Below are positions 1 to 52,678 of a stretch of 52,678 nucleotides of DNA, piece by piece; the first letter of the stretch is position 1, and every line of letters starts with the position of its first letter. The translations under genes and the position numbers were made by a program. The stretch is taken from assembly GCA_040755395.1 (NCBI GenBank), contig JBFMAX010000018.1:1-52678 (forward strand). The letters run 5' to 3'. Source of the stretch: Nitrospirota bacterium (GTDB taxonomy: Bacteria > Nitrospirota > Nitrospiria > Nitrospirales > Nitrospiraceae). Under the pieces are notes generated by a model, which was not told the origin of the DNA, searched no databases, and saw nothing but the letters and a program-made list of their open reading frames with translations.

Positions 1-114
1 TTTGCATGGTTGCAATGGAAGCGGCGCTTACTGATTCGCTGGGAATACTACGCCACCAACTTCCTGGGTTTTGTGCAACTCGCTTGCATCGCCATGCTAC
101 TCAAGCAATTTTGA
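1..114 (+). mobile_element. IS5/IS4-type transposase, C-terminal end (cut by window edge)
   Basis: Reading frame 1 from the first base encodes 37 residues and a TGA stop at 112-114. The residues include RRLLIRWEYYATNFLGFVQL followed by a hydrophobic tail ending LLKQF. The R-W-E-Y-x-A-x-N-F-L-G pattern is the conserved C-terminal block of DDE transposases of the IS5/IS4 group, where the glutamate is the last member of the catalytic triad. The 5' part lies outside the window, so it cannot be told whether the element is intact. The identification rests on a short but characteristic block. Confidence 0.7.
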
Positions 115-571
115 GATAGGTTCTACTTTGGTTGAAAAGAACAAACGCGGACTGCTGGAGGATACGGTGCTTGACGTTTTCTGTGAGAAATTCTCTCGAT
201 GGCTTGAAGAAAAGAGAATCCTAACCGTGGAGTCCTGAAGAGGTACACTCCGAGGCGCACCGCTCGCGCTAGGGCACTGTCACTCCCGTTGCTTGTCCCT
301 CTCCGGCACGCCGGCGGCGGCCGCTGCCTCGTGTTTCCTCCCGGAAATGTGCGTTGGCTCTCCTCTACCGGTGAGAGAGCCAACTTCATTTCCACAAAGG
401 AGGAAAGAGGAGGGCCTCAACGATCTTGAGGCCCTCAAGGCCAAGGAGTGGATCGCCGCGCACGCCCTCACACGCTGAGGGCCTTCATGTGAAGCCTCCG
501 GTCCCTGGGGGCTTCCCTTCTCCATCGATTAAACTTTGCCGTGGCGTTTGAAAATTGGTTGCGCGAGATGC
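115..571. other. gene-poor stretch with a hairpin after the transposase
   Basis: No convincing gene. A short frame at 128-238 (TTG start, 36 residues, ending EEKRILTVES) could be the tail of a broken gene; I do not recognise it. A perfect 10-bp inverted repeat, GTTGGCTCTC at 353-362 and its complement at 375-384, could form a hairpin with a 12-nt loop. There are also short direct repeats of GAGGCCCTCAA around 411-450. An IS end is expected here but I could not define terminal repeats. Confidence 0.35.
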
Positions 572-814
572 CTAGGCGACATTCAGCGGGCGAGCGCACA
601 GCACTTCGTCGTTGCGGAGGGCTTCTAGGGCAGTTGCAGGCACGGCGGTAACGGCGATGGTGTCGCTGACGGCATTAAAGACCTCAATCGAGTCCCCTTC
701 TGTGCCGTCGGGCGCAATATGATGGTCTACCAGTTTCAGGATGTCGCCCCGTCGGAGCCGGTGCTCCAGCAGATCGCGCGTCAACGCCACATCCGTGTAC
801 AGCTCAAATTTCAT
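572..814 (-). CDS. DUF4926-like small protein
   Basis: An 80-residue protein. The start (MKFELYTDVALTRDLLEHRL), the RRGD turn and the run IEVFNAVSDTIAVTAVPA resemble DUF4926 proteins, small single-domain proteins of about 60-80 residues with an SH3-like look (M-x-F-x-L-Y-x-x-V, G-D-I, V-x-F, T-x-A-V). Members often sit beside toxin-antitoxin or other accessory genes, as here: it lies 53 nt downstream of the antitoxin on the same strand and may be its last cistron. Its biochemical role is unknown. The preceding GGGG is a weak ribosome binding site. Confidence 0.6.
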   Translation of the reverse strand: MKFELYTDVALTRDLLEHRLRRGDILKLVDHHIAPDGTEGDSIEVFNAVSDTIAVTAVPATALEALRNDEVLCARPLNVA

Positions 815-867
815 CGTGATATACCCCGGTTATCAGGAATCATGGACCAGTCGCATTCCTTTCTTGA

Positions 868-1245
868 TCATAGCGGTCTCCCGGACCGAGGTCCCGCAAC
901 CGAAAGCGATCGACTCGCCACCTTTGCGCGGACCGTGCCGTATCGCCGGCCGCGAGGAGCTTGGCGCACCCTGACTTCTACATCTTGTCCCAGTAAAGAG
1001 AGAAAATGAACCAGGCGTTCGACCGAGAATCCGGCCATCTGTCCGGCCAATAACTTGGACACCTTGGCTTGATCGATTCCGAGGCGAGCGGCTGCCTCCA
1101 CCTGCTTCCATCCTCGGCCTCTGATCGTTTCCTGAAGCGCCTGCAGTAAACTGCTTTTCAGAATCAGCTCAGCGGACCGTTGTCCGGAAAACCCGACGTC
1201 CCGAAAGATGTTCCCCGTGCCCTTCGTCACACGCGCGCGTTTCAT
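868..1245 (-). CDS. XRE-family HTH antitoxin (HigA-like)
   Basis: A 125-residue protein with a helix-turn-helix: the segment WKQVEAAARLGIDQAKVSKL near residues 45-64 is a typical XRE helix pair, followed by SVERLVHFLSLLGQDVEV, the pattern of antitoxins paired with HigB/Gp49-like toxins. The ATG at 1243-1245 was chosen because it overlaps the toxin stop (ATGA) and follows a strong GGGAGGAAGG site; an in-frame start at 1266 lies inside the toxin gene. Expected role: neutralise the toxin and repress the operon. The C-terminal 25-30 residues are Arg-rich and longer than usual. Its partner gene carries a premature stop. Confidence 0.8.
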   Translation of the reverse strand: MKRARVTKGTGNIFRDVGFSGQRSAELILKSSLLQALQETIRGRGWKQVEAAARLGIDQAKVSKLLAGQMAGFSVERLVHFLSLLGQDVEVRVRQAPRGRRYGTVRAKVASRSLSVAGPRSGRPL

Positions 1246-1580
1246 AGACCTTCCTCCCTTCTCCACTTCAGCAGATCCGCATATCGGCTCTTGCCGAGTT
1301 CTACATCGGCTCTCGCCGTTTTCTGCGATCGCTTCTGAAAGACATGGAGGACGTACACCGCTTCTTCGAACTTGGCCACATAGAACACTCGATACGCGCC
1401 GCTGTCGTCCCGAACTCGAATTTCTTGCACCCCGGGTCCGATCGTCGGCATCGGCTTCCAGTCATCCGGCTCTTTCCCCTGTTGGACCTTGAATAACTGA
1501 AATCCGGCCGCTTCCCGCACACTGTCCGGAAGCCGTCGCAGATCTTCCCGTCATGTCCCGACGAAATGAACCGGCCTCAT
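1242..1580 (-). pseudogene. HigB/Gp49-type toxin gene with premature TGA at codon 10
   Basis: From the ATG at 1578-1580 the frame reads MRPVHFVGT, then TGA (1551-1553), then REDLRRLPDSVREAAGFQLF and on through WKPM, GPGVQEIRV, RVFYVAKF and VYVLHVFQKRSQKTA. The last blocks are diagnostic of the RelE/HigB superfamily of Gp49-like mRNA interferases. The residue at the stop is usually serine, so TCA to TGA is the simplest explanation. Frame and length (113 codons) are otherwise right. A shortened 92-residue protein could start at the GTG at 1518-1520, but it would lack the first strand. Everything after the stop is well conserved, suggesting a recent lesion, suppression, or a restart. Confidence 0.72.
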
Positions 1581-1592
1581 CCACCCCCATGC

Positions 1593-1610
1593 TATGCCAA
1601 AAGTGGCATA
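1593..1610. promoter_or_regulatory. palindrome upstream of the toxin-antitoxin pair, possible operator
   Basis: TATGCCA at 1593-1599 and TGGCATA at 1604-1610 form a perfect 7-bp inverted repeat separated by AAAG, 13 nt upstream of the toxin ATG. XRE antitoxins normally bind such a site to repress their operon. Position and symmetry are seen; binding is inferred. Confidence 0.45.
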
Positions 1611-1620
1611 CGCGCAAGAA

Positions 1621-1645
1621 GCCCGCTGAGTTTTGCTCAGCGGGC
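1621..1645. terminator. GC-rich hairpin, possible terminator
   Basis: GCCCGCTGAG (1621-1630), loop TTTTG, then CTCAGCGGGC (1636-1645): a perfect 10-bp stem. No good T-tract follows on either strand, so termination is plausible but weak. It lies between the toxin promoter region and the 3' end of htrA. Confidence 0.4.
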
Positions 1646-1802
1646 CTCTGACGGCCCGATCCCGGAACAATCAACAGGCCGACCCTTCAGTAGAGAAATA
1701 TGGGGAAGCCGTTGCAACAGCGAGCCCTTGACAAACCTACGTATTTGTACGCTCTGAAACGAGGGAAGGGAGGGGCGACGTCTTCTCTCCCCGATGGCCG
1801 GA

Positions 1803-3248
1803 TCACGACCCAACCGACAGGAAGACCGTGGCCCCGTCGCGTTTTACCAGCAGCAGGATGCGCTTGCCCGGAGCGAGCTCATTGCTCGCTCGCTCGAAGT
1901 CCCGAAGGGTCTTGATCGGCTTCCGATCGATTTCCCGGATGATGTCGCCCGGGCGCAAGCCGGCACGATCCGCCGGGCTTCCCGGTTCCACGTCCACAAC
2001 CAGCACCCCTGCTTCTTTCCGTCCCGACCGCCCGCGCATGGTCGGCGGCACTTCGTCCACCGCGACTCCTTCCAGCGGGTGTTCCATGTGCTCTCCTTCA
2101 GGACCCGCGCGGGCGACCGGCTCGGCGGGCATTTCGGTGACGGTGACAGCCACCTCCTGCGTCCGGTTTCCGCGCAGAACGGAAAGCGCGACCGTCGTGC
2201 CCAGCTTGGTCTCGGCGACCAGCATGCGCAGATGCGCGGCGTCTTTGACCGGCGTTCCGTTATAGGCGGCAATCACGTCGCCGCGTCGAAGCTTCGCCTT
2301 GCCGGCCGGACCGTCTTCCAGGACATCCGACACCAGCGCGCCTTTCGCCGTCTCCGACAGACCGAACGCACGGGCCAGATCCGGCGTCAACTCCTGGACC
2401 CCGAGTCCCATCCACCCGCGGATCACCCGGCCGTGCTCAAGCAAGCTGGTCATGACGCTCTTGGCCATGTTGCGGGGGATCGCGAACCCAATGCCCATGA
2501 ATCCGCCGGTCGGGGAAAAGATCGCGGTGTTGATCCCGATCAGCTCCCCCTTGAGGTTGACCAGCGCCCCGCCGGAATTGCCCGGGTTGATCGCGGCGTC
2601 GATTTGAATGAAATCCTCGTAATCGACGATGCCGACGTTCGCCCGCCCCACCGCGCTGATGATGCCCATGGTGACGGTCTCGTTCAGCCCGAACGGATTG
2701 CCCACGGCCAGCACGACTTCCCCGACGCGCAGGCGGCTGGAGTCCCCCCACGGCAACGTCGGCAGATTCGTCGCGTCGATTTTGATGACGGCGATGTCCG
2801 TGCGGGCGTCGGTGCCGACGACTTTCGCTCTGAATGTGCGCTTGTCGGCCAACAGGACCTGCACTTCCGTGGCGTCCTGCACCACGTGATTATCGGTCAC
2901 AATGTAGCCGTCCGGGCTGACGATCACGCCCGAGCCCTGCCCTTGTTCGGGCGGCGGAAAACCCCGCTCGAACTCCTCGCCGAAAAACCGCCGCGAGTAG
3001 GGATCTCCGAACGGCCCGCCGCGAGCCTCCGGCCTGAAGGTCGAAGAGATATTGACCACCGCCGTTTTGGCCCGGGCGGGTGCGTCGATGAACGCTTCGT
3101 TGATGGCTAAACCCGTCGGCGTCGTGACAGCGCCGGCCGGCGCTGCGCCTCCGGCCTGCTCGGGCAGCAACACACACGTTTGGGCCGCCAGCCCGATGCA
3201 TAGAAAGACGACGATCCGGCGCAGCCCATTCACCAGTCGCGCCCGCAT
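1803..3248 (-). CDS. htrA: DegP/HtrA periplasmic serine protease with two PDZ domains
   Basis: A 481-residue serine endoprotease that degrades or refolds misfolded envelope proteins. The trypsin-like domain carries the triad His in TDNHVV (about residue 121), Asp in RTDIAV (151) and Ser in PGNSGGAL (225). Two PDZ domains follow (about 275-360 and 395-480; the second contains GSPADRAGLRPGD). The N-terminus is Arg-rich, then hydrophobic (IVVFLCIGLA), a probable signal peptide. I chose the ATG at 3248 because GAGGG precedes it at good spacing and it gives a clean signal sequence; in-frame ATGs at 3284, 3278 and 3263 are alternatives. It lies divergent from an hsp20 gene, which fits a shared protein-stress role. 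Confidence 0.93.
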   Translation of the reverse strand: MRARLVNGLRRIVVFLCIGLAAQTCVLLPEQAGGAAPAGAVTTPTGLAINEAFIDAPARAKTAVVNISSTFRPEARGGPFGDPYSRRFFGEEFERGFPPPEQGQGSGVIVSPDGYIVTDNHVVQDATEVQVLLADKRTFRAKVVGTDARTDIAVIKIDATNLPTLPWGDSSRLRVGEVVLAVGNPFGLNETVTMGIISAVGRANVGIVDYEDFIQIDAAINPGNSGGALVNLKGELIGINTAIFSPTGGFMGIGFAIPRNMAKSVMTSLLEHGRVIRGWMGLGVQELTPDLARAFGLSETAKGALVSDVLEDGPAGKAKLRRGDVIAAYNGTPVKDAAHLRMLVAETKLGTTVALSVLRGNRTQEVAVTVTEMPAEPVARAGPEGEHMEHPLEGVAVDEVPPTMRGRSGRKEAGVLVVDVEPGSPADRAGLRPGDIIREIDRKPIKTLRDFERASNELAPGKRILLLVKRDGATVFLSVGS

Positions 3249-3438
3249 ACCTGCCCTCACCATTCCGCGTCCGCCCATCGTCATCCCTGCGGAAACGCGC
3301 CGGCATACACCGGCTGTGGGCGGCCGGTTGTGCGATTGTCCTTATATATTTTTTAAGTAAGCAGGCCCCGCGAACGGTCAAGAATCCCAGGCCGCTCCCG
3401 CCTCCGTCCTGCCCGGTTCGCGCTCGCGCCGCGCGCTC

Positions 3439-3466
3439 TTGACCGGTCACAGGGCATGATTATGTT
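3439..3466 (+). promoter_or_regulatory. sigma70-like promoter for hsp20 in the htrA-hsp20 divergent region
   Basis: TTGACC at 3439-3444, a 16-nt spacer and TATGTT at 3461-3466 point toward hsp20, leaving an mRNA leader of about 150 nt. The rest of the 375-bp divergent region (3249-3623) holds an AT-rich patch near 3343-3358 that could serve htrA on the other strand, but I see no matching -35 box. No CIRCE element was seen. Confidence 0.45.
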
Positions 3467-3623
3467 CAGAAGCGGAACTTGGCGAGCTGGATCGGGACGG
3501 TGAGCGTCGTTCCGGCAATTACCGGCGACGTCCGGTCTCCACCGTTCCCCTTTTCGCTGGAGTCCTTTCGTTTCGATCCTCCTTGCCGATTTCCGATCTT
3601 CATGAGAAAGGAGGGATGCCGCT

Positions 3624-4064
3624 ATGACGTTGGTCCCGTATGTGCCGAACTTGATGCGACTCCCATTCGAAAGCGAGATCGATCGGCTCTTCGAAGAGGC
3701 GGTCCGCGCGGTGACCTCTCGGGTGAGCGTCTGGATTCCGCCCTGCAACGTCTACGAGGATGACAACAGCTTCTATGTCCAGGCCGTCATCCCCGGCTTG
3801 GACGTCAAGGACGTTGACCTCCGCGTTCAGGACGGAATGCTCACTATCAAAGGCGAGCGGAAAGGCCCCTCCTTGGAAACGGGTCAAGCTCCATGGCTCG
3901 TTCATGAAATCGAGGAGAGTTCCTTCTCTCGAGCCTTTGCGATTCCGTCCCACGTGGACCATGCGCAGGCTACGGCCTCTTACAAAGACGGGATTCTCAC
4001 CGTCGCCTTCCCTAAGAAGGAGGAGGCCAAACCGCGTCGGATCCTCATCGAAGAGTGCAACTGA
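3624..4064 (+). CDS. Hsp20/alpha-crystallin small heat-shock protein
   Basis: A 146-residue ATP-independent holdase chaperone. The alpha-crystallin domain spans about residues 37-140: VYEDDNSFYVQAVIPGLDVK, then DGMLTIKGERK, then the hallmark A-x-Y-K-D-G-I-L-T-V near residue 117-126. The C-terminal RRILIEE carries an I-L-I motif of the I/V-x-I/V type used in oligomer assembly. AAGGAGG sits at ideal spacing before the ATG. It is followed by a GC-rich hairpin with a T-rich tail and so is probably monocistronic. Confidence 0.94.
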   Translation: MTLVPYVPNLMRLPFESEIDRLFEEAVRAVTSRVSVWIPPCNVYEDDNSFYVQAVIPGLDVKDVDLRVQDGMLTIKGERKGPSLETGQAPWLVHEIEESSFSRAFAIPSHVDHAQATASYKDGILTVAFPKKEEAKPRRILIEECN

Positions 4065-4087
4065 TGCGGGTGTCCATCTGAACCCGG

Positions 4088-4116
4088 GCGCCACCGCCGC
4101 CGGTGGCGCTCTTCTT
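4088..4116 (+). terminator. rho-independent terminator after hsp20
   Basis: GCGCCACC (4088-4095), loop GCCGCC, GGTGGCGC (4102-4109), then TCTTCTT: an 8-bp GC stem with a T-rich tail 24 nt after the hsp20 stop. Confidence 0.7.
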
Positions 4117-4373
4117 ATTCGACCGGTGATCAGGATGCAGATGATGCCGTGCGCCGTACTTGTCGACCTCGGACATGATGGGCCAGAGACTGGTCGCTCA
4201 ACGGATTACTCAGCGCCTGAGACAACGGCCCTCGGGGACATACGAGAGTCGAGCAGGAGAGGGCAGTGCGTCCCCTCCTACCTTGATCCGAGAAGCCGCG
4301 TGGCTGTGGGCGAGTTCAATGTGCCGACCGGCCTGTCGGCGCCTTCCATCGAAGCCTGTAGAAGCAAGCCGGT

Positions 4374-4395
4374 GTAGCCGGCATGCACCGGCTAC
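4374..4395 (-). terminator. hairpin after tnaA, weak terminator candidate
   Basis: GTAGCCGG (4374-4381) and CCGGCTAC (4388-4395) form an 8-bp stem with a 6-nt loop, 19 nt beyond the tnaA stop. There is no T-tract. The remaining stretch 4117-4373 shows no gene I can support. Confidence 0.35.
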
Positions 4396-4413
4396 GGGAA
4401 ACCCTTGTGGCGA

Positions 4414-5793
4414 TCAGGCCGGCATTTCTTCGAACCGTGCGGTGAAGTGGCGCAGGACAGGGGCTTCGTAGGTCATGGTGAGGCCGCGGATAGTCTCACG
4501 GTTGCGGAAGAGCTCGATGATGGACTCGGCGACATAGGTGATCTGCATATTCGTATAGACACGCCGTGGGATGGCAAGGCGGACCATTTCCAATTCCGGA
4601 TGGATCGTTCGGCCGGTTGCCGGGTCCTTCTTACCGAACATCACGGTGCCGATCTCCACGCCGCGGATGCCGAATTCCCGGTACAGGGCCACACAGAGGG
4701 CCTGAGCAGGAAATGCCGACTGCGGGATGTGCGGCAGGAACTCCTTGGCGTTTAGATAGACCGCATGCCCGCCGACCGGCTTCAAGATCGGCACGCCGGC
4801 CTGGTCGAGCAGCTCGCCCAGATAGCGCACCTGGCCGATCCGGAATCCCAGATACTCCTCGTCCAGCACTTCCTTCAAGCCTCTGGCCATCGCCTCCAGA
4901 TCGCGGCCGGCCAATCCGCCGTAGGTCGGGAACCCCTCGACGAGGATCAACATGTTCGTAATGTCCTGGACCCAGTCGGCATTGTTCAGGCTGAGGAATC
5001 CACCGATATTCACCAACCCATCCTTCTTGGCGGACATCGTGCACCCGTCGCCGTAGCTGAAGAGCTCGCGTGCGATATCCTGAATCGATTTCCCCTGATA
5101 CCCCGGCTCTCGCTCCTTAATGAAAAAGCAGTTTTCCGCGAAGCGGCAGGCGTCGAAGAACAGCGGGATGCCATAGCGCCGACACAGCTCGCTTGTCGCG
5201 CGGATGTTGGCCATCGACACCGGCTGGCCACCGCCACTGTTATTGGTGATCGTGATCATGACGAGCGGGATGCGGTCGCGCCCCACTTGATTGATCACTT
5301 CCTCCAGCCGCACGAGGTCCATATTCCCCTTGAAGGGGATGTCGCAATGCGGATCGTAGGCTTCCTTGACGACTACGTCGAGCGCTTCGGCTCCCTGGTG
5401 CTCGACATTCGCGCGGGTGGTGTCGAAATGGATGTTGTTGGGCACGCACATGCCGGGCTTAACCACGGTCGAGAACAACAGGTTTTCGGCCATGCGGCCT
5501 TGGTGAGTGGGAATCACATGGCGGTAGCCGAAGATGGACCTCACTGTCTCTTCAAAATGGTAGAAATTCCTGCTGCCGGCGTAGGATTCGTCGCCCAGCA
5601 TCAGGCCGGCCCATTGGTTGTCGCTCATGGCCGAGGTGCCGCTGTCGGTGAGCAGGTCCACATAGACGCTCTCGGCGGGCACTTTGAACAGGTTGTAGCC
5701 GGCCTCGCGCAACAGGCGGTCCCGCTCTTCGCGCGTGGTTCGGCGGATCGGCTCGACGACTTTGATCTTGAACGGCTCGGACGGGAACTTCAT
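4414..5793 (-). CDS. tnaA: tryptophanase (tryptophan indole-lyase)
   Basis: A 459-residue PLP enzyme of the beta-eliminating lyase family that splits L-tryptophan into indole, pyruvate and ammonia. The PLP lysine lies in CTMSAKKDG. Two positions distinguish it from tyrosine phenol-lyase: the NIHFDTTR segment has Asp where phenol-lyase has Thr (Thr124 there), and GIRGVEIG has Ile where phenol-lyase has Arg381, the phenol-binding arginine. The C-terminus (GLTMTYEAPVLRHFTARFEE) is also tryptophanase-like. The ATG at 5791-5793 overlaps the stop of the upstream HTH gene (ATGA), implying translational coupling. There is no TnaC-like leader peptide or TnaB permease. Some N-terminal residues (EPFKIKVVEP) are shared by both families, so the call rests on the specificity residues. 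Confidence 0.9.
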   Translation of the reverse strand: MKFPSEPFKIKVVEPIRRTTREERDRLLREAGYNLFKVPAESVYVDLLTDSGTSAMSDNQWAGLMLGDESYAGSRNFYHFEETVRSIFGYRHVIPTHQGRMAENLLFSTVVKPGMCVPNNIHFDTTRANVEHQGAEALDVVVKEAYDPHCDIPFKGNMDLVRLEEVINQVGRDRIPLVMITITNNSGGGQPVSMANIRATSELCRRYGIPLFFDACRFAENCFFIKEREPGYQGKSIQDIARELFSYGDGCTMSAKKDGLVNIGGFLSLNNADWVQDITNMLILVEGFPTYGGLAGRDLEAMARGLKEVLDEEYLGFRIGQVRYLGELLDQAGVPILKPVGGHAVYLNAKEFLPHIPQSAFPAQALCVALYREFGIRGVEIGTVMFGKKDPATGRTIHPELEMVRLAIPRRVYTNMQITYVAESIIELFRNRETIRGLTMTYEAPVLRHFTARFEEMPA

Positions 5794-6752
5794 GAGGCGT
5801 CTTTCCTGAGTCGCGCCAACTGCGCCTTGAACGCCTTCGCCCCTTCGTACTCGAACACGTAGCGCGTCATGTCGAACAGCGGCGCGGGATCGAGGTCCCG
5901 GATGAGGTCCGGCTTCCAGGTGATCTGAAGCTTGTTGATCATGGTGATCGGCGTCGGTTTGCCGACCATCCCTAACGGGACCTGCCCGTAGGTCTGCGAG
6001 AAGATCAGGATTTCGCCGTCGAACATGGCCGCGTTGATATCCTGCGCAGCGCCCTGCTTCCGGTAATCCTCTTCCAGCCGCTGGAACATCGGCGAGCGAT
6101 CGAGATCCTCGCGAAAGGCGTAATAAATCTTGATGCCGGCCCGGTGCTGGTCGTCCATGACCTGGATCGCGTCCGCCACCAGGGAAGCCCGGTGCATCTG
6201 GTCCTTCGTCAGAATCAACAGCCGCCGAATCGTCACATTGCGACGCACCGCGGCTTGGTTCGCCAACAGATAGTTGGGATAGAGCGCCTCGCCCTTCTTC
6301 CAAATGTTCCACCGCTCCATGATGGCGTCCACCGACCGCTCGGCCGTTTCCATGAGCCGAACGGCTTCGGCGTTGGCGGCCGCCCCTTCATAGACCAGGG
6401 TCTGGGATTCGAGCTGACGCAGCTCGCGACCGATGGCTTCGACCTTCTTCGGAATGTAGCGGGGATTTTTCGGGACATGCAGCATCACGTCCACGGCGGT
6501 CAGGGCCAGGTTCCAATATTCCTTGGCCGCCGCCGGCGCTTTGTCCTTCTGGGCCACCAGCAGCAACTCCACCGGATTCTTGTCCAACAGCTTGGCGATC
6601 GTGATGCAGACCTCGGGCTTCGGGACTTTGAGCCCCCGGCGCATGAGATTCGCCTCGGGCTGCGCGATCCCGAGCTTTTCGGCGAGCGCGTAATCGCTGC
6701 TCAATCCATACCGTTCTTTGACCGCTTCGAGATAACTGGCGATCTCCGTCAC
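5790..6752 (-). CDS. HTH protein with PLD-like C-terminal domain, coupled to tryptophanase
   Basis: A 320-residue protein. The N-terminus (about 1-65) resembles a Cro/XRE-type HTH: YGLSSDYALAEKLGIAQPEA, then the NLMRRGLKVPKPE turn. The middle (about 75-165) is helical and Ala/Glu-rich. The C-terminal part (about 170-310) has alternating strands and helices (RRLLILTKDQMHRASLVADA, HRAGIKIYYAF, EILIFSQTY) like phospholipase-D-fold sensor domains of regulators, with no HKD catalytic motif. The GTG start follows GGTGAGGC at good spacing. The four-base overlap with tnaA suggests it regulates, or senses for, tryptophan or indole metabolism. That role is inferred from position only. Confidence 0.55.
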   Translation of the reverse strand: MTEIASYLEAVKERYGLSSDYALAEKLGIAQPEANLMRRGLKVPKPEVCITIAKLLDKNPVELLLVAQKDKAPAAAKEYWNLALTAVDVMLHVPKNPRYIPKKVEAIGRELRQLESQTLVYEGAAANAEAVRLMETAERSVDAIMERWNIWKKGEALYPNYLLANQAAVRRNVTIRRLLILTKDQMHRASLVADAIQVMDDQHRAGIKIYYAFREDLDRSPMFQRLEEDYRKQGAAQDINAAMFDGEILIFSQTYGQVPLGMVGKPTPITMINKLQITWKPDLIRDLDPAPLFDMTRYVFEYEGAKAFKAQLARLRKDAS

Positions 6753-6867
6753 GCCTGCCTCACCAAAGGCCGATCATAACACGAAGAATCAAATGCCTCG
6801 TCCTCCGCCGACGACGGAACTAAACGGGATGATGCCCTCTCCAACCGGCCGGTCCTGTGCGCCGCGC

Positions 6868-8109
6868 TCATCCCTTCCCGGGTCGCTGATCGGCCTTGCA
6901 CAAGGCGGCCTCGGCAGGCTCGACACCGACGGGGACGACTCTGACCGGATGCTGCGGCAGGCCGGAGGCGGCCTCGCCCCGATCGAGCCGCGCCATGCGT
7001 TGCTTCGCCAGGTCATCGAATCGAGCGAGGGACAAGGCAATACCATGACGAGCGAATTGCGCCACCAGCTCGTTGCCCCGCTCTCTCACCAACGTCACGA
7101 CCGACCTATACCCGGCGCAGAGCAGCAGCACCCGGTCCTGGTAGGTCAAAAAGCTTCGTTCAAACAAGAGCGCGTCGTGAGAGGTCGGGGTCATCACCAA
7201 CAGATCTTTATCGGGATGGCTGCGCTCGAACAATTCCTGGGCTTGGGAAAACCGCACGTCGAAGTTGATGCGAGAAGCCTGCTCGCCGATGGCCAAAAAT
7301 CCCCTGTCCCGCAGACAGGCCTGGTGCGACGGATGCGCCGAAGCGCCACGCGTCGATCGCGGGAGCTGAACTCTGACCATCGGATTGATCACGACCATGA
7401 AACCGATGTGTTTGGCGACCGCCAGGTCGAAGAAGGCCAGACGTCCGATTCCGGCATCGATATAATCGCGTCCATCGATTCGAACGGGACAAAAATAGAT
7501 CGGCACGGCCGAGGAGGCGGTGACGGCTCTGGAGATCGAGACTTCCCGCCAACCCTCGTCGCCGAAGATCACGCAGTCCCCCGTTTCGAGATCGATCGCG
7601 GGAATGTACAGTTCGCGGCGCAATTCCGCGAACGTATCGGAGAGGCCCTTGGCGCGAAACGTTCGTTCCAAGTACCGGGCGAACGGCTTCAAGGTATAGA
7701 TGCCGCTCGGAAGCGCCTCCTGGGCTTTGTCCATGAGATCGATCAGGGTCATCTCCGGGTAGTGACGGACATACATTTTGAGCAAGGGAATCAGTTGCCG
7801 GATCGCCCGGGGGAAGGTCTTGAGTCCTTCGCCGAAGGCGGGCGCGAAGATATCCCGGTGGTCGAAATAATACGGCCGCGTGCTCGACAAGTTCGTCTCC
7901 AGGATCTCTTGCGGCTTGACGCCGTTCGCGATGAGCGAGGCCGCCGCCGAGCCGGCGCTGACGCCGACGTACAGATCGAAGTCGTTGACCGTGAAGCCCC
8001 CGTCGAAGAGGTCGTCCAACGCCGTCAAGGCGCCGATCTCGAAGAGGTAGCCGGTGAACCCGCCCCCCGCCAACGCCAGCGCTCGTTTCGTCGTCCCCTC
8101 CGGTCCCAT
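6868..8109 (-). CDS. patatin-like phospholipase
   Basis: A 413-residue protein with the patatin fold. The glycine-rich oxyanion loop (LALAGGGFTG) lies at about 11-20, the nucleophile elbow GVSAG at 49-53 (Ser51), and the second member of the catalytic dyad is Asp218 in YIDAG. Patatin lipases hydrolyse acyl esters of phospholipids or other lipids. The ATG at 8107-8109 was chosen because the family's first strand (KRALALAGGG) begins a few residues later; frames extending further upstream are Arg-rich and unlike protein. It sits last in a minus-strand fatty-acid-type operon, where it could release acyl chains for the CoA ligase. The C-terminal 40 residues are low in recognisable features. Confidence 0.85.
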   Translation of the reverse strand: MGPEGTTKRALALAGGGFTGYLFEIGALTALDDLFDGGFTVNDFDLYVGVSAGSAAASLIANGVKPQEILETNLSSTRPYYFDHRDIFAPAFGEGLKTFPRAIRQLIPLLKMYVRHYPEMTLIDLMDKAQEALPSGIYTLKPFARYLERTFRAKGLSDTFAELRRELYIPAIDLETGDCVIFGDEGWREVSISRAVTASSAVPIYFCPVRIDGRDYIDAGIGRLAFFDLAVAKHIGFMVVINPMVRVQLPRSTRGASAHPSHQACLRDRGFLAIGEQASRINFDVRFSQAQELFERSHPDKDLLVMTPTSHDALLFERSFLTYQDRVLLLCAGYRSVVTLVRERGNELVAQFARHGIALSLARFDDLAKQRMARLDRGEAASGLPQHPVRVVPVGVEPAEAALCKADQRPGKG

Positions 8110-8182
8110 GATCGCTTTCCGTCCCAAATCGCCCGTACCCTTGCCGATCCTCCGTCCCCCCGACCGTGAGCCGCGTGCTCTC

Positions 8183-8971
8183 TCACCGATCCGTAAAACG
8201 AGGCTGCCGCTTTTCCAGAAAAGCGGCGAGCCCCTCCTTCCTGTCCTCCGTCTCGCAGAGCGTGCCGAACAGACGCGCCTCCAAGGCCAAGGCCTGGCGC
8301 ACATTCAGCTCGGCCCCTTCCCGGACCGCTCGGAGCGCCGCCCTGACGGCCGCCCGGCCTTTTGAGGCGATCTTGCGCGCCAACCCCCGCGCCTGACGGA
8401 GCAGATCGTCCGACGGAATCACCTGGGACACCAATCCCAAGACCTTCGCCTCCTGCGCGGAGATGATGTCTCCGGTGAGAATCAGCTCCGTCGCTCTGGA
8501 TCGACCGATGAGCCGAGGCAGGCGCTGGGTGCCGCCCATGCCCGGCATCATCCCCAGATTGATTTCCGGTTGGCCCAGTCTCGAGCCCTCCGCCGCCAGC
8601 CTGATATGACAGCACATCGCCAGCTCCAGGCCCCCGCCGAGACAGGCTCCGTTGATGGCGGCGATGACCGGTTTTTCGAAGGCTTCGATCTTGTCCACTA
8701 TCGCCTGCCCGCGGAGCGCCATCCGTTCACCCTCCTGCGCCGATGCGATCGCAGCCAGTGCACGGATGTCGGCCCCGGCGATGAAGAATCGACCGGCTCC
8801 GGTCAGGATCACGGCCTTGACCGCGTCGTCCTTGGCCAGGCCGTCGAACGCGGCTTCCAGCTCGTCCAGCACTTGGACCGTCAGCGTGTTCGCCGGAGGA
8901 TAGTTGATGGTCAGCGTCGCGACGAACTCTTCCACCGAGCAGGAGAGCATGCCGTTGGCCATCGCCGTCAT
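8183..8971 (-). CDS. enoyl-CoA hydratase/isomerase (crotonase)
   Basis: A 262-residue crotonase. The acyl-CoA oxyanion loops are present (FFIAGADIRAL near 62-72; CLGGGLELAM near 109-118). Both catalytic glutamates of true hydratases are visible: GGGLE-LAM and GQPEINLG. It adds water to 2-enoyl-CoA to give L-3-hydroxyacyl-CoA. It starts 9 nt after the dehydrogenase gene, and GAGG lies close to the ATG. With that gene and the thiolase it supplies three of the four beta-oxidation steps; no acyl-CoA dehydrogenase accompanies them. Confidence 0.92.
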   Translation of the reverse strand: MTAMANGMLSCSVEEFVATLTINYPPANTLTVQVLDELEAAFDGLAKDDAVKAVILTGAGRFFIAGADIRALAAIASAQEGERMALRGQAIVDKIEAFEKPVIAAINGACLGGGLELAMCCHIRLAAEGSRLGQPEINLGMMPGMGGTQRLPRLIGRSRATELILTGDIISAQEAKVLGLVSQVIPSDDLLRQARGLARKIASKGRAAVRAALRAVREGAELNVRQALALEARLFGTLCETEDRKEGLAAFLEKRQPRFTDR

Positions 8972-8980
8972 GACCTCACC

Positions 8981-10204
8981 TCAATACACAAAGAATCCTC
9001 GCCCCGCGATCTGGCCGGTGAATCCGGCGTCCACCATGCGGCGCAGCATGGGCGCCGGCCAGAACCGCGGACCGAGGCTGTGCGCGAAGTCCTCCAATTC
9101 GTGGAGCACCTGGTCCATGCCGAGCCGGTCGGCGAAATGCAACGGCCCTTCCTTGTCGACCGGGAACCCGATTCCGGCGACCATCGCGAAATCGATGTCG
9201 CGCGCGGAGGCGATCCCTTCTTGCAAGGCTGTCACGGCCTCGTTCACCATCGCCAACAGAAGCCGTGATCGCGTCCATCGCGTGCCGGGCGCGCCCGTTT
9301 CCTCCCGCACCCGCCGGATCACAGTGTCGAGACCCTGCTCACGGCCCCCTTCTTCCTCGCTGACATAGTCGTAGAAGCCGTGACCGGCTTTGACGCCCGA
9401 TCGCCCCGCCTTGACCAGCGCTTCCAGCAACGGAGCCGGGGTCATGCGAGGCCCATAATGGCGATGGAGGATCCGTGCGACTTCCAGGGAGATATCCAGC
9501 CCGACGGTATCCAGCAGGGTGAACGGCCCGACCGGCATCCCGAAGGCGACCATTTCTTGATCGATGTCTTTGACCGGCGCCGCGCCTTCCTGCAGGCAGA
9601 GAATCGCTTCGTTCAGATAGGGCATCAGCAGACGATTGACGAGAAAGCCGGCGCATTCCTTCACCACGACCGGCGTCTTCCGGATGCTTTCCGCAAAGCC
9701 GACCATGTCGTCCACCGTTTGAGGGTCGGTGGCGAGACCGGGAATGATCTCGACGAGAGCCATGGCATAAGCCGGGTTGAAAAAGTGCAAGCCCACCACC
9801 TTGCTTGGCCGGCTCGTGGCGGCTCCCAGCGCCGAGATGGAGAGCGCCGACGTGTTGCTGGCCAGGATTGCGCCGCGCGGGCAGATCTGATCCAACTCAT
9901 GGAAAACCTGCTTCTTCAGCTTCATATCTTCCGGCACCGCTTCGATGACCAGATCGACCTGGTGAAGGCCGGCAAGACCGGACGCGGCCGTGACCAGGAG
10001 CATTTTTTCCTCGAGCTGTTCGGGCGTCATCTTGCCCTTGTTGACGCGGGCCTGATACAAGGCCCGCACGGATTCCCGTCCGCGCTGCGCCAACGTCTCA
10101 TTGACGTCGGCCAGCACAACCGGCACGCCGGCCATGCTGACGACCTGCGCGATCTGCGCGCCCATCGTCCCGGCTCCCACAACGCCGACGGTGTAGATGT
10201 ACAT
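8981..10204 (-). CDS. 3-hydroxyacyl-CoA dehydrogenase, long form with second C-terminal domain
   Basis: A 407-residue NAD-dependent oxidoreductase. The Rossmann motif GVVGAGTMGAQIAQV lies at 7-21, followed by VIEAVPEDMKLKK, SNTSALSIS and the family signature around GLHFFNPAYAMALVEI (catalytic His and Asn). The first C-terminal domain (FLVNRLLMPYLNEA) runs to about 290. A second, similar unit follows (LLLAMVNEAVTALQEGIASA, GFPVDKEGPLHFADRLG, GRGFFVY). Short-chain enzymes have about 285 residues, so this is the extended architecture seen in multifunctional or long-chain enzymes. It is in the same operon as the hydratase and thiolase. The ribosome binding site is weak. Confidence 0.9.
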   Translation of the reverse strand: MYIYTVGVVGAGTMGAQIAQVVSMAGVPVVLADVNETLAQRGRESVRALYQARVNKGKMTPEQLEEKMLLVTAASGLAGLHQVDLVIEAVPEDMKLKKQVFHELDQICPRGAILASNTSALSISALGAATSRPSKVVGLHFFNPAYAMALVEIIPGLATDPQTVDDMVGFAESIRKTPVVVKECAGFLVNRLLMPYLNEAILCLQEGAAPVKDIDQEMVAFGMPVGPFTLLDTVGLDISLEVARILHRHYGPRMTPAPLLEALVKAGRSGVKAGHGFYDYVSEEEGGREQGLDTVIRRVREETGAPGTRWTRSRLLLAMVNEAVTALQEGIASARDIDFAMVAGIGFPVDKEGPLHFADRLGMDQVLHELEDFAHSLGPRFWPAPMLRRMVDAGFTGQIAGRGFFVY

Positions 10205-10316
10205 GGCTCAGTTCGCTAGCCTCGCGCGCGACCGGCGAGACGTGCACGGAACGTTTCGTTTACAGCCCGACGCTTTGGCGCATCTCGCGTTTCCCGACTT
10301 TCGCACGATTCGCGCA

Positions 10317-11507
10317 TCAGAGGCGTTCAAGGACCATCGCCGCGCCTTGCCCGCCTCCGACGCACATGGTCACCGCGCCGAGGGACGCGCCGCGCCGCCG
10401 CATCTCGTGGAGGAGCGTGAGGACCAGGCGCGTCCCGGTCATCCCGACCGGATGACCCAGCGCGATGGCTCCGCCGTTCACGTTCACGATCTCCCGTTTC
10501 AGTCCCAACAGCCGTTCGACCGCCAGGTACTGCGCCGCAAAGGCCTCGTTGACTTCGATCAATTCCAGATCGGTCAAACTCACGCCCGCCCGCTTGAGCG
10601 CCGACGGCAACGCTTCCACCGGTCCGATTCCCATCCGGGTCGGCTCCACCCCGACGAAGGCGTATCCCCGGATCCGCCCCATCGGCCGGAGTCCCAGATC
10701 GCGCGCCCGGTCCGCGGACATCACGAGCGCCGCCGCCGCCCCGTCGTTGAGCGGGCAACTGTTGCCCGCCGTGACCGTGCCGCCCTCTTTGAAGATGGGC
10801 GGGTAGAGCGCGAGCTGCTGTTCGGTCAATCCGGGGTTCGGTCCTTCGTCCTGCGCGAACACAGTCGGCGCGACATCACGGCCGGCGACCGTTTTCGGGA
10901 TCGAGATCGGAAGGATTTCTTCCTTGAACTTCCCCTCTCGGACGGCCTTGAACGCGCGACGATGGCTTTCCACGGCGAACCGATCCTGCTCTTCGCGGCT
11001 GATGCCGAACTCTTCGGCCAGATTCTCGGCGGTCCGGCCCATGAGCTGGCCGCAAAACGCGTCGGTCAGCCCTTCCCAGATGCTGTCGATGAACTCGGCG
11101 TGCCGCAGGCGCTTCCCCCACCGCATATCGCGCGACACGAAGGGCGCGCGGCTCATGTTCTCCACGCCGCCCACCACCTGCACGTCGGCGTCGCCGCTCC
11201 GAATGTTTTGGCAGGCGTTCACAAACGGTTGCAGGCCCGAGGCGCAGTTGCGCTGAACCGAATACGCCGGGAGACGAATCGGCAATCCGGCCATGAGCGC
11301 GATCACCCGGGCGACGTTGTAGGCGTCGCTGGTCTGCCCCACGCACCCGACAATCACTTCCTCGACCAGCCCCGGATCGAGGCCGGCTCGGGCGAGGGTC
11401 TCGCGCACGACCAGTTCGCCCAGCTTGTGGGCCGGGATATCCTTGAGCGCCCCGCCGAAGTTCCCGATGGGCGTCCGGACTCCTGTGACAATGACGATTT
11501 CTTTCAT
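10317..11507 (-). CDS. acetyl-CoA C-acyltransferase (thiolase)
   Basis: A 396-residue thiolase. The nucleophilic Cys lies in QRNCASGLQ (about residue 90), the catalytic His in [15 protein letters not shown] (about 350), and the second Cys in [10 protein letters not shown] near the C-terminus. It cleaves 3-ketoacyl-CoA to acetyl-CoA plus a shortened acyl-CoA, or condenses two acetyl-CoA. It is 21 nt downstream of the acyl-CoA ligase and 112 nt before the dehydrogenase, in a single minus-strand transcription unit. Whether it is degradative or biosynthetic cannot be told from sequence alone. Confidence 0.92.
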
Positions 11508-11528
11508 GACGATCCCCGTTCCGGCTCT

Positions 11529-13235
11529 TCACCCGACTTTGCGCTGAGCGGCCGCCGCGTCGTTCGCGCGGATGTGTTCGTCGCGCAGCAGGCGGCGGAG
11601 GACCTTCCCCACCACCGTTCTGGGCAGTTCGGAGCGGAACTCGACGGCCGTCGGGACCTTGAACCGGGCCAACGACCGCCCGCAGTGTTCGATCAGTTCC
11701 TGCTCGGTCACGGACCGTCCCGATCTGGCGACCACGTACGCCCTGATCGCCTCTCCATAAAGAGGGTGGGGGATGCCGATGACCACGGCATCCCCGACGG
11801 CCGGATGCTGCAGCAGCACCTCTTCCACCTCCCTCGGGTACACGTTCTCGCCGCGGGAGATGATCAGGTCCTTCTTCCGATCCACGACAAAGAAAAAACC
11901 CCGGTCGTCCCGCCTGGCGATATCGCCCGTGCGGAGCCAGCCGTCGCACAGCACGGCCTTGGTTTCCGCTTCGTTGTTCCAGTACCCGCGCATCACCTGC
12001 GGGCCGCGCACCATCAATTCGCCGATGTCGCCGATCGGCACGTCCCGTCGGCCGGTTTCCAGATCCACGATCCTGGCGTCCGTGTCCGGGAACGGGAGCC
12101 CCATCGACCCGCGCGGGTGTTCGCCGTAGATCGGGTTGCAATGCGTGACGGGCCCCGCCTCGGTCAGGCCGTACCCTTCGGAAATCCTCACGCCGGTGAG
12201 CCGTTCGAACCGGTCCTGTACCTCCGCGGGCAGGCCGCTCCCTCCGCTCAGGCACACGCGCAGGGACCGGAAGTCGTATCGGCGGGCCTGCGGGAACTCG
12301 CTGAGCTTGGAGAACATCGTGGGGATGCCGGAAAAGACCGAGATCCGGTCGCGTTGGATCGCGCGGAGCACGTCGACGACCTGGAAGCGCGGGAGGAGGA
12401 CGATGGAACATCCGGTCATGACGGCCAGGTTCTGACAGGTGCTCAATCCATAGGCGTGGAAAAACGGAATGACTCCGAGAAAGACTTCGCTTCCCTCGCG
12501 AAAATCGGGCACCCAGTACCGGCACTGGAACGCGTTGGTGACGATATTGCGGTGCGTCAGCATGACACCTTTGGGCGTGCCCGTCGTTCCGCCGGTGTAT
12601 TGAAGCTGCGCGAGGTCATCCGGTCCCGGTTTCGGCAGGGCCGCCTGACCGGGCACGGACGTCCGATCCAGCAGGTCACGGAAATCATAGACCGGCGGCC
12701 GTGTGTCGATGCGAATCCAGCGGCGATTGAGCATGGCCTTGAAGGGATAGAGCAGGCGCGGGACCGGCGGGAGAAAGTCCCGGACGCTCGTCACAATCGT
12801 GCGCTTCGGAAGTCCCGTATGCCGCCGGACGTCCTCGAGACGCGGGAAGAACTGGTCCAACACGACGAGGGTCTCGCTGCCGGAGTCGGCCAATTGAGCC
12901 TCGATTTCCCTCGACACATACAGCGGATTGGTCGGCACGACGATCGTTCCGGCTTTCAGCGCCCCGTAATAGGCGATGAGCGACTGCGGGATGTTCGGCA
13001 ACATGAGGGCCACGCGATCTCCGGGCCGCACCCCCAGAGCCATCAGCGCCAGCGCAAACCGCGTGCTCAGTGCGTCGAATTGGCGGAAGGACACACGCCG
13101 GCCGTAGAAGATCCACGCGGGGTGTTCGGGAAATCGCGTCGCGGATCGACGCGGCAGGTCCCCGACCGTCCAATCGGGATACCGGCAGGAGGGTGGAACG
13201 CCCGGATCGTACTCACGGAACCAGGGCTGCAGCAT
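11529..13235 (-). CDS. long-chain fatty acid-CoA ligase (AMP-forming)
   Basis: A 568-residue ANL-superfamily enzyme that activates a fatty acid via acyl-AMP to acyl-CoA. The P-loop-like motif is YTGGTTGTPKGVMLTHRN, the adenine/acyl motif is ISEGYGLTEAGPV, the hinge is DGWLRTGDIARRDDRGFFF then VDRKKDLIISRGENVYPREV, and the C-terminal catalytic lysine lies in LPRTVVGKVLRR. The ATG at 13233-13235 is preceded by GCGAGG at good spacing; another ATG is two codons upstream. It lies 59 nt after the diiron protein gene and 21 nt before the thiolase. The substrate is likely a medium or long fatty acid, judged from family and neighbours. Confidence 0.9.
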   Translation of the reverse strand: MLQPWFREYDPGVPPSCRYPDWTVGDLPRRSATRFPEHPAWIFYGRRVSFRQFDALSTRFALALMALGVRPGDRVALMLPNIPQSLIAYYGALKAGTIVVPTNPLYVSREIEAQLADSGSETLVVLDQFFPRLEDVRRHTGLPKRTIVTSVRDFLPPVPRLLYPFKAMLNRRWIRIDTRPPVYDFRDLLDRTSVPGQAALPKPGPDDLAQLQYTGGTTGTPKGVMLTHRNIVTNAFQCRYWVPDFREGSEVFLGVIPFFHAYGLSTCQNLAVMTGCSIVLLPRFQVVDVLRAIQRDRISVFSGIPTMFSKLSEFPQARRYDFRSLRVCLSGGSGLPAEVQDRFERLTGVRISEGYGLTEAGPVTHCNPIYGEHPRGSMGLPFPDTDARIVDLETGRRDVPIGDIGELMVRGPQVMRGYWNNEAETKAVLCDGWLRTGDIARRDDRGFFFVVDRKKDLIISRGENVYPREVEEVLLQHPAVGDAVVIGIPHPLYGEAIRAYVVARSGRSVTEQELIEHCGRSLARFKVPTAVEFRSELPRTVVGKVLRRLLRDEHIRANDAAAAQRKVG

Positions 13236-13294
13236 CCGCATCCTCGCTGGCTCAGGCGCCGGCGCCTCGTCACGACGGCGACGCTCATGACGGG

Positions 13295-14038
13295 CTATGC
13301 CGCCCCGAGCGCGGTGGGTGTGTGTCGCGAACGACCCGCTTGGCGTCTGTTCTCCAACCCCATCCAAAATCCTTCGAGGTAGTCCAACACGGCCTTCACG
13401 CCCTTGCGGAAATCTTCCTTTTCCTTCTCGGACATGCCGGCCCCGTCCGGGCCGGTCGCCCCTTCGACCGCAGCCACGGCGTGTTCCATGGCCTCTTCGT
13501 GGGCGGACTCGAGCTGGCGGTGGAACGTGAAATAGGTCATGTCCATGCGGGGATATCGCTCCCGCTTGAGCCGGGTGAGACCCGGGATCAGATGGTCCCA
13601 CATCGTGATCGCCATGTTCTCCAATCCGAAAGAGGCACCGAGCGCCGTGGCGTGATTGCCGTCGCTGTAAAGCCGTTCCATGCCTTCGATGTAGGCGCGC
13701 GTCGAGGGCAGCATCGGCCGGGTCATCGCCTCATGCACATCGATGCCGACCGAACGGAGAAAATCGCGATAGAGCAGTTCATGCCGATTCCTCGTCTGGC
13801 CGTCGCCCAGTTCCGAATACAGGACCTTCGTCAGCTCATCCGCCACCTTTTCGTCTTCCGTGTTGACCAGTTGCGACACCAGGATCTTCGGAAAGAACCT
13901 CGCGAAATTGTAGAACTCGACCGCGAACTCCCGAAACTCCTCGTCCGTCATATCGCCGAGCCGAAAGCGATCCAGATACGGGTTATTGATCGCTCCATGA
14001 CGGAGGACTTCGCTGCGCATCTGCTCGTAGAACGTCAT
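13295..14038 (-). CDS. heme-oxygenase-like diiron protein (HDO/TenA-like fold)
   Basis: A 247-residue all-helical protein of the iron-containing redox family that includes CADD and the alkene-forming UndA. Likely metal ligands are E in LYSELGDG and H in RNRHELLY (helix 3 region), E in SFGLENMAI, and the H-x3-E-x2-H set in TFHRQLESAH, where known members have H-x3-D/E-x2-H. The ATG at 14036-14038 follows GGGAGGTG at good spacing. It is first in a minus-strand operon with acyl-CoA ligase and beta-oxidation genes, so a fatty-acyl or similar substrate is plausible. The exact oxidative reaction cannot be deduced. It is divergent from the homogentisate operon. Confidence 0.7.
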   Translation of the reverse strand: MTFYEQMRSEVLRHGAINNPYLDRFRLGDMTDEEFREFAVEFYNFARFFPKILVSQLVNTEDEKVADELTKVLYSELGDGQTRNRHELLYRDFLRSVGIDVHEAMTRPMLPSTRAYIEGMERLYSDGNHATALGASFGLENMAITMWDHLIPGLTRLKRERYPRMDMTYFTFHRQLESAHEEAMEHAVAAVEGATGPDGAGMSEKEKEDFRKGVKAVLDYLEGFWMGLENRRQAGRSRHTPTALGAA

Positions 14039-14246
14039 GACCCACCTCCCACTCCGGTCCACAACGTCGGAATGACCGCGCCTCTCCGCTTCGCGCGTCC
14101 GAGCTGTTCCAATAATATACCTTTTATATTATTTGCGCAATCCGCAAAACAGACCGTTCAATCCTTATCTGGACTGCATTTTTGCGCCATCCATCTCAAT
14201 CTCCGCCTCTGTAATCCGACAACGTTCCATCAATTTGATATAAACT

Positions 14247-14279
14247 CTCTATTGCACAATAGAGTTACTATGTTATACT
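14247..14279 (+). promoter_or_regulatory. promoter with overlapping 18-bp palindrome, homogentisate operon
   Basis: TTGCAC (14252-14257), 16-nt spacer, TATACT (14274-14279) is a near-consensus sigma70 promoter, about 80 nt before the first gene. A perfect palindrome, CTCTATTG-CA-CAATAGAG (14247-14264), covers the -35 box and so is well placed for a repressor. The other side of this 319-bp divergent region (14039-14357) has an AT-rich block near 14111-14131 with TTGCGC/TATATT-like elements toward the diiron gene, less certain. No regulator gene of obvious fit lies next to it. Confidence 0.7.
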
Positions 14280-14357
14280 CCGCCTGTATCCACGACCATC
14301 ACCCACGACAGGCGGACCGTGGGTCGGGTCCGCCGAGGTTGAGGAGGAGGCGCCGTT

Positions 14358-14930
14358 ATGAAAGGATCAATGGGTATCGATCACATCACGCTGTGCGTGG
14401 AGAACCTGGACGCCGCAGAGTACTTGTTCACCAAGATTCTGGGGTTCGAAGTGATCTGGTCGGCGCGGGATGTCGGAAGCGACAAATCCAGCATGGATAC
14501 CGTCGTCGTGCAGCGCGGTAACGCCAAGATCGCGCTCATGCAGGGGCGAGACAAGGTCGTCAAGTCCCAGATCAACGAGTTCATCGAGAAATACGGGCAA
14601 GGAGTCCAGCACATCGCCATGGAAGTGGACGACATCGAGGCGGTCTGCCGAGAATGGGAGGCCCATGGCGTGAAGTTCAGCGGTCCTCTGAAGGAAGGAC
14701 GGGACGGTTTCGGCCCCCTGAAGCAGCGGTTTACGTACCCGCTCTTTCCCGGCAGCGGCCTCTTCTTCGAACTGACCCAACGCCAGCACGGGAACGAGCA
14801 GTCGAAGACGTTCGTGCGGGGCACGGTCGAAGCGCTCTATAAGGATATCGAACGCGACCAGATCAGCGGCGTCGAACAAACGATCATCGACTACGAATCC
14901 TGTCCGGTCTCATTCAAAAAGACCGCCTGA
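14358..14930 (+). CDS. half-size 4-hydroxyphenylpyruvate dioxygenase-like VOC protein
   Basis: A 190-residue vicinal-oxygen-chelate protein. It aligns only with the C-terminal, catalytic half of normal HPPD (about 350-400 residues). The iron ligands would be His9 (GIDHITL), His85 (GVQHIAM) and Glu138 (LFFELTQR). The trailing RGTVEALYKDIERDQ is the HPPD C-terminal signature (normally G-N-F-x-A-L-F-x-x-I-E-x-D/E-Q). The function expected is 4-hydroxyphenylpyruvate to homogentisate, or a related ketoacid oxygenation. It is the first gene after the promoter, directly before homogentisate dioxygenase. The N-terminal half is absent and there is no upstream frame for it, so this is a genuine single-domain form and not a truncation by frameshift. 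Confidence 0.75.
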   Translation: MKGSMGIDHITLCVENLDAAEYLFTKILGFEVIWSARDVGSDKSSMDTVVVQRGNAKIALMQGRDKVVKSQINEFIEKYGQGVQHIAMEVDDIEAVCREWEAHGVKFSGPLKEGRDGFGPLKQRFTYPLFPGSGLFFELTQRQHGNEQSKTFVRGTVEALYKDIERDQISGVEQTIIDYESCPVSFKKTA

Positions 14931-14965
14931 GCGTGCTCGGCGCCGGCGAGAAGGGGGAGGCCGCG

Positions 14966-16072
14966 ATGTATCTCGTGAAGAAAGGCAAGGTTCCGAATCA
15001 AGCTCACGTGGGCATTCCGGAAGGCTTGTGCGAGGAGGAACACGGGCGCCAAGGATTCAGCGGCCCATCCTCGCATCTCTATCGGACCCATCCGCCGACC
15101 GGCTGGGTGAGGATCGAAGGCCCGCTCCGGCCCCGCGCGTTTACCTGCGCGGCTCTTTCCACCCCAGACCAACGTTCGGCGAAGGCGAGCCCGTTGGAGA
15201 TCCTTCGCAGCCCGGATGCCAGCGTCTTTCTCTCGCGTCGATCCGAACCGATGACCTATTTCGTCCGCAATTCGGACGGCGACGAAGTCCACTTCGTGCA
15301 CAGCGGGCGTGGTCGTTACGAGACCGATTACGGCTGGCTCGCGTATGAGCCCGGCGATTACATCATCATCCCCAAAGGCACGACGTACCGGACCCTCGTC
15401 GAATCGACCCCATCCTTGTTTCTGATCGTCGAGACTCCGGAGCCCGTCACCCTGCCCGACCGGGGCATGCTCGGTCAGCACGCGCTCTTCGACAAAGGCG
15501 TGCTGGTCCCACCGGAACTGGACTCAGTCCGAGACGGCGGAGAGCGGCGCGAGTGGGAAGTGCGGATCAAGCGCCACGGGGAGTACACGAAGGTCTTCTA
15601 TCCTTTCTATCCCATGGACGTGGTGGGGTGGAAGGGCGACCTCTGGGTCGCCAAGCTCAATGTCCGGGACTTCCGTCCCGTGACGAGCGCGCGATATCAC
15701 CTGCCGCCCAGCGTGCATGTCACGTTTCAGGCCGGCGGTACGCTGTTTTCCACGTTTGCCCCGCGCCCGCTGGAGAGCGATCCCCAGGCGCTTCGCGTCC
15801 CGTTTTATCACCGGAACATGGACTATGATGAAGTCTTGTTCTACCATCAAGGCGACTTCTTCAGCCGAGCCGGCATCGGGCCCGGTATGCTGACCTTGCA
15901 TCCCCAAGGCATCCATCACGGACCTCAACCGCAGGCGGTCGAGGCGAGCACAACCAAGACCCACACGGACGAAGTGGCCATCATGATCGAAGCGCGCCGG
16001 CCCTTCCTCGTGACGCCGGCCCTGGAATCCGTCGAAGTCAAAGACTATGCGTTGAGCTGGAGCCGCCGATGA
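14966..16072 (+). CDS. hmgA: homogentisate 1,2-dioxygenase
   Basis: A 368-residue non-heme iron ring-cleaving enzyme, homogentisate to maleylacetoacetate. The double-cupin fold is visible: N-terminal cupin with FVHSGRGRYETDYG and EPGDYIIIPKGTTYR; C-terminal ligand block FYHRNMDYDEVLFYHQGDFF with His282 and an acidic partner, then LHPQGIHHGPQ with the remaining His. The ATG at 14966 follows GGGGGAGG. It is shorter than the roughly 430-residue enzymes of animals and pseudomonads but matches the compact bacterial form. Its stop overlaps the start of fumarylacetoacetase (ATGA), so translation is coupled. Confidence 0.88.
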   Translation: MYLVKKGKVPNQAHVGIPEGLCEEEHGRQGFSGPSSHLYRTHPPTGWVRIEGPLRPRAFTCAALSTPDQRSAKASPLEILRSPDASVFLSRRSEPMTYFVRNSDGDEVHFVHSGRGRYETDYGWLAYEPGDYIIIPKGTTYRTLVESTPSLFLIVETPEPVTLPDRGMLGQHALFDKGVLVPPELDSVRDGGERREWEVRIKRHGEYTKVFYPFYPMDVVGWKGDLWVAKLNVRDFRPVTSARYHLPPSVHVTFQAGGTLFSTFAPRPLESDPQALRVPFYHRNMDYDEVLFYHQGDFFSRAGIGPGMLTLHPQGIHHGPQPQAVEASTTKTHTDEVAIMIEARRPFLVTPALESVEVKDYALSWSRR

Positions 16073-17070
16073 AGTTGTACAGCTTTGAAGTCCGTACGCC
16101 GGTCGGCACGTTTACCCGTGTCGGCGCGCTGCTCGGCCAGAAGCTGGCGGACTTGAACATGGCCTACGCCCGGATGCTGGCCGATCGGAACGAAGCGCAG
16201 CCCTATCGGCTCGCCAACGCGGTGGTCCCGGCGACCATGCTGGAGTTGCTCGAAGGCGGCGCTTCGGCCATGGCCGCGGCCAGGCAGGCCCTCGACTATG
16301 CGGGCAAGCTGGGCGATCAGGCGCTGGGTCCCCAGGGAGAAACGATCGCCTATTCCGCCGGGAACGTGCGGATCATCGCCCCTCTGCCGAATCCGCCGTC
16401 GCTGCGCGATTTCATCGCCTTCGAAGAGCACATCGCCGCCACGTCCAGGAAACGGGGACAGCCGATTCCGCCCGAGTGGTACAAGGCCCCCGTCTACTAC
16501 AAGGGCAACCATCGGACGATCATCGGTCCGGACGAAGACCTCCCGTGGCCGCTTCAGACGACGAAGTTGGACTACGAGTTGGAACTGGCTTGCGTGATCG
16601 GCCGGCGAGGGCGGGACGTGCCCGAGCGGGAGGCGGCGGACTATATCGCCGGCTATACGATCATGAACGACTTCAGCGCCCGCGATATCCAGTTCCAGGA
16701 GATGGCCTGCCGGCTGGGTCCCGCGAAAGGCAAGGACTTCGCGACGGCCATCGGCCCCTGCCTGGTGACGCCGGACGAAATTCCCGATCTCGACGCGCTC
16801 ATCATGATCGCAAGGGTCAACGGAGAGGTCTGGTCCCGAGGTCGGTTCGGCACCATCCACTGGTCGTTCCCGCAAATGATCGCCCATGTGTCGCGCGGCG
16901 AGATGGTCTATCCCGGGGACCTGTTCGGATCGGGCACGGTCGGGGGCGGCTGCGGCCTGGAACTGGATCGCTTCTTGAATCCCGGCGATGTGGTCGAACT
17001 GGAAATTCAGCCCATCGGCGTGCTTCGGACGCGCATCGTGAAACAACCGGAGCGGGAGAACGCATCATGA
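16069..17070 (+). CDS. fumarylacetoacetase (fumarylacetoacetate hydrolase family)
   Basis: A 333-residue FAH-family hydrolase that cleaves fumarylacetoacetate to fumarate and acetoacetate. Family marks: FIAFEEHIAAT; YYKGNHRTIIGP; the metal-binding acidic pair in DYELELACVIG; MNDFSARDIQFQE; GPAKGKDFATAIGPCLV; and the Gly-rich GSGTVGGGCGLELDRFL, which corresponds to the G-T-x-S-G motif. Both ends overlap neighbouring genes by 4 bp. No maleylacetoacetate isomerase is present in the window, so either it lies elsewhere or this enzyme accepts maleylacetoacetate directly. Confidence 0.88.
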   Translation: MKLYSFEVRTPVGTFTRVGALLGQKLADLNMAYARMLADRNEAQPYRLANAVVPATMLELLEGGASAMAAARQALDYAGKLGDQALGPQGETIAYSAGNVRIIAPLPNPPSLRDFIAFEEHIAATSRKRGQPIPPEWYKAPVYYKGNHRTIIGPDEDLPWPLQTTKLDYELELACVIGRRGRDVPEREAADYIAGYTIMNDFSARDIQFQEMACRLGPAKGKDFATAIGPCLVTPDEIPDLDALIMIARVNGEVWSRGRFGTIHWSFPQMIAHVSRGEMVYPGDLFGSGTVGGGCGLELDRFLNPGDVVELEIQPIGVLRTRIVKQPERENAS

Positions 17071-17822
17071 GTGTACACGTGACGGACGACCGAACCCTTG
17101 GAGAATTGATCGAGCGCCATCGGGCCCTGTACGACGGGCCGGACATCGAGTCCAAATTGAAACACATCATCCGCGACGGCCCCCAATCCAAACTGTCCGA
17201 CTGGGACATCCATCGACTGTTGCGGACCGCCCGCTGCGTGTACTTCGACACGCACGTCGAGATGGTCTCCGGACACCACACCGCGACGTATCTGCGGTTC
17301 GAATCCATCGCGCGCATTCCCCAATTGATCCGGCTGATCGCGCGCGACATGGCGGACTGGGTCAGGCTGACCTTTCAGCGCGACCCGATCACCGGCATCG
17401 TCGCGACGACGTCGGCGGCCGAACTCCTGGCCGAAGGGATCGCCGATATTCTGCACGACAAAATGCGGCTGCGGGTCACCCTGACGCCCTACAACCCGGA
17501 GACCGGCAAGATCGGCACGGAGATCAGGACTGGCGCCATTCGCACGGGGGAGCGGTTCGTCGCCTTGAACGACGTGACGACGCGCGGGAATTGCGTCAGC
17601 AAGCTGGGGAACGTGATCACGGATCACGGCGGCATCCTGGCGGGCATGATGGTCTTCGCGCGGCGGGACAGCGGCCAATTTCCGTTGATGCAGGAACTCG
17701 TGCAGCAGTATCCCTTTTACTACGCGGCCGACCTCGACATGCCGCAGTGGGAGCCGGACCAGTGCCCGCTGTGCCGAGCCCAAAAACCGCTGCTGTCATG
17801 GAAGGAGATGCCCGAATTCTAG
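17067..17822 (+). CDS. phosphoribosyltransferase-like protein in the homogentisate operon
   Basis: A 251-residue protein. A type-I phosphoribosyltransferase PRPP loop is recognisable as FVALNDVTTRGNCVSKLGNV (two acidic positions partly replaced: V-A-L-N-D-V-T-T-R-G in place of V-x-x-x-D-D-x-x-T-x-G), followed by GGILAGMMVFARRD, as in orotate phosphoribosyltransferases. The N-terminal part has VYFDTHVEMVSGHHTATYLRF, where PyrE-like proteins bind substrate. The C-terminus adds a CPLC pair (WEPDQCPLCRAQKPL). The ATG overlaps the fumarylacetoacetase stop. A role in tyrosine catabolism is not obvious. Alternatives: regulator or salvage enzyme co-transcribed by chance. Confidence 0.55.
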   Translation: MSVHVTDDRTLGELIERHRALYDGPDIESKLKHIIRDGPQSKLSDWDIHRLLRTARCVYFDTHVEMVSGHHTATYLRFESIARIPQLIRLIARDMADWVRLTFQRDPITGIVATTSAAELLAEGIADILHDKMRLRVTLTPYNPETGKIGTEIRTGAIRTGERFVALNDVTTRGNCVSKLGNVITDHGGILAGMMVFARRDSGQFPLMQELVQQYPFYYAADLDMPQWEPDQCPLCRAQKPLLSWKEMPEF

Positions 17823-17828
17823 CGAACA

Positions 17829-17999
17829 GCCGGACCGGCGCATTCGATTCGACACGATCATGAAGAGCCGGCGGCTCAAGCGAAGCTTGGTATGATGGAT
17901 CAAGAAATCCCAGTGGGTTGAGGACTCTCTCCGGCGCCGGCTATTCGAGACGACGAAAAAGAGGCGCCGGCTCAAGCGAAGCTTGGTATGGAGGTCATC
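17829..17999 (+). repeat. structured leader repeat, one partial and one full copy
   Basis: The partial copy at about 17829-17897 ends with the terminal hairpin CAAGC-GAA-GCTTG and GGTATGATGG. The full copy (about 17899-17994) has the conserved GTGGGTTGAGGACTCT, main stem CCGGCGCC (17931-17938) with GGCGCCGG (17963-17970), the same CAAGC-GAA-GCTTG hairpin, then GGTATGGAGG. Its GGAGG is the ribosome binding site of the following E1 alpha gene (ATG at 18000). It belongs to the dispersed family also found near 31.2-31.7, 47.85 and 52.4-52.7 kb. Confidence 0.75.
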
Positions 18000-19001
18000 A
18001 TGGATCTCGCCGTGGTCGCGAAGGAGATCAAAAAGGACGATCTGCTCCAGATGTACTACTACCTCCGGTTGACCAGAACGCTGGAGGAACGGATCACGGC
18101 TCTGTACCGACAAGGCCGGATCATGGGCGGGGTCTACACCAGTCACGGGATGGAGGCGATCGCGGTCGGCTATGCCTCCGCCTTGGAACGAGACGACATC
18201 ATCGCACCCTATCACCGGGACATGGGCGCGTTTCTCATCCGCGGCATCACCCCGGGCGAGGTCATCGCCCAGTATTTGGGCAAGCGCACCGGACCGACCA
18301 AGGGAAAGGACGGGAACGTCCACATCGGCGACCTGAAGCGCGGGGTCATCGGGTTCGTCAGCCATCTGGCCGACAACCTGCCGGTGGCGACCGGCGCGGC
18401 GCTGGCGTTCAAAATGCGCGGCGAATCGCGCGTGGTCATCACCAACACGGGCGACGGCGGAACCAGCCGGGGCGATTTTCACGAAGCCCTGAACTTTGCC
18501 TCCGTGCGGAAGCTGCCGGTCGTCTTCTTCTGCAACAACAATCAATACGCCTACTCGACGCCGCTCCATCTTCAGATGGCGATTCGCGACGTGGTCGAGC
18601 GCGCCAAGGCCTATGCCATGCCCGGCGAGATCGTGGACGGCAACGACGTGGCGGAGGTCTACCTGGCCGCCAAGCGCGCGATTCAGCGGGCCAGGTCCGG
18701 CGAGGGGCCGACCTTCATCGAAGCCAAGACGATGCGGATGCACGGGCATTCGGAGCACGATTCGGCCAAGTACGTGCCGCGCGAGTTGTTGGAGGAATGG
18801 AAGAAGAGGGACCCGATCATGAAGGCCGAGCAGATGCTCAAACAGCTCGGTTACGGCGACAAGGCGACCTTGAAGGAAATCGAAGAACGGGTGAAGAAAG
18901 AGGTCGAGGCCGGTGTGGAGTTTGCGGAACAGAGCCCGCTCCCGGAAGGACGGGAAGTGCTGGACGGCGTGTTCGCAACGGAAGATGAGGTGCAGCCATG
19001 A
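18000..19001 (+). CDS. 2-oxoacid (branched-chain) dehydrogenase E1 component, alpha subunit
   Basis: A 333-residue thiamine-diphosphate enzyme subunit. The ThDP motif is GDGGTSRGDFHEALNFASV with NNNQYAYST (G-D-G...N-N). The phosphorylation-loop region is MRMHGHSEHDSAKYVP. Together with E1 beta it decarboxylates a 2-oxoacid and transfers the acyl group to lipoyl-E2. The surrounding leucine/valine genes favour branched-chain substrates over pyruvate. I placed the start at ATG 18000 because GGAGG lies 5 nt before it; an upstream ATG at 17988 is inside the leader repeat. It overlaps E1 beta by 4 bp. Confidence 0.9.
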   Translation: MDLAVVAKEIKKDDLLQMYYYLRLTRTLEERITALYRQGRIMGGVYTSHGMEAIAVGYASALERDDIIAPYHRDMGAFLIRGITPGEVIAQYLGKRTGPTKGKDGNVHIGDLKRGVIGFVSHLADNLPVATGAALAFKMRGESRVVITNTGDGGTSRGDFHEALNFASVRKLPVVFFCNNNQYAYSTPLHLQMAIRDVVERAKAYAMPGEIVDGNDVAEVYLAAKRAIQRARSGEGPTFIEAKTMRMHGHSEHDSAKYVPRELLEEWKKRDPIMKAEQMLKQLGYGDKATLKEIEERVKKEVEAGVEFAEQSPLPEGREVLDGVFATEDEVQP

Positions 19002-19987
19002 CGACGGCTGCCGCGCAAGAAGTCACCTATCTGGAGGCGATCTCGCAGGCGCTGGACGAGGAAATGGCCCGAGACGAACGGGTCTTTCTCATGGGCGAAG
19101 ATATCGGCCCCTACGGCGGGGCCTTCCGCATCACCGAGGGATTCCAGAAGAAATACGGCGAGTGGCGGGTCCTGGACACGCCGCTCTCCGAGTCCGGCTT
19201 CGTCGGCGCGGCGATCGGCGCCGCGATGATGGGGATGCGGCCGGTTGTGGAAATGCAGTTCGCCGATTTCATCTCCTGCGCATTCGATCAGATCACGGAA
19301 GTTGCGGCCAAGAACCACTACCGCTGGGGCGCCGCGGTACCGATGGTGATCCGGGCCCCGTTCGGCGGCGGCGTGCACGGCGGCCCCTTCCACTCAGAAT
19401 GCCCGGAAGGATGGTTCTTTCACTCGCCGGGGCTGAAGATCGTGGCCCCCTCGACGCCGTACGACGCCAAAGGCTTGCTGAAGGCCGCGATTCGCGACCC
19501 CAATCCGGTCATCTATTTCGAGCACAAGTTTCTCTACCGCCGGATCAAGGCGGTGCTCCCGCAAGAGGACTTCATCGTCCCGATCGGAAAAGCCGAGGTG
19601 AAACGGACCGGCGGCGACATCACGGTCGTGACCTACGGGGCGACGGTGCACCTCGCGCTGGAGGCGGCCGAGCTGTTGGTCAAGGAAGGGATCGATCTGG
19701 AAATCGTGGACCTCCGGACGCTGATTCCGCTCGACAAGGAGACGATCTTCGCCTCGGTGCGCAAAACCAGCAAGGCCATCATGCTGCACGAGGACAACAA
19801 GACGGGCGGCATCGGCGCGGAAATCGCCGCGTTGCTGGCGGAGGAATGCTTCGACTGTTTGGACGGGCCGATTCTCCGCATCGCCGCGCCCGATACCCCC
19901 GTGCCGTTCAGCACGCCGCTGGAAGAGTATTTTCTCCCGAAGGTCGGCGACATCGTCGCCGCGGCACGGAAGTTGGCGGCGTACTAG
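18998..19987 (+). CDS. 2-oxoacid (branched-chain) dehydrogenase E1 component, beta subunit
   Basis: A 329-residue transketolase-like subunit. MGEDIGPYGGAFRITEGF is near the N-terminus, the central FADFISCAFDQI is the conserved ThDP-pyrimidine side, and the C-terminal transketolase domain (VTYGATVHLALEAAE, VDLRTLIPLDKETI, LHEDNKTGGIGAEIAA) is complete. It works as a heterotetramer with the alpha subunit encoded just upstream. It is followed by 117 bp of iterated-word spacer, then E2. There is no E3 gene in the window, so lipoamide dehydrogenase must come from elsewhere. Confidence 0.92.
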   Translation: MTTAAAQEVTYLEAISQALDEEMARDERVFLMGEDIGPYGGAFRITEGFQKKYGEWRVLDTPLSESGFVGAAIGAAMMGMRPVVEMQFADFISCAFDQITEVAAKNHYRWGAAVPMVIRAPFGGGVHGGPFHSECPEGWFFHSPGLKIVAPSTPYDAKGLLKAAIRDPNPVIYFEHKFLYRRIKAVLPQEDFIVPIGKAEVKRTGGDITVVTYGATVHLALEAAELLVKEGIDLEIVDLRTLIPLDKETIFASVRKTSKAIMLHEDNKTGGIGAEIAALLAEECFDCLDGPILRIAAPDTPVPFSTPLEEYFLPKVGDIVAAARKLAAY

Positions 19988-20100
19988 AAGACGTGACGCG
20001 TGAAGCATGACGGGTGATATGTGAAACGTTATGAGTTCAACTGTTCGGCTCGTGTCCACTTCTAACCCATCACGCATTACGCATCGCGCATAACGAGGGT
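19988..20100. repeat. iterated-word inverted repeat between E1 beta and E2
   Basis: The left half has GTGACGCGTGAAGCATGACG-type words; the right half has the opposite-strand form (ATCACGCATTACGCATCGCG). The imperfect inverted arrangement recurs, with different words, in other spacers of this window. Confidence 0.6.
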
Positions 20101-20104
20101 TCCC

Positions 20105-21271
20105 GTGGCCACCGACATCATCATGCCCCAACTCGGAGAAAGCATCGCCGAGGGAACCATCATTAAATGGATGATCGCGCCCGGCGGCCGGATCGAGAAG
20201 GACCAGCCGTTGTTGGAAGTGGAGACCGACAAGGTCTCGCTCGAAATCCCCTCCCCGGGCACGGGCGTGCTGAGCGAAGTGCTGGTGCAGGCCGGCCAGA
20301 CGGTGCCGATCGGCACGCTGCTCGGGCGGCTGGAAAGCGAACAGCCCTCCGCCGGCGTCATCAACCGCGTCGGCGGCGTGGTCGTCCGTCCGATGGAATC
20401 GCCCGGCGCCGGACCAGATCACTACTCCCCGGCCGTCAGACAACTGGCGAAGGAACACGGCGTAGACCTGTCTCAGGTCCCCGGCACCGGCGCCAGCGGC
20501 CGGGTGACCAAGAAAGATGTTCTGGACTTCGTGGCTCGTCGGACCGCGGACCGCGGACCGCGGACCGCAGAGGCGCCTTCTGCGGGTGAAGAGATCCTGC
20601 CGTTAACCCAGATGCGCAAGACCATCGCCGAGCGGATGGTGAAGAGCAGGCAGACGTCGGCCCATGTGGCCACCTTCTTCGAGGCGGACTTCAGCGCAAT
20701 CGCCAGATTCCGCGAGGCCCTTCACCAGGGCTCAGGGCAGGGCCACTCACTGACCTACGTCCCGTTTGTGATCAACGCGGTCACGCGCGCGATCAAGGTC
20801 TTCCCCATCCTGAACTCGTCGTGGGGGGACCAGGGGATCATCATCAAGAAAGACGTCCATATGGGGATCGCGGTCGCGCTGGAGGACGGGCTGCTGGTGC
20901 CGGTCGTCCGCCATGCGGATCGGAAGGGGCTCCAGCAGTTGGGCCGGGAAGTGGCCGATCTGGCGGAGCGGGCCAGGACCAAGAAACTGAACCCCGAGGA
21001 GGTGCAGGGAGGCACGTTCACGATCACCAATCACGGCGGGTTCGGGAGCCTCTTCAGCACGCCGATCATCAACCAGCCGCAGATTGCCATTCTCGGCGTC
21101 GGGGCGGTGCAGAAACGCGCCGTCGTGATCAACGATGCGATCGCGATCCGGCCCATGTGCTATCTCAGCCTGTCGTTCGACCACCGGGTGATCGACGGCG
21201 CGACGGCCGATCAGTTCATGGCCAAGGTGAAGCAGTACCTCGAACAGAGCGAATGGGAGAAGTTGCTGTGA
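20105..21271 (+). CDS. 2-oxoacid dehydrogenase E2, dihydrolipoyl acyltransferase
   Basis: A 388-residue E2. The lipoyl domain (1-77) carries the lipoylated lysine in ETDKVSLEIPSPG. The peripheral-subunit-binding domain is at about 101-140 (YSPAVRQLAKEHGVDLSQVP, GASGRVTKKDV). The catalytic domain has ITNHGGFGS and the His motif LSFDHRVIDGATADQF. It transfers the acyl group from lipoamide to CoA. The GTG start at 20105 follows GAGGG. The linker between the binding and catalytic domains contains four tandem GGACCGC heptamers (20541-20568). A MITE-like element begins immediately after the stop. Confidence 0.93.
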   Translation: MATDIIMPQLGESIAEGTIIKWMIAPGGRIEKDQPLLEVETDKVSLEIPSPGTGVLSEVLVQAGQTVPIGTLLGRLESEQPSAGVINRVGGVVVRPMESPGAGPDHYSPAVRQLAKEHGVDLSQVPGTGASGRVTKKDVLDFVARRTADRGPRTAEAPSAGEEILPLTQMRKTIAERMVKSRQTSAHVATFFEADFSAIARFREALHQGSGQGHSLTYVPFVINAVTRAIKVFPILNSSWGDQGIIIKKDVHMGIAVALEDGLLVPVVRHADRKGLQQLGREVADLAERARTKKLNPEEVQGGTFTITNHGGFGSLFSTPIINQPQIAILGVGAVQKRAVVINDAIAIRPMCYLSLSFDHRVIDGATADQFMAKVKQYLEQSEWEKLL

Positions 21272-21272
21272 T

Positions 21273-21386
21273 GAACATGCGGGGCCTGTCACCGACCGGC
21301 CGGTCCGTGCTCGCACCCCGCCCGGTGTAGGGACCCCGCTCCGCGCGGACGGGCGCCCAGGTCGGCGCCACCCGCATGTTCGGCAT
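21273..21386. repeat. MITE-like palindromic element, short form (copy A)
   Basis: About 112 bp starting 2 nt after the E2 stop. The ends are inverted repeats: GAACATGCGGGGCCTGTCAC on the left and a matching GCGCCACCCGCATGTTC on the right, containing ACCGACC/GGTCGGCG. It is nearly identical to the reverse complement of the copy at 36756-36869. Confidence 0.8.
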
Positions 21387-21417
21387 ATTGGTTGGTGGAA
21401 GGCTCATGGAGAGTGTG

Positions 21418-22605
21418 ATGAAGACACGGCAAGCCGTCATCGTCAGCGCCGTACGGACCCCGATGGGGAGTTTCAACGGCGTCTTCAGCCCCGTCCCGGC
21501 CACCAAGCTGGGCAGCATCGCCGTCGCCGAAGCCCTGAAACGGATCGACCTGCCGCCGGAGCGGGTGGACGAAGTCTTCATGGGCTGCGTCTTGAGCGCC
21601 GGATTGGGACAGGCGCCGGCCAGACAGGCCGCCATCGGCGCCAAGATTCCGACCTCCGTCGGCGCGACGACCGTGAACAAGGTCTGCGGCTCGAGTTTGA
21701 AGACCGTCATCATGGCGGCCCAGGCCATCGCCGCCGGCGACGCCCGTATCGTGGTGGCGGGCGGCATGGAAAGCATGACGCGCGCGCCCTATCTCTTGGA
21801 GAAGGCCCGCCAAGGCTATCGGCTGGGTCACGCCGAATTGATCGACAGCCTGGTCAAAGACGGGCTGTGGGACGTCTATCACCAGTTTCACATGGGCAAC
21901 GCAGGCGAGCTGTGCGCCGCCAAATACGGGCTGACCCGCGCCGAGTTGGACGACTTTGCCCTCGAAAGCTACCGCCGCGCGCGGGAGGCCATTGCGACCG
22001 GGGCGTTCAAGCGGGAGATCGTCGCGGTCGAGGTTCCGCAGAAGAAGGGCCCGCTGCTCACGGTCACGGAGGATGAAGAGCCCAACCGCGCGGACCTCGG
22101 CAAGCTGCGAAGCTTGAAGCCGGTGTTTCAGGAGGACGGCGTGCTCACCGTGGGAAACTCGCCGTCCTGCAACGACGGCGCGGCGGCGCTCGTCGTGATG
22201 GCCGAGGACGAGGCGGCCGCCCTCGGGCTCAGGCCGATGGCCAGGATCGTCGGGTATGCGGGCGCGGCGCTGGCACCCGAATGGTTCACCATTGCACCGG
22301 TCGAGGCCGTCAAACTCGTGCTGAAGAAGACCGGCCTGGCGGTGAGCGACATCGACTTGTTCGAGATCAACGAGGCCTTCTCCGCCGTGTCCGTGGCGAT
22401 CAATCGGGAGTTGGGGCTGGATCCGCGGAAGGTCAACGTGAACGGCGGCGCGGTGGCGCTGGGCCATCCCATCGGCGCAACGGGAGCGCGGATCCTCACG
22501 ACTTTGCTCTATGCCATGGAGGCTCGAGGCGCCCGGCGCGGACTGGCCGGCCTCTGCATCGGCGGCGGCGAAGCGCTGGCGATGATAATAGAACGTGATA
22601 CGTGA
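21418..22605 (+). CDS. acetyl-CoA acetyltransferase (thiolase)
   Basis: A 395-residue thiolase distinct from the one at 10.3-11.5 kb. Catalytic residues: Cys in NKVCGSSLK (about 88), His in VALGHPIGATG (about 348), Cys in GLCIGGGEALAM near the end. In this block it probably splits acetoacetyl-CoA from the butyryl-CoA or leucine branches. The start at 21418 (MKTRQAVIV) follows GGAGAG at 4-nt spacing; ATG 21406 is also possible. The last codons run into an iterated-word repeat. Confidence 0.92.
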   Translation: MKTRQAVIVSAVRTPMGSFNGVFSPVPATKLGSIAVAEALKRIDLPPERVDEVFMGCVLSAGLGQAPARQAAIGAKIPTSVGATTVNKVCGSSLKTVIMAAQAIAAGDARIVVAGGMESMTRAPYLLEKARQGYRLGHAELIDSLVKDGLWDVYHQFHMGNAGELCAAKYGLTRAELDDFALESYRRAREAIATGAFKREIVAVEVPQKKGPLLTVTEDEEPNRADLGKLRSLKPVFQEDGVLTVGNSPSCNDGAAALVVMAEDEAAALGLRPMARIVGYAGAALAPEWFTIAPVEAVKLVLKKTGLAVSDIDLFEINEAFSAVSVAINRELGLDPRKVNVNGGAVALGHPIGATGARILTTLLYAMEARGARRGLAGLCIGGGEALAMIIERDT

Positions 22606-22684
22606 AGCGTGAAGCGGAATTAGCTGTTTCTTTGCTCGCAACTCGAGTCGTCACGCATCACGCGTGACGCATCACGCTTCACGG
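22590..22684. repeat. iterated-word inverted repeat after thiolase
   Basis: CGTGATACGTGAAGCGTGAA-type words at about 22594-22616 face CGTCACGCATCACGCGTGAC-type words and CACGCTTCACG at 22649-22683. The two arms can pair imperfectly. The left arm begins within the last thiolase codons. Confidence 0.65.
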
Positions 22685-22691
22685 GTATATC

Positions 22692-23591
22692 ATGACGCTC
22701 GACGACATCAAGACGATCGGCGTTGTCGGCGCCGGGCAGATGGGACGGGGGATCAGCCAGGTCTTCGCGACGGCCGGCTACCAGGTCCTGCTGATCGATG
22801 TGGCCGAACCGGCGCTCGAAGAGGCGCTGAAGAAGATCCGCCAGGGCGTCGAACGGGCCGTCGAGCGCGGCAGCCTCACCCGGCACCAGGCGGGCAGCGT
22901 CATGACGTTGATCCACCCCATGACGGTCCTGGATCGGCTTCGCGACGCCCAGCTCGTCGTCGAAGCCATTCCGGAAGATCTCGCGGTCAAGCAGGAGCTC
23001 TTCACGCAATTGGATCGCGTGTGCCCGCGCGACACCATCCTGGCCAGCAATACCTCGTCCATCTCCATTACGAAGCTCGGCGCGGCCTCGGGCCGCCCGG
23101 ACCGGGTGGTCGGACTGCACTTCATGAATCCGGCGCCGGTGATGCGGCTGGTCGAAGTGGTGCGCGGCCTGGAAACGACCGAGCACACCATGAACCTCGT
23201 CCTCGACCTGGTCCGGCGTCTCGGCAAGACGCCGGTGGTGTGCAAGGACGTGCCGGGGTTCATCGTGAATCGAGTCCTCATCCCCATGATCAACGAAGCC
23301 GCCTTCGCGCTCGAAGAGGGGGTCGGCACGGCCGAAGACATCGATCTCGCCATGACCGCCGGCGCGAACCATCCCGTAGGTCCGCTCGCGCTGGCCGATC
23401 GGATCGGCTTGGACACCGTTCTGGCGATCTGCGAAGTCCTCCATGCGGATCTCGGCGATCCCAAGTTCCGGCCCTGTCCGCTGCTGCGCAAGTACGTCGA
23501 AGCGGGATGGTGGGGCCGCAAGAGCGGTCGTGGGTTCTACGTGTATGAGGCGAGTGGCGAGAGGCACGAGGCAACGAGCAACAAGACCTGA
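22692..23591 (+). CDS. 3-hydroxybutyryl-CoA dehydrogenase
   Basis: A 299-residue NAD(P)-dependent enzyme. [15 protein letters not shown] is the dinucleotide motif (about 9-23); [27 protein letters not shown] and [17 protein letters not shown] carry the catalytic set; the C-terminal domain ends with [10 protein letters not shown]. This is the usual short-form length. It converts 3-hydroxybutyryl-CoA to acetoacetyl-CoA, fitting the isobutyryl-to-butyryl-CoA route. The ATG lies right after the word-repeat spacer and has no good ribosome binding site. The last 15 residues ([14 protein letters not shown]) are encoded by another word repeat and are probably non-essential. Confidence 0.9.
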
Positions 23592-23622
23592 CCTTTTGCC
23601 TCGTGCCCCGCGCCTCAAACCG
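23550..23622. repeat. iterated-word inverted repeat overlapping the end of the dehydrogenase gene
   Basis: GAGGCGAGTGGCGAGAGGCA on the left and GCCTCGTGCCCCGCGCCTCA on the right form an imperfect stem. The left arm codes for the dehydrogenase C-terminal tail. Confidence 0.6.
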
Positions 23623-23635
23623 AAGGAACGAAGCG

Positions 23636-25231
<1,596 letters not shown>

Positions 25232-25239
25232 GCGGGAAG

Positions 25240-25444
25240 GCGCAGGTCCTGTCGCCGACCAGCCGGGGACCCGTTGCTGTTTTTCCAATGCAACGGGTGC
25301 ACACTCGCACCCCGCCCACACCCGCCGGGCGGGTACCCGAGGGCCCCCGCTGCGAGGGTACCCATTGCCGGGGCACCCATTGCTTCATCTTGCAATGGGT
25401 CGCGTGCAACGGGTCAGGGGCTCCCAGGTCGGCGCCACCCGCGC
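25240..25444. repeat. MITE-like palindromic element, long form (copy B)
   Basis: Ends GCGCAGGTCCTGTCGCCGAC and GGTCGGCGCCACCCGCGC are inverted repeats. The interior has nested palindromes (ACCCGTTG...CAACGGGT; CCCATTGC...GCAATGGG) and the shared core CTCGCACCCCGCCC. It starts 8 nt after the mutase stop. Confidence 0.75.
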
Positions 25445-25514
25445 TACCGAGTGGTAATGGGCGATTGGCACACACACATTGCTCTTCAGATGGAACTGGT
25501 GGCCTGCGATTTGG

Positions 25515-25564
25515 GAATATGGTCAGCACAATTGACGATTGACCATTGACGATTGACGTGTGCT
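25515..25564. repeat. iterated word TTGACGATTGACCATTGACG before the MBL-fold gene
   Basis: Repeats of ATTGAC(G/C) run up to the start codon at 25565, so the usual ribosome binding site is missing. It is of the same spacer type as the other iterated-word repeats. Confidence 0.5.
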
Positions 25565-26410
25565 ATGAAGCTCGGCGCATTTGACATCTATCCGGTCACC
25601 GACGGCCGGTTCCGGCTGGACGGCGGGGCGATGTTCGGGGTCGTGCCGAAGGTGCTGTGGCAGCAGTGCTGCCCGGCGGACGAACAGAACCGCATTCAGT
25701 TGAGCGTGACCTGCCTGTTGGTCCGGGCGCACGGGAAGAACATCCTGGTGGATACCGGTCTCGGCGACAAGTGGGACGCCAAATACCGCGAGCGGTTCGC
25801 CATCGACCGGACGCCGACCCTGCTCGAGTCGTTGAAGGAACGCGGGCTCGCGCCCGAGGACATCCATCTCGTCATCAATACGCACCTCCACTTCGACCAT
25901 GCGGGCGGGAATACGGCGCAGCAGGGCGCGCGCTTCGCTCCGGCGTTTCCCAAGGCCGCCTATTTCGTCCAGCGGGGGGAGTACGAGGAGGCGGTCCTGG
26001 CCAACGAGCGGACGAAGGCCAGCTATCGCGAGGAGAATTTCGTGCCGATCGCGCATGAGCGGCGGTGGGAATTCCTCGACGGCGACGCCGAGATCGTGCC
26101 CGGTGTGTCCGTGGTCGTGACGCACGGCCATACGACTCACCATCAGAGCGTAAAGATCGAGTCGGAGGGCGAGGCGGCCTTCTTCCTCGGAGACCTGATT
26201 CCGACCGCCTCGCACCTACCCTTGCCCTATATAATGGGATACGATCTCTATCCGTTGCAGACGCTCGAGACCAAACGGAAGGTGCTCCAACGCGCCTGCG
26301 ACGGGAACTGGCTGTTGATACTCGAGCACGATCCGGTGGTCCCGATGGGCTATGTACGGCGGGACGGCGAGGGCAAGTATCTCTTGGAGCCAGTCAGAGT
26401 TAGTGATTGA
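25565..26410 (+). CDS. metallo-beta-lactamase-fold hydrolase
   Basis: A 281-residue MBL-superfamily protein. The dinuclear zinc site is visible: THLHFDHAGG (H-x-H-x-D-H), His in THGHTTHH, Asp in FFLGDLIP and a final His in LEHDP. The overall pattern fits the AHL-lactonase/quorum-quenching-like or thioester-hydrolase branches of the fold, with VDTGLGDKW after the first strands. Position between the two mutase subunit genes suggests an acyl-CoA-related hydrolase, which is inference. The last codons (EPVRVSD) run into an iterated-word repeat. Start choice: ATG 25565, where the family's first strand begins. Confidence 0.82.
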   Translation: MKLGAFDIYPVTDGRFRLDGGAMFGVVPKVLWQQCCPADEQNRIQLSVTCLLVRAHGKNILVDTGLGDKWDAKYRERFAIDRTPTLLESLKERGLAPEDIHLVINTHLHFDHAGGNTAQQGARFAPAFPKAAYFVQRGEYEEAVLANERTKASYREENFVPIAHERRWEFLDGDAEIVPGVSVVVTHGHTTHHQSVKIESEGEAAFFLGDLIPTASHLPLPYIMGYDLYPLQTLETKRKVLQRACDGNWLLILEHDPVVPMGYVRRDGEGKYLLEPVRVSD

Positions 26411-26510
26411 GTGATTGAGTAATTAAGTAATTGGTGAAAGAACAATCACACGCCTCGATTTTTCTGCAAGGCAATCGCTCGATCACCAAAATCACTTAAT
26501 CACTCTGCTC
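26396..26510. repeat. iterated-word inverted repeat before the B12-binding subunit
   Basis: The left arm has AGTGATTGAGTGATTGAGTA-type words (about 26400-26436); the right arm has GATCACCAAAATCACTTAAT (26481-26500). The arms are imperfectly complementary across about 45 nt. AT-richer than the surroundings. Confidence 0.65.
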
Positions 26511-26524
26511 CATAAGGTGAATCA

Positions 26525-26932
26525 ATGACCGTTGCCACGAAACCCATTCGCGTGCTGATCGGCAAAGTCGGGCTCGACGGCCACGACCGAGGCGTGAAGC
26601 TGGTCGCGCGGGCCCTCCGTGACGCCGGAATGGAGGTGATCTACACGGGCCTCCACCAGACGCCGGAGCAAGTCGTGAGCGCCGCCGTCCAGGAGGACGT
26701 GGATGCGATCGGGTTGAGCGTGCTGTCCGGCGCGCATAACACGCTCTTCGCCCGCGTGTTGGAATTGCTGAGGGAACACGGGGCGGACGACATCGCCGTG
26801 TTCGGGGGCGGGATCATCCCGGATGAAGACGTCCCGCGCCTGAAGGCGGCCGGTGTGCGGGCGCTGTTCCGGCCGGGCACGCCGATGAGCGAGATCGTGG
26901 AGTTCGTCAAAGGACTCAAGGCGCACCCGTAA
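26525..26932 (+). CDS. icmB: acyl-CoA mutase small subunit, cobalamin-binding
   Basis: A 135-residue B12-binding domain. The lower-ligand motif D-x-H-x-x-G is DGHDRG (Asp18, His20), followed by LSVLSGAH (S-x-L) and the GG motif [12 protein letters not shown]. It binds adenosylcobalamin base-off and docks with the large subunit from 23.6 kb. Large and small subunits are split by a hydrolase gene, two repeats and about 1.3 kb. The stop is 14 nt before the carboxylase gene. Confidence 0.88.
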
Positions 26933-26946
26933 AGAGGACCTCTTCT

Positions 26947-28551
26947 ATGCGCGCGCTCAAAACGGCGGTGGTCGCGACCTCCGACGAGTTTCAACAGAAT
27001 CAGCGGCATTACGAAAACCTCCTCGCTGACCTGAAGAAGCACCTCGCTCAGGCCCAAGCCGGTGGGCCGGCCGACGCGGTGGCGTTGCACAAGAAGCGCG
27101 GCAAGCTCACGGCCCGCGAGCGGATCGCCGCGCTGCTCGATCCCGATTCCCCTTGGCTCGAGCTAAGCCCCCTGGCGGCTTTCGGCCTGTACGACAACCA
27201 GGTTCCCGCCGCCGGGCTCATCACGGGCATCGGGTACATCTGCGGGCGACCCTGCGTGATCACCGCCAACGATGCGACCGTCAAAGGCGGCACCTATTTC
27301 CCCCTCACGATCAAGAAGCACCTCCGAGCCCAGGAGATCGCGATGGACAATCGCCTCCCGGCGATCTATCTCGTGGATTCCGGCGGTGTGTTTCTGCCGT
27401 TACAAGCCGAGGTCTTCGCGGATCGGGATCACTTCGGGCGCATTTTTTACAACCAGGCCCGCATGTCGGCGCTGGGCATCCCGCAGATCGCGGTGGTCAT
27501 GGGCATGTGCACGGCCGGCGGCGCCTATGTCCCGGCGATGTGCGATGAAAATGTGATCGTGAAAGGCACCGGCACCATCTATTTGGCCGGACCGCCGCTC
27601 GTGAAAGCGGCCACCGGCGAGGACGTCACCCCGGAAGCGCTGGGCGGGGCCGACCTGCATACGCGGCTTTCCGGCGTGAGCGACCACTTGGCCGAAGACG
27701 ACCGCGACGCGCTGGAGATCTGCCGGTCCATCGTCGCCACACTGGGGAAGCTGCCGCCGAAGCCGCGGCGCGCGGAGGTCGAGGAGCCGCTCTACCCGGC
27801 GAGCGACTTGTACGGTCTGATCCCGAGCAACCCGCGCCAGACCTTCGACGCGCGGGAGATCATCGCGCGCCTGGTGGACGGCAGCCGTTTCCATGAATTC
27901 AAGGCCCGCTACGGGCAAACGCTGGTCTGCGGCTTCGCCCGCTGGATGGGCCATCAGGTCGGCATCGTGGCGAACAACGGCGTGCTCTTGTCCGAAGCCG
28001 CGCTCAAGGGCGCGCACTTCGTCCAACTCTGCGGCCAGCGGCGTATTCCCCTGATCTTCCTCCAGAACATCACCGGCTTCATGGTCGGCCGGGAGTACGA
28101 AGAACGAGGGATCATCAAAGACGGCGCCAAAATGGTGCAGGCCGTCGCCACCACGGAGGTGCCCAAATTCACGGTGATCATTGGGGCGTCGCATGGCGCC
28201 GGCAACTACGCCATGTGCGGGCGAGGCTATAGCCCTCGGTTCCTCTTCCTCTGGCCCCATGCGAGGATCTCGGTGATGGGCCCCTGGCAAGCGGCCCAAG
28301 TGCTGGCGACCGTGAAACAGCAGCAGCTCGAACGGGAGCGCAAGAGCCTGTCGGACGAAGAGCGGCAGCGCATCACCGAGTCCATTCTGCAGCAATATGA
28401 GCGGGAAGGGAGCCCTTATTTCAGCACGGCTCGCCTGTGGGACGACGGGATCCTCGACCCGGCGGAGACGCGCCGCGTCCTCGGCCTGTGCCTCGATATC
28501 ACCGCGACGGCGCCGATCCGCGAGAGCCACGCGCCGGTGTTCCGGATGTGA
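26947..28551 (+). CDS. methylcrotonyl-CoA carboxylase beta (carboxyltransferase) subunit
   Basis: A 534-residue carboxyltransferase. Diagnostic blocks: [82 protein letters not shown]; and the C-terminal [20 protein letters not shown], which fits methylcrotonyl-CoA more than propionyl-CoA carboxylases. It transfers carboxyl from biotin to 3-methylcrotonyl-CoA in leucine breakdown. Downstream come a hydratase and HMG-CoA lyase, the next two steps. The biotin carboxylase/biotin carrier subunit is not found in the window. Confidence 0.88.
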
Positions 28552-28651
28552 CGCCCCCCTACCTCATAATAGGGGAGGGTTGGGTGGGGGGCCTGTGAGC
28601 TGCTAGCTGTTGGCGGTTCGCTATGAGCTTCCCGCTAAAAAGGATGAACCG

Positions 28652-29491
28652 ATGCCCCGATTCCACACCCTCCTGGTCGAGTTTTCGCGCGGCATCGCGT
28701 ACGTCACCCTGAATCGACCCGAACGGCGGAACGCGTTCGACGCCCTCATGGCGGATGAGCTGCGCGAAGCGTTCGAGGAACTGGGCGGCGATCCTTCGGT
28801 GCGAGGCGTAGTCCTGGCCGGCGCCGGCCCGGCCTTCTGCGCCGGCGCCGATCTCCGGTGGATGAACCCGGATTCGCCCGTGTCCGAAGCACAGGCGCGA
28901 GAGGACGCCGACCGGCTGATCCGAATGTACCGCGCGATCGACGAATGTCCCTGTCCCGTGATCGGCCGCGTCCACGGGTCGGCCTTCGGGGGCGGAGTCG
29001 GCCTGGCGGCGGTCTGTGACATCGTCGTGGCGGCAGACGACACCGTCTTTGCGCTCAGCGAGGTCAAGCTGGGGCTGGTCCCCGCGGTGATCGCGCCGTT
29101 CTTGTTGCGCAAGGCCGGGGAATCGTTCGTGCGCCGCTATTGTTTGACCGGCGAAGCCTTCTCCGCGTCGGTCGCCAAACAGTTCAACCTGGTCCACGAT
29201 GTCGTCAAGAAGGACGGGCTCGAGAAGCGGATCGACGAACTGATCGAGGCGGTCTTGCAACTGGCGCCCTCGGCGTCGCAACACACCAAGGCGCTGTTCC
29301 GCCGGATTCTCCGGTTGCCCGACGCGGATCGCTGGACGGTGTGCGCGCAAGCCAACGCGGAAGCCAGACTTTCGGCGGAAGCCCGGGAGGGGCTCCGGGC
29401 CTTTTTGGAGAAACGCGCCCCGGCGTGGGCTGCGGAACGGACCGAGCATGGAGAACCCATCGCGCCCGACGGCGCACGCCGTCAAGCCTGA
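28652..29491 (+). CDS. enoyl-CoA hydratase family, probably methylglutaconyl-CoA hydratase
   Basis: A 279-residue crotonase. FCAGADLRWMN and the second oxyanion loop (GSAFGGGVGLAAVCDIVVA) are present, with SEVKLGLVPAVIAPFLLRKAG after it. The first catalytic Glu position is Gly/Val (GGGVG) and the second is Glu (SEVKLG), as in methylglutaconyl-CoA hydratases, which differ from classic hydratases. It lies between the carboxylase and HMG-CoA lyase and overlaps the latter by 44 nt. ATG 28652 is preceded by AAAGGA at 8 nt; a longer frame to 28610 runs through spacer sequence with word-like repeats. Confidence 0.82.
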   Translation: MPRFHTLLVEFSRGIAYVTLNRPERRNAFDALMADELREAFEELGGDPSVRGVVLAGAGPAFCAGADLRWMNPDSPVSEAQAREDADRLIRMYRAIDECPCPVIGRVHGSAFGGGVGLAAVCDIVVAADDTVFALSEVKLGLVPAVIAPFLLRKAGESFVRRYCLTGEAFSASVAKQFNLVHDVVKKDGLEKRIDELIEAVLQLAPSASQHTKALFRRILRLPDADRWTVCAQANAEARLSAEAREGLRAFLEKRAPAWAAERTEHGEPIAPDGARRQA

Positions 29492-30419
29492 TCCACGCGC
29501 GGGTGTTGTGCGGATCATCGAGGTCGGTCCCAGGGACGGGCTGCAGAACGAGCCGGGGATCGTGCCGACCGACGACAAGGTCGCCTTCATCGACGCGTTG
29601 TCGCGGACCGGTGTCGTCGAGATTGAAGTCGGCTCCTTCGTGTCGCCTGCGGCCGTGCCTCAACTGGCGGACACCGGCGACGTGTTCCGCAAGATCGAGC
29701 GGGTGCCCGGCGTCATCTACTCGGCGCTGGTCCCGAACGAACGCGGCTTGGAGCGGGCGCGGGCGGTGTCGGCGCAGAAGATCGCGGTCTTCACCGCGGC
29801 TTCCGGGACCTTTACGCAGCGCAACATCAAGGCGACGATCCGCCAGTCGATCGAACGCTTCCGGCCGGTGGTGGCCGGCGCCAAACGCGACGGCATGGTC
29901 GTGCGGGGGTACGTCTCGACGGCGGTGTTCTGTCCCTATGAAGGTCGGATCGCGCCGACACAGGTGACGGAGGTGATGAAGCGGCTGCTCGACCTGGGCG
30001 TGGACGAGATCTCGCTGGGAGACACGATCGGGAAAGCGTCGCCGGCCGACGTGCGGAAACTCCTGGACGCGGCGCTGCCGTGTCTCTCGCGGGACCGCCT
30101 CTCGCTCCATTTTCACGACACGTACGGGATGGCGGTCGCCAATGCGTTGACCGCCTGGTGGGAATACGGGATCGAGGCGTTCGACAGTTCCGCCGGAGGC
30201 TTGGGAGGCTGTCCGTACGCGCCGGGCGCGTCCGGGAACGTGGCCACCGAAGACCTGGTGTACGCGCTGAAGGCCTCCGGCGCGACGGTACCGGTGGACG
30301 AAACGAAAGTGGTCGCAGCGGCTCGGCGGCTCGGCCGGCATCTGCGCCGCGATCTGGCCTCGCGGCTGTCGGCTTTGACAATGGGCACGGGGCTAGGGGC
30401 GCGGGGCCAGGGGCAATGA
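29448..30419 (+). CDS. hydroxymethylglutaryl-CoA lyase
   Basis: A 323-residue DRE-TIM metallolyase, splitting HMG-CoA into acetyl-CoA and acetoacetate, the last leucine-specific step. Motifs: VGPRDGLQNEPG at the first strand; GDTIGKASP; the metal-binding H-x-H in LHFHDTYGMA; and the catalytic loop GLGGCPYAPGASGNVATEDL with its Cys. The start overlaps the hydratase end in another frame, and the stop overlaps the next ATG. The final residues (GTGLGARGQGQ) come from a G-rich repetitive tract. Confidence 0.92.
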   Translation: MENPSRPTAHAVKPDPRAGVVRIIEVGPRDGLQNEPGIVPTDDKVAFIDALSRTGVVEIEVGSFVSPAAVPQLADTGDVFRKIERVPGVIYSALVPNERGLERARAVSAQKIAVFTAASGTFTQRNIKATIRQSIERFRPVVAGAKRDGMVVRGYVSTAVFCPYEGRIAPTQVTEVMKRLLDLGVDEISLGDTIGKASPADVRKLLDAALPCLSRDRLSLHFHDTYGMAVANALTAWWEYGIEAFDSSAGGLGGCPYAPGASGNVATEDLVYALKASGATVPVDETKVVAAARRLGRHLRRDLASRLSALTMGTGLGARGQGQ

Positions 30420-31177
30420 TGAAGTCAGAAGTGGGGCCCATGACGGATGTCTCGGCGTTAGCCGAACGCGTGAAAGCCGGCGACGTGCGGGCCGTCTCCC
30501 GCCTGATCACCTTGCTGGAGAACGGAGACCTGAACGGATCCGCCGCGCTCGCCCTGCTGCCCGGCCGCAACCGCGCGGCCGTGATCGGCATCACCGGCTA
30601 TCCCGGCGCCGGCAAGAGCACGCTGATCGACCAGCTCGTGCGGGCGTACCGCCGGCAGAATAAGACGGTCGCGGTGCTGGCGGTGGATATCACCAGTCCG
30701 CGCACCGGCGGCGCCATTCTCGGGGACCGCATCCGCATGCAGGACCATGCGCTCGATCCCCGCGTCTATGTCCGCAGCATGGCCACGCGCGGCCGGCACG
30801 GAGGCCTGGCGCAGGCGACGCGGGACGCCGTGACGGTGCTGGACGCGGCGGGTTACGACGTGATCCTCGTCGAAACGATCGGGGTCGGCCAGGCCGACAC
30901 GGACGTCGGCACGGTCGCCCGGACCGTCGTGGCGGTCGTGGCGCCCGGACTGGGCGATGAGGTGCAGGCCATGAAGGCGGGGCTGTTGGAGATCGCCGAC
31001 CTCATCGTGGTGAACAAGGCGGATCGGGAAGGCGCCGACTCGACGGTTCGGGATCTACAGGAGTGGCACCCGCGAGTGGTGCGCGTGTCGGCGTTGAAGG
31101 GCGACGGCGTTCCCGACCTCATCCGGGCGATCGCCGAACATCAGCGGATCCTGGATCTTCAGGGCAAGGGTGCGTAG
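30416..31177 (+). CDS. meaB: MeaB/ArgK-type GTPase, B12-mutase chaperone
   Basis: A 253-residue G3E-family GTPase that loads and protects adenosylcobalamin in acyl-CoA mutases. Walker A GYPGAGKST (about 58-66), the substrate/switch block DRIRMQDHALDP and YVRSMATRGRHGGLAQAT, VETIGVGQADTDV (switch II) and the NKAD guanine motif are all present. It is shorter than typical 320-residue MeaB because the C-terminal dimerisation arm is brief. ATG 30416 overlaps the lyase stop; ATG 30440 is also possible. It serves the isobutyryl-CoA mutase encoded upstream. Confidence 0.9.
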   Translation: MMKSEVGPMTDVSALAERVKAGDVRAVSRLITLLENGDLNGSAALALLPGRNRAAVIGITGYPGAGKSTLIDQLVRAYRRQNKTVAVLAVDITSPRTGGAILGDRIRMQDHALDPRVYVRSMATRGRHGGLAQATRDAVTVLDAAGYDVILVETIGVGQADTDVGTVARTVVAVVAPGLGDEVQAMKAGLLEIADLIVVNKADREGADSTVRDLQEWHPRVVRVSALKGDGVPDLIRAIAEHQRILDLQGKGA

Positions 31178-31190
31178 TCTCGGTGTGGGA

Positions 31191-31290
31191 GATCAAGAAA
31201 CCCAAGCGGGTTGGGGACTCCATCCGTTCGCGTCAGCGACGATAAAGCGATAACGAGCGAGCGGATCAAGCGAAGTTTGGTTTCTGGTAT
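31191..31290 (+). repeat. structured leader repeat (divergent copy)
   Basis: It has the conserved CGGGTTGGGGACTCCATCCG block, a main stem of different sequence (ATCCGTTCGCG pairing with the CGAGCGAGCGGAT side), loop GACGATAAAGCGATAACGA, then CAAGCGAAGTTTGG. The hairpin has a C-to-T change that keeps a G-U pair. A MITE-like element abuts its 3' end, so it leads no gene directly. Confidence 0.7.
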
Positions 31291-31449
31291 GAAAATGCGG
31301 GTCCTGTCACCGACCAGCCGGGTACCCGTTGCTCCTCTCCGGTTGCAACGGGTGCAAGCTCGCACCCCGCCCACACCCGCCGGGCGGGTACCCGAGGGAC
31401 CCCGCTGCGCGAGGACAGGCGCCCAGGTCGGTGCCACCTGCATTTTCAT
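31289..31449. repeat. MITE-like palindromic element, long form (copy C)
   Basis: Terminal inverted repeats ATGAAAATGCGGGTCCTGTC and GGTGCCACCTGCATTTTCAT. The interior shares CCCGTTGC...GCAACGGGTGCAAGCTCGC and ACACCCGCCGGGCGGGTACC with copy B. It is inserted at the 3' end of a structured leader repeat. Confidence 0.8.
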
Positions 31450-31485
31450 GCTCCAGGGTGGCCACTTGGTGGCCATGAATTACTG

Positions 31486-31576
31486 CCAAGAAACACTGGT
31501 GGGTTGAGGACTCTATCCGCCGGCGTCTATGACGATAACGCGATGAAGAGCCGGCGGATCAAGCGAAGCTTGGTTT
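31486..31576 (+). repeat. structured leader repeat, tandem copy 1
   Basis: Nearly identical to the copy 106 bp downstream: CCAAGAAACACTGGTGGGTT, GAGGACTCT, 10-bp stem ATCCGCCGGC/GCCGGCGGAT, CAAGC-GAA-GCTTG. It is followed by GGTTTCTACAAAGG with no gene. Confidence 0.75.
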
Positions 31577-31591
31577 CTACAAAGGCAACGG

Positions 31592-31688
31592 CCAAGAAGC
31601 ACTGGTGGGTTGAGGACTCTATCCGCCGGCGTCTATGACGATAACGCGATGAAGAGCCGGCGGATCAAGCGAAGCTTGGTATGGAGGG
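31592..31688 (+). repeat. structured leader repeat, tandem copy 2, forms the RBS of the TPR lipoprotein
   Basis: Perfect stem ATCCGCCGGC (31621-31630) with GCCGGCGGAT (31656-31665), internal GACGATAACGCGATGAAGA, then CAAGC (31666-31670), GAA, GCTTG (31674-31678), and TATGGAGGG. GGAGG ends 5-6 nt before the ATG at 31693. The whole stretch 31178-31692 is repeats and holds no gene. Confidence 0.78.
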
Positions 31689-31692
31689 CGCC

Positions 31693-32067
31693 ATGGCACG
31701 CTTATCTCTCCTGATCATAGGGGCGGTCGGATTGTTCATTTCGGTCTCGGCTTGCGACTCCGGCAAACCGACGGGCGGGGCGGAGACGGCCCTGATGTCG
31801 CCGGCCGGCTCGGCCGGTCGCGAGGACAACGACGAAGGCGTGGGGCATTTCAGGCAAGGCCACTGGGATGTGGCGGCCGAATGGTTCCAGAAGGCCATCA
31901 AAAAGGACGCCAATCTGGCCGAGGCGCATTTCAATCTGGCGTTGACCCTCGACAAGATGGGCAAACACGACGAAGCGACGGCCGAATTCAAGAAAGCGGC
32001 GGAACTGGCCCCGACCAATGTGGCGATCAAGGACTCGCCGATTCTGAAGAAGCATCTCGGGATGTGA
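31693..32067 (+). CDS. TPR-repeat lipoprotein
   Basis: A 124-residue protein. It has a signal peptide with lipobox FISVSAC (Cys near residue 22), then a Gly/Ser-rich linker and two to three tetratricopeptide helix pairs (GVGHFRQGHWDVAAEWFQKA, LAEAHFNLALTLDKMGKHDE, ATAEFKKAAELAPTN). Probably an outer-membrane or periplasmic scaffold. Its link to the surrounding CoA catabolism is unclear. Translation starts from the Shine-Dalgarno of a structured leader repeat. Confidence 0.8.
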   Translation: MARLSLLIIGAVGLFISVSACDSGKPTGGAETALMSPAGSAGREDNDEGVGHFRQGHWDVAAEWFQKAIKKDANLAEAHFNLALTLDKMGKHDEATAEFKKAAELAPTNVAIKDSPILKKHLGM

Positions 32068-32125
32068 GATGTGATCGGCGCGGACGACCGGGCGGGGAAC
32101 GCAGGCCCGGGTGAGGAGAGACACG

Positions 32126-32905
32126 ATGGCTGAACCAGGCGTGACCGTGACCGTCGCGGACCGGATCGGACGAATCACCTTGAACAACCCGCCCGCCAAC
32201 GTGCTCACCCGATCGATACTCGACCGGTTGGATCGGTTGCTGGGAGAGTTGGAAGCGGACAAACGCCTCGCCGCCCTGGTGCTCACCGGGGAAGGCCGCT
32301 TCTTTTGCGCCGGGGCGGATATCAAAGAGTTGGCGCAGGTGAACAGCGCGTATACCGGGTCGGATCTCGCCGGCCGCGGGCAGGCCCTGCTGAATCGCAT
32401 CGAGCGGTTCGACAAACCGATCATCGCGGCGATCAACGGACCCTGCCTGGGCGGAGGGCTCGAACTCGCCATGGCCTGCCACATGCGGATCGCCGCGGCC
32501 GGTGTCACCCTTGGCTTGCCGGAAATCACGTTGGGGCTGATTCCGGGATTCGGCGGCACCCAACGTCTGCCGCGCATCGTCGGCCCGTCGCGGGCGGCGG
32601 AGATGATCCTGACGGGCGAGACGATCATGGCCGAGCAGGCGCTGGACTTGGGATTGGTGAATCGGGTCGTGCCGGCGACCGAGGTCGTGAAGGAGGCGAC
32701 CGCCGTGGCGGCCAAGGTCGCCTCGAAGGGCCGCCACGCCGTTCAGGCCGCGCTCCGCGCCATCCGCACCGGGCTCGATAGTCCGATGGCGGAAGGGCTC
32801 GCGCGCGAGGCCGAGTTGTTCGGCGCGCTGTGCGAGACGGCGGACAAGAAGGAAGGCGTGCAGGCGTTCCTGGAGAAACGACCGCCGAAGTTCGGCGACG
32901 AGTGA
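32126..32905 (+). CDS. enoyl-CoA hydratase (crotonase), close relative of the 8.2-kb gene
   Basis: A 259-residue crotonase with both catalytic glutamates: CLGGGLELAMACH and GLPEITLGLIPGFGGTQRLP. FFCAGADIKELAQV forms the first oxyanion loop. The C-terminus (TADKKEGVQAFLEKRPPKFGDE) closely matches that of the 8.2-kb hydratase (CETEDRKEGLAAFLEKRQP), so the two are paralogues. The likely substrate is crotonyl-CoA or a short branched enoyl-CoA. ATG 32126 follows GAGGAGAG. It is separated from the prp genes by an iterated-word repeat. Confidence 0.9.
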   Translation: MAEPGVTVTVADRIGRITLNNPPANVLTRSILDRLDRLLGELEADKRLAALVLTGEGRFFCAGADIKELAQVNSAYTGSDLAGRGQALLNRIERFDKPIIAAINGPCLGGGLELAMACHMRIAAAGVTLGLPEITLGLIPGFGGTQRLPRIVGPSRAAEMILTGETIMAEQALDLGLVNRVVPATEVVKEATAVAAKVASKGRHAVQAALRAIRTGLDSPMAEGLAREAELFGALCETADKKEGVQAFLEKRPPKFGDE

Positions 32906-32913
32906 ACGGCCGC

Positions 32914-33010
32914 ATGTCAATGGCCAATCGTCAATGGTCCGAACCTGCTCCCCTTGTGCGGTCGCGGCTGCGTTCCACTATTGACCAATGACCCTCGACC
33001 AATGACGTTC
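32914..33010. repeat. iterated-word spacer before prpD
   Basis: GTCAATGGCCAATCGTCAAT on the left, and ATTGACCAATGACCCTCGAC then CAATGACG on the right: related words repeated on both strands. Confidence 0.55.
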
Positions 33011-33027
33011 TTTTCGTGAGATCAAGC

Positions 33028-34497
33028 ATGCTCGCGGAACGGCTGGCCGACTACGTCCATCGGCTTTCTTACAGGGATTTCCCGCAGGCTGTCGTGCATG
33101 AAGCCAAGCGCCGTGTGCTGGACAGTCTGGGCTGCGCGTTCGGCGCGTGGCGCGCGGAGCCCTGCCGCATCGCGCGACGGGTGGCCGAATCGGTGAAGGT
33201 TCCGGGAGGCTCGACCCTCTGGGGGACCGGCCGCAAGACGACGCCCGATCTGGCTGCGTTCGCCAACGGCGCGATGGTGCGCTATCTGGACTTCAACGAC
33301 ACCTACCTCTCCAAGGAACCGGCCCACCCGTCCGACAACCTCTCGGCCGTGCTGGCGGTCGGAGAAGTCGTGGGCGCATCGGGTAAACAGGTGATCGAAG
33401 CGCTGGTCCTGGCCTATGAGCTGCATTGTCGCCTCTGCGACGCGGCAGCGCTCCGCCCGCGCGGCTGGGACCATGTGACGTACGGGCCGTTCACCACGGC
33501 GGCGGCGGCGGCGAAGCTCTTCAAGCTCTCGCCGGCGCGGACAGCGCAGGCAATCAATCTGGCGGGCGTGGCGAACATCGCGTTGCGCCAGACACGGGTT
33601 GGTGACCTCTCCATCTGGAAGGCCTGCGCCTTCTCCAACGCGGCGCGCAACGGCGTGTTCGCAGCGATGCTGGCCCGGCAGGGCATGACGGGTCCTTCGC
33701 CGATTTTCGAGGGCGAGAAAGGATTTATGAAACTGGTTTCCGGGCCGTTCGAGTTGTCGGTCTTGGGCGGCGAGCGCCCCTCCGCCCTTCCCTCTCCCCT
33801 CGGAGGGGGAGAGTTGTCACCTAGCAAGGGAGCAGGCCCCCCCTCGGAAGGCCAAGAAGGGGGCCAGTCCCCATTCAAGATTCTGGATTCCTACATCAAG
33901 CATTACCCGGTCGAGTACCATGCGCAGACGGCGGTGGAGGCCTCCCTCGCCCTGCGCGAGGAGTTGCTGAAGGCGGAAGGCCCCCGCGGGCTGGCCGACA
34001 TCGCGGAGGTGGAAATCGGCAGTTACGACGTGGCGATCGAAATCATCGGGCGCGATCCGGAGAAGTGGCGGCCACGCACGAGAGAGACGGCCGACCATAG
34101 TTTTCCCTATTGCGTGGCCGTGGCGCTGCTGGACGGGACCGTGACGCTCGCCTCGTTCGACCGGAAACGGCTCGCCGACCCGGACGTTCACAAGCTGATG
34201 CACAAGATCCGCGTGGTGCCGCAACCGGAGTTCGTCGGCCGTTACCCGGAGTCGATGCCGACGCGCATAACCGTCAAGACGGCATCCGGCAAAGAATATG
34301 TGAAACAGGTGGACGACCCGCTCGGCCATCCGCGGAATCCGATGTCGGACCGTCAGGTCGAAGACAAGTTTCTCGCGCTCACAGCCAAGCCGCTGGGACG
34401 CGCGCGGGCGCGCCGGGTGATCGAGTTGGTTTGGCGACTGGACCGCGTGAAGGACATCGGTGTCTTGATGCCGTTGCTGAAAGTCCGTGACGGGTGA
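33028..34497 (+). CDS. prpD: 2-methylcitrate dehydratase (MmgE/PrpD family)
   Basis: A 489-residue MmgE/PrpD protein. Conserved blocks: RRVLDSLGCAFGA; AFANGAMVRYLDFNDTY; AHPSDNLSAVLAVGE; RGWDHVTYGPFTTAAAAAK; LRQTRVGDLSIWKACAFSNA; SYIKHYPVEYHAQTAVEA; ETADHSFPYCVAVALLDG. It dehydrates 2-methylcitrate in propionate oxidation, supported by prpB and prpC next door. Odd feature: between PFELSVLGG and PFKILDSYI lies about 35 residues of Gly/Pro/Ser (residues about 250-284, DNA about 33775-33875) built from G-rich and C-rich palindromic DNA; the family normally joins these blocks directly. Start: ATG 33028, with GTG 33016 possible. Confidence 0.85.
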   Translation: MLAERLADYVHRLSYRDFPQAVVHEAKRRVLDSLGCAFGAWRAEPCRIARRVAESVKVPGGSTLWGTGRKTTPDLAAFANGAMVRYLDFNDTYLSKEPAHPSDNLSAVLAVGEVVGASGKQVIEALVLAYELHCRLCDAAALRPRGWDHVTYGPFTTAAAAAKLFKLSPARTAQAINLAGVANIALRQTRVGDLSIWKACAFSNAARNGVFAAMLARQGMTGPSPIFEGEKGFMKLVSGPFELSVLGGERPSALPSPLGGGELSPSKGAGPPSEGQEGGQSPFKILDSYIKHYPVEYHAQTAVEASLALREELLKAEGPRGLADIAEVEIGSYDVAIEIIGRDPEKWRPRTRETADHSFPYCVAVALLDGTVTLASFDRKRLADPDVHKLMHKIRVVPQPEFVGRYPESMPTRITVKTASGKEYVKQVDDPLGHPRNPMSDRQVEDKFLALTAKPLGRARARRVIELVWRLDRVKDIGVLMPLLKVRDG

Positions 34498-34625
34498 CGC
34501 GTGATGCGGGGAAGCGAGACTTGCGAGAATGGCGGGACTTGCGCGAAAGGTCATAAGTAGACAGACTGCCCGTCGCGCGATTCGCGCCTGTCGCGCGTTT
34601 CGGTTGACCATTGACGGCTATTTTC
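34488..34625. repeat. iterated-word inverted repeat after prpD
   Basis: GCGAGACTTGCGAGAATGGC and GGGACTTGCGCGAAAGG (34513-34550) face CGTCGCGCGATTCGCGCCTG and TCGCGCGTTTCGG (34571-34603). The prpD stop lies within the GTGACGGGTGACGCGTGATG words. Confidence 0.6.
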
Positions 34626-34635
34626 AAGGTGGGTA

Positions 34636-35544
34636 ATGCGTGACAAGGCCAGGAGCAAGCCCCAGCGCCTGCGCGAGCTGATCGCCAAGCGAACCGTGGT
34701 GTTGCCCGGCGCGTTCAACGCGCTCACGGCGATCCAGATCGAGCGGGCCGGCTTCGAAGCGTGCTACGTGTCCGGCGCCGCGCTCGCGGCGGCGCGGGGA
34801 TTGCCGGACATCGGCCTGCTCTCCATGACGGAGGTGCTGGCCGACGCCGCGACGATCGCCAACGCGGTGTCGATCCCGGCGCTCGCCGATGTCGATACCG
34901 GCTTCGGCCCGCCCTTGTCGGTCATGCGGACGATTCGTGAATTCGAGCAGGCGGGCCTGGCCGGGATTCAGTTGGAAGACCAGGAAAACCCCAAGAAATG
35001 CGGGCACCTGCCGGGCAAGCGACTGGTCTCCACGCAGGAGATGGCTGCCAAGGTCCGCGCCGCCATAGAAGCGCGACGCGATCCGGATTTTGTGATCGTC
35101 GCCCGCACCGACGCCCGCGCGGTCGAAGGCCTGGATGCAGCCGTGCAACGAGCGCGCGCCTATGTCGAGGCCGGAGCCGACGCGATCTTTCCGGAAGCGC
35201 TCGAGTCCGCGGACGAGTTCCGTCGCTTCGCCGAGCGGTTGGCCGAGGCGGGGATCAAGATTCCGCTGGTCGCCAATATGACCGAGTTCGGCAAGACCCC
35301 GTACCTGAGCGCCGGGGAATTCGAGGAACTGGGCTATCGTCTCGTGCTGTTTCCCGTCACCACCCTACGCGTGGCGACCAAAGCGATCGAGAACGTGCTG
35401 CGGGAGCTGAAGACGCTCGGCTCGCAGCGCGAATCGTTAAGCCGGATGCACACGCGACAGCAACTGTACGATCTGCTGCGCTACACGGAATACGAACAGC
35501 GGGAGCGGCAATTCCGATCCGGTGACCATGAATCACAAAGCTGA
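34636..35544 (+). CDS. prpB: 2-methylisocitrate lyase
   Basis: A 302-residue isocitrate-lyase-superfamily enzyme that cleaves 2-methylisocitrate to pyruvate and succinate. Hallmarks: PGAFNALTAIQIERAGF with YVSGAALAAARGLPD; the Mg-binding ALADVDTGFG; the catalytic Cys in QLEDQENPKKCGHLPGK (K-K-C-G-H); VARTDARAVEGLD; IPLVANMTEFGKTP. Length is as expected. The ribosome binding site AAGGTGGG precedes ATG 34636. It overlaps prpC by 17 nt. Confidence 0.94.
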   Translation: MRDKARSKPQRLRELIAKRTVVLPGAFNALTAIQIERAGFEACYVSGAALAAARGLPDIGLLSMTEVLADAATIANAVSIPALADVDTGFGPPLSVMRTIREFEQAGLAGIQLEDQENPKKCGHLPGKRLVSTQEMAAKVRAAIEARRDPDFVIVARTDARAVEGLDAAVQRARAYVEAGADAIFPEALESADEFRRFAERLAEAGIKIPLVANMTEFGKTPYLSAGEFEELGYRLVLFPVTTLRVATKAIENVLRELKTLGSQRESLSRMHTRQQLYDLLRYTEYEQRERQFRSGDHESQS

Positions 35545-36721
35545 CGAATCGCAGCCGGGTTCATCCCTTACCCCTCACCCCTCACCCCGCACGCCTTACA
35601 GCCCGGGCCTCGAAGGCGTGCTGGCCGGCGAGACGGCCCTCTGCCAGGTGGACGAAGGCGACGCGGGCCTGCGCTATCGCGGGTACGCGATCGGCGACCT
35701 GGCGGAGCAGGCCACCTTCGAGGAGGTCGCCTATCTGCTCCTGTTCGGCAAACTGCCGACCCGCAAGGAGTTGGACGACTTTTCCGTCCAACTGCACAGT
35801 CAATGGGTGCTGCCCGGCCCGGTAGAAGCCTTCATCGGCGTGGTGCCGCGCGACGTTCATCCGATGGACCTGCTGCGCACCGGGGTGTCGTTGCTCGGCA
35901 TGACCGACCCCGATGCCGCCGACTGTTCGCACGAGGCGAACGTCCGCAAGTCCGTTCGGCTGTTGGCTCAGATTCCGGTCCTGATCGCCACCGCCTACCG
36001 GCTTGCGCACGGCAAACGGCAGGTCCAGCCGCGCGCCGACCTGCGCTTCGCCGAGAACCTGCTCTATCTGCTGACCGACCATCAGGGCGACGGCCTGGCC
36101 AAGGCCATGGCCCGCGCGCTGGATGTGTCGCTCATCCTGTACGCTGAACACGAGTTCAACGCCTCGACCTTCGCCGCACGGGTCACGGCCTCCACCATGA
36201 CCGACCTGCATGCGGCGATCACGTCGGCGATCGGCACGCTCAAGGGACCGCTCCACGGCGGCGCGAACGAAGCCGTCGCGGCCATGTTGCTGGACATCAA
36301 AACGCGCGACCGGGCCGAGCGGTGGGTGCGGGATGCGCTGGCGGCCAAGCGTCGCGTGATGGGCTTCGGACACCGGGTGCTGAAAAAAGGCGATCCGCGC
36401 TCGGCGATCATCCAGCGACACGCCGAAGCGCTCAGCCGCTCCTGCGGCGACACGCGCTGGTACGAGATCGCGGCCGCCATCGACCGGATCATGCAGCAGG
36501 AGAAGGGCCTGTACCCCAACCTGGATTTCTACACCGCGGTCGCCTATCTTCTGATGGGCATTCCCCGAGACCTCTACACACCGGTGTTCGTGTGCTCGCG
36601 CATCACCGGCTGGTGCGCCCACGTGATCGAGCAACAGGATCACAATCGGCTGATCCGTCCCCGCGCGCTGTACACGGGGCCGCCGCCCCGAGCCTATGTC
36701 CCGATCGACGAACGGACCTGA
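35528..36721 (+). CDS. prpC: 2-methylcitrate synthase / citrate synthase family
   Basis: A 397-residue citrate-synthase-fold enzyme condensing propionyl-CoA (or acetyl-CoA) with oxaloacetate. Catalytic residues: His in AEHEFNAST, His in GPLHGGANEA, Asp in YPNLDFYTAV; also VMGFGHRVLKKGDPRS. Context with prpD and prpB makes methylcitrate synthase the better call. The N-terminal 25 residues (ESQPGSSLTPHPSPRTPYSP) are encoded by a repeat of CCCTCACCCC words and are unlike the family, so the true start may be nearer LEGVLAGETALC. GTG 35522 and ATG 35528 are the candidates upstream. Confidence 0.87.
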   Translation: MNHKADESQPGSSLTPHPSPRTPYSPGLEGVLAGETALCQVDEGDAGLRYRGYAIGDLAEQATFEEVAYLLLFGKLPTRKELDDFSVQLHSQWVLPGPVEAFIGVVPRDVHPMDLLRTGVSLLGMTDPDAADCSHEANVRKSVRLLAQIPVLIATAYRLAHGKRQVQPRADLRFAENLLYLLTDHQGDGLAKAMARALDVSLILYAEHEFNASTFAARVTASTMTDLHAAITSAIGTLKGPLHGGANEAVAAMLLDIKTRDRAERWVRDALAAKRRVMGFGHRVLKKGDPRSAIIQRHAEALSRSCGDTRWYEIAAAIDRIMQQEKGLYPNLDFYTAVAYLLMGIPRDLYTPVFVCSRITGWCAHVIEQQDHNRLIRPRALYTGPPPRAYVPIDERT

Positions 36722-36755
36722 CCAGTCGCTATGAATCCTCTTTCAACCCTACGGC

Positions 36756-36869
36756 TTGAAAATGTGGGTGGCACCGACCAGGGTGCCCGTCCGCGCGCAG
36801 CGGGGTCCCCACACCGGGCGGGGTGCGAGCACGGACGGGCTGGTCGGTGACAGGCCCTACATTTTTAAA
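36756..36869. repeat. MITE-like palindromic element, short form (copy D), covers the start of the next gene
   Basis: Ends TTGAAAATGTGGGTGGCACC and GTGACAGGCCCTACATTTTT are inverted repeats. It is nearly identical to the reverse complement of copy A. The only plausible start codons for the acyl-CoA synthetase (GTG 36823 or 36847) lie inside it. Confidence 0.8.
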
Positions 36870-38814
36870 CCAGCTCCCACCGATTCTCTGGCGCCCCACC
36901 CCGGAGTATGTCCAGCGGAGCCGGCTCTTCCGCTTCATGCAGCGGCACCGGATCGCCGACTATTCCTCTCTCTATCGGCGCTCGATCTCCGAAATCGAAT
37001 GGTTCGCGGAGGCGGTGCTCAACGAGCTAGGGATCGAGTGGGTTCGTGCCTACTCGCAGGTGCTGGACTTGAGGAACGGGATCCAGTGGCCCCGATGGTT
37101 CGTGGGCGGACGCCTGAACGTGGCGCACAACTGCGTCGACAAGCACGGCGCCGGCCCGCGGGCCGATCGTCAGGCGATCCGTTGGGAAGGCGAAGACGGA
37201 ACGCGGCGATCCCTGACATACCGCCAACTGGGCGCCGAAGTCTCCCGTGCCGCGTCGATCCTTCGCGGACTCGGGGTGCGCCGCGGAGACCGTGTGGCGG
37301 TCTTTTTGCCGATGATTCCCGAAGCGGCCGTCATCACGCTGGCCTGCTCCAAGATCGGCGCCGTCTACACGCCGATTTTCTCCGGCTTTGCGTCGGAGGC
37401 CGTGGCGACACGCGTGCAGGACTGCGAGGCGAAGCTCCTGGTCACGGCCGACGGCTTTTCCCGGCGCGGCGGTTTGGTCAGGATGAAGCAGGTCGCCGAT
37501 GAGGCGGCGGCGCGTTGCCCGACCGTGGAGCATCTGCTGGTTGTCCGGCGGGCCGCCTGTCCGGTCTCCTGGCAGGCCGGGCGTGACGTCTGGTGGCATG
37601 AGCCGCCCCACGGCGAGAGTGAAGCGCCGGCGACCGAGGAGATGGCGGCCGACGACCCGTTCATGATCATTTACACGTCCGGCACCACCGGACGGCCCAA
37701 GGGGACGGTACACGTGCACAGCGGCTTTCCCATCAAGGCCGCGCAGGACCTGGCGTTCCACTTTGATCTTCAACCCGACGACACGCTGTTCTGGTTCACC
37801 GACATGGGCTGGATGATGGGACCGTGGGAGATCCTGGGCGCGCTCTCTTTGGGGGCGACCTGCCTGCTCTACGAAGGCGCTCCGGACTGGCCTCACACGG
37901 GACGACTGTGGGAACTCGTGGAACGCCACCGCGTGACGATTCTGGGCCTTTCCCCCACCGCGGTTCGAGCCCTCATGCGGCACGGCGACGCTCCGGTGCG
38001 TCAGCATCATCTCGACTCTCTGCGCGTGCTGGGCTCCACCGGCGAGCCGTGGACCCCGGATGCCTACCATTGGTACTTCCAGCAGGTCGGTCAGGGGCGG
38101 TGCCCGATCATCAACTATTCCGGCGGCACCGAAATCTCCGGCGGGATCGTGGGGGGTACGGTCCTGCAACCCTGCAAACCCTGCGCGTTCACCGGCCCTT
38201 GCCTGGGAATGGCGGCGGAGATTTTCGACGCCGACGGGCGGCCCGTGCGTCGACAGGTCGGGGAACTGGTGGTCACCAAGCCCTGGGTCGGGATGACGCA
38301 AGGATTCTGGCGCGATCCGCAGCGCTACCTGGACACCTACTGGTCCCGGTGGCCGCAGGTGTGGGTGCACGGCGATTGGGCTACCACCGACGAGGACGGG
38401 TTCTGGTACATCCTGGGCCGCTCGGACGACACGATCAAAATAGCCGGAAAGCGCCTGGGGCCGGCCGAAGTGGAGGCGATCCTCACCGGCCATCAGGCGG
38501 TCAGCGAAGCCGCCGCGATCGGCGTGCCGCATCCGGTGAAAGGGGAAGCGTTGGTGTGCTTCGTGGTGCTGCGCCAAGGATGGACAGCCGGCGAGGCGCT
38601 CTCCGATGAGCTGGCGAGCCGGGTGGCGGAACGGCTCGGCAAGCCGCTCAAGCCGGCCGCGGTCCATGCAGTATCGGACCTCCCGAAGACCCGGAACGCC
38701 AAGATTCTTCGACGGGTGATCCGGGCCGCGTTTCTCGGTCAGGACCCGGGCGACCTCTCCAGCCTGGAGAACCCGCAGGCCGTTTCAGCCATCCGGGAGG
38801 TCAGTTCTTCCTAG
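36823..38814 (+). CDS. acyl-CoA synthetase (AMP-forming), acetyl/propionyl-CoA synthetase type
   Basis: A 663-residue ANL enzyme. Motifs: IIYTSGTTGRPKGTVHVH; FWFTDMGWMMGPWEI; INYSGGTEISGGIVG; HGDWATTDEDGFWYILGRSDDTIKIAGKRLGPAE; and the C-terminal lysine in LPKTRNAKILRRV. The N-terminal cap (SRLFRFM, NVAHNCVDKH) is of the acetyl-CoA-synthetase kind. Following prpDBC, propionate activation is likely; acetate is an alternative. The first 15-17 residues come from a MITE-like element (GTG start at 36823 or 36847); native similarity begins at about LWRPTPEYV, and the next in-frame ATG is 36937, within conserved sequence. It ends overlapping the convergent LCCL gene by 4 bp. Confidence 0.87.
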   Translation: MRARTGWSVTGPTFLNQLPPILWRPTPEYVQRSRLFRFMQRHRIADYSSLYRRSISEIEWFAEAVLNELGIEWVRAYSQVLDLRNGIQWPRWFVGGRLNVAHNCVDKHGAGPRADRQAIRWEGEDGTRRSLTYRQLGAEVSRAASILRGLGVRRGDRVAVFLPMIPEAAVITLACSKIGAVYTPIFSGFASEAVATRVQDCEAKLLVTADGFSRRGGLVRMKQVADEAAARCPTVEHLLVVRRAACPVSWQAGRDVWWHEPPHGESEAPATEEMAADDPFMIIYTSGTTGRPKGTVHVHSGFPIKAAQDLAFHFDLQPDDTLFWFTDMGWMMGPWEILGALSLGATCLLYEGAPDWPHTGRLWELVERHRVTILGLSPTAVRALMRHGDAPVRQHHLDSLRVLGSTGEPWTPDAYHWYFQQVGQGRCPIINYSGGTEISGGIVGGTVLQPCKPCAFTGPCLGMAAEIFDADGRPVRRQVGELVVTKPWVGMTQGFWRDPQRYLDTYWSRWPQVWVHGDWATTDEDGFWYILGRSDDTIKIAGKRLGPAEVEAILTGHQAVSEAAAIGVPHPVKGEALVCFVVLRQGWTAGEALSDELASRVAERLGKPLKPAAVHAVSDLPKTRNAKILRRVIRAAFLGQDPGDLSSLENPQAVSAIREVSSS

Positions 38815-39749
38815 CCCGGCGGAGGGAGAAACGGCGACATCGCCCTGGGCGGAAGCGGCGTGTGCGGCGGGGTCGGGACGAAGGTGTAGCTCTGAGGCCG
38901 CGCTTCGGCGGTGAAACTCGTCATTCCGTTGTTGGTGCTGCCGGGATAGACGGACCGACCGGGCAGCAGCTTGATCGTCAGCATTCCTCCCTTCGCCCGA
39001 GTAATCCTGCCGGCATGCACGCCGGCTGAACAGATGGGAGTATCGATGGTGTAGACTCCGCCGCCGTACACGCTGAGCAGTTCGAACCTCGGCGGACATA
39101 GGACCGTGACCGTTCGCCCCGGCCGCCCCTGCCACGATTCGGCGCTTGTCCTGGCATCGATCTGAACAGCGGGAGCGGGCTCATGCTGCGCAGCGCCCCA
39201 GATGAAGATGAAGCTGCTCGGCCACACATCCATCCAATCCCCGCTCGTCACACCGTTCCGCGTGCTTCCCAAGTACTGCGAGATGTCGGGACGCACTTCG
39301 ATCATGACCCTTCCGCCGACTTCGGCCGATTCGAGCAGACCGGCGTGGATCGCGGCGGTGCACACGGAAGAGTCATCTGTATAGATGTCCGTGCCCCACA
39401 CAGGCTCGGGCGTGCCGCCCGGCGGGCAGAACAGCGCTTCCCGTCGTCCCCATTGCCCGCGCCATTCGCCGGTGCCGGTCGACCAGGTAATCGGGAGAGG
39501 GGGAAATTCGTGTGCGCTCTCGGCGGCGGGAGAAAGGCCGGCTTCGGACGGCGTCTCATTGTTGGTCGCCGCCCCGCCCGATCCGGACCGCTCTGCCGAT
39601 TGCACAGGCGGCGCCGACGGCGCGAGCCACCAACATAGAAATAGAATGAGAGCCGGGAGAGAAATTCCGGCGAAGCCTTTCTTCTGAAGGGCCGAGGAAG
39701 CAACCATCCGTCTCTTCGGTGATCGATCTGAAAGACTGTGCGATTCCAT
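38811..39749 (-). CDS. exported protein with two tandem LCCL domains
   Basis: A 312-residue protein with a signal/anchor segment (LPALILFLCWWLAPSA, about 31-46). Two LCCL modules follow. The first (about 105-190) has LFCPPG, VWGTDIYTDDSSVCTAAIHA, YLGSTRNGVTS and a final SSFIFIW. The second (about 215-295) has VLCPP, VYGGGVYTIDTPICSAGVHA, YPGSTNNGMTS and SYTFVP. LCCL domains are best known from eukaryotic secreted proteins (Limulus factor C, cochlin) and bind LPS or lipids there. The C-terminus is Pro-rich. The start could also be ATG 39707. Function here is unknown. Confidence 0.75.
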   Translation of the reverse strand: MESHSLSDRSPKRRMVASSALQKKGFAGISLPALILFLCWWLAPSAPPVQSAERSGSGGAATNNETPSEAGLSPAAESAHEFPPLPITWSTGTGEWRGQWGRREALFCPPGGTPEPVWGTDIYTDDSSVCTAAIHAGLLESAEVGGRVMIEVRPDISQYLGSTRNGVTSGDWMDVWPSSFIFIWGAAQHEPAPAVQIDARTSAESWQGRPGRTVTVLCPPRFELLSVYGGGVYTIDTPICSAGVHAGRITRAKGGMLTIKLLPGRSVYPGSTNNGMTSFTAEARPQSYTFVPTPPHTPLPPRAMSPFLPPPG

Positions 39750-39754
39750 TCCTC

Positions 39755-39840
39755 TGAAAATAGGCGCGAGGCGAGAGGCCCGCGGCTAGAGGTCTGAGTC
39801 TCTTCCCCCTTGCCCCGAGCCCCTTGCCTCTTGCCCGTTC
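39755..39840. repeat. iterated-word inverted repeat upstream of the LCCL gene
   Basis: GGCGCGAGGCGAGAGGCCCG then GGCTAGAGG on the left; CTTGCCCCGAGCCCCTTGCC then TCTTGCCC on the right. The two arms are complementary in word content. It is followed by ATGATG-TT-CATCAT at 39841-39854. Confidence 0.5.
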
Positions 39841-39886
39841 ATGATGTTCATCATGCGCGGGTGAGCTGAAGGCTCATGAAGACTGT

Positions 39887-41398
39887 TCAGCTCGCCTGCT
39901 TTACCTCCTTGACGATCTCGGACAGGTCCTTCGGATAGAGCGTGATCTCGATCCGCCGATTGGCGGCTTTGCCTTCCTCCGTGTCGTTGCTTTCGACCGG
40001 CCTCGTGTCCGCATAGCCGACGGCCGCGATGTTGCTCCGATCCACCCCGCCTTCTTCGATCAGGTAGCGCACGACGCTGGTCGCGCGGGCGGTGGAGAGC
40101 TCCCAGTTGGTCGGAAACTTTTCGCGCAGCTTCACGCCGATCGGCACGTTGTCCGTGTGGCCTTCGATCCGGATCTGCTTGTCCGTCACGGTCTTGAGAA
40201 TGTCGCTGACCTGTTTCAACACCTTGAGCCCTTCCGGCTTCACCTTGGCCTGACCGGAATCGAACAGAATTTTGTCCACCATGTTGATGGTCAATCGGTC
40301 CCCGATCTGCTTGATTTTGATGTTGCCTTTGGCGATTTCTTCCTGCAGCGCCTTGTTCAGTTCTTCCTGCGTCTTGGTGAGCCGCTTGATCTCCGCTTCC
40401 TTGGCCGCCCGCTCCTGCTCCAGCCTGGCCTTCTCGGCTTCTTCCGCCTTCAGCCGCTCCTGTTCCCGCTGCAGACTCGCTTGGAGCTTTTCCCGTTCCT
40501 GCGCCAACTGATCCCGTTCCTGTTTCAGCTTGGCCTCTTCCTCGCGCAGGCTGGACAGATCGCCGGTCACGATCGCCACGCGTTCCTTCGCCTTGTTCAA
40601 TTCCTCCGTCAGCGACGCCACCTTGGCGGTCAGGGCGTCGCGATCGGCGGCCGCCTGGCGGAGTTTGCCGATCTCCTGATCCCGCTCCTCCAGCCGCTTG
40701 GTCAAATCCGCGGCCAGCGCCGCCTGGGTCTCCAATTCGCCGGCCCGTTTCTGGAGCTTGGCGATTTCCTCCTGGGCCGTCGTGGTCCCGCTCATGAGCC
40801 GTTGCTTGTCCTCACGGAGCGCGGCGGCCTGCGCCGACTCGGCCGCCAATTTAGTCTCGAGATCGCGGGCGCGATCCCGGGCTTCGCCGAGGGAGGCCAT
40901 CAGCTCCTGCTTCTCCTTTTGCACTGCGGCGATCCGCGCCTCGGCGTCCGTCACCGCCTTGTTCGCGGCAGCCAGGTCTCGCTTCAGCTCGTCCACCTTG
41001 GCCTGGAGAAGGTCGCGCTCCCGCCGGAAGTCGCCCATCTGTTGTTGCGCGGCCTGGTAGTCGTCCCGCAGTTTCTTCAGCTCGCCTTCCGTCCGCCGAA
41101 GATTATCCCGCTCCTCGTACAGGCTCTTCTGCACCGAAGCGAAGTTCTCCTTGAGCTTGCCGATCTCGGCCTGCGCGGCCTCCAGATCGCCCGTCAGCTT
41201 GGCGTTGGCCCGCCGGCTCGCCTGCAGCTCCTCCGCCGACTCTTTCTTCAGCTTCTCGAGTTCGGCCGCGGTCCGGGCCATCGATTTCCGTGCTTCGTCC
41301 AACTCCCCCAGCGTCTGCGTATGGGTGCCTTTGCTGACGCATCCGGCAGCCACCGCGGCCGACACGGCCAGGAACAGAATCATCGTCGTACGTGTCAT
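39887..41398 (-). CDS. OmpA-family lipoprotein with long coiled coil
   Basis: A 503-residue envelope protein. Signal peptide and lipobox end in AAVAAGC (Cys20). Residues about 30-355 are an almost unbroken coiled coil (Glu/Lys/Ala heptads such as AELEKLKKESAEELQASRRA). The C-terminal OmpA domain (about 370-495) binds peptidoglycan: ILFDSGQAKVKPEGLKVL, IEGHTDNVPIG, NWELSTARATSVVRYLIEEG, AVGYADTRPV, NRRIEI. It probably tethers the outer membrane and cell wall across the periplasm. AAGGAGG precedes the ATG. A hairpin (GAGCTGAA 39863-39870 / TTCAGCTC 39886-39893) at the 3' end might help termination. Confidence 0.9.
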   Translation of the reverse strand: MTRTTMILFLAVSAAVAAGCVSKGTHTQTLGELDEARKSMARTAAELEKLKKESAEELQASRRANAKLTGDLEAAQAEIGKLKENFASVQKSLYEERDNLRRTEGELKKLRDDYQAAQQQMGDFRRERDLLQAKVDELKRDLAAANKAVTDAEARIAAVQKEKQELMASLGEARDRARDLETKLAAESAQAAALREDKQRLMSGTTTAQEEIAKLQKRAGELETQAALAADLTKRLEERDQEIGKLRQAAADRDALTAKVASLTEELNKAKERVAIVTGDLSSLREEEAKLKQERDQLAQEREKLQASLQREQERLKAEEAEKARLEQERAAKEAEIKRLTKTQEELNKALQEEIAKGNIKIKQIGDRLTINMVDKILFDSGQAKVKPEGLKVLKQVSDILKTVTDKQIRIEGHTDNVPIGVKLREKFPTNWELSTARATSVVRYLIEEGGVDRSNIAAVGYADTRPVESNDTEEGKAANRRIEITLYPKDLSEIVKEVKQAS

Positions 41399-41555
41399 AA
41401 TCGGTTCCTCCTTGTTTCGAGTTCCGAAGCGAGCATACCCCCACCGCTACCCTTACGCAACACTCCGGTCGGTGTAGCCTACCCCCTCGACCCAGGCCGA
41501 GCGGCGACGTCAATGACAATGAGGACGGCAAGGATCGGAGGGGCCGCGCCCGGCG

Positions 41556-41969
41556 TCAGCGAGCCTGAAGTGTCCGCGCATAGAGCATGAGCAGGTGCGA
41601 GAAGATTGCGGGATCGCTGGTCGGCGCCCTCTCTATCGCCTTCTCCAGCCCACGGCTCTCGAGCACCTCCGTGAGGCGCACCCCCATCCCGCGCGAAAAG
41701 GCGTACTGATCGGGATGGGGACACACCCAGGCCACCACGCCCTTCGCTTCCAGCCGCTCCGATGAACCGTCGGGCAGAACGAATTCCAGGTTCAGCTCGA
41801 TCCCGACCGGTAAAGGATCATGGTGTTCAATGAACAGTCCGTGTTCACCGACGGAGGAGAGAAGACCTTCGCGCCGGTCGCCGTCGGACGTGTGAAACCG
41901 GACCTTTACATGAAGGTCCCGCTGCCGGACCACAAAGGTGTCGTCGGGGTTGTCGGCGCTTTCCGGCAT
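41556..41969 (-). CDS. PilZ domain protein
   Basis: A 137-residue protein resembling the Myxococcus-type PilZ group: VRQRDLHVKVRFHTSDGDRR, then LLSSVGEHGLFIEHHDPLPVG, FVLPDG, VVAWV and GMGVRLTEV. PilZ domains bind cyclic di-GMP through R-x3-R and D/N-x-S-x2-G. Here the second motif is degenerate (S-S-V-G-E-H-G) and the first is only R-Q-R, so nucleotide binding is doubtful. ATG 41969 was used; a TTG at 42017 would add 16 residues. It may be co-transcribed with the small exported protein 55 nt upstream. Confidence 0.65.
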   Translation of the reverse strand: MPESADNPDDTFVVRQRDLHVKVRFHTSDGDRREGLLSSVGEHGLFIEHHDPLPVGIELNLEFVLPDGSSERLEAKGVVAWVCPHPDQYAFSRGMGVRLTEVLESRGLEKAIERAPTSDPAIFSHLLMLYARTLQAR

Positions 41970-42024
41970 CGGTGGAAACGATTGCGATGGCTCGCCGGCG
42001 AAGGATGGCAGGCGCAACGACGGG

Positions 42025-42342
42025 TCAGTTGGCGGCGGCGGGCGCGCTCTTGACGATCATGATCGTCCTGGCATGCCCGTCGGGCTGAACCCAGACTTCG
42101 ATGAGGTCGCCCGGTTTGATCTGGCCGTACACCTCCGTGTCCTTGCCGACGTGCAGCCGCCGTTCTTTACCCGATTCGTCTTTGACGATGTAGAACTCGC
42201 CGTCGATCCGGAGGAGTTCGACTTTGATCGACTGGGGAGAGCCGGTGACCGGAGCCGTGCTCGTGTCCGCCGCGAAGGTCGCGGGCGGACCCAGCCAGCA
42301 GCCGACGAGCGAGAGCAGGGCAAGTCCGATGATTGCGCTCAT
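42025..42342 (-). CDS. small exported protein, unknown function
   Basis: A 105-residue protein with a hydrophobic N-terminus (MSAIIGLALLSLVGCWLGPP) that reads as a signal peptide; SLVGC could be a lipobox. The rest is beta-rich and compact (IKVELLRIDGEFYIVKDESG, RRLHVGKDTEVYGQIKPGDLIEVWV, HARTIMIVKS), like a small OB- or SH3-type fold. ATG 42342 is preceded by GGAGGGAGG, a strong site, so the start is firm. I do not recognise the family. Confidence 0.65.
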   Translation of the reverse strand: MSAIIGLALLSLVGCWLGPPATFAADTSTAPVTGSPQSIKVELLRIDGEFYIVKDESGKERRLHVGKDTEVYGQIKPGDLIEVWVQPDGHARTIMIVKSAPAAAN

Positions 42343-42382
42343 GACCTCCCTCCTGGCAGAGTTCAAGAATTCAAAAGCGACA

Positions 42383-42413
42383 AAGGGACACGGCGTTCAA
42401 CGCCGTGTCCCTT
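42383..42413 (-). terminator. rho-independent terminator
   Basis: AAGGGACACGGCG (42383-42395), loop TTCAA, CGCCGTGTCCCTT (42401-42413): a perfect 13-bp stem. Reading on the minus strand it ends the small Lys-rich gene and is followed by TTTGTCGCTTTT. Confidence 0.8.
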
Positions 42414-42432
42414 CCGCGGTAGACTGCACCGA

Positions 42433-42618
42433 TTAATGACCGCCTTTATCCTTCTTTTCGTCCTTTTTTTCGTCCGTCAACTTGCCGCCCTTGTCGCCTT
42501 TTTTCTCCTCCTTCTTCTCCTCACCTGCGAAGACCGTCGTCGCGGTGTAGGCGACGGTCGTCGCCAGTCCGAATACCAACACGACGGCCATCGCGATCAA
42601 TCCAGCCAACTTTCTCAT
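42433..42618 (-). CDS. small secreted or membrane-anchored Lys/Glu-rich protein
   Basis: A 61-residue protein. Residues 5-31 are a hydrophobic signal/anchor (LIAMAVVLVFGLATTVAYTA), and the remainder is charged (EEKKEEKKGDKGGK, DEKKDKGGH). A GGAGGG site precedes the ATG and a strong terminator follows. No family is recognised. The regulatory signals support a real gene. Confidence 0.65.
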   Translation of the reverse strand: MRKLAGLIAMAVVLVFGLATTVAYTATTVFAGEEKKEEKKGDKGGKLTDEKKDEKKDKGGH

Positions 42619-42802
42619 GACACCCTCCTATCGGTAGAAAAAGCGGTTTGCGTCGCGCCGTGCCCCATGCATGGCGCATGGGAATTTCTTACAAAAATCC
42701 CCGTGACGGCCCAATGGACAAAAAGCCCGGATGCCTCCGAAAAATGTCCAATTGCATTCCCACCCCGGTCGGAGGGAAGATAAAGCCGCGCGAGGAGCCT
42801 CG

Positions 42803-43741
42803 ATGGGCGAAGACCGAGACGTGTCGGGCGGGTTGAGCAGCGTCGTCGCCAGCGCGGAGGAGTTCGACCGCTTTGCGGCGGAGGCGATGCCCGAGTTGCT
42901 TGACCGCGCCACCGGCCATACCAAACGGTTTTTGAAAGAAACGGGCCAGTGGGAGAACGATATCGCCCACGAGAAACTGGCCTTGCGATGGGGGTATGAA
43001 CTGGTCGAGCGGTTTTTGGTCTGCGGGCGGACCGAGGTTCCCTGCCGCCCGCTGTTTTTGTTGGACAGTCTGATCGCGAAATACTACAGCCAGCCGGACC
43101 CCCTCTGTTACCACAAGGATTTGTTGTCTCCGTTGGGCCGGTTTCTGGACGGGCTCACCTCGCGGGCGGTGGTCAGCCGCGATGCGCTGATGGCGTTGTT
43201 CTACCACTTATACGGCTTCGGCCAGGGCCAGGTGGTGAAAATCCTGGGGCTCGGCATGGCCGAAAGCCAACGCGTCTACAAGAACTTCGAACGGTGGCGC
43301 CAGAGCGGCTGGCAACGGGCCGTCGAGGAGATCGGTCTCACCAAGGAAGAGTTGCACGAACTGGAAGAGCAGAAGGAACGGCATCCCGAACGCGTGAACG
43401 CGGAGACCGAACGGCTCATTCGTCTGCTCCAGACCCATTACCGGAAGAGCGAACCCGAGCACTATCCCTGTCTGCCCCGACAGAAGTGGGACGAACTGTT
43501 TCAGCAGGACTACGGATACGACTACCGGGTCTGGCATCTGGCCATGTGTCGCGATTGTTTTGTCGAAGTCTGCGACCTTCGGTACATTGAGCTCAACGGC
43601 GTGTTGAAACCGCGCATCGACCTCCATATCCGCCCGCGCCAGAAGGGCGGAGTGGTGACCTTTTTCCTACCGGAACAAGGAGGTGGGAGAAGACATGGAA
43701 CAGGACGGCCTGCTCAGCGAATATCGCCAACGTCTGCTTGA
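42803..43741 (+). CDS. HTH regulator, possibly sigma-like, overlapping a membrane partner gene
   Basis: A 312-residue soluble protein. The middle (about 125-180) reads RDALMALFYHLYGFGQGQVV then KILGLGMAESQRVYKNFERW, an HTH of sigma region 4 or LuxR-like type (helix, turn LGLG, recognition helix). The C-terminal part has CLPRQKWDELFQQDYGYDYR and a C-R-D-C pair followed by a beta-rich end. No region 2 of sigma factors is clear. ATG 42803 follows GAGGAG. The stop lies 47 nt inside the next gene, so the two are coupled. This pairing resembles a regulator with its membrane anti-factor, inferred only. Confidence 0.5.
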   Translation: MGEDRDVSGGLSSVVASAEEFDRFAAEAMPELLDRATGHTKRFLKETGQWENDIAHEKLALRWGYELVERFLVCGRTEVPCRPLFLLDSLIAKYYSQPDPLCYHKDLLSPLGRFLDGLTSRAVVSRDALMALFYHLYGFGQGQVVKILGLGMAESQRVYKNFERWRQSGWQRAVEEIGLTKEELHELEEQKERHPERVNAETERLIRLLQTHYRKSEPEHYPCLPRQKWDELFQQDYGYDYRVWHLAMCRDCFVEVCDLRYIELNGVLKPRIDLHIRPRQKGGVVTFFLPEQGGGRRHGTGRPAQRISPTSA

Positions 43742-44984
43742 CGCGCTCAAGACCCATTCGACCCAGCGGCGTCGGGAGGAGCCCGACCTGCTGCAGGTGT
43801 TCGTCAATCAAGAGCGGGTCGGCACGGTCGCCTGCGCGGCCACCGAGCCGACATTCGCCTTTTCCAGTCGCGAACGGATCGTCCACTCCGTGGAGATCCG
43901 GACGGAGGACGGCGTGCTCGTCGGCGGCCTGTGCGCGCCGGAGTTCGGCCTTCGCACCGCGCGCGTTCCGCTTTCACGCGACGCGATCGAGATCACCGTC
44001 CACAACCGGATGGACGGAGGATCGGTTCGGGTCGCATACAAGGCCGCTCCGGCGCTGTGGCATCGGGTCCGGCAGGCGGCTGCGTCGCTGGTTTCCGGGG
44101 TCTCCGGTACCGAACCCCGCGAACCGGCATGGCCGCGCGTGTTGGTCCTGACGCAGGTCGCGCTCGCCGCCGCGGTGGTGGTGCTGTGGACCGATCGGAT
44201 GACCGGTTGGCTGAAACCCGAACCTCCGGTCATGCCCGCCAGCCAGGTCTCGGCGCTGGTTTCGGCGACGCAGGCCCACGTGGATCGCCTCCGGCAGGAC
44301 GTCGCGCAACTGGCCGACGCCCAGACCGAAGTCTTGCAGACCGTGCAGAGCCAGCGGCAGGAGTTGGAGCAGTTTCAGCGAACGCTGGCCGCGGTCGCGG
44401 ATACACAGCAGAAGCTCAACGACAGCGTGCTGACCGTGCGGCAGAACCTCGGCGACCGCAACAAGGCCGTCAGCCGAGAGGTCGAACACCTCACCCGCTT
44501 GCTCCTGAACCGGGCCGATCTGGAGCGCGAGCAGTTGCGCCACGAACTCAGAACCCTGACCGCGGCCAACGAGGCGCTGAGCAAGCAGATGGCGACGCTG
44601 GAGAGCAGCAACCAAGAGCTGAAAAATCGACTGAAGTCGGCGGGCGTGGATGTGTCCAAGGCCGTTCCGGCGTCCGGTGAGACCCCGGCGGTGGCCGGAA
44701 AGCCCAAGGACTCCGCCGCGTCTACGCAAATCGCCGAGGTGCGCCCCGACCCCCAGGCGCAACCCTTCACCTTCTGGGTCACGTTCCAGGAAGGGACGTC
44801 GGAAGAAAGCATCCAGCACTTGATCGACGAGATTCACGGCCGGAAGGGCTCCGTCAACGCCGGCTGGTATCCGGTGGAAGTGCCGCGCCCGGTCGGCCCG
44901 CCCGACCGGTTTCTCGAGTCCATCCGGCAAGCCAAAATCGTCAAGGCCGTCAGTATGAGCCGCGCCGCCGCTCCCGGCCAATAA
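43695..44984 (+). CDS. single-pass membrane protein with periplasmic coiled coil, partner of the HTH protein
   Basis: A 429-residue protein. The cytoplasmic N-terminal part (about 1-150) includes a beta-rich segment (FVNQERVGTVACAATEPTFA). One membrane helix lies at about 155-172 (VLVLTQVALAAAVVVLW). Then comes a coiled coil at about 190-325 (VDRLRQDVAQLADAQTEVLQ, LEREQLRHELRTLTAANEAL), a Ser/Ala/Pro linker, and a small C-terminal domain (FWVTFQEGTSEESIQHLIDE) ending VKAVSMSRA. The topology is that of transmembrane anti-sigma or sensor proteins. The family is not recognised. Confidence 0.55.
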   Translation: MEQDGLLSEYRQRLLDALKTHSTQRRREEPDLLQVFVNQERVGTVACAATEPTFAFSSRERIVHSVEIRTEDGVLVGGLCAPEFGLRTARVPLSRDAIEITVHNRMDGGSVRVAYKAAPALWHRVRQAAASLVSGVSGTEPREPAWPRVLVLTQVALAAAVVVLWTDRMTGWLKPEPPVMPASQVSALVSATQAHVDRLRQDVAQLADAQTEVLQTVQSQRQELEQFQRTLAAVADTQQKLNDSVLTVRQNLGDRNKAVSREVEHLTRLLLNRADLEREQLRHELRTLTAANEALSKQMATLESSNQELKNRLKSAGVDVSKAVPASGETPAVAGKPKDSAASTQIAEVRPDPQAQPFTFWVTFQEGTSEESIQHLIDEIHGRKGSVNAGWYPVEVPRPVGPPDRFLESIRQAKIVKAVSMSRAAAPGQ

Positions 44985-45162
44985 CGAACCTTTCGCACGT
45001 CACAGGCCGGCGCGCCGGTCGATCCGGCGTGTCCGTTTCGCTCCTCGCCGCTTGTTCCGCGCCCGGTCGGCGCAACCGACGGTCCACCCGAAACGCCCCG
45101 CACTTGAATAGACCGACGACCGGGGAGGATAATTCCCCCCCCAACGGGAGTGTGCCGGCGGA

Positions 45163-47043
45163 ATGACCTCGCGCAATGACACATCCCTCGTCCTCGGAGT
45201 TACGGGACTGATCCTCGGCCTGTTCCTCCTCGACCTCTCGCTTCCGCTGGGAGTGGCCGACGGCGTCCTGTACAGCGGCGTCGTGATTCTAGCCTTTGCT
45301 TCATCCAGCCGACGGTTTCCCATTTTCGTGGCGGGATGTTGTTCAGGTCTCGACGCGTTGGGCGCGTGGTTCAGCCCGACGATCGCCGGAGTGCCGATGT
45401 GGATGGTCCTGACCAATCGGCTGTTCAGCGTGCTCGTCATCTGGATCCCCGTGCTGTTCTTTCTGCAACGCCGGCGGGCGGAAGAATCGCTCCGCCGCGC
45501 CTACGACGCGCTGGAAGTCCGGGTCCAGGAACGGACGTCGGAACTGGCGAGCGTCAACAAAGCGCTGGTGGCCGAGATCACGGAACGGATGGAGACCGAA
45601 CGATCCTTGCGCGCCAGCGAGGAGCGGTTTCGCCTGCTGGTGGAGGGCACGCAGGACTATGCGATTTTTCTTCTCGACCGCGAGGGGTTGGTGGCCAGTT
45701 GGAACGCCGGCGCCGCGCGCGTCATCGGCTACAAGGCGGACGAGATCATCGGCCGCAGTGTCGCCCGGTTGTATCCGCCGGACGACGAGCGGAGCGGCAA
45801 GCCCCGACGGCAGCTCGAACAGGCCGCCGCCCAGGGGCGCGTGGAGGACGAAGGCTGGCGCGTCCGCAGGGACGGCTCCCGCTTTTGGGCCAACGTGGTG
45901 CTCACGGCTCTGCGGGACGAGTCGGGGCGGCTGCGCGGGTTCCTCAAGATCACGCGCGATGTCACGGAGCGTAAGCAGGCCGAGGAAGCCCTCCGCCTCC
46001 AAAGCGTCGTCGCCGCCAACATGGCCGAGGGGATCTGTCTGGTCCGCAAGAGCGATGCGACCATCGTGTACGCCAATCCCACGTTCGAACACATCTTCGG
46101 GTACGACTCCGATGAACTGACGGGGAAGCCCGTCGGGATCATCAACGCGCCGGGCGAGGCGGCCGGCGACATCGTACGCCAGCTCGAGGCCGCCGGCGTG
46201 TGGAAAGGGGAGATCCTCAACCGAAAAAAAGACGGGACGCCGTTCTGGTCCTGGGCCAGCATCTCCACGCTGGAACATCCGGAGCACGGAACCGTGTGGG
46301 TCGCCGTCCATTCGGACATCACGGACCGGAAACGCGCGCAGCAAGCCCTCGAAGCCAGCCAGCAGGCGCTGCGGCAGAGCCGCGAGGAGCTGCGGGCCCT
46401 GGCCGCCCGCCTCCTGACGGCGCAGGAGGAGGAGCGGCGGCGCCTGTCACGCGACCTGCACGACGACGTGAACCAGCGGCTGGCGATGCTGACCGTGGAA
46501 GTGGAAACGCTGGAACGGAGCCTGCCGTCGTCCCCGGAACGGATCGGCCGGGGGCTGCGGACGATTCAGAATCGTCTGGCGGAACTCTCGGACGACGTCA
46601 GACACCTGGCGTATCAATTCCATCCTTCGATCCTGGACGACTTGGGCCTGCCGATCGCGCTAGAGCGCCTGATCGACGATTTTTCCGCGCGGACCGGCAT
46701 CAAGGGCACCTTCGTGCTGCGCAACGTCGCCGACCCGTTGCCGCAGACGGTGTCCACCTGCCTCTACCGGGTGGCGCAGGAAAGCCTTGGCAATGCGAGC
46801 CGGCACGCCAACGCGTCCTGCGTCGATGTGGAACTGGCCGGCGTCGAACAGGGGGTGGCCCTGACCGTGCGGGACAACGGCTGCGGATTCGACCTCAAGC
46901 TCGTGAAGCGCCGGCAGACCGGACTGGGTCTGGTCAGCATGAAGGAACGGGTGCGTCTCGTGAACGGAACGTTCGACATTGCGACGGGTCCCGGCCAGGG
47001 CACGTCGGTGCGTGTCTGGATCCCGGTGCCCGGGAGGATCTGA
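45163..47043 (+). CDS. PAS-domain sensor histidine kinase (NarX/DegS type)
   Basis: A 626-residue membrane kinase. The N-terminal part has about four hydrophobic segments (1-100), then a coiled coil (residues 105-150). Two PAS domains follow: about 150-268 (EERFRLLVEGTQDYAIFLLD, ending ITRDVTERKQAEEA) and 275-395 (MAEGICLVRKSD, ending HSDITDRKRAQQ). The HisKA_3 dimerisation helix carries the phospho-acceptor in RRRLSRDLHDDVNQRLAMLT (His about 436). The ATPase has NASRHANA, DNGCGFD and GLGLVSMKERV. It phosphorylates the regulator whose ATG overlaps its stop. The ligand is unknown. Confidence 0.92.
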   Translation: MTSRNDTSLVLGVTGLILGLFLLDLSLPLGVADGVLYSGVVILAFASSSRRFPIFVAGCCSGLDALGAWFSPTIAGVPMWMVLTNRLFSVLVIWIPVLFFLQRRRAEESLRRAYDALEVRVQERTSELASVNKALVAEITERMETERSLRASEERFRLLVEGTQDYAIFLLDREGLVASWNAGAARVIGYKADEIIGRSVARLYPPDDERSGKPRRQLEQAAAQGRVEDEGWRVRRDGSRFWANVVLTALRDESGRLRGFLKITRDVTERKQAEEALRLQSVVAANMAEGICLVRKSDATIVYANPTFEHIFGYDSDELTGKPVGIINAPGEAAGDIVRQLEAAGVWKGEILNRKKDGTPFWSWASISTLEHPEHGTVWVAVHSDITDRKRAQQALEASQQALRQSREELRALAARLLTAQEEERRRLSRDLHDDVNQRLAMLTVEVETLERSLPSSPERIGRGLRTIQNRLAELSDDVRHLAYQFHPSILDDLGLPIALERLIDDFSARTGIKGTFVLRNVADPLPQTVSTCLYRVAQESLGNASRHANASCVDVELAGVEQGVALTVRDNGCGFDLKLVKRRQTGLGLVSMKERVRLVNGTFDIATGPGQGTSVRVWIPVPGRI

Positions 47044-47690
47044 TGAGTCCGTTGCCTCGGGTGCTGTTGGCGGACGACCATACGCTGGTCTTGGAAGGAT
47101 TCCGCAAGCTGTTGGGCGAGCGGTACGAGGTGGTCGGTACGGTCGAGGACGGCCGCGCGCTGCTCGAAGTCGCGCCCCGGCTTCGACCCGACCTCGTGAC
47201 GCTGGATATCTCGATGCCGCTGCTGAACGGGATCGACGCGGCGCGCCAACTGAAGAAGCTGGTGCCGGAGGTCAAACTCGTCTTCGTCACGATGCACGCG
47301 GACCCGGCCTACGTGAACGAAGCCTTCAAAGCGGGCGCATCCGGGTATCTCTTGAAACGGTCGGCGGGCGCGGAACTCATCCAGGCGATCGACTCCGTCC
47401 TTGACGGCCACTTCTACATCACGCCGTTGATCACCAAGGACCTCATCCACTCGCTGCTGGACAGCGGGAGCAGTCCGGTCTCCCGCCGCGATTCGCTGAC
47501 CCTCCGCCAACGCGAGGTGTTGCAGCTCGTGGCCGAGGGACGTTCGAACAAGGAAATCGCCAAAGTGCTCAACATTTCGGCGAAAACCGTCGAATTCCAC
47601 AAATCCCAGATCATGGATCAACTCAACCTCCATACGACGGCGGAATTGACCAAGTACGCGATCGCCCACGGCCTGACGACGTCCCAGTAA
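47043..47690 (+). CDS. NarL/FixJ-family response regulator
   Basis: A 215-residue regulator. The receiver domain (1-125) has the acidic pocket in LLADDH, the phospho-acceptor Asp in VTLDISMPLLNG (about residue 56), Thr in VFVTMHAD and Lys in GYLLKRSA. The C-terminal LuxR-type HTH (about 148-208) is LTLRQREVLQLVAEGRSNKE then VLNISAKTVEFHKSQIMDQL. It is cognate to the upstream kinase by gene overlap. Targets are unknown; the adjacent small zinc proteins may be part of the same regulon, which is inference. Confidence 0.94.
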   Translation: MSPLPRVLLADDHTLVLEGFRKLLGERYEVVGTVEDGRALLEVAPRLRPDLVTLDISMPLLNGIDAARQLKKLVPEVKLVFVTMHADPAYVNEAFKAGASGYLLKRSAGAELIQAIDSVLDGHFYITPLITKDLIHSLLDSGSSPVSRRDSLTLRQREVLQLVAEGRSNKEIAKVLNISAKTVEFHKSQIMDQLNLHTTAELTKYAIAHGLTTSQ

Positions 47691-47847
47691 TCCCCCCCCC
47701 TCGCCGCCGCACTCGTGCCGATTGTCGCATCCCCTGGGGATTTTCCTCTTCGCTCCTGGGGAGATGACGGGTTTTCTTTTCCCCCTCAGCACGGTATCGG
47801 AAAGGCGCGTCTGCATGGAAAGGGAGAGCAAAGTTACGTGAGGTGTC

Positions 47848-47903
47848 TATCCGGTCGAGCTGATTAAGAGCGCGACCGGTTCAAGCGAAGCTTGGTATGG
47901 AGG
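47848..47903 (+). repeat. structured leader repeat, short copy, forms the RBS of a small zinc protein gene
   Basis: The main stem here is CCGGTCG (47851-47857) with CGACCGG (47873-47879), a shorter loop, then CAAGC-GAA-GCTTG and GTATGGAGG. The ATG follows at 47910. The stem sequence differs from other copies but still pairs. The rest of 47691-47847 shows no gene. Confidence 0.72.
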
Positions 47904-47909
47904 CGGTCC

Positions 47910-48161
47910 ATGACGGCGTTGGTTCCACTGTGTTCGCTGTGCCGGCGCGTCCGGGACGATAACGGAACCGGATTCGGTCAAGGCGAATGGGGCGACGTGC
48001 TGGTCTACATGAAGCGATATCGTCTCGCCCCCGCGGATTTCATTTTTTCCCATACGTACTGTCCCGATTGCTGCGTGTTCTACCGGCAGCTTATGAGCTA
48101 TGGGCGCGGCGATCAGAGTTTCGTCGACCGACCCGCTTACCGCCCGGCGGCCGGCACATGA
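47910..48161 (+). CDS. stand-alone small zinc-binding domain of the kind fused to signalling proteins
   Basis: An 83-residue protein: LCSLCRRVRDDNGTGFGQGE, then WGDVLVYMKRYRLAPADFIF and FSHTYCPDCCVFYR. The pattern C-S-x-C-(K/R)-x-(I/V)-R-D-D ... W ... (F)-S-H-x-x-C-P-D-C is the short C-terminal module found on many PAS kinases and response regulators, and is expected to bind zinc through C-x2-C and C-x2-C. Here it is a free-standing protein just after a kinase/regulator pair. Translation begins from a structured leader repeat. Confidence 0.72.
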   Translation: MTALVPLCSLCRRVRDDNGTGFGQGEWGDVLVYMKRYRLAPADFIFSHTYCPDCCVFYRQLMSYGRGDQSFVDRPAYRPAAGT

Positions 48162-48172
48162 GTATGTGAGTG

Positions 48173-48421
48173 ATGGTAGAGACACCCGAGGAATCGCGCA
48201 CCGCGAGGTCCCCGATGGGATGCCCACGTTGTCATAGCCTGATGGTGCAGGAGACGTTCGTCGATTGGGAATCCGACACCGGAGCCTTGTATTTTACGGG
48301 CTGGCGTTGCATCACGTGCGGAGACATCGTCGACCCCCTCATCGTGCAAAACCGCATCGCCCGTCCGGAGCCGGCGCACGGCCGGGCCCGATCCAAGAAG
48401 GCCGGCATCGTGATCAGTTGA
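48173..48421 (+). CDS. small zinc-ribbon protein
   Basis: An 82-residue protein with two C-x2-C knuckles, MGCPRCHSLMVQET and WRCITCGDIVDPLI, separated by about 30 residues (VDWESDTGALYFTGW), a classic zinc ribbon. The C-terminus is basic (HGRARSKKAG). Its function is unknown; similar proteins are often DNA- or RNA-associated. It starts 11 nt after the previous gene and is probably in the same transcript. GTG 48170 is an alternative start. Confidence 0.6.
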   Translation: MVETPEESRTARSPMGCPRCHSLMVQETFVDWESDTGALYFTGWRCITCGDIVDPLIVQNRIARPEPAHGRARSKKAGIVIS

Positions 48422-48540
48422 GGCGATCCGCGCCGCGGACCGTGAGCGAGAGAGACGCATGAGCGGAAGGCATAGAGGCGGCGACCGCGGGTCCTCTCCC
48501 GATTCGCGACGGCGCGAGGAAGCGGGACAGGACGGAGGCG

Positions 48541-48945
48541 ATGAACAGCCACGGGATGCGCAGGAGAATCCTGGTGGTCGACGACGATGAGCGGTCCCGC
48601 GCGATGGTCTGCAACCGGTTGTCGGCGATGGGGTTCGACGTCGTCGGAGAGCAGGACGGCCGCGCGGGCCTTGCGCGAATCGCGACGGACACGGACCGGA
48701 CTCCGATCCACGGCGTGCTGCTCGACCTGCACACGCCCAGTCCGGACGGGATGGCCGTGCTCCGGGAGATACGCGACCGGCACCCGGAAATCCCCGTGAT
48801 TATGATGTCCACCGCGTCCGATTTGGATCGACTCAGGGCGGCGATCACGCTCGGCGCGGGCGAGTATCTGGTCAAACCGTTCGACCAGGACCTCTTCGCC
48901 AAGAAATGCCGACGGATCTTCCTGGGCCATGACGACCCGGCCTGA
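48541..48945 (+). CDS. single-domain response regulator (CheY-like receiver)
   Basis: A 134-residue receiver domain without an output domain. Acidic pocket ILVVDDDERSR, phospho-acceptor Asp in GVLLDLHTPSPDGMAVL (about residue 61), Ser/Thr in VIMMSTAS and Lys in YLVKPFDQ. GGAGG lies close to the ATG; ATG 48556 is another option. No kinase is adjacent except the PAS kinase 1.5 kb upstream. The stretch 48946-49132 shows nothing I can support. Confidence 0.88.
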   Translation: MNSHGMRRRILVVDDDERSRAMVCNRLSAMGFDVVGEQDGRAGLARIATDTDRTPIHGVLLDLHTPSPDGMAVLREIRDRHPEIPVIMMSTASDLDRLRAAITLGAGEYLVKPFDQDLFAKKCRRIFLGHDDPA

Positions 48946-49132
48946 GGCGGACGCACGGTCCTGCGTCGGACCGGTGCCCCGCCGTTCTTCGGTTTCTCCC
49001 GCTGCGATCCCCGACGGCCTCCCCTTCACCTCAGCCCGCCGCTGCCGCGCAATCCGTCGCGCCTGCATTGGAAACCGGGTTGCATAAACCGCCCGGATGG
49101 ACGACACTTAACAACGACACAGCGGGTTACGT

Positions 49133-50401
49133 ATGGCGGACTTCCATCAAAACGGCGTCGTCACCGTGCTCCACCGGCTGGGGCGGCCGAACATCGAGCA
49201 ACTCGAAATCGAGCTCGAACGCCACGCCTCGGAGAATCCGATCGCGCTCGTGCTGCCTTCGCTCTACGCGGAGCTCGAGCGGCCGGCGTTGAAAGGCATC
49301 GTGGACACGCTGAAACACGTCCGGTACCTGAACGAGATCGTGATCTCGCTCGACCGGGCCTCCGCGCTGGAGTTCCGCCTGGCGAAGCAGTATTTCTCCG
49401 CGCTCCCCCAACGCGTGCGGATCATCTGGAACGACGGCGCGCGTATCCAGGAGATCCTCAAACTGCTGGTCTCCCACGAGATCGACATCGGCCTGCAGGG
49501 CAAAGGGCGCGGCTGTTGGACCGCCTTCGGATACGTGTTGGCCCGGAGGCAGAGCAAGGTGATCGCGCTGCACGACTGCGACATCCTCAGCTACAACCGG
49601 GAATATCTCGCCCGGCTCTGTTACCCGATCGCCAACCCCAACCTCGGTTACGAATTCTGCAAGGGCTACTACGCCCGGGTGACCGACCGGCTTCACGGCC
49701 GCGTGACCCGCCTCTTTATCACGCCGCTCTTGCGGAGCCTCCAGCAGCTTGTGGGTCCCCAGCCGCTGCTCACGTTCCTCGACAGTTTCCGCTATCCGCT
49801 GGCCGGCGAGTTCGCGATGGTGCGGGACCTGGCCTGGATCAATCGCATCCCCGGCGACTGGGGGCTGGAGATCGGGGTGCTGGCGGAGGTGCACCGTAAC
49901 TGCGCGTTGCGGCGGATCTGTCAGGTGGATATCGCGGACGAGTATGAGCACAAACACCAGCCGTTGTCCGCAAACAACCCGGAAGGCGGCCTGCTCAAGA
50001 TGTGCGTGGATATTACGAAGGCGCTGTTCCGCAACCTGGCCAGCGACGGGGTCGTTCTTTCGGACAGCACGCTCAAGACCCTGCGGGCGACTTATCTGCA
50101 GGCGGCCCAGGAAGCCATCAGCCGCTACGAGAACGACGCGGCCATCAACAGCCTGAAATTCGACCGCCACGAGGAACGGACCGCCGTCGAGGTGTTCCTC
50201 AAAGGCATCAAGCTCGCGACGGACCGCTTCCTGGAGGATCCCCTGGGCGTGCCGATGATTTCCAATTGGAGCCGGGTGACCGCCGCGGTGCCGGATATCT
50301 TCGGCCGACTGATCGAAGCGGTCGAGGAAGACCATGACTGGGAACCAAGCGGAGAACACAAATCCCGCCGATCCGCGAAATCTATGAAAGAGGAATTATG
50401 A
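49133..50401 (+). CDS. GT81-like glycosyltransferase, glucosyl/mannosyl-3-phosphoglycerate synthase type
   Basis: A 422-residue GT-A enzyme. VLPSLYAELERPALKGIVDT and NEIVISLDRAS begin the nucleotide-sugar fold; a GKGRGCWTAFGYVLA segment precedes the metal motif D-x-D in IALHDCDILSYNREYL. The pattern PLAGEFAMVRDLAW ... DWGLEIGVLAEV ... QVDIADEYEHKHQ is characteristic of glucosyl-3-phosphoglycerate synthase relatives (family GT81). The likely product is a phosphorylated glycosylglycerate, a compatible-solute or polysaccharide precursor. No matching phosphatase is seen in the window. It overlaps the next gene by 4 bp. Confidence 0.75.
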   Translation: MADFHQNGVVTVLHRLGRPNIEQLEIELERHASENPIALVLPSLYAELERPALKGIVDTLKHVRYLNEIVISLDRASALEFRLAKQYFSALPQRVRIIWNDGARIQEILKLLVSHEIDIGLQGKGRGCWTAFGYVLARRQSKVIALHDCDILSYNREYLARLCYPIANPNLGYEFCKGYYARVTDRLHGRVTRLFITPLLRSLQQLVGPQPLLTFLDSFRYPLAGEFAMVRDLAWINRIPGDWGLEIGVLAEVHRNCALRRICQVDIADEYEHKHQPLSANNPEGGLLKMCVDITKALFRNLASDGVVLSDSTLKTLRATYLQAAQEAISRYENDAAINSLKFDRHEERTAVEVFLKGIKLATDRFLEDPLGVPMISNWSRVTAAVPDIFGRLIEAVEEDHDWEPSGEHKSRRSAKSMKEEL

Positions 50402-50835
50402 CGGAAACACGCTCCACGACGCCGCCCCGCATGTTCCTGATTCTCTGCGCCGTCCTCGGCGCCGCGTCCGGTTGCAGCGGCCTGCACGAGACCAGCCGCA
50501 CCGGCGCCGTGCATTATGTGCAGATCCGCGACCACATCAGCCCGCAGACGCTGTACGTCAACGTCGGCGACGAGGTCCGCTGGCAGAACCTCCGGGAGGG
50601 CCCCGTCAACGTGGGCATCCTCGAGCACAAGAGACTGGACCAGGTCTCCTGCCAGAAGGGATTCATGAGCTTCGGCGCGATCCAGGATCTCGTGACGATC
50701 GAGCCGGCGCAGTACGCGAGCCTCTGCTTCGCGCAGACCGGCACGGTCCATTACAATGTCTGGATGGAACCGGATGATCCGAAGGGCACGATGAGCCCGA
50801 CCGCCACGATTCGGGTGAGCGAGGCGGCGCCGTAA
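50398..50835 (+). CDS. cupredoxin-like lipoprotein
   Basis: A 145-residue protein. Signal peptide with lipobox LGAASGC (Cys about 26). The mature part resembles a plastocyanin/cupredoxin fold: VQIRDHISPQTLYVNVGDEV, RWQNLREGPVNVGILEHK, then YASLCFAQTGTVHYNVWM. Candidate type-1 copper ligands are His in ILEH or DHIS, Cys in SLCF, His in VHYN and Met in VWM, but the C-to-H-to-M spacing is wider than in plastocyanin, so copper binding is uncertain. AGAGG precedes the ATG, which overlaps the glycosyltransferase stop. Its presence between two glycosyltransferases is unusual. Confidence 0.65.
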   Translation: MTETRSTTPPRMFLILCAVLGAASGCSGLHETSRTGAVHYVQIRDHISPQTLYVNVGDEVRWQNLREGPVNVGILEHKRLDQVSCQKGFMSFGAIQDLVTIEPAQYASLCFAQTGTVHYNVWMEPDDPKGTMSPTATIRVSEAAP

Positions 50836-50998
50836 TCCGTAATGCGCGACGCGCAGAGCGCGACAAGCGGACTCGCGCGAAATGCGCGACTGGAAGAAGG
50901 CAGCTCCGCCCATCCCGCTCGTCTCGCCTGTCTCGCGCGTCGCGCAACCATCCATCGGGAACCGATAGCTGACTACTGATGGCTGACAGCTGTTTTAC
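50830..50998. repeat. iterated-word inverted repeat between cupredoxin and glycosyltransferase genes
   Basis: GCGCGACGCGCAGAGCGCGA-type words up to about 50890 face CGTCTCGCCTGTCTCGCGCG at 50920-50945. AGCTGACTACTGATGGCTGA-type words follow. The same architecture is seen in the prpD-prpB spacer. Confidence 0.55.
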
Positions 50999-51012
50999 AG
51001 GATGAAACAAGG

Positions 51013-52284
51013 ATGCCTGCCAACGACACGCCCCTGACGCCCGAGACCGAGGAAAAAGTCCGGCGACTCGGCGAGGCGGACATCCTGGTGGGAATTCCCA
51101 GTTACAACAACGCCGAAACGGTCGGGCACGTCGTGCGGGCCGTCAACGCGGGCTTGGCGAAGTATTTCCCCGGCGCCCGGTCGGTCCTGGTCAATTCGGA
51201 CGGAGGCTCGTCGGACGGGACGCAGGAAGTGGTCAACCGGACGGTCGCGGACCTCCACGCCATGTTCATCGGCGACCGCCAGAGCCCGCTGCACAAGATC
51301 ATCACGCCCTACCACGGCATTCCCGGGAAAGGCAGCGCGTTCCGGACCATCTTCGAGATCGCCCGCCGGTTGAAGGCGAAGGCCTGCGCGGTGGTGGACT
51401 CCGATCTGCGCAGCATCACGCCCGAATGGATCGAGCTGCTGATCCGGCCCGTACTGGAAGAGCAGTACGATTACGTGGCGCCCTATTACCTGCGCCACAA
51501 GTACGACGGCACCATCACCAACAGCATCGTGTATCCGCTGACGCGCGCGCTCTACGGGCAGCGGATCCGCCAGCCCATCGGCGGCGACTTCGGGTTTTCC
51601 GGACGTCTGGCGGACCACTACCTGGACAAGCATGTTTGGGAATCCGACGTCGCCAAGTTCGGCATCGACATTTGGATGACGACGGAAGCCATCGCGAGCG
51701 GCGCCCGCGTATGCCAGAGTTTCCTGGGCGCCAAGATCCACAACCCGAAAGACCCGGCCGCGGACCTGTCCGCCATGCTGGTCCAGGTGTTGGGCGCCGT
51801 CTTCGCCCTGATGGAAGAACATGCCGGGATCTGGTCCGCGCTCCAGGGATCAAACCCGGTCAAGCTGTTCGGCTTCCAGTACGAGGTCGGGGTCGAACCC
51901 GTGAACGTCAACGTGGATCGCATGATCGCCAGCTTCCGCCAAGGCTTGACGGACCTGGGCGCCATTTGGGATCAGATGCTCTCGCCCGAGACGATGAAAC
52001 GGCTGCGCTCGCTGGGGACCGCCTCGCCGCAGGAGTTCCGCATCCCGGACGACCTGTGGGCGCACGTGGTCTATGACGCCGCCGTGGCGTATCATGAACG
52101 GGTGATGCCGCGAGACCACCTGCTCAAGGCGTTCACCCCGCTCTACCTGGGCCGCACCGCCACGTTCGTGCTGGAAACTCAGGCCCTGACCTCGGCGGAG
52201 GCCGAGGGCCGGATCGAGGCCCTGTGTCAAATCTTCGAGAAGCACAAGCCGTATTTGGTGGCACGATGGAAGCCAAAAGAGTGA
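51013..52284 (+). CDS. GT78-like glycosyltransferase (mannosylglycerate-synthase related)
   Basis: A 423-residue GT-A enzyme. VGIPSYNNAETVGHVVRAVN and VLVNSDGGSSDGT are GT2-like N-terminal motifs; GIPGKGSAFRTIFEIA precedes the metal motif VVDSDLRSITPEWI. The later block RQPIGGDFGFSGRLADHYLD, KFGIDIWMTTEAIASG and AKIHNPKDPAADL aligns by pattern with mannosylglycerate synthase of the GT78 family (Q-P-x-G-G-E/D, W-G-I-D). It may make mannosyl- or glucosylglycerate directly. Paired with the GT81-like gene it suggests a glycosylglycerate solute system; substrate is not determined by sequence. Confidence 0.72.
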   Translation: MPANDTPLTPETEEKVRRLGEADILVGIPSYNNAETVGHVVRAVNAGLAKYFPGARSVLVNSDGGSSDGTQEVVNRTVADLHAMFIGDRQSPLHKIITPYHGIPGKGSAFRTIFEIARRLKAKACAVVDSDLRSITPEWIELLIRPVLEEQYDYVAPYYLRHKYDGTITNSIVYPLTRALYGQRIRQPIGGDFGFSGRLADHYLDKHVWESDVAKFGIDIWMTTEAIASGARVCQSFLGAKIHNPKDPAADLSAMLVQVLGAVFALMEEHAGIWSALQGSNPVKLFGFQYEVGVEPVNVNVDRMIASFRQGLTDLGAIWDQMLSPETMKRLRSLGTASPQEFRIPDDLWAHVVYDAAVAYHERVMPRDHLLKAFTPLYLGRTATFVLETQALTSAEAEGRIEALCQIFEKHKPYLVARWKPKE

Positions 52285-52374
52285 CAACGTGATGGATGAT
52301 GCAGTCATTCGTGATCGGGAATTGACCGTGCCGTTCTCCCCATCACTCAATGACCAATCACTTACTCACTGATT
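52284..52374. repeat. iterated-word spacer after the last glycosyltransferase
   Basis: GTGACAACGTGATGGATGAT on the left; CCCATCACTCAATGACCAAT and CACTTACTCACTGATTAG on the right, again related words on opposite strands. Confidence 0.5.
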
Positions 52375-52401
52375 AGCAGCACTCCGCCTCGGAGGTTCGG
52401 A

Positions 52402-52555
52402 GATCAGGAAAAGCAAGTGGGTTGAGGACTCTCTCCGCCGGCGTCAATGACGATAAGGCGAATCAAGCAACGAGAAACCTCCTTGTGGGTTTTATCCGCG
52501 CGCATCAATCTCGATAACACGATGGAGAGCGCGGTTCAACCGAAGGTTGGTATAG
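52402..52555 (+). repeat. structured leader repeats, truncated copy then divergent copy
   Basis: The first copy (52402-52467) keeps AAGTGGGTTGAGGACTCT and the 5' stem arm CCGCCGGC, but ends after GACGATAAGGCG. The second (about 52470-52553) has stem CCGCGC (52496-52501) with GCGCGG (52529-52534) and hairpin CAACC (52537-52541), GAA, GGTTG (52545-52549): a compensatory base-pair change relative to CAAGC/GCTTG. Confidence 0.72.
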
Positions 52556-52678
52556 CCGGCGGCCCGAGCGAAGCTTGGCATATCGCACAGACAACGGCAA
52601 AGAGCGGGTTGAAGACTCTATCCGCCGGCGTCAATGACGATAAAGCGATAAAGAGCCGGCGGCCCGAGCGAAGCTTGG
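52554..52678 (+). repeat. structured leader repeats, partial 3' end then a copy cut by the window edge
   Basis: GCCGGCGGCCCGAGCGAAGC at 52556-52575 is an isolated 3' half. From about 52595 a further copy has GCGGGTTGAAGACTCTATCC, stem CCGCCGGC/GCCGGCGG and GAGCGAAGCTTGG, reaching the last base. No gene follows within the window. Confidence 0.72.

Follow-up and report, generated by a model that had tools for sequence, protein, structure and literature searches.

A repeat of 90-95 nt that is widespread in the Nitrospiraceae is probably a non-autonomous short mobile DNA element, with a folded DNA hairpin (P2 plus P3) that is recognized and inserted beside the motif GGNGG. In kind it is loosely REP/MITE-like. 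We analyzed the element in a 52,678-nucleotide stretch of a Nitrospirota contig (the window), for which a preliminary description had listed at least eight dispersed full or partial copies and had proposed a folded RNA. BLAST and a covariance model bore out the copy count, recovering about nine full or partial copies in the window. The E-values obtained when the element was searched against the window ranged from 9e-49 to 1e-3, which excludes chance similarity of the copies, and further BLAST matches to whole copies or parts of them fell at 17860-17987, 31194-31285, 47862-47896 and 52417-52678.

The element begins with a purine-rich 5′ end, continues with stem P2 (8 bp) and hairpin P3 (5 bp), and closes with GGTWT; its 3′ end reads TGGTAT or TGGTTT, and it has a conserved internal segment, ACGATAAAGCGATAAAGAG. 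Over 149 copies the 5′ end was only loosely purine-rich, and this border was less sharp than the 3′ border; the alternative pairing of CCAAG with CTTGG that had been suggested as a switch was not conserved. Three subfamilies were visible, one of which has a well-defined 5′ end starting at GAATCTAAGCC. Neither the seed alignment nor a comparison of the ends revealed clear terminal inverted repeats. The covariance model, built from a hand-made seed alignment (A1), had 80 positions and included the 8 bp of P2 and the 5 bp of P3. When folded as DNA, both strands of the copy at 31490-31577 folded well (z about -4), as did the copy at 17901, while the copy at 31194 folded no better than shuffled sequences. 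Folded as RNA, the same three copies gave z-scores of -2.6, -1.7 and -1.4, respectively.

All copies in the window lie on the forward strand. A degraded copy at about 17815-17893 (39.6 bits), with its P3 hairpin CAAGC-GAA-GCTTG intact at 17877-17889, precedes a full copy at 17901-17989 (79.7 bits; sequence inspected), and flush against the latter is a Shine-Dalgarno GGAGG (17990-17994) followed by the ATG at 18000 of a 333-aa dehydrogenase E1 component (PF00676). The next array begins with a full copy at 31194-31283 (81.3 bits), after which comes an unrelated MITE-like repeat and then two full copies in tandem, at 31486-31576 (93.5 bits; P2 arms 31517-31524 and 31550-31557, P3 31560-31572) and 31592-31682 (94.3 bits), that are 99% identical over 89 bases. 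The 3′ end of the last copy is flush with the Shine-Dalgarno GGAGG (31683-31687) of an open reading frame that starts with the ATG at 31693-31695 and encodes a 124-aa TPR protein, as judged by TPR Pfam matches. At 47831-47898 is a shorter copy with a short P2 loop (53.2 bits), again flush with GGAGG, here before the ATG at 47910 of an 83-aa open reading frame without a Pfam match. An outer copy at 52403-52581 is split in its P2 loop by another (halves at about 52403-52461 and about 52554-52581, from the sequence and the BLAST pieces); the inner copy, with P3 CAACC-GAA-GGTTG, spans about 52462-52553, its left border being approximate, and scored 75.7 bits at 52476-52553. The final copy, defined by model matches and sequence, occupies 52602-52681 and runs past the end of the window (window part 52602-52678). 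Farther along the contig, two more copies follow a stretch of N, the last of them flush with the GGAGG and ATG of a mechanosensitive-channel-like open reading frame (PF05552).

We extended the covariance-model search to the rest of the genome and to its relatives, a check that the preliminary description had proposed. The genome of origin gave 42 matches at E ≤ 1, and at least one match was found in 129 of the 147 genomes of the same Nitrospirota family, with up to dozens of copies each. In the complete genome of one relative (G011), twenty 20-kb stretches chosen around known copies held 74 copies. When named genomes were scanned for the exact pattern, 44 stretches were returned; all were from Nitrospirota except one contig of an Aquabacterium metagenome-assembled genome, which may be misbinned. 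BLAST sampling of three other families of the same order yielded no element. As had been surmised, the element matches no RNA family in Rfam: the whole window gave no match at gathering scores and nothing relevant to the element at permissive thresholds, and the hits at six related loci were limited to tRNAs and to one c-di-GMP-I riboswitch at a distance from the element. That riboswitch (RF01051, 59.3 bits) lies in G011 at L045:2186-2280, 600-900 bases from element copies.

The stems listed in the preliminary description pair as it stated, and covariation was seen in both P2 and P3 when 113 distinct copies were compared. In these copies 96.5% of the P2 and P3 cells were paired, compared with 75.3% after shuffling and 27-44% after sliding, and 247 double-change cells were observed where 61.4 were expected, although these counts lean towards structure because the alignment was fitted to the model. 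RNA helices accept G-U pairs and reject A-C, while a DNA hairpin or neutral DNA decay treats the two roughly alike, since a G-T on one strand is an A-C on the other. We therefore counted both mismatches. The stem cells of 223 distinct copies contained 45 G-U and 51 A-C; by contrast, the acceptor and T stems of tRNAs from the same loci, used as a control, contained 30 G-U and 1 A-C (Fisher p = 1.4e-7, indicative only, as the copies are related). Arrays on the sense strand before a Shine-Dalgarno had 14 G-U and 13 A-C, and those at tRNA ends had 24 and 29. Changes in the stems were mostly swaps of G-C to C-G (55 G-C, 45 C-G and 8 A-U at one pair) and did not follow the stepwise route from G-C through G-U to A-U. 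The absence of a G-U preference, set against the tRNA control, indicates that pairing is kept at the DNA level, and a riboswitch-like RNA reading of the element is not supported.

The target of the element was directly visible. We compared 140 distinct array termini, and in every class of context GGNGG stood directly after the 3′ end of the element. Forty-five of the termini abutted the CCA at the 3′ end of a tRNA or tmRNA, with the element antisense; 43 abutted a Shine-Dalgarno, with the element sense; and the remaining 52 were of other kinds, tRNA 3′ fragments and GGCGG sites among them. In a few of the Shine-Dalgarno cases the motif is not a genuine ribosome-binding site; at L238, for instance, it is the start of a tRNA-Ser gene that itself begins with GGAGG, which fits a motif-driven target. 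The position was flush: the offset from the element to the tRNA 3′ end was 0 in 30 of 31 cases and +1 in the other, and there were no others within 30 nt. The tRNAs used were those for Ala, Arg, Cys, Glu, Gly, Leu, Lys, Met, Phe, Pro, Ser, Thr and Val, together with tmRNA, and in the genome of origin the element directly followed the CCA in roughly 16 of the 35 tRNAs that we examined with a hairpin rule and by inspection. Ends of tRNA genes seem over-represented as targets, to a degree that GGNGG alone may not explain, and a true preference for them beyond the motif is possible. Genes downstream of the sense copies had no common function, encoding a dehydrogenase E1, ClpX, ZapA, Hsp20, a glutaredoxin, a UDP-glucose dehydrogenase and others. 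Apparently homologous genes for ZapA, ClpX and a glutathione-peroxidase-like protein had an element at the Shine-Dalgarno in different genomes (L083/L044, L181/L159 and L232/L093), which may reflect either ancient copies that were retained or independent insertions at one site. We rejected a role as a tRNA terminator, as no T-run follows the stems in the sense direction of the tRNA, and in G011 the copies showed no lagging-strand bias against GC skew.

Arrays mixed different subfamilies and were polarized, in that the copy nearest the target was usually the best preserved and copies decayed with distance from it. Two sister species, G018 and G062, with flanks about 91% identical, provided the one clean comparison of a filled with a less-filled site. 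Both carry the same older element near a tRNA-Leu, and in G018 an additional element of about 92 nt lies precisely between the older copy and the CCA end of the tRNA, with no target-site duplication at this extra element. We judged which G018 copy was older and which newer from the sequence; automatic alignment split the two copies. Nesting was also seen directly, both in the window and at several G011 loci, where the element-in-element composite recurs. A further pair, G034 (L268) and G073 (L267, G073:C84:8000-20000), was discarded as a clean insertion pair because G073 carries genomic-island-like genes there. The two are 97% identical upstream, including the element, and part exactly at its 3′ end, close to the tmRNA; beyond this point G073 has island-like genes that, judged from sequence, include type I restriction-modification genes.

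These patterns suggest how the element might spread. A trans-acting enzyme would recognize the DNA hairpin, and new copies would insert with the P3-GGTWT end flush against GGNGG and without duplication of the target. The ends of tRNAs and Shine-Dalgarno sequences are presumably under selection, so that such targets would persist and could be reused. Repeated insertion at the same preserved target would push older copies outward, where distal members would decay, and in this way reusable targets would explain the arrays. The copies would probably share no regulatory role.

What speaks for a structured cis-regulatory RNA, a riboswitch or leader acting on the gene whose Shine-Dalgarno follows P3, is the strong covariation of the stems together with the constant position of the element before the Shine-Dalgarno at 43 of the 140 termini. 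We nevertheless consider such an RNA very unlikely. Even the sense copies had no G-U excess (14 versus 13), about a third of the arrays lie antisense at tRNA or tmRNA ends, the downstream genes are unrelated, the arrays are tandem and heterogeneous, and Rfam has no match. The folded RNA and possible switch of the preliminary description are not supported, on the same points, namely the G-U count that does not exceed A-C (45 versus 51), the lack of a shared downstream function and the antisense third; the evidence favors instead the mobile repeat, which that description had allowed for in its caveat that hairpin-forming mobile repeats can co-vary too. An RNA could also be involved through a SINE-like retroelement whose copying into DNA starts at the target from a fixed 3′ end. 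The constant 3′ end, the looser 5′ end and one 5′-truncated copy with an intact 3′ end would suit that route, but reverse transcriptase (PF00078) is absent from the genome of origin and from the copy-rich G003, G018, G019 and G023, one subfamily has a well-defined 5′ end, and the stems lack an RNA signature, which leaves this reading barely credible.

Among DNA-level alternatives, mobilization as a REP-type repeat by a RAYT (REP-associated Y1 tyrosine transposase), either present now or lost from some genomes, is unlikely, even though the repeats are extragenic palindromes in high copy number without target duplication and Y1 genes occur in the genome of origin and some relatives. PF01797 had no match in copy-rich G003, G018 and G023, and the element flanked none of 30 Y1 loci; such absences of an enzyme are strong only when combined, as draft genomes can miss genes. 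The element also has two hairpins over 90-95 nt, where a REP has a single one of 20-40 nt (PMC3733652), and neither a GTAG nor a CGTC tag was seen at the end of its palindrome. We dismissed an IS91/ISCR-type Y2 transposase as the mobilizer, since PF04986 was found in 3 of 41 genomes and only as a fragment within the carrier family. No autonomous form, such as a version with cargo inside P2, and no parent insertion sequence was found; an orphan 3′ half (L170) that seemed a lead to an autonomous form proved to be a 5′-truncated copy with its 3′ end intact. Integrons use folded DNA sites with variable stems, and their polarized arrays grow at a fixed site. The element resembles an attC site in all of these respects and could be imagined as a recombination site that an integron integrase, or another tyrosine integrase, moves in its folded form. 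That is highly improbable, as an integron integrase scored above the cut-off in only 3 of 41 genomes and no matching R-box pair was seen by eye in the sequence. Xer-type recombinases were universal in the genomes examined and so argue neither for nor against an attC-like site. Tyrosine recombinase genes near some tRNA-Val copies were set aside, as by sequence and gene order they look like chromosomal xerC beside trmFO.

Two other repeats were observed near the element. The MITE-like palindromic repeat between two element copies in the window (31284-31485) has inverted ends ATGAAAATGC / GCATTTTCAT with CTG on both sides. A search with 169 of its bases gave 48 matches in the genome of origin, several of them 96-98% identical over the full length, and further, partly deleted copies lie at 21271-21381, 25242-25354 and 36754-36865. 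A second repeat at tRNA ends follows the CCA at L128, L153, L161, L192, L048 and L096; it measures about 100-200 nt and contains a palindrome of the GGGGGCTGGCCCCC type. It ends in a 21-36 nt duplicate of the 3′ end of the same tRNA, and in some cases part of the T arm of the tRNA is found, inverted, in its left portion.

Covariation of the kind described here would pass for a new structured RNA, yet it bears a DNA-level signature, and counting G-U against A-C is a cheap control that could be applied to other covarying repeats. Across this family of nitrifiers the element lies directly against tRNA ends and the signals for translation start, a position from which it can alter a 5′ leader or a tRNA trailer without disrupting the gene. 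With the usual mobilizers absent, the identity of the mobilizing enzyme becomes a well-defined question. The element family, its choice of target and its lack of the usual mobilizers seem to be undescribed in the literature searched; the REP and MITE literature that we covered, mostly outside the subscription journals, did not describe the element.

Bacterial REPs are marked by a palindrome of 20-40 bp with a GTAG or CGTC tag (PMC3733652). The element is like REP, BIME and REPIN sequences in being a short extragenic palindrome with many copies per genome, structure-conserved stems and no target duplication, but it is longer, has two hairpins, shows no GTAG or CGTC tag, is accompanied by no Y1 gene that it flanks or that is consistently present, and has a sharp GGNGG target at tRNA ends and Shine-Dalgarno sequences. 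It shares with bacterial MITEs a short, non-coding, dispersed form and apparent movement in trans; unlike them, it has no clear terminal inverted repeats or target-site duplication, and no parent insertion sequence was found. The element fails those defining features of REPs and MITEs that could be tested, namely size, tag, association with Y1, terminal inverted repeats and target duplication. Elements of the IS200/IS605 type have subterminal DNA hairpins and insert beside a short fixed target without duplicating it. Their non-autonomous derivatives would resemble the element in all three respects, but Y1 is missing from copy-rich genomes, and the G011 copies had no strand bias relative to GC skew. 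The RtT repeats of the E. coli tyrT operon (in Rfam) also follow a tRNA 3′ end and offer a lead only; RtT units carry a copy of the tRNA 3′ end, which the element lacks and the second tRNA-end repeat described above has, and the element has no Rfam match. Like integron attC cassettes, the element is a structure-defined site of variable sequence in arrays that grow next to a fixed point, but most carriers have no integron integrase, and it is the conserved end of the element, not a variable spacer, that adjoins the target. We tentatively raise the possibility that the element represents a new class of short mobile DNA in the Nitrospiraceae, moved in the form of a folded hairpin by an unrecognized recombinase that targets GGNGG, chiefly at tRNA 3′ CCA ends and Shine-Dalgarno sequences, and that might build polarized arrays at these targets in the way that integrons and CRISPR arrays expand at fixed sites of their own.
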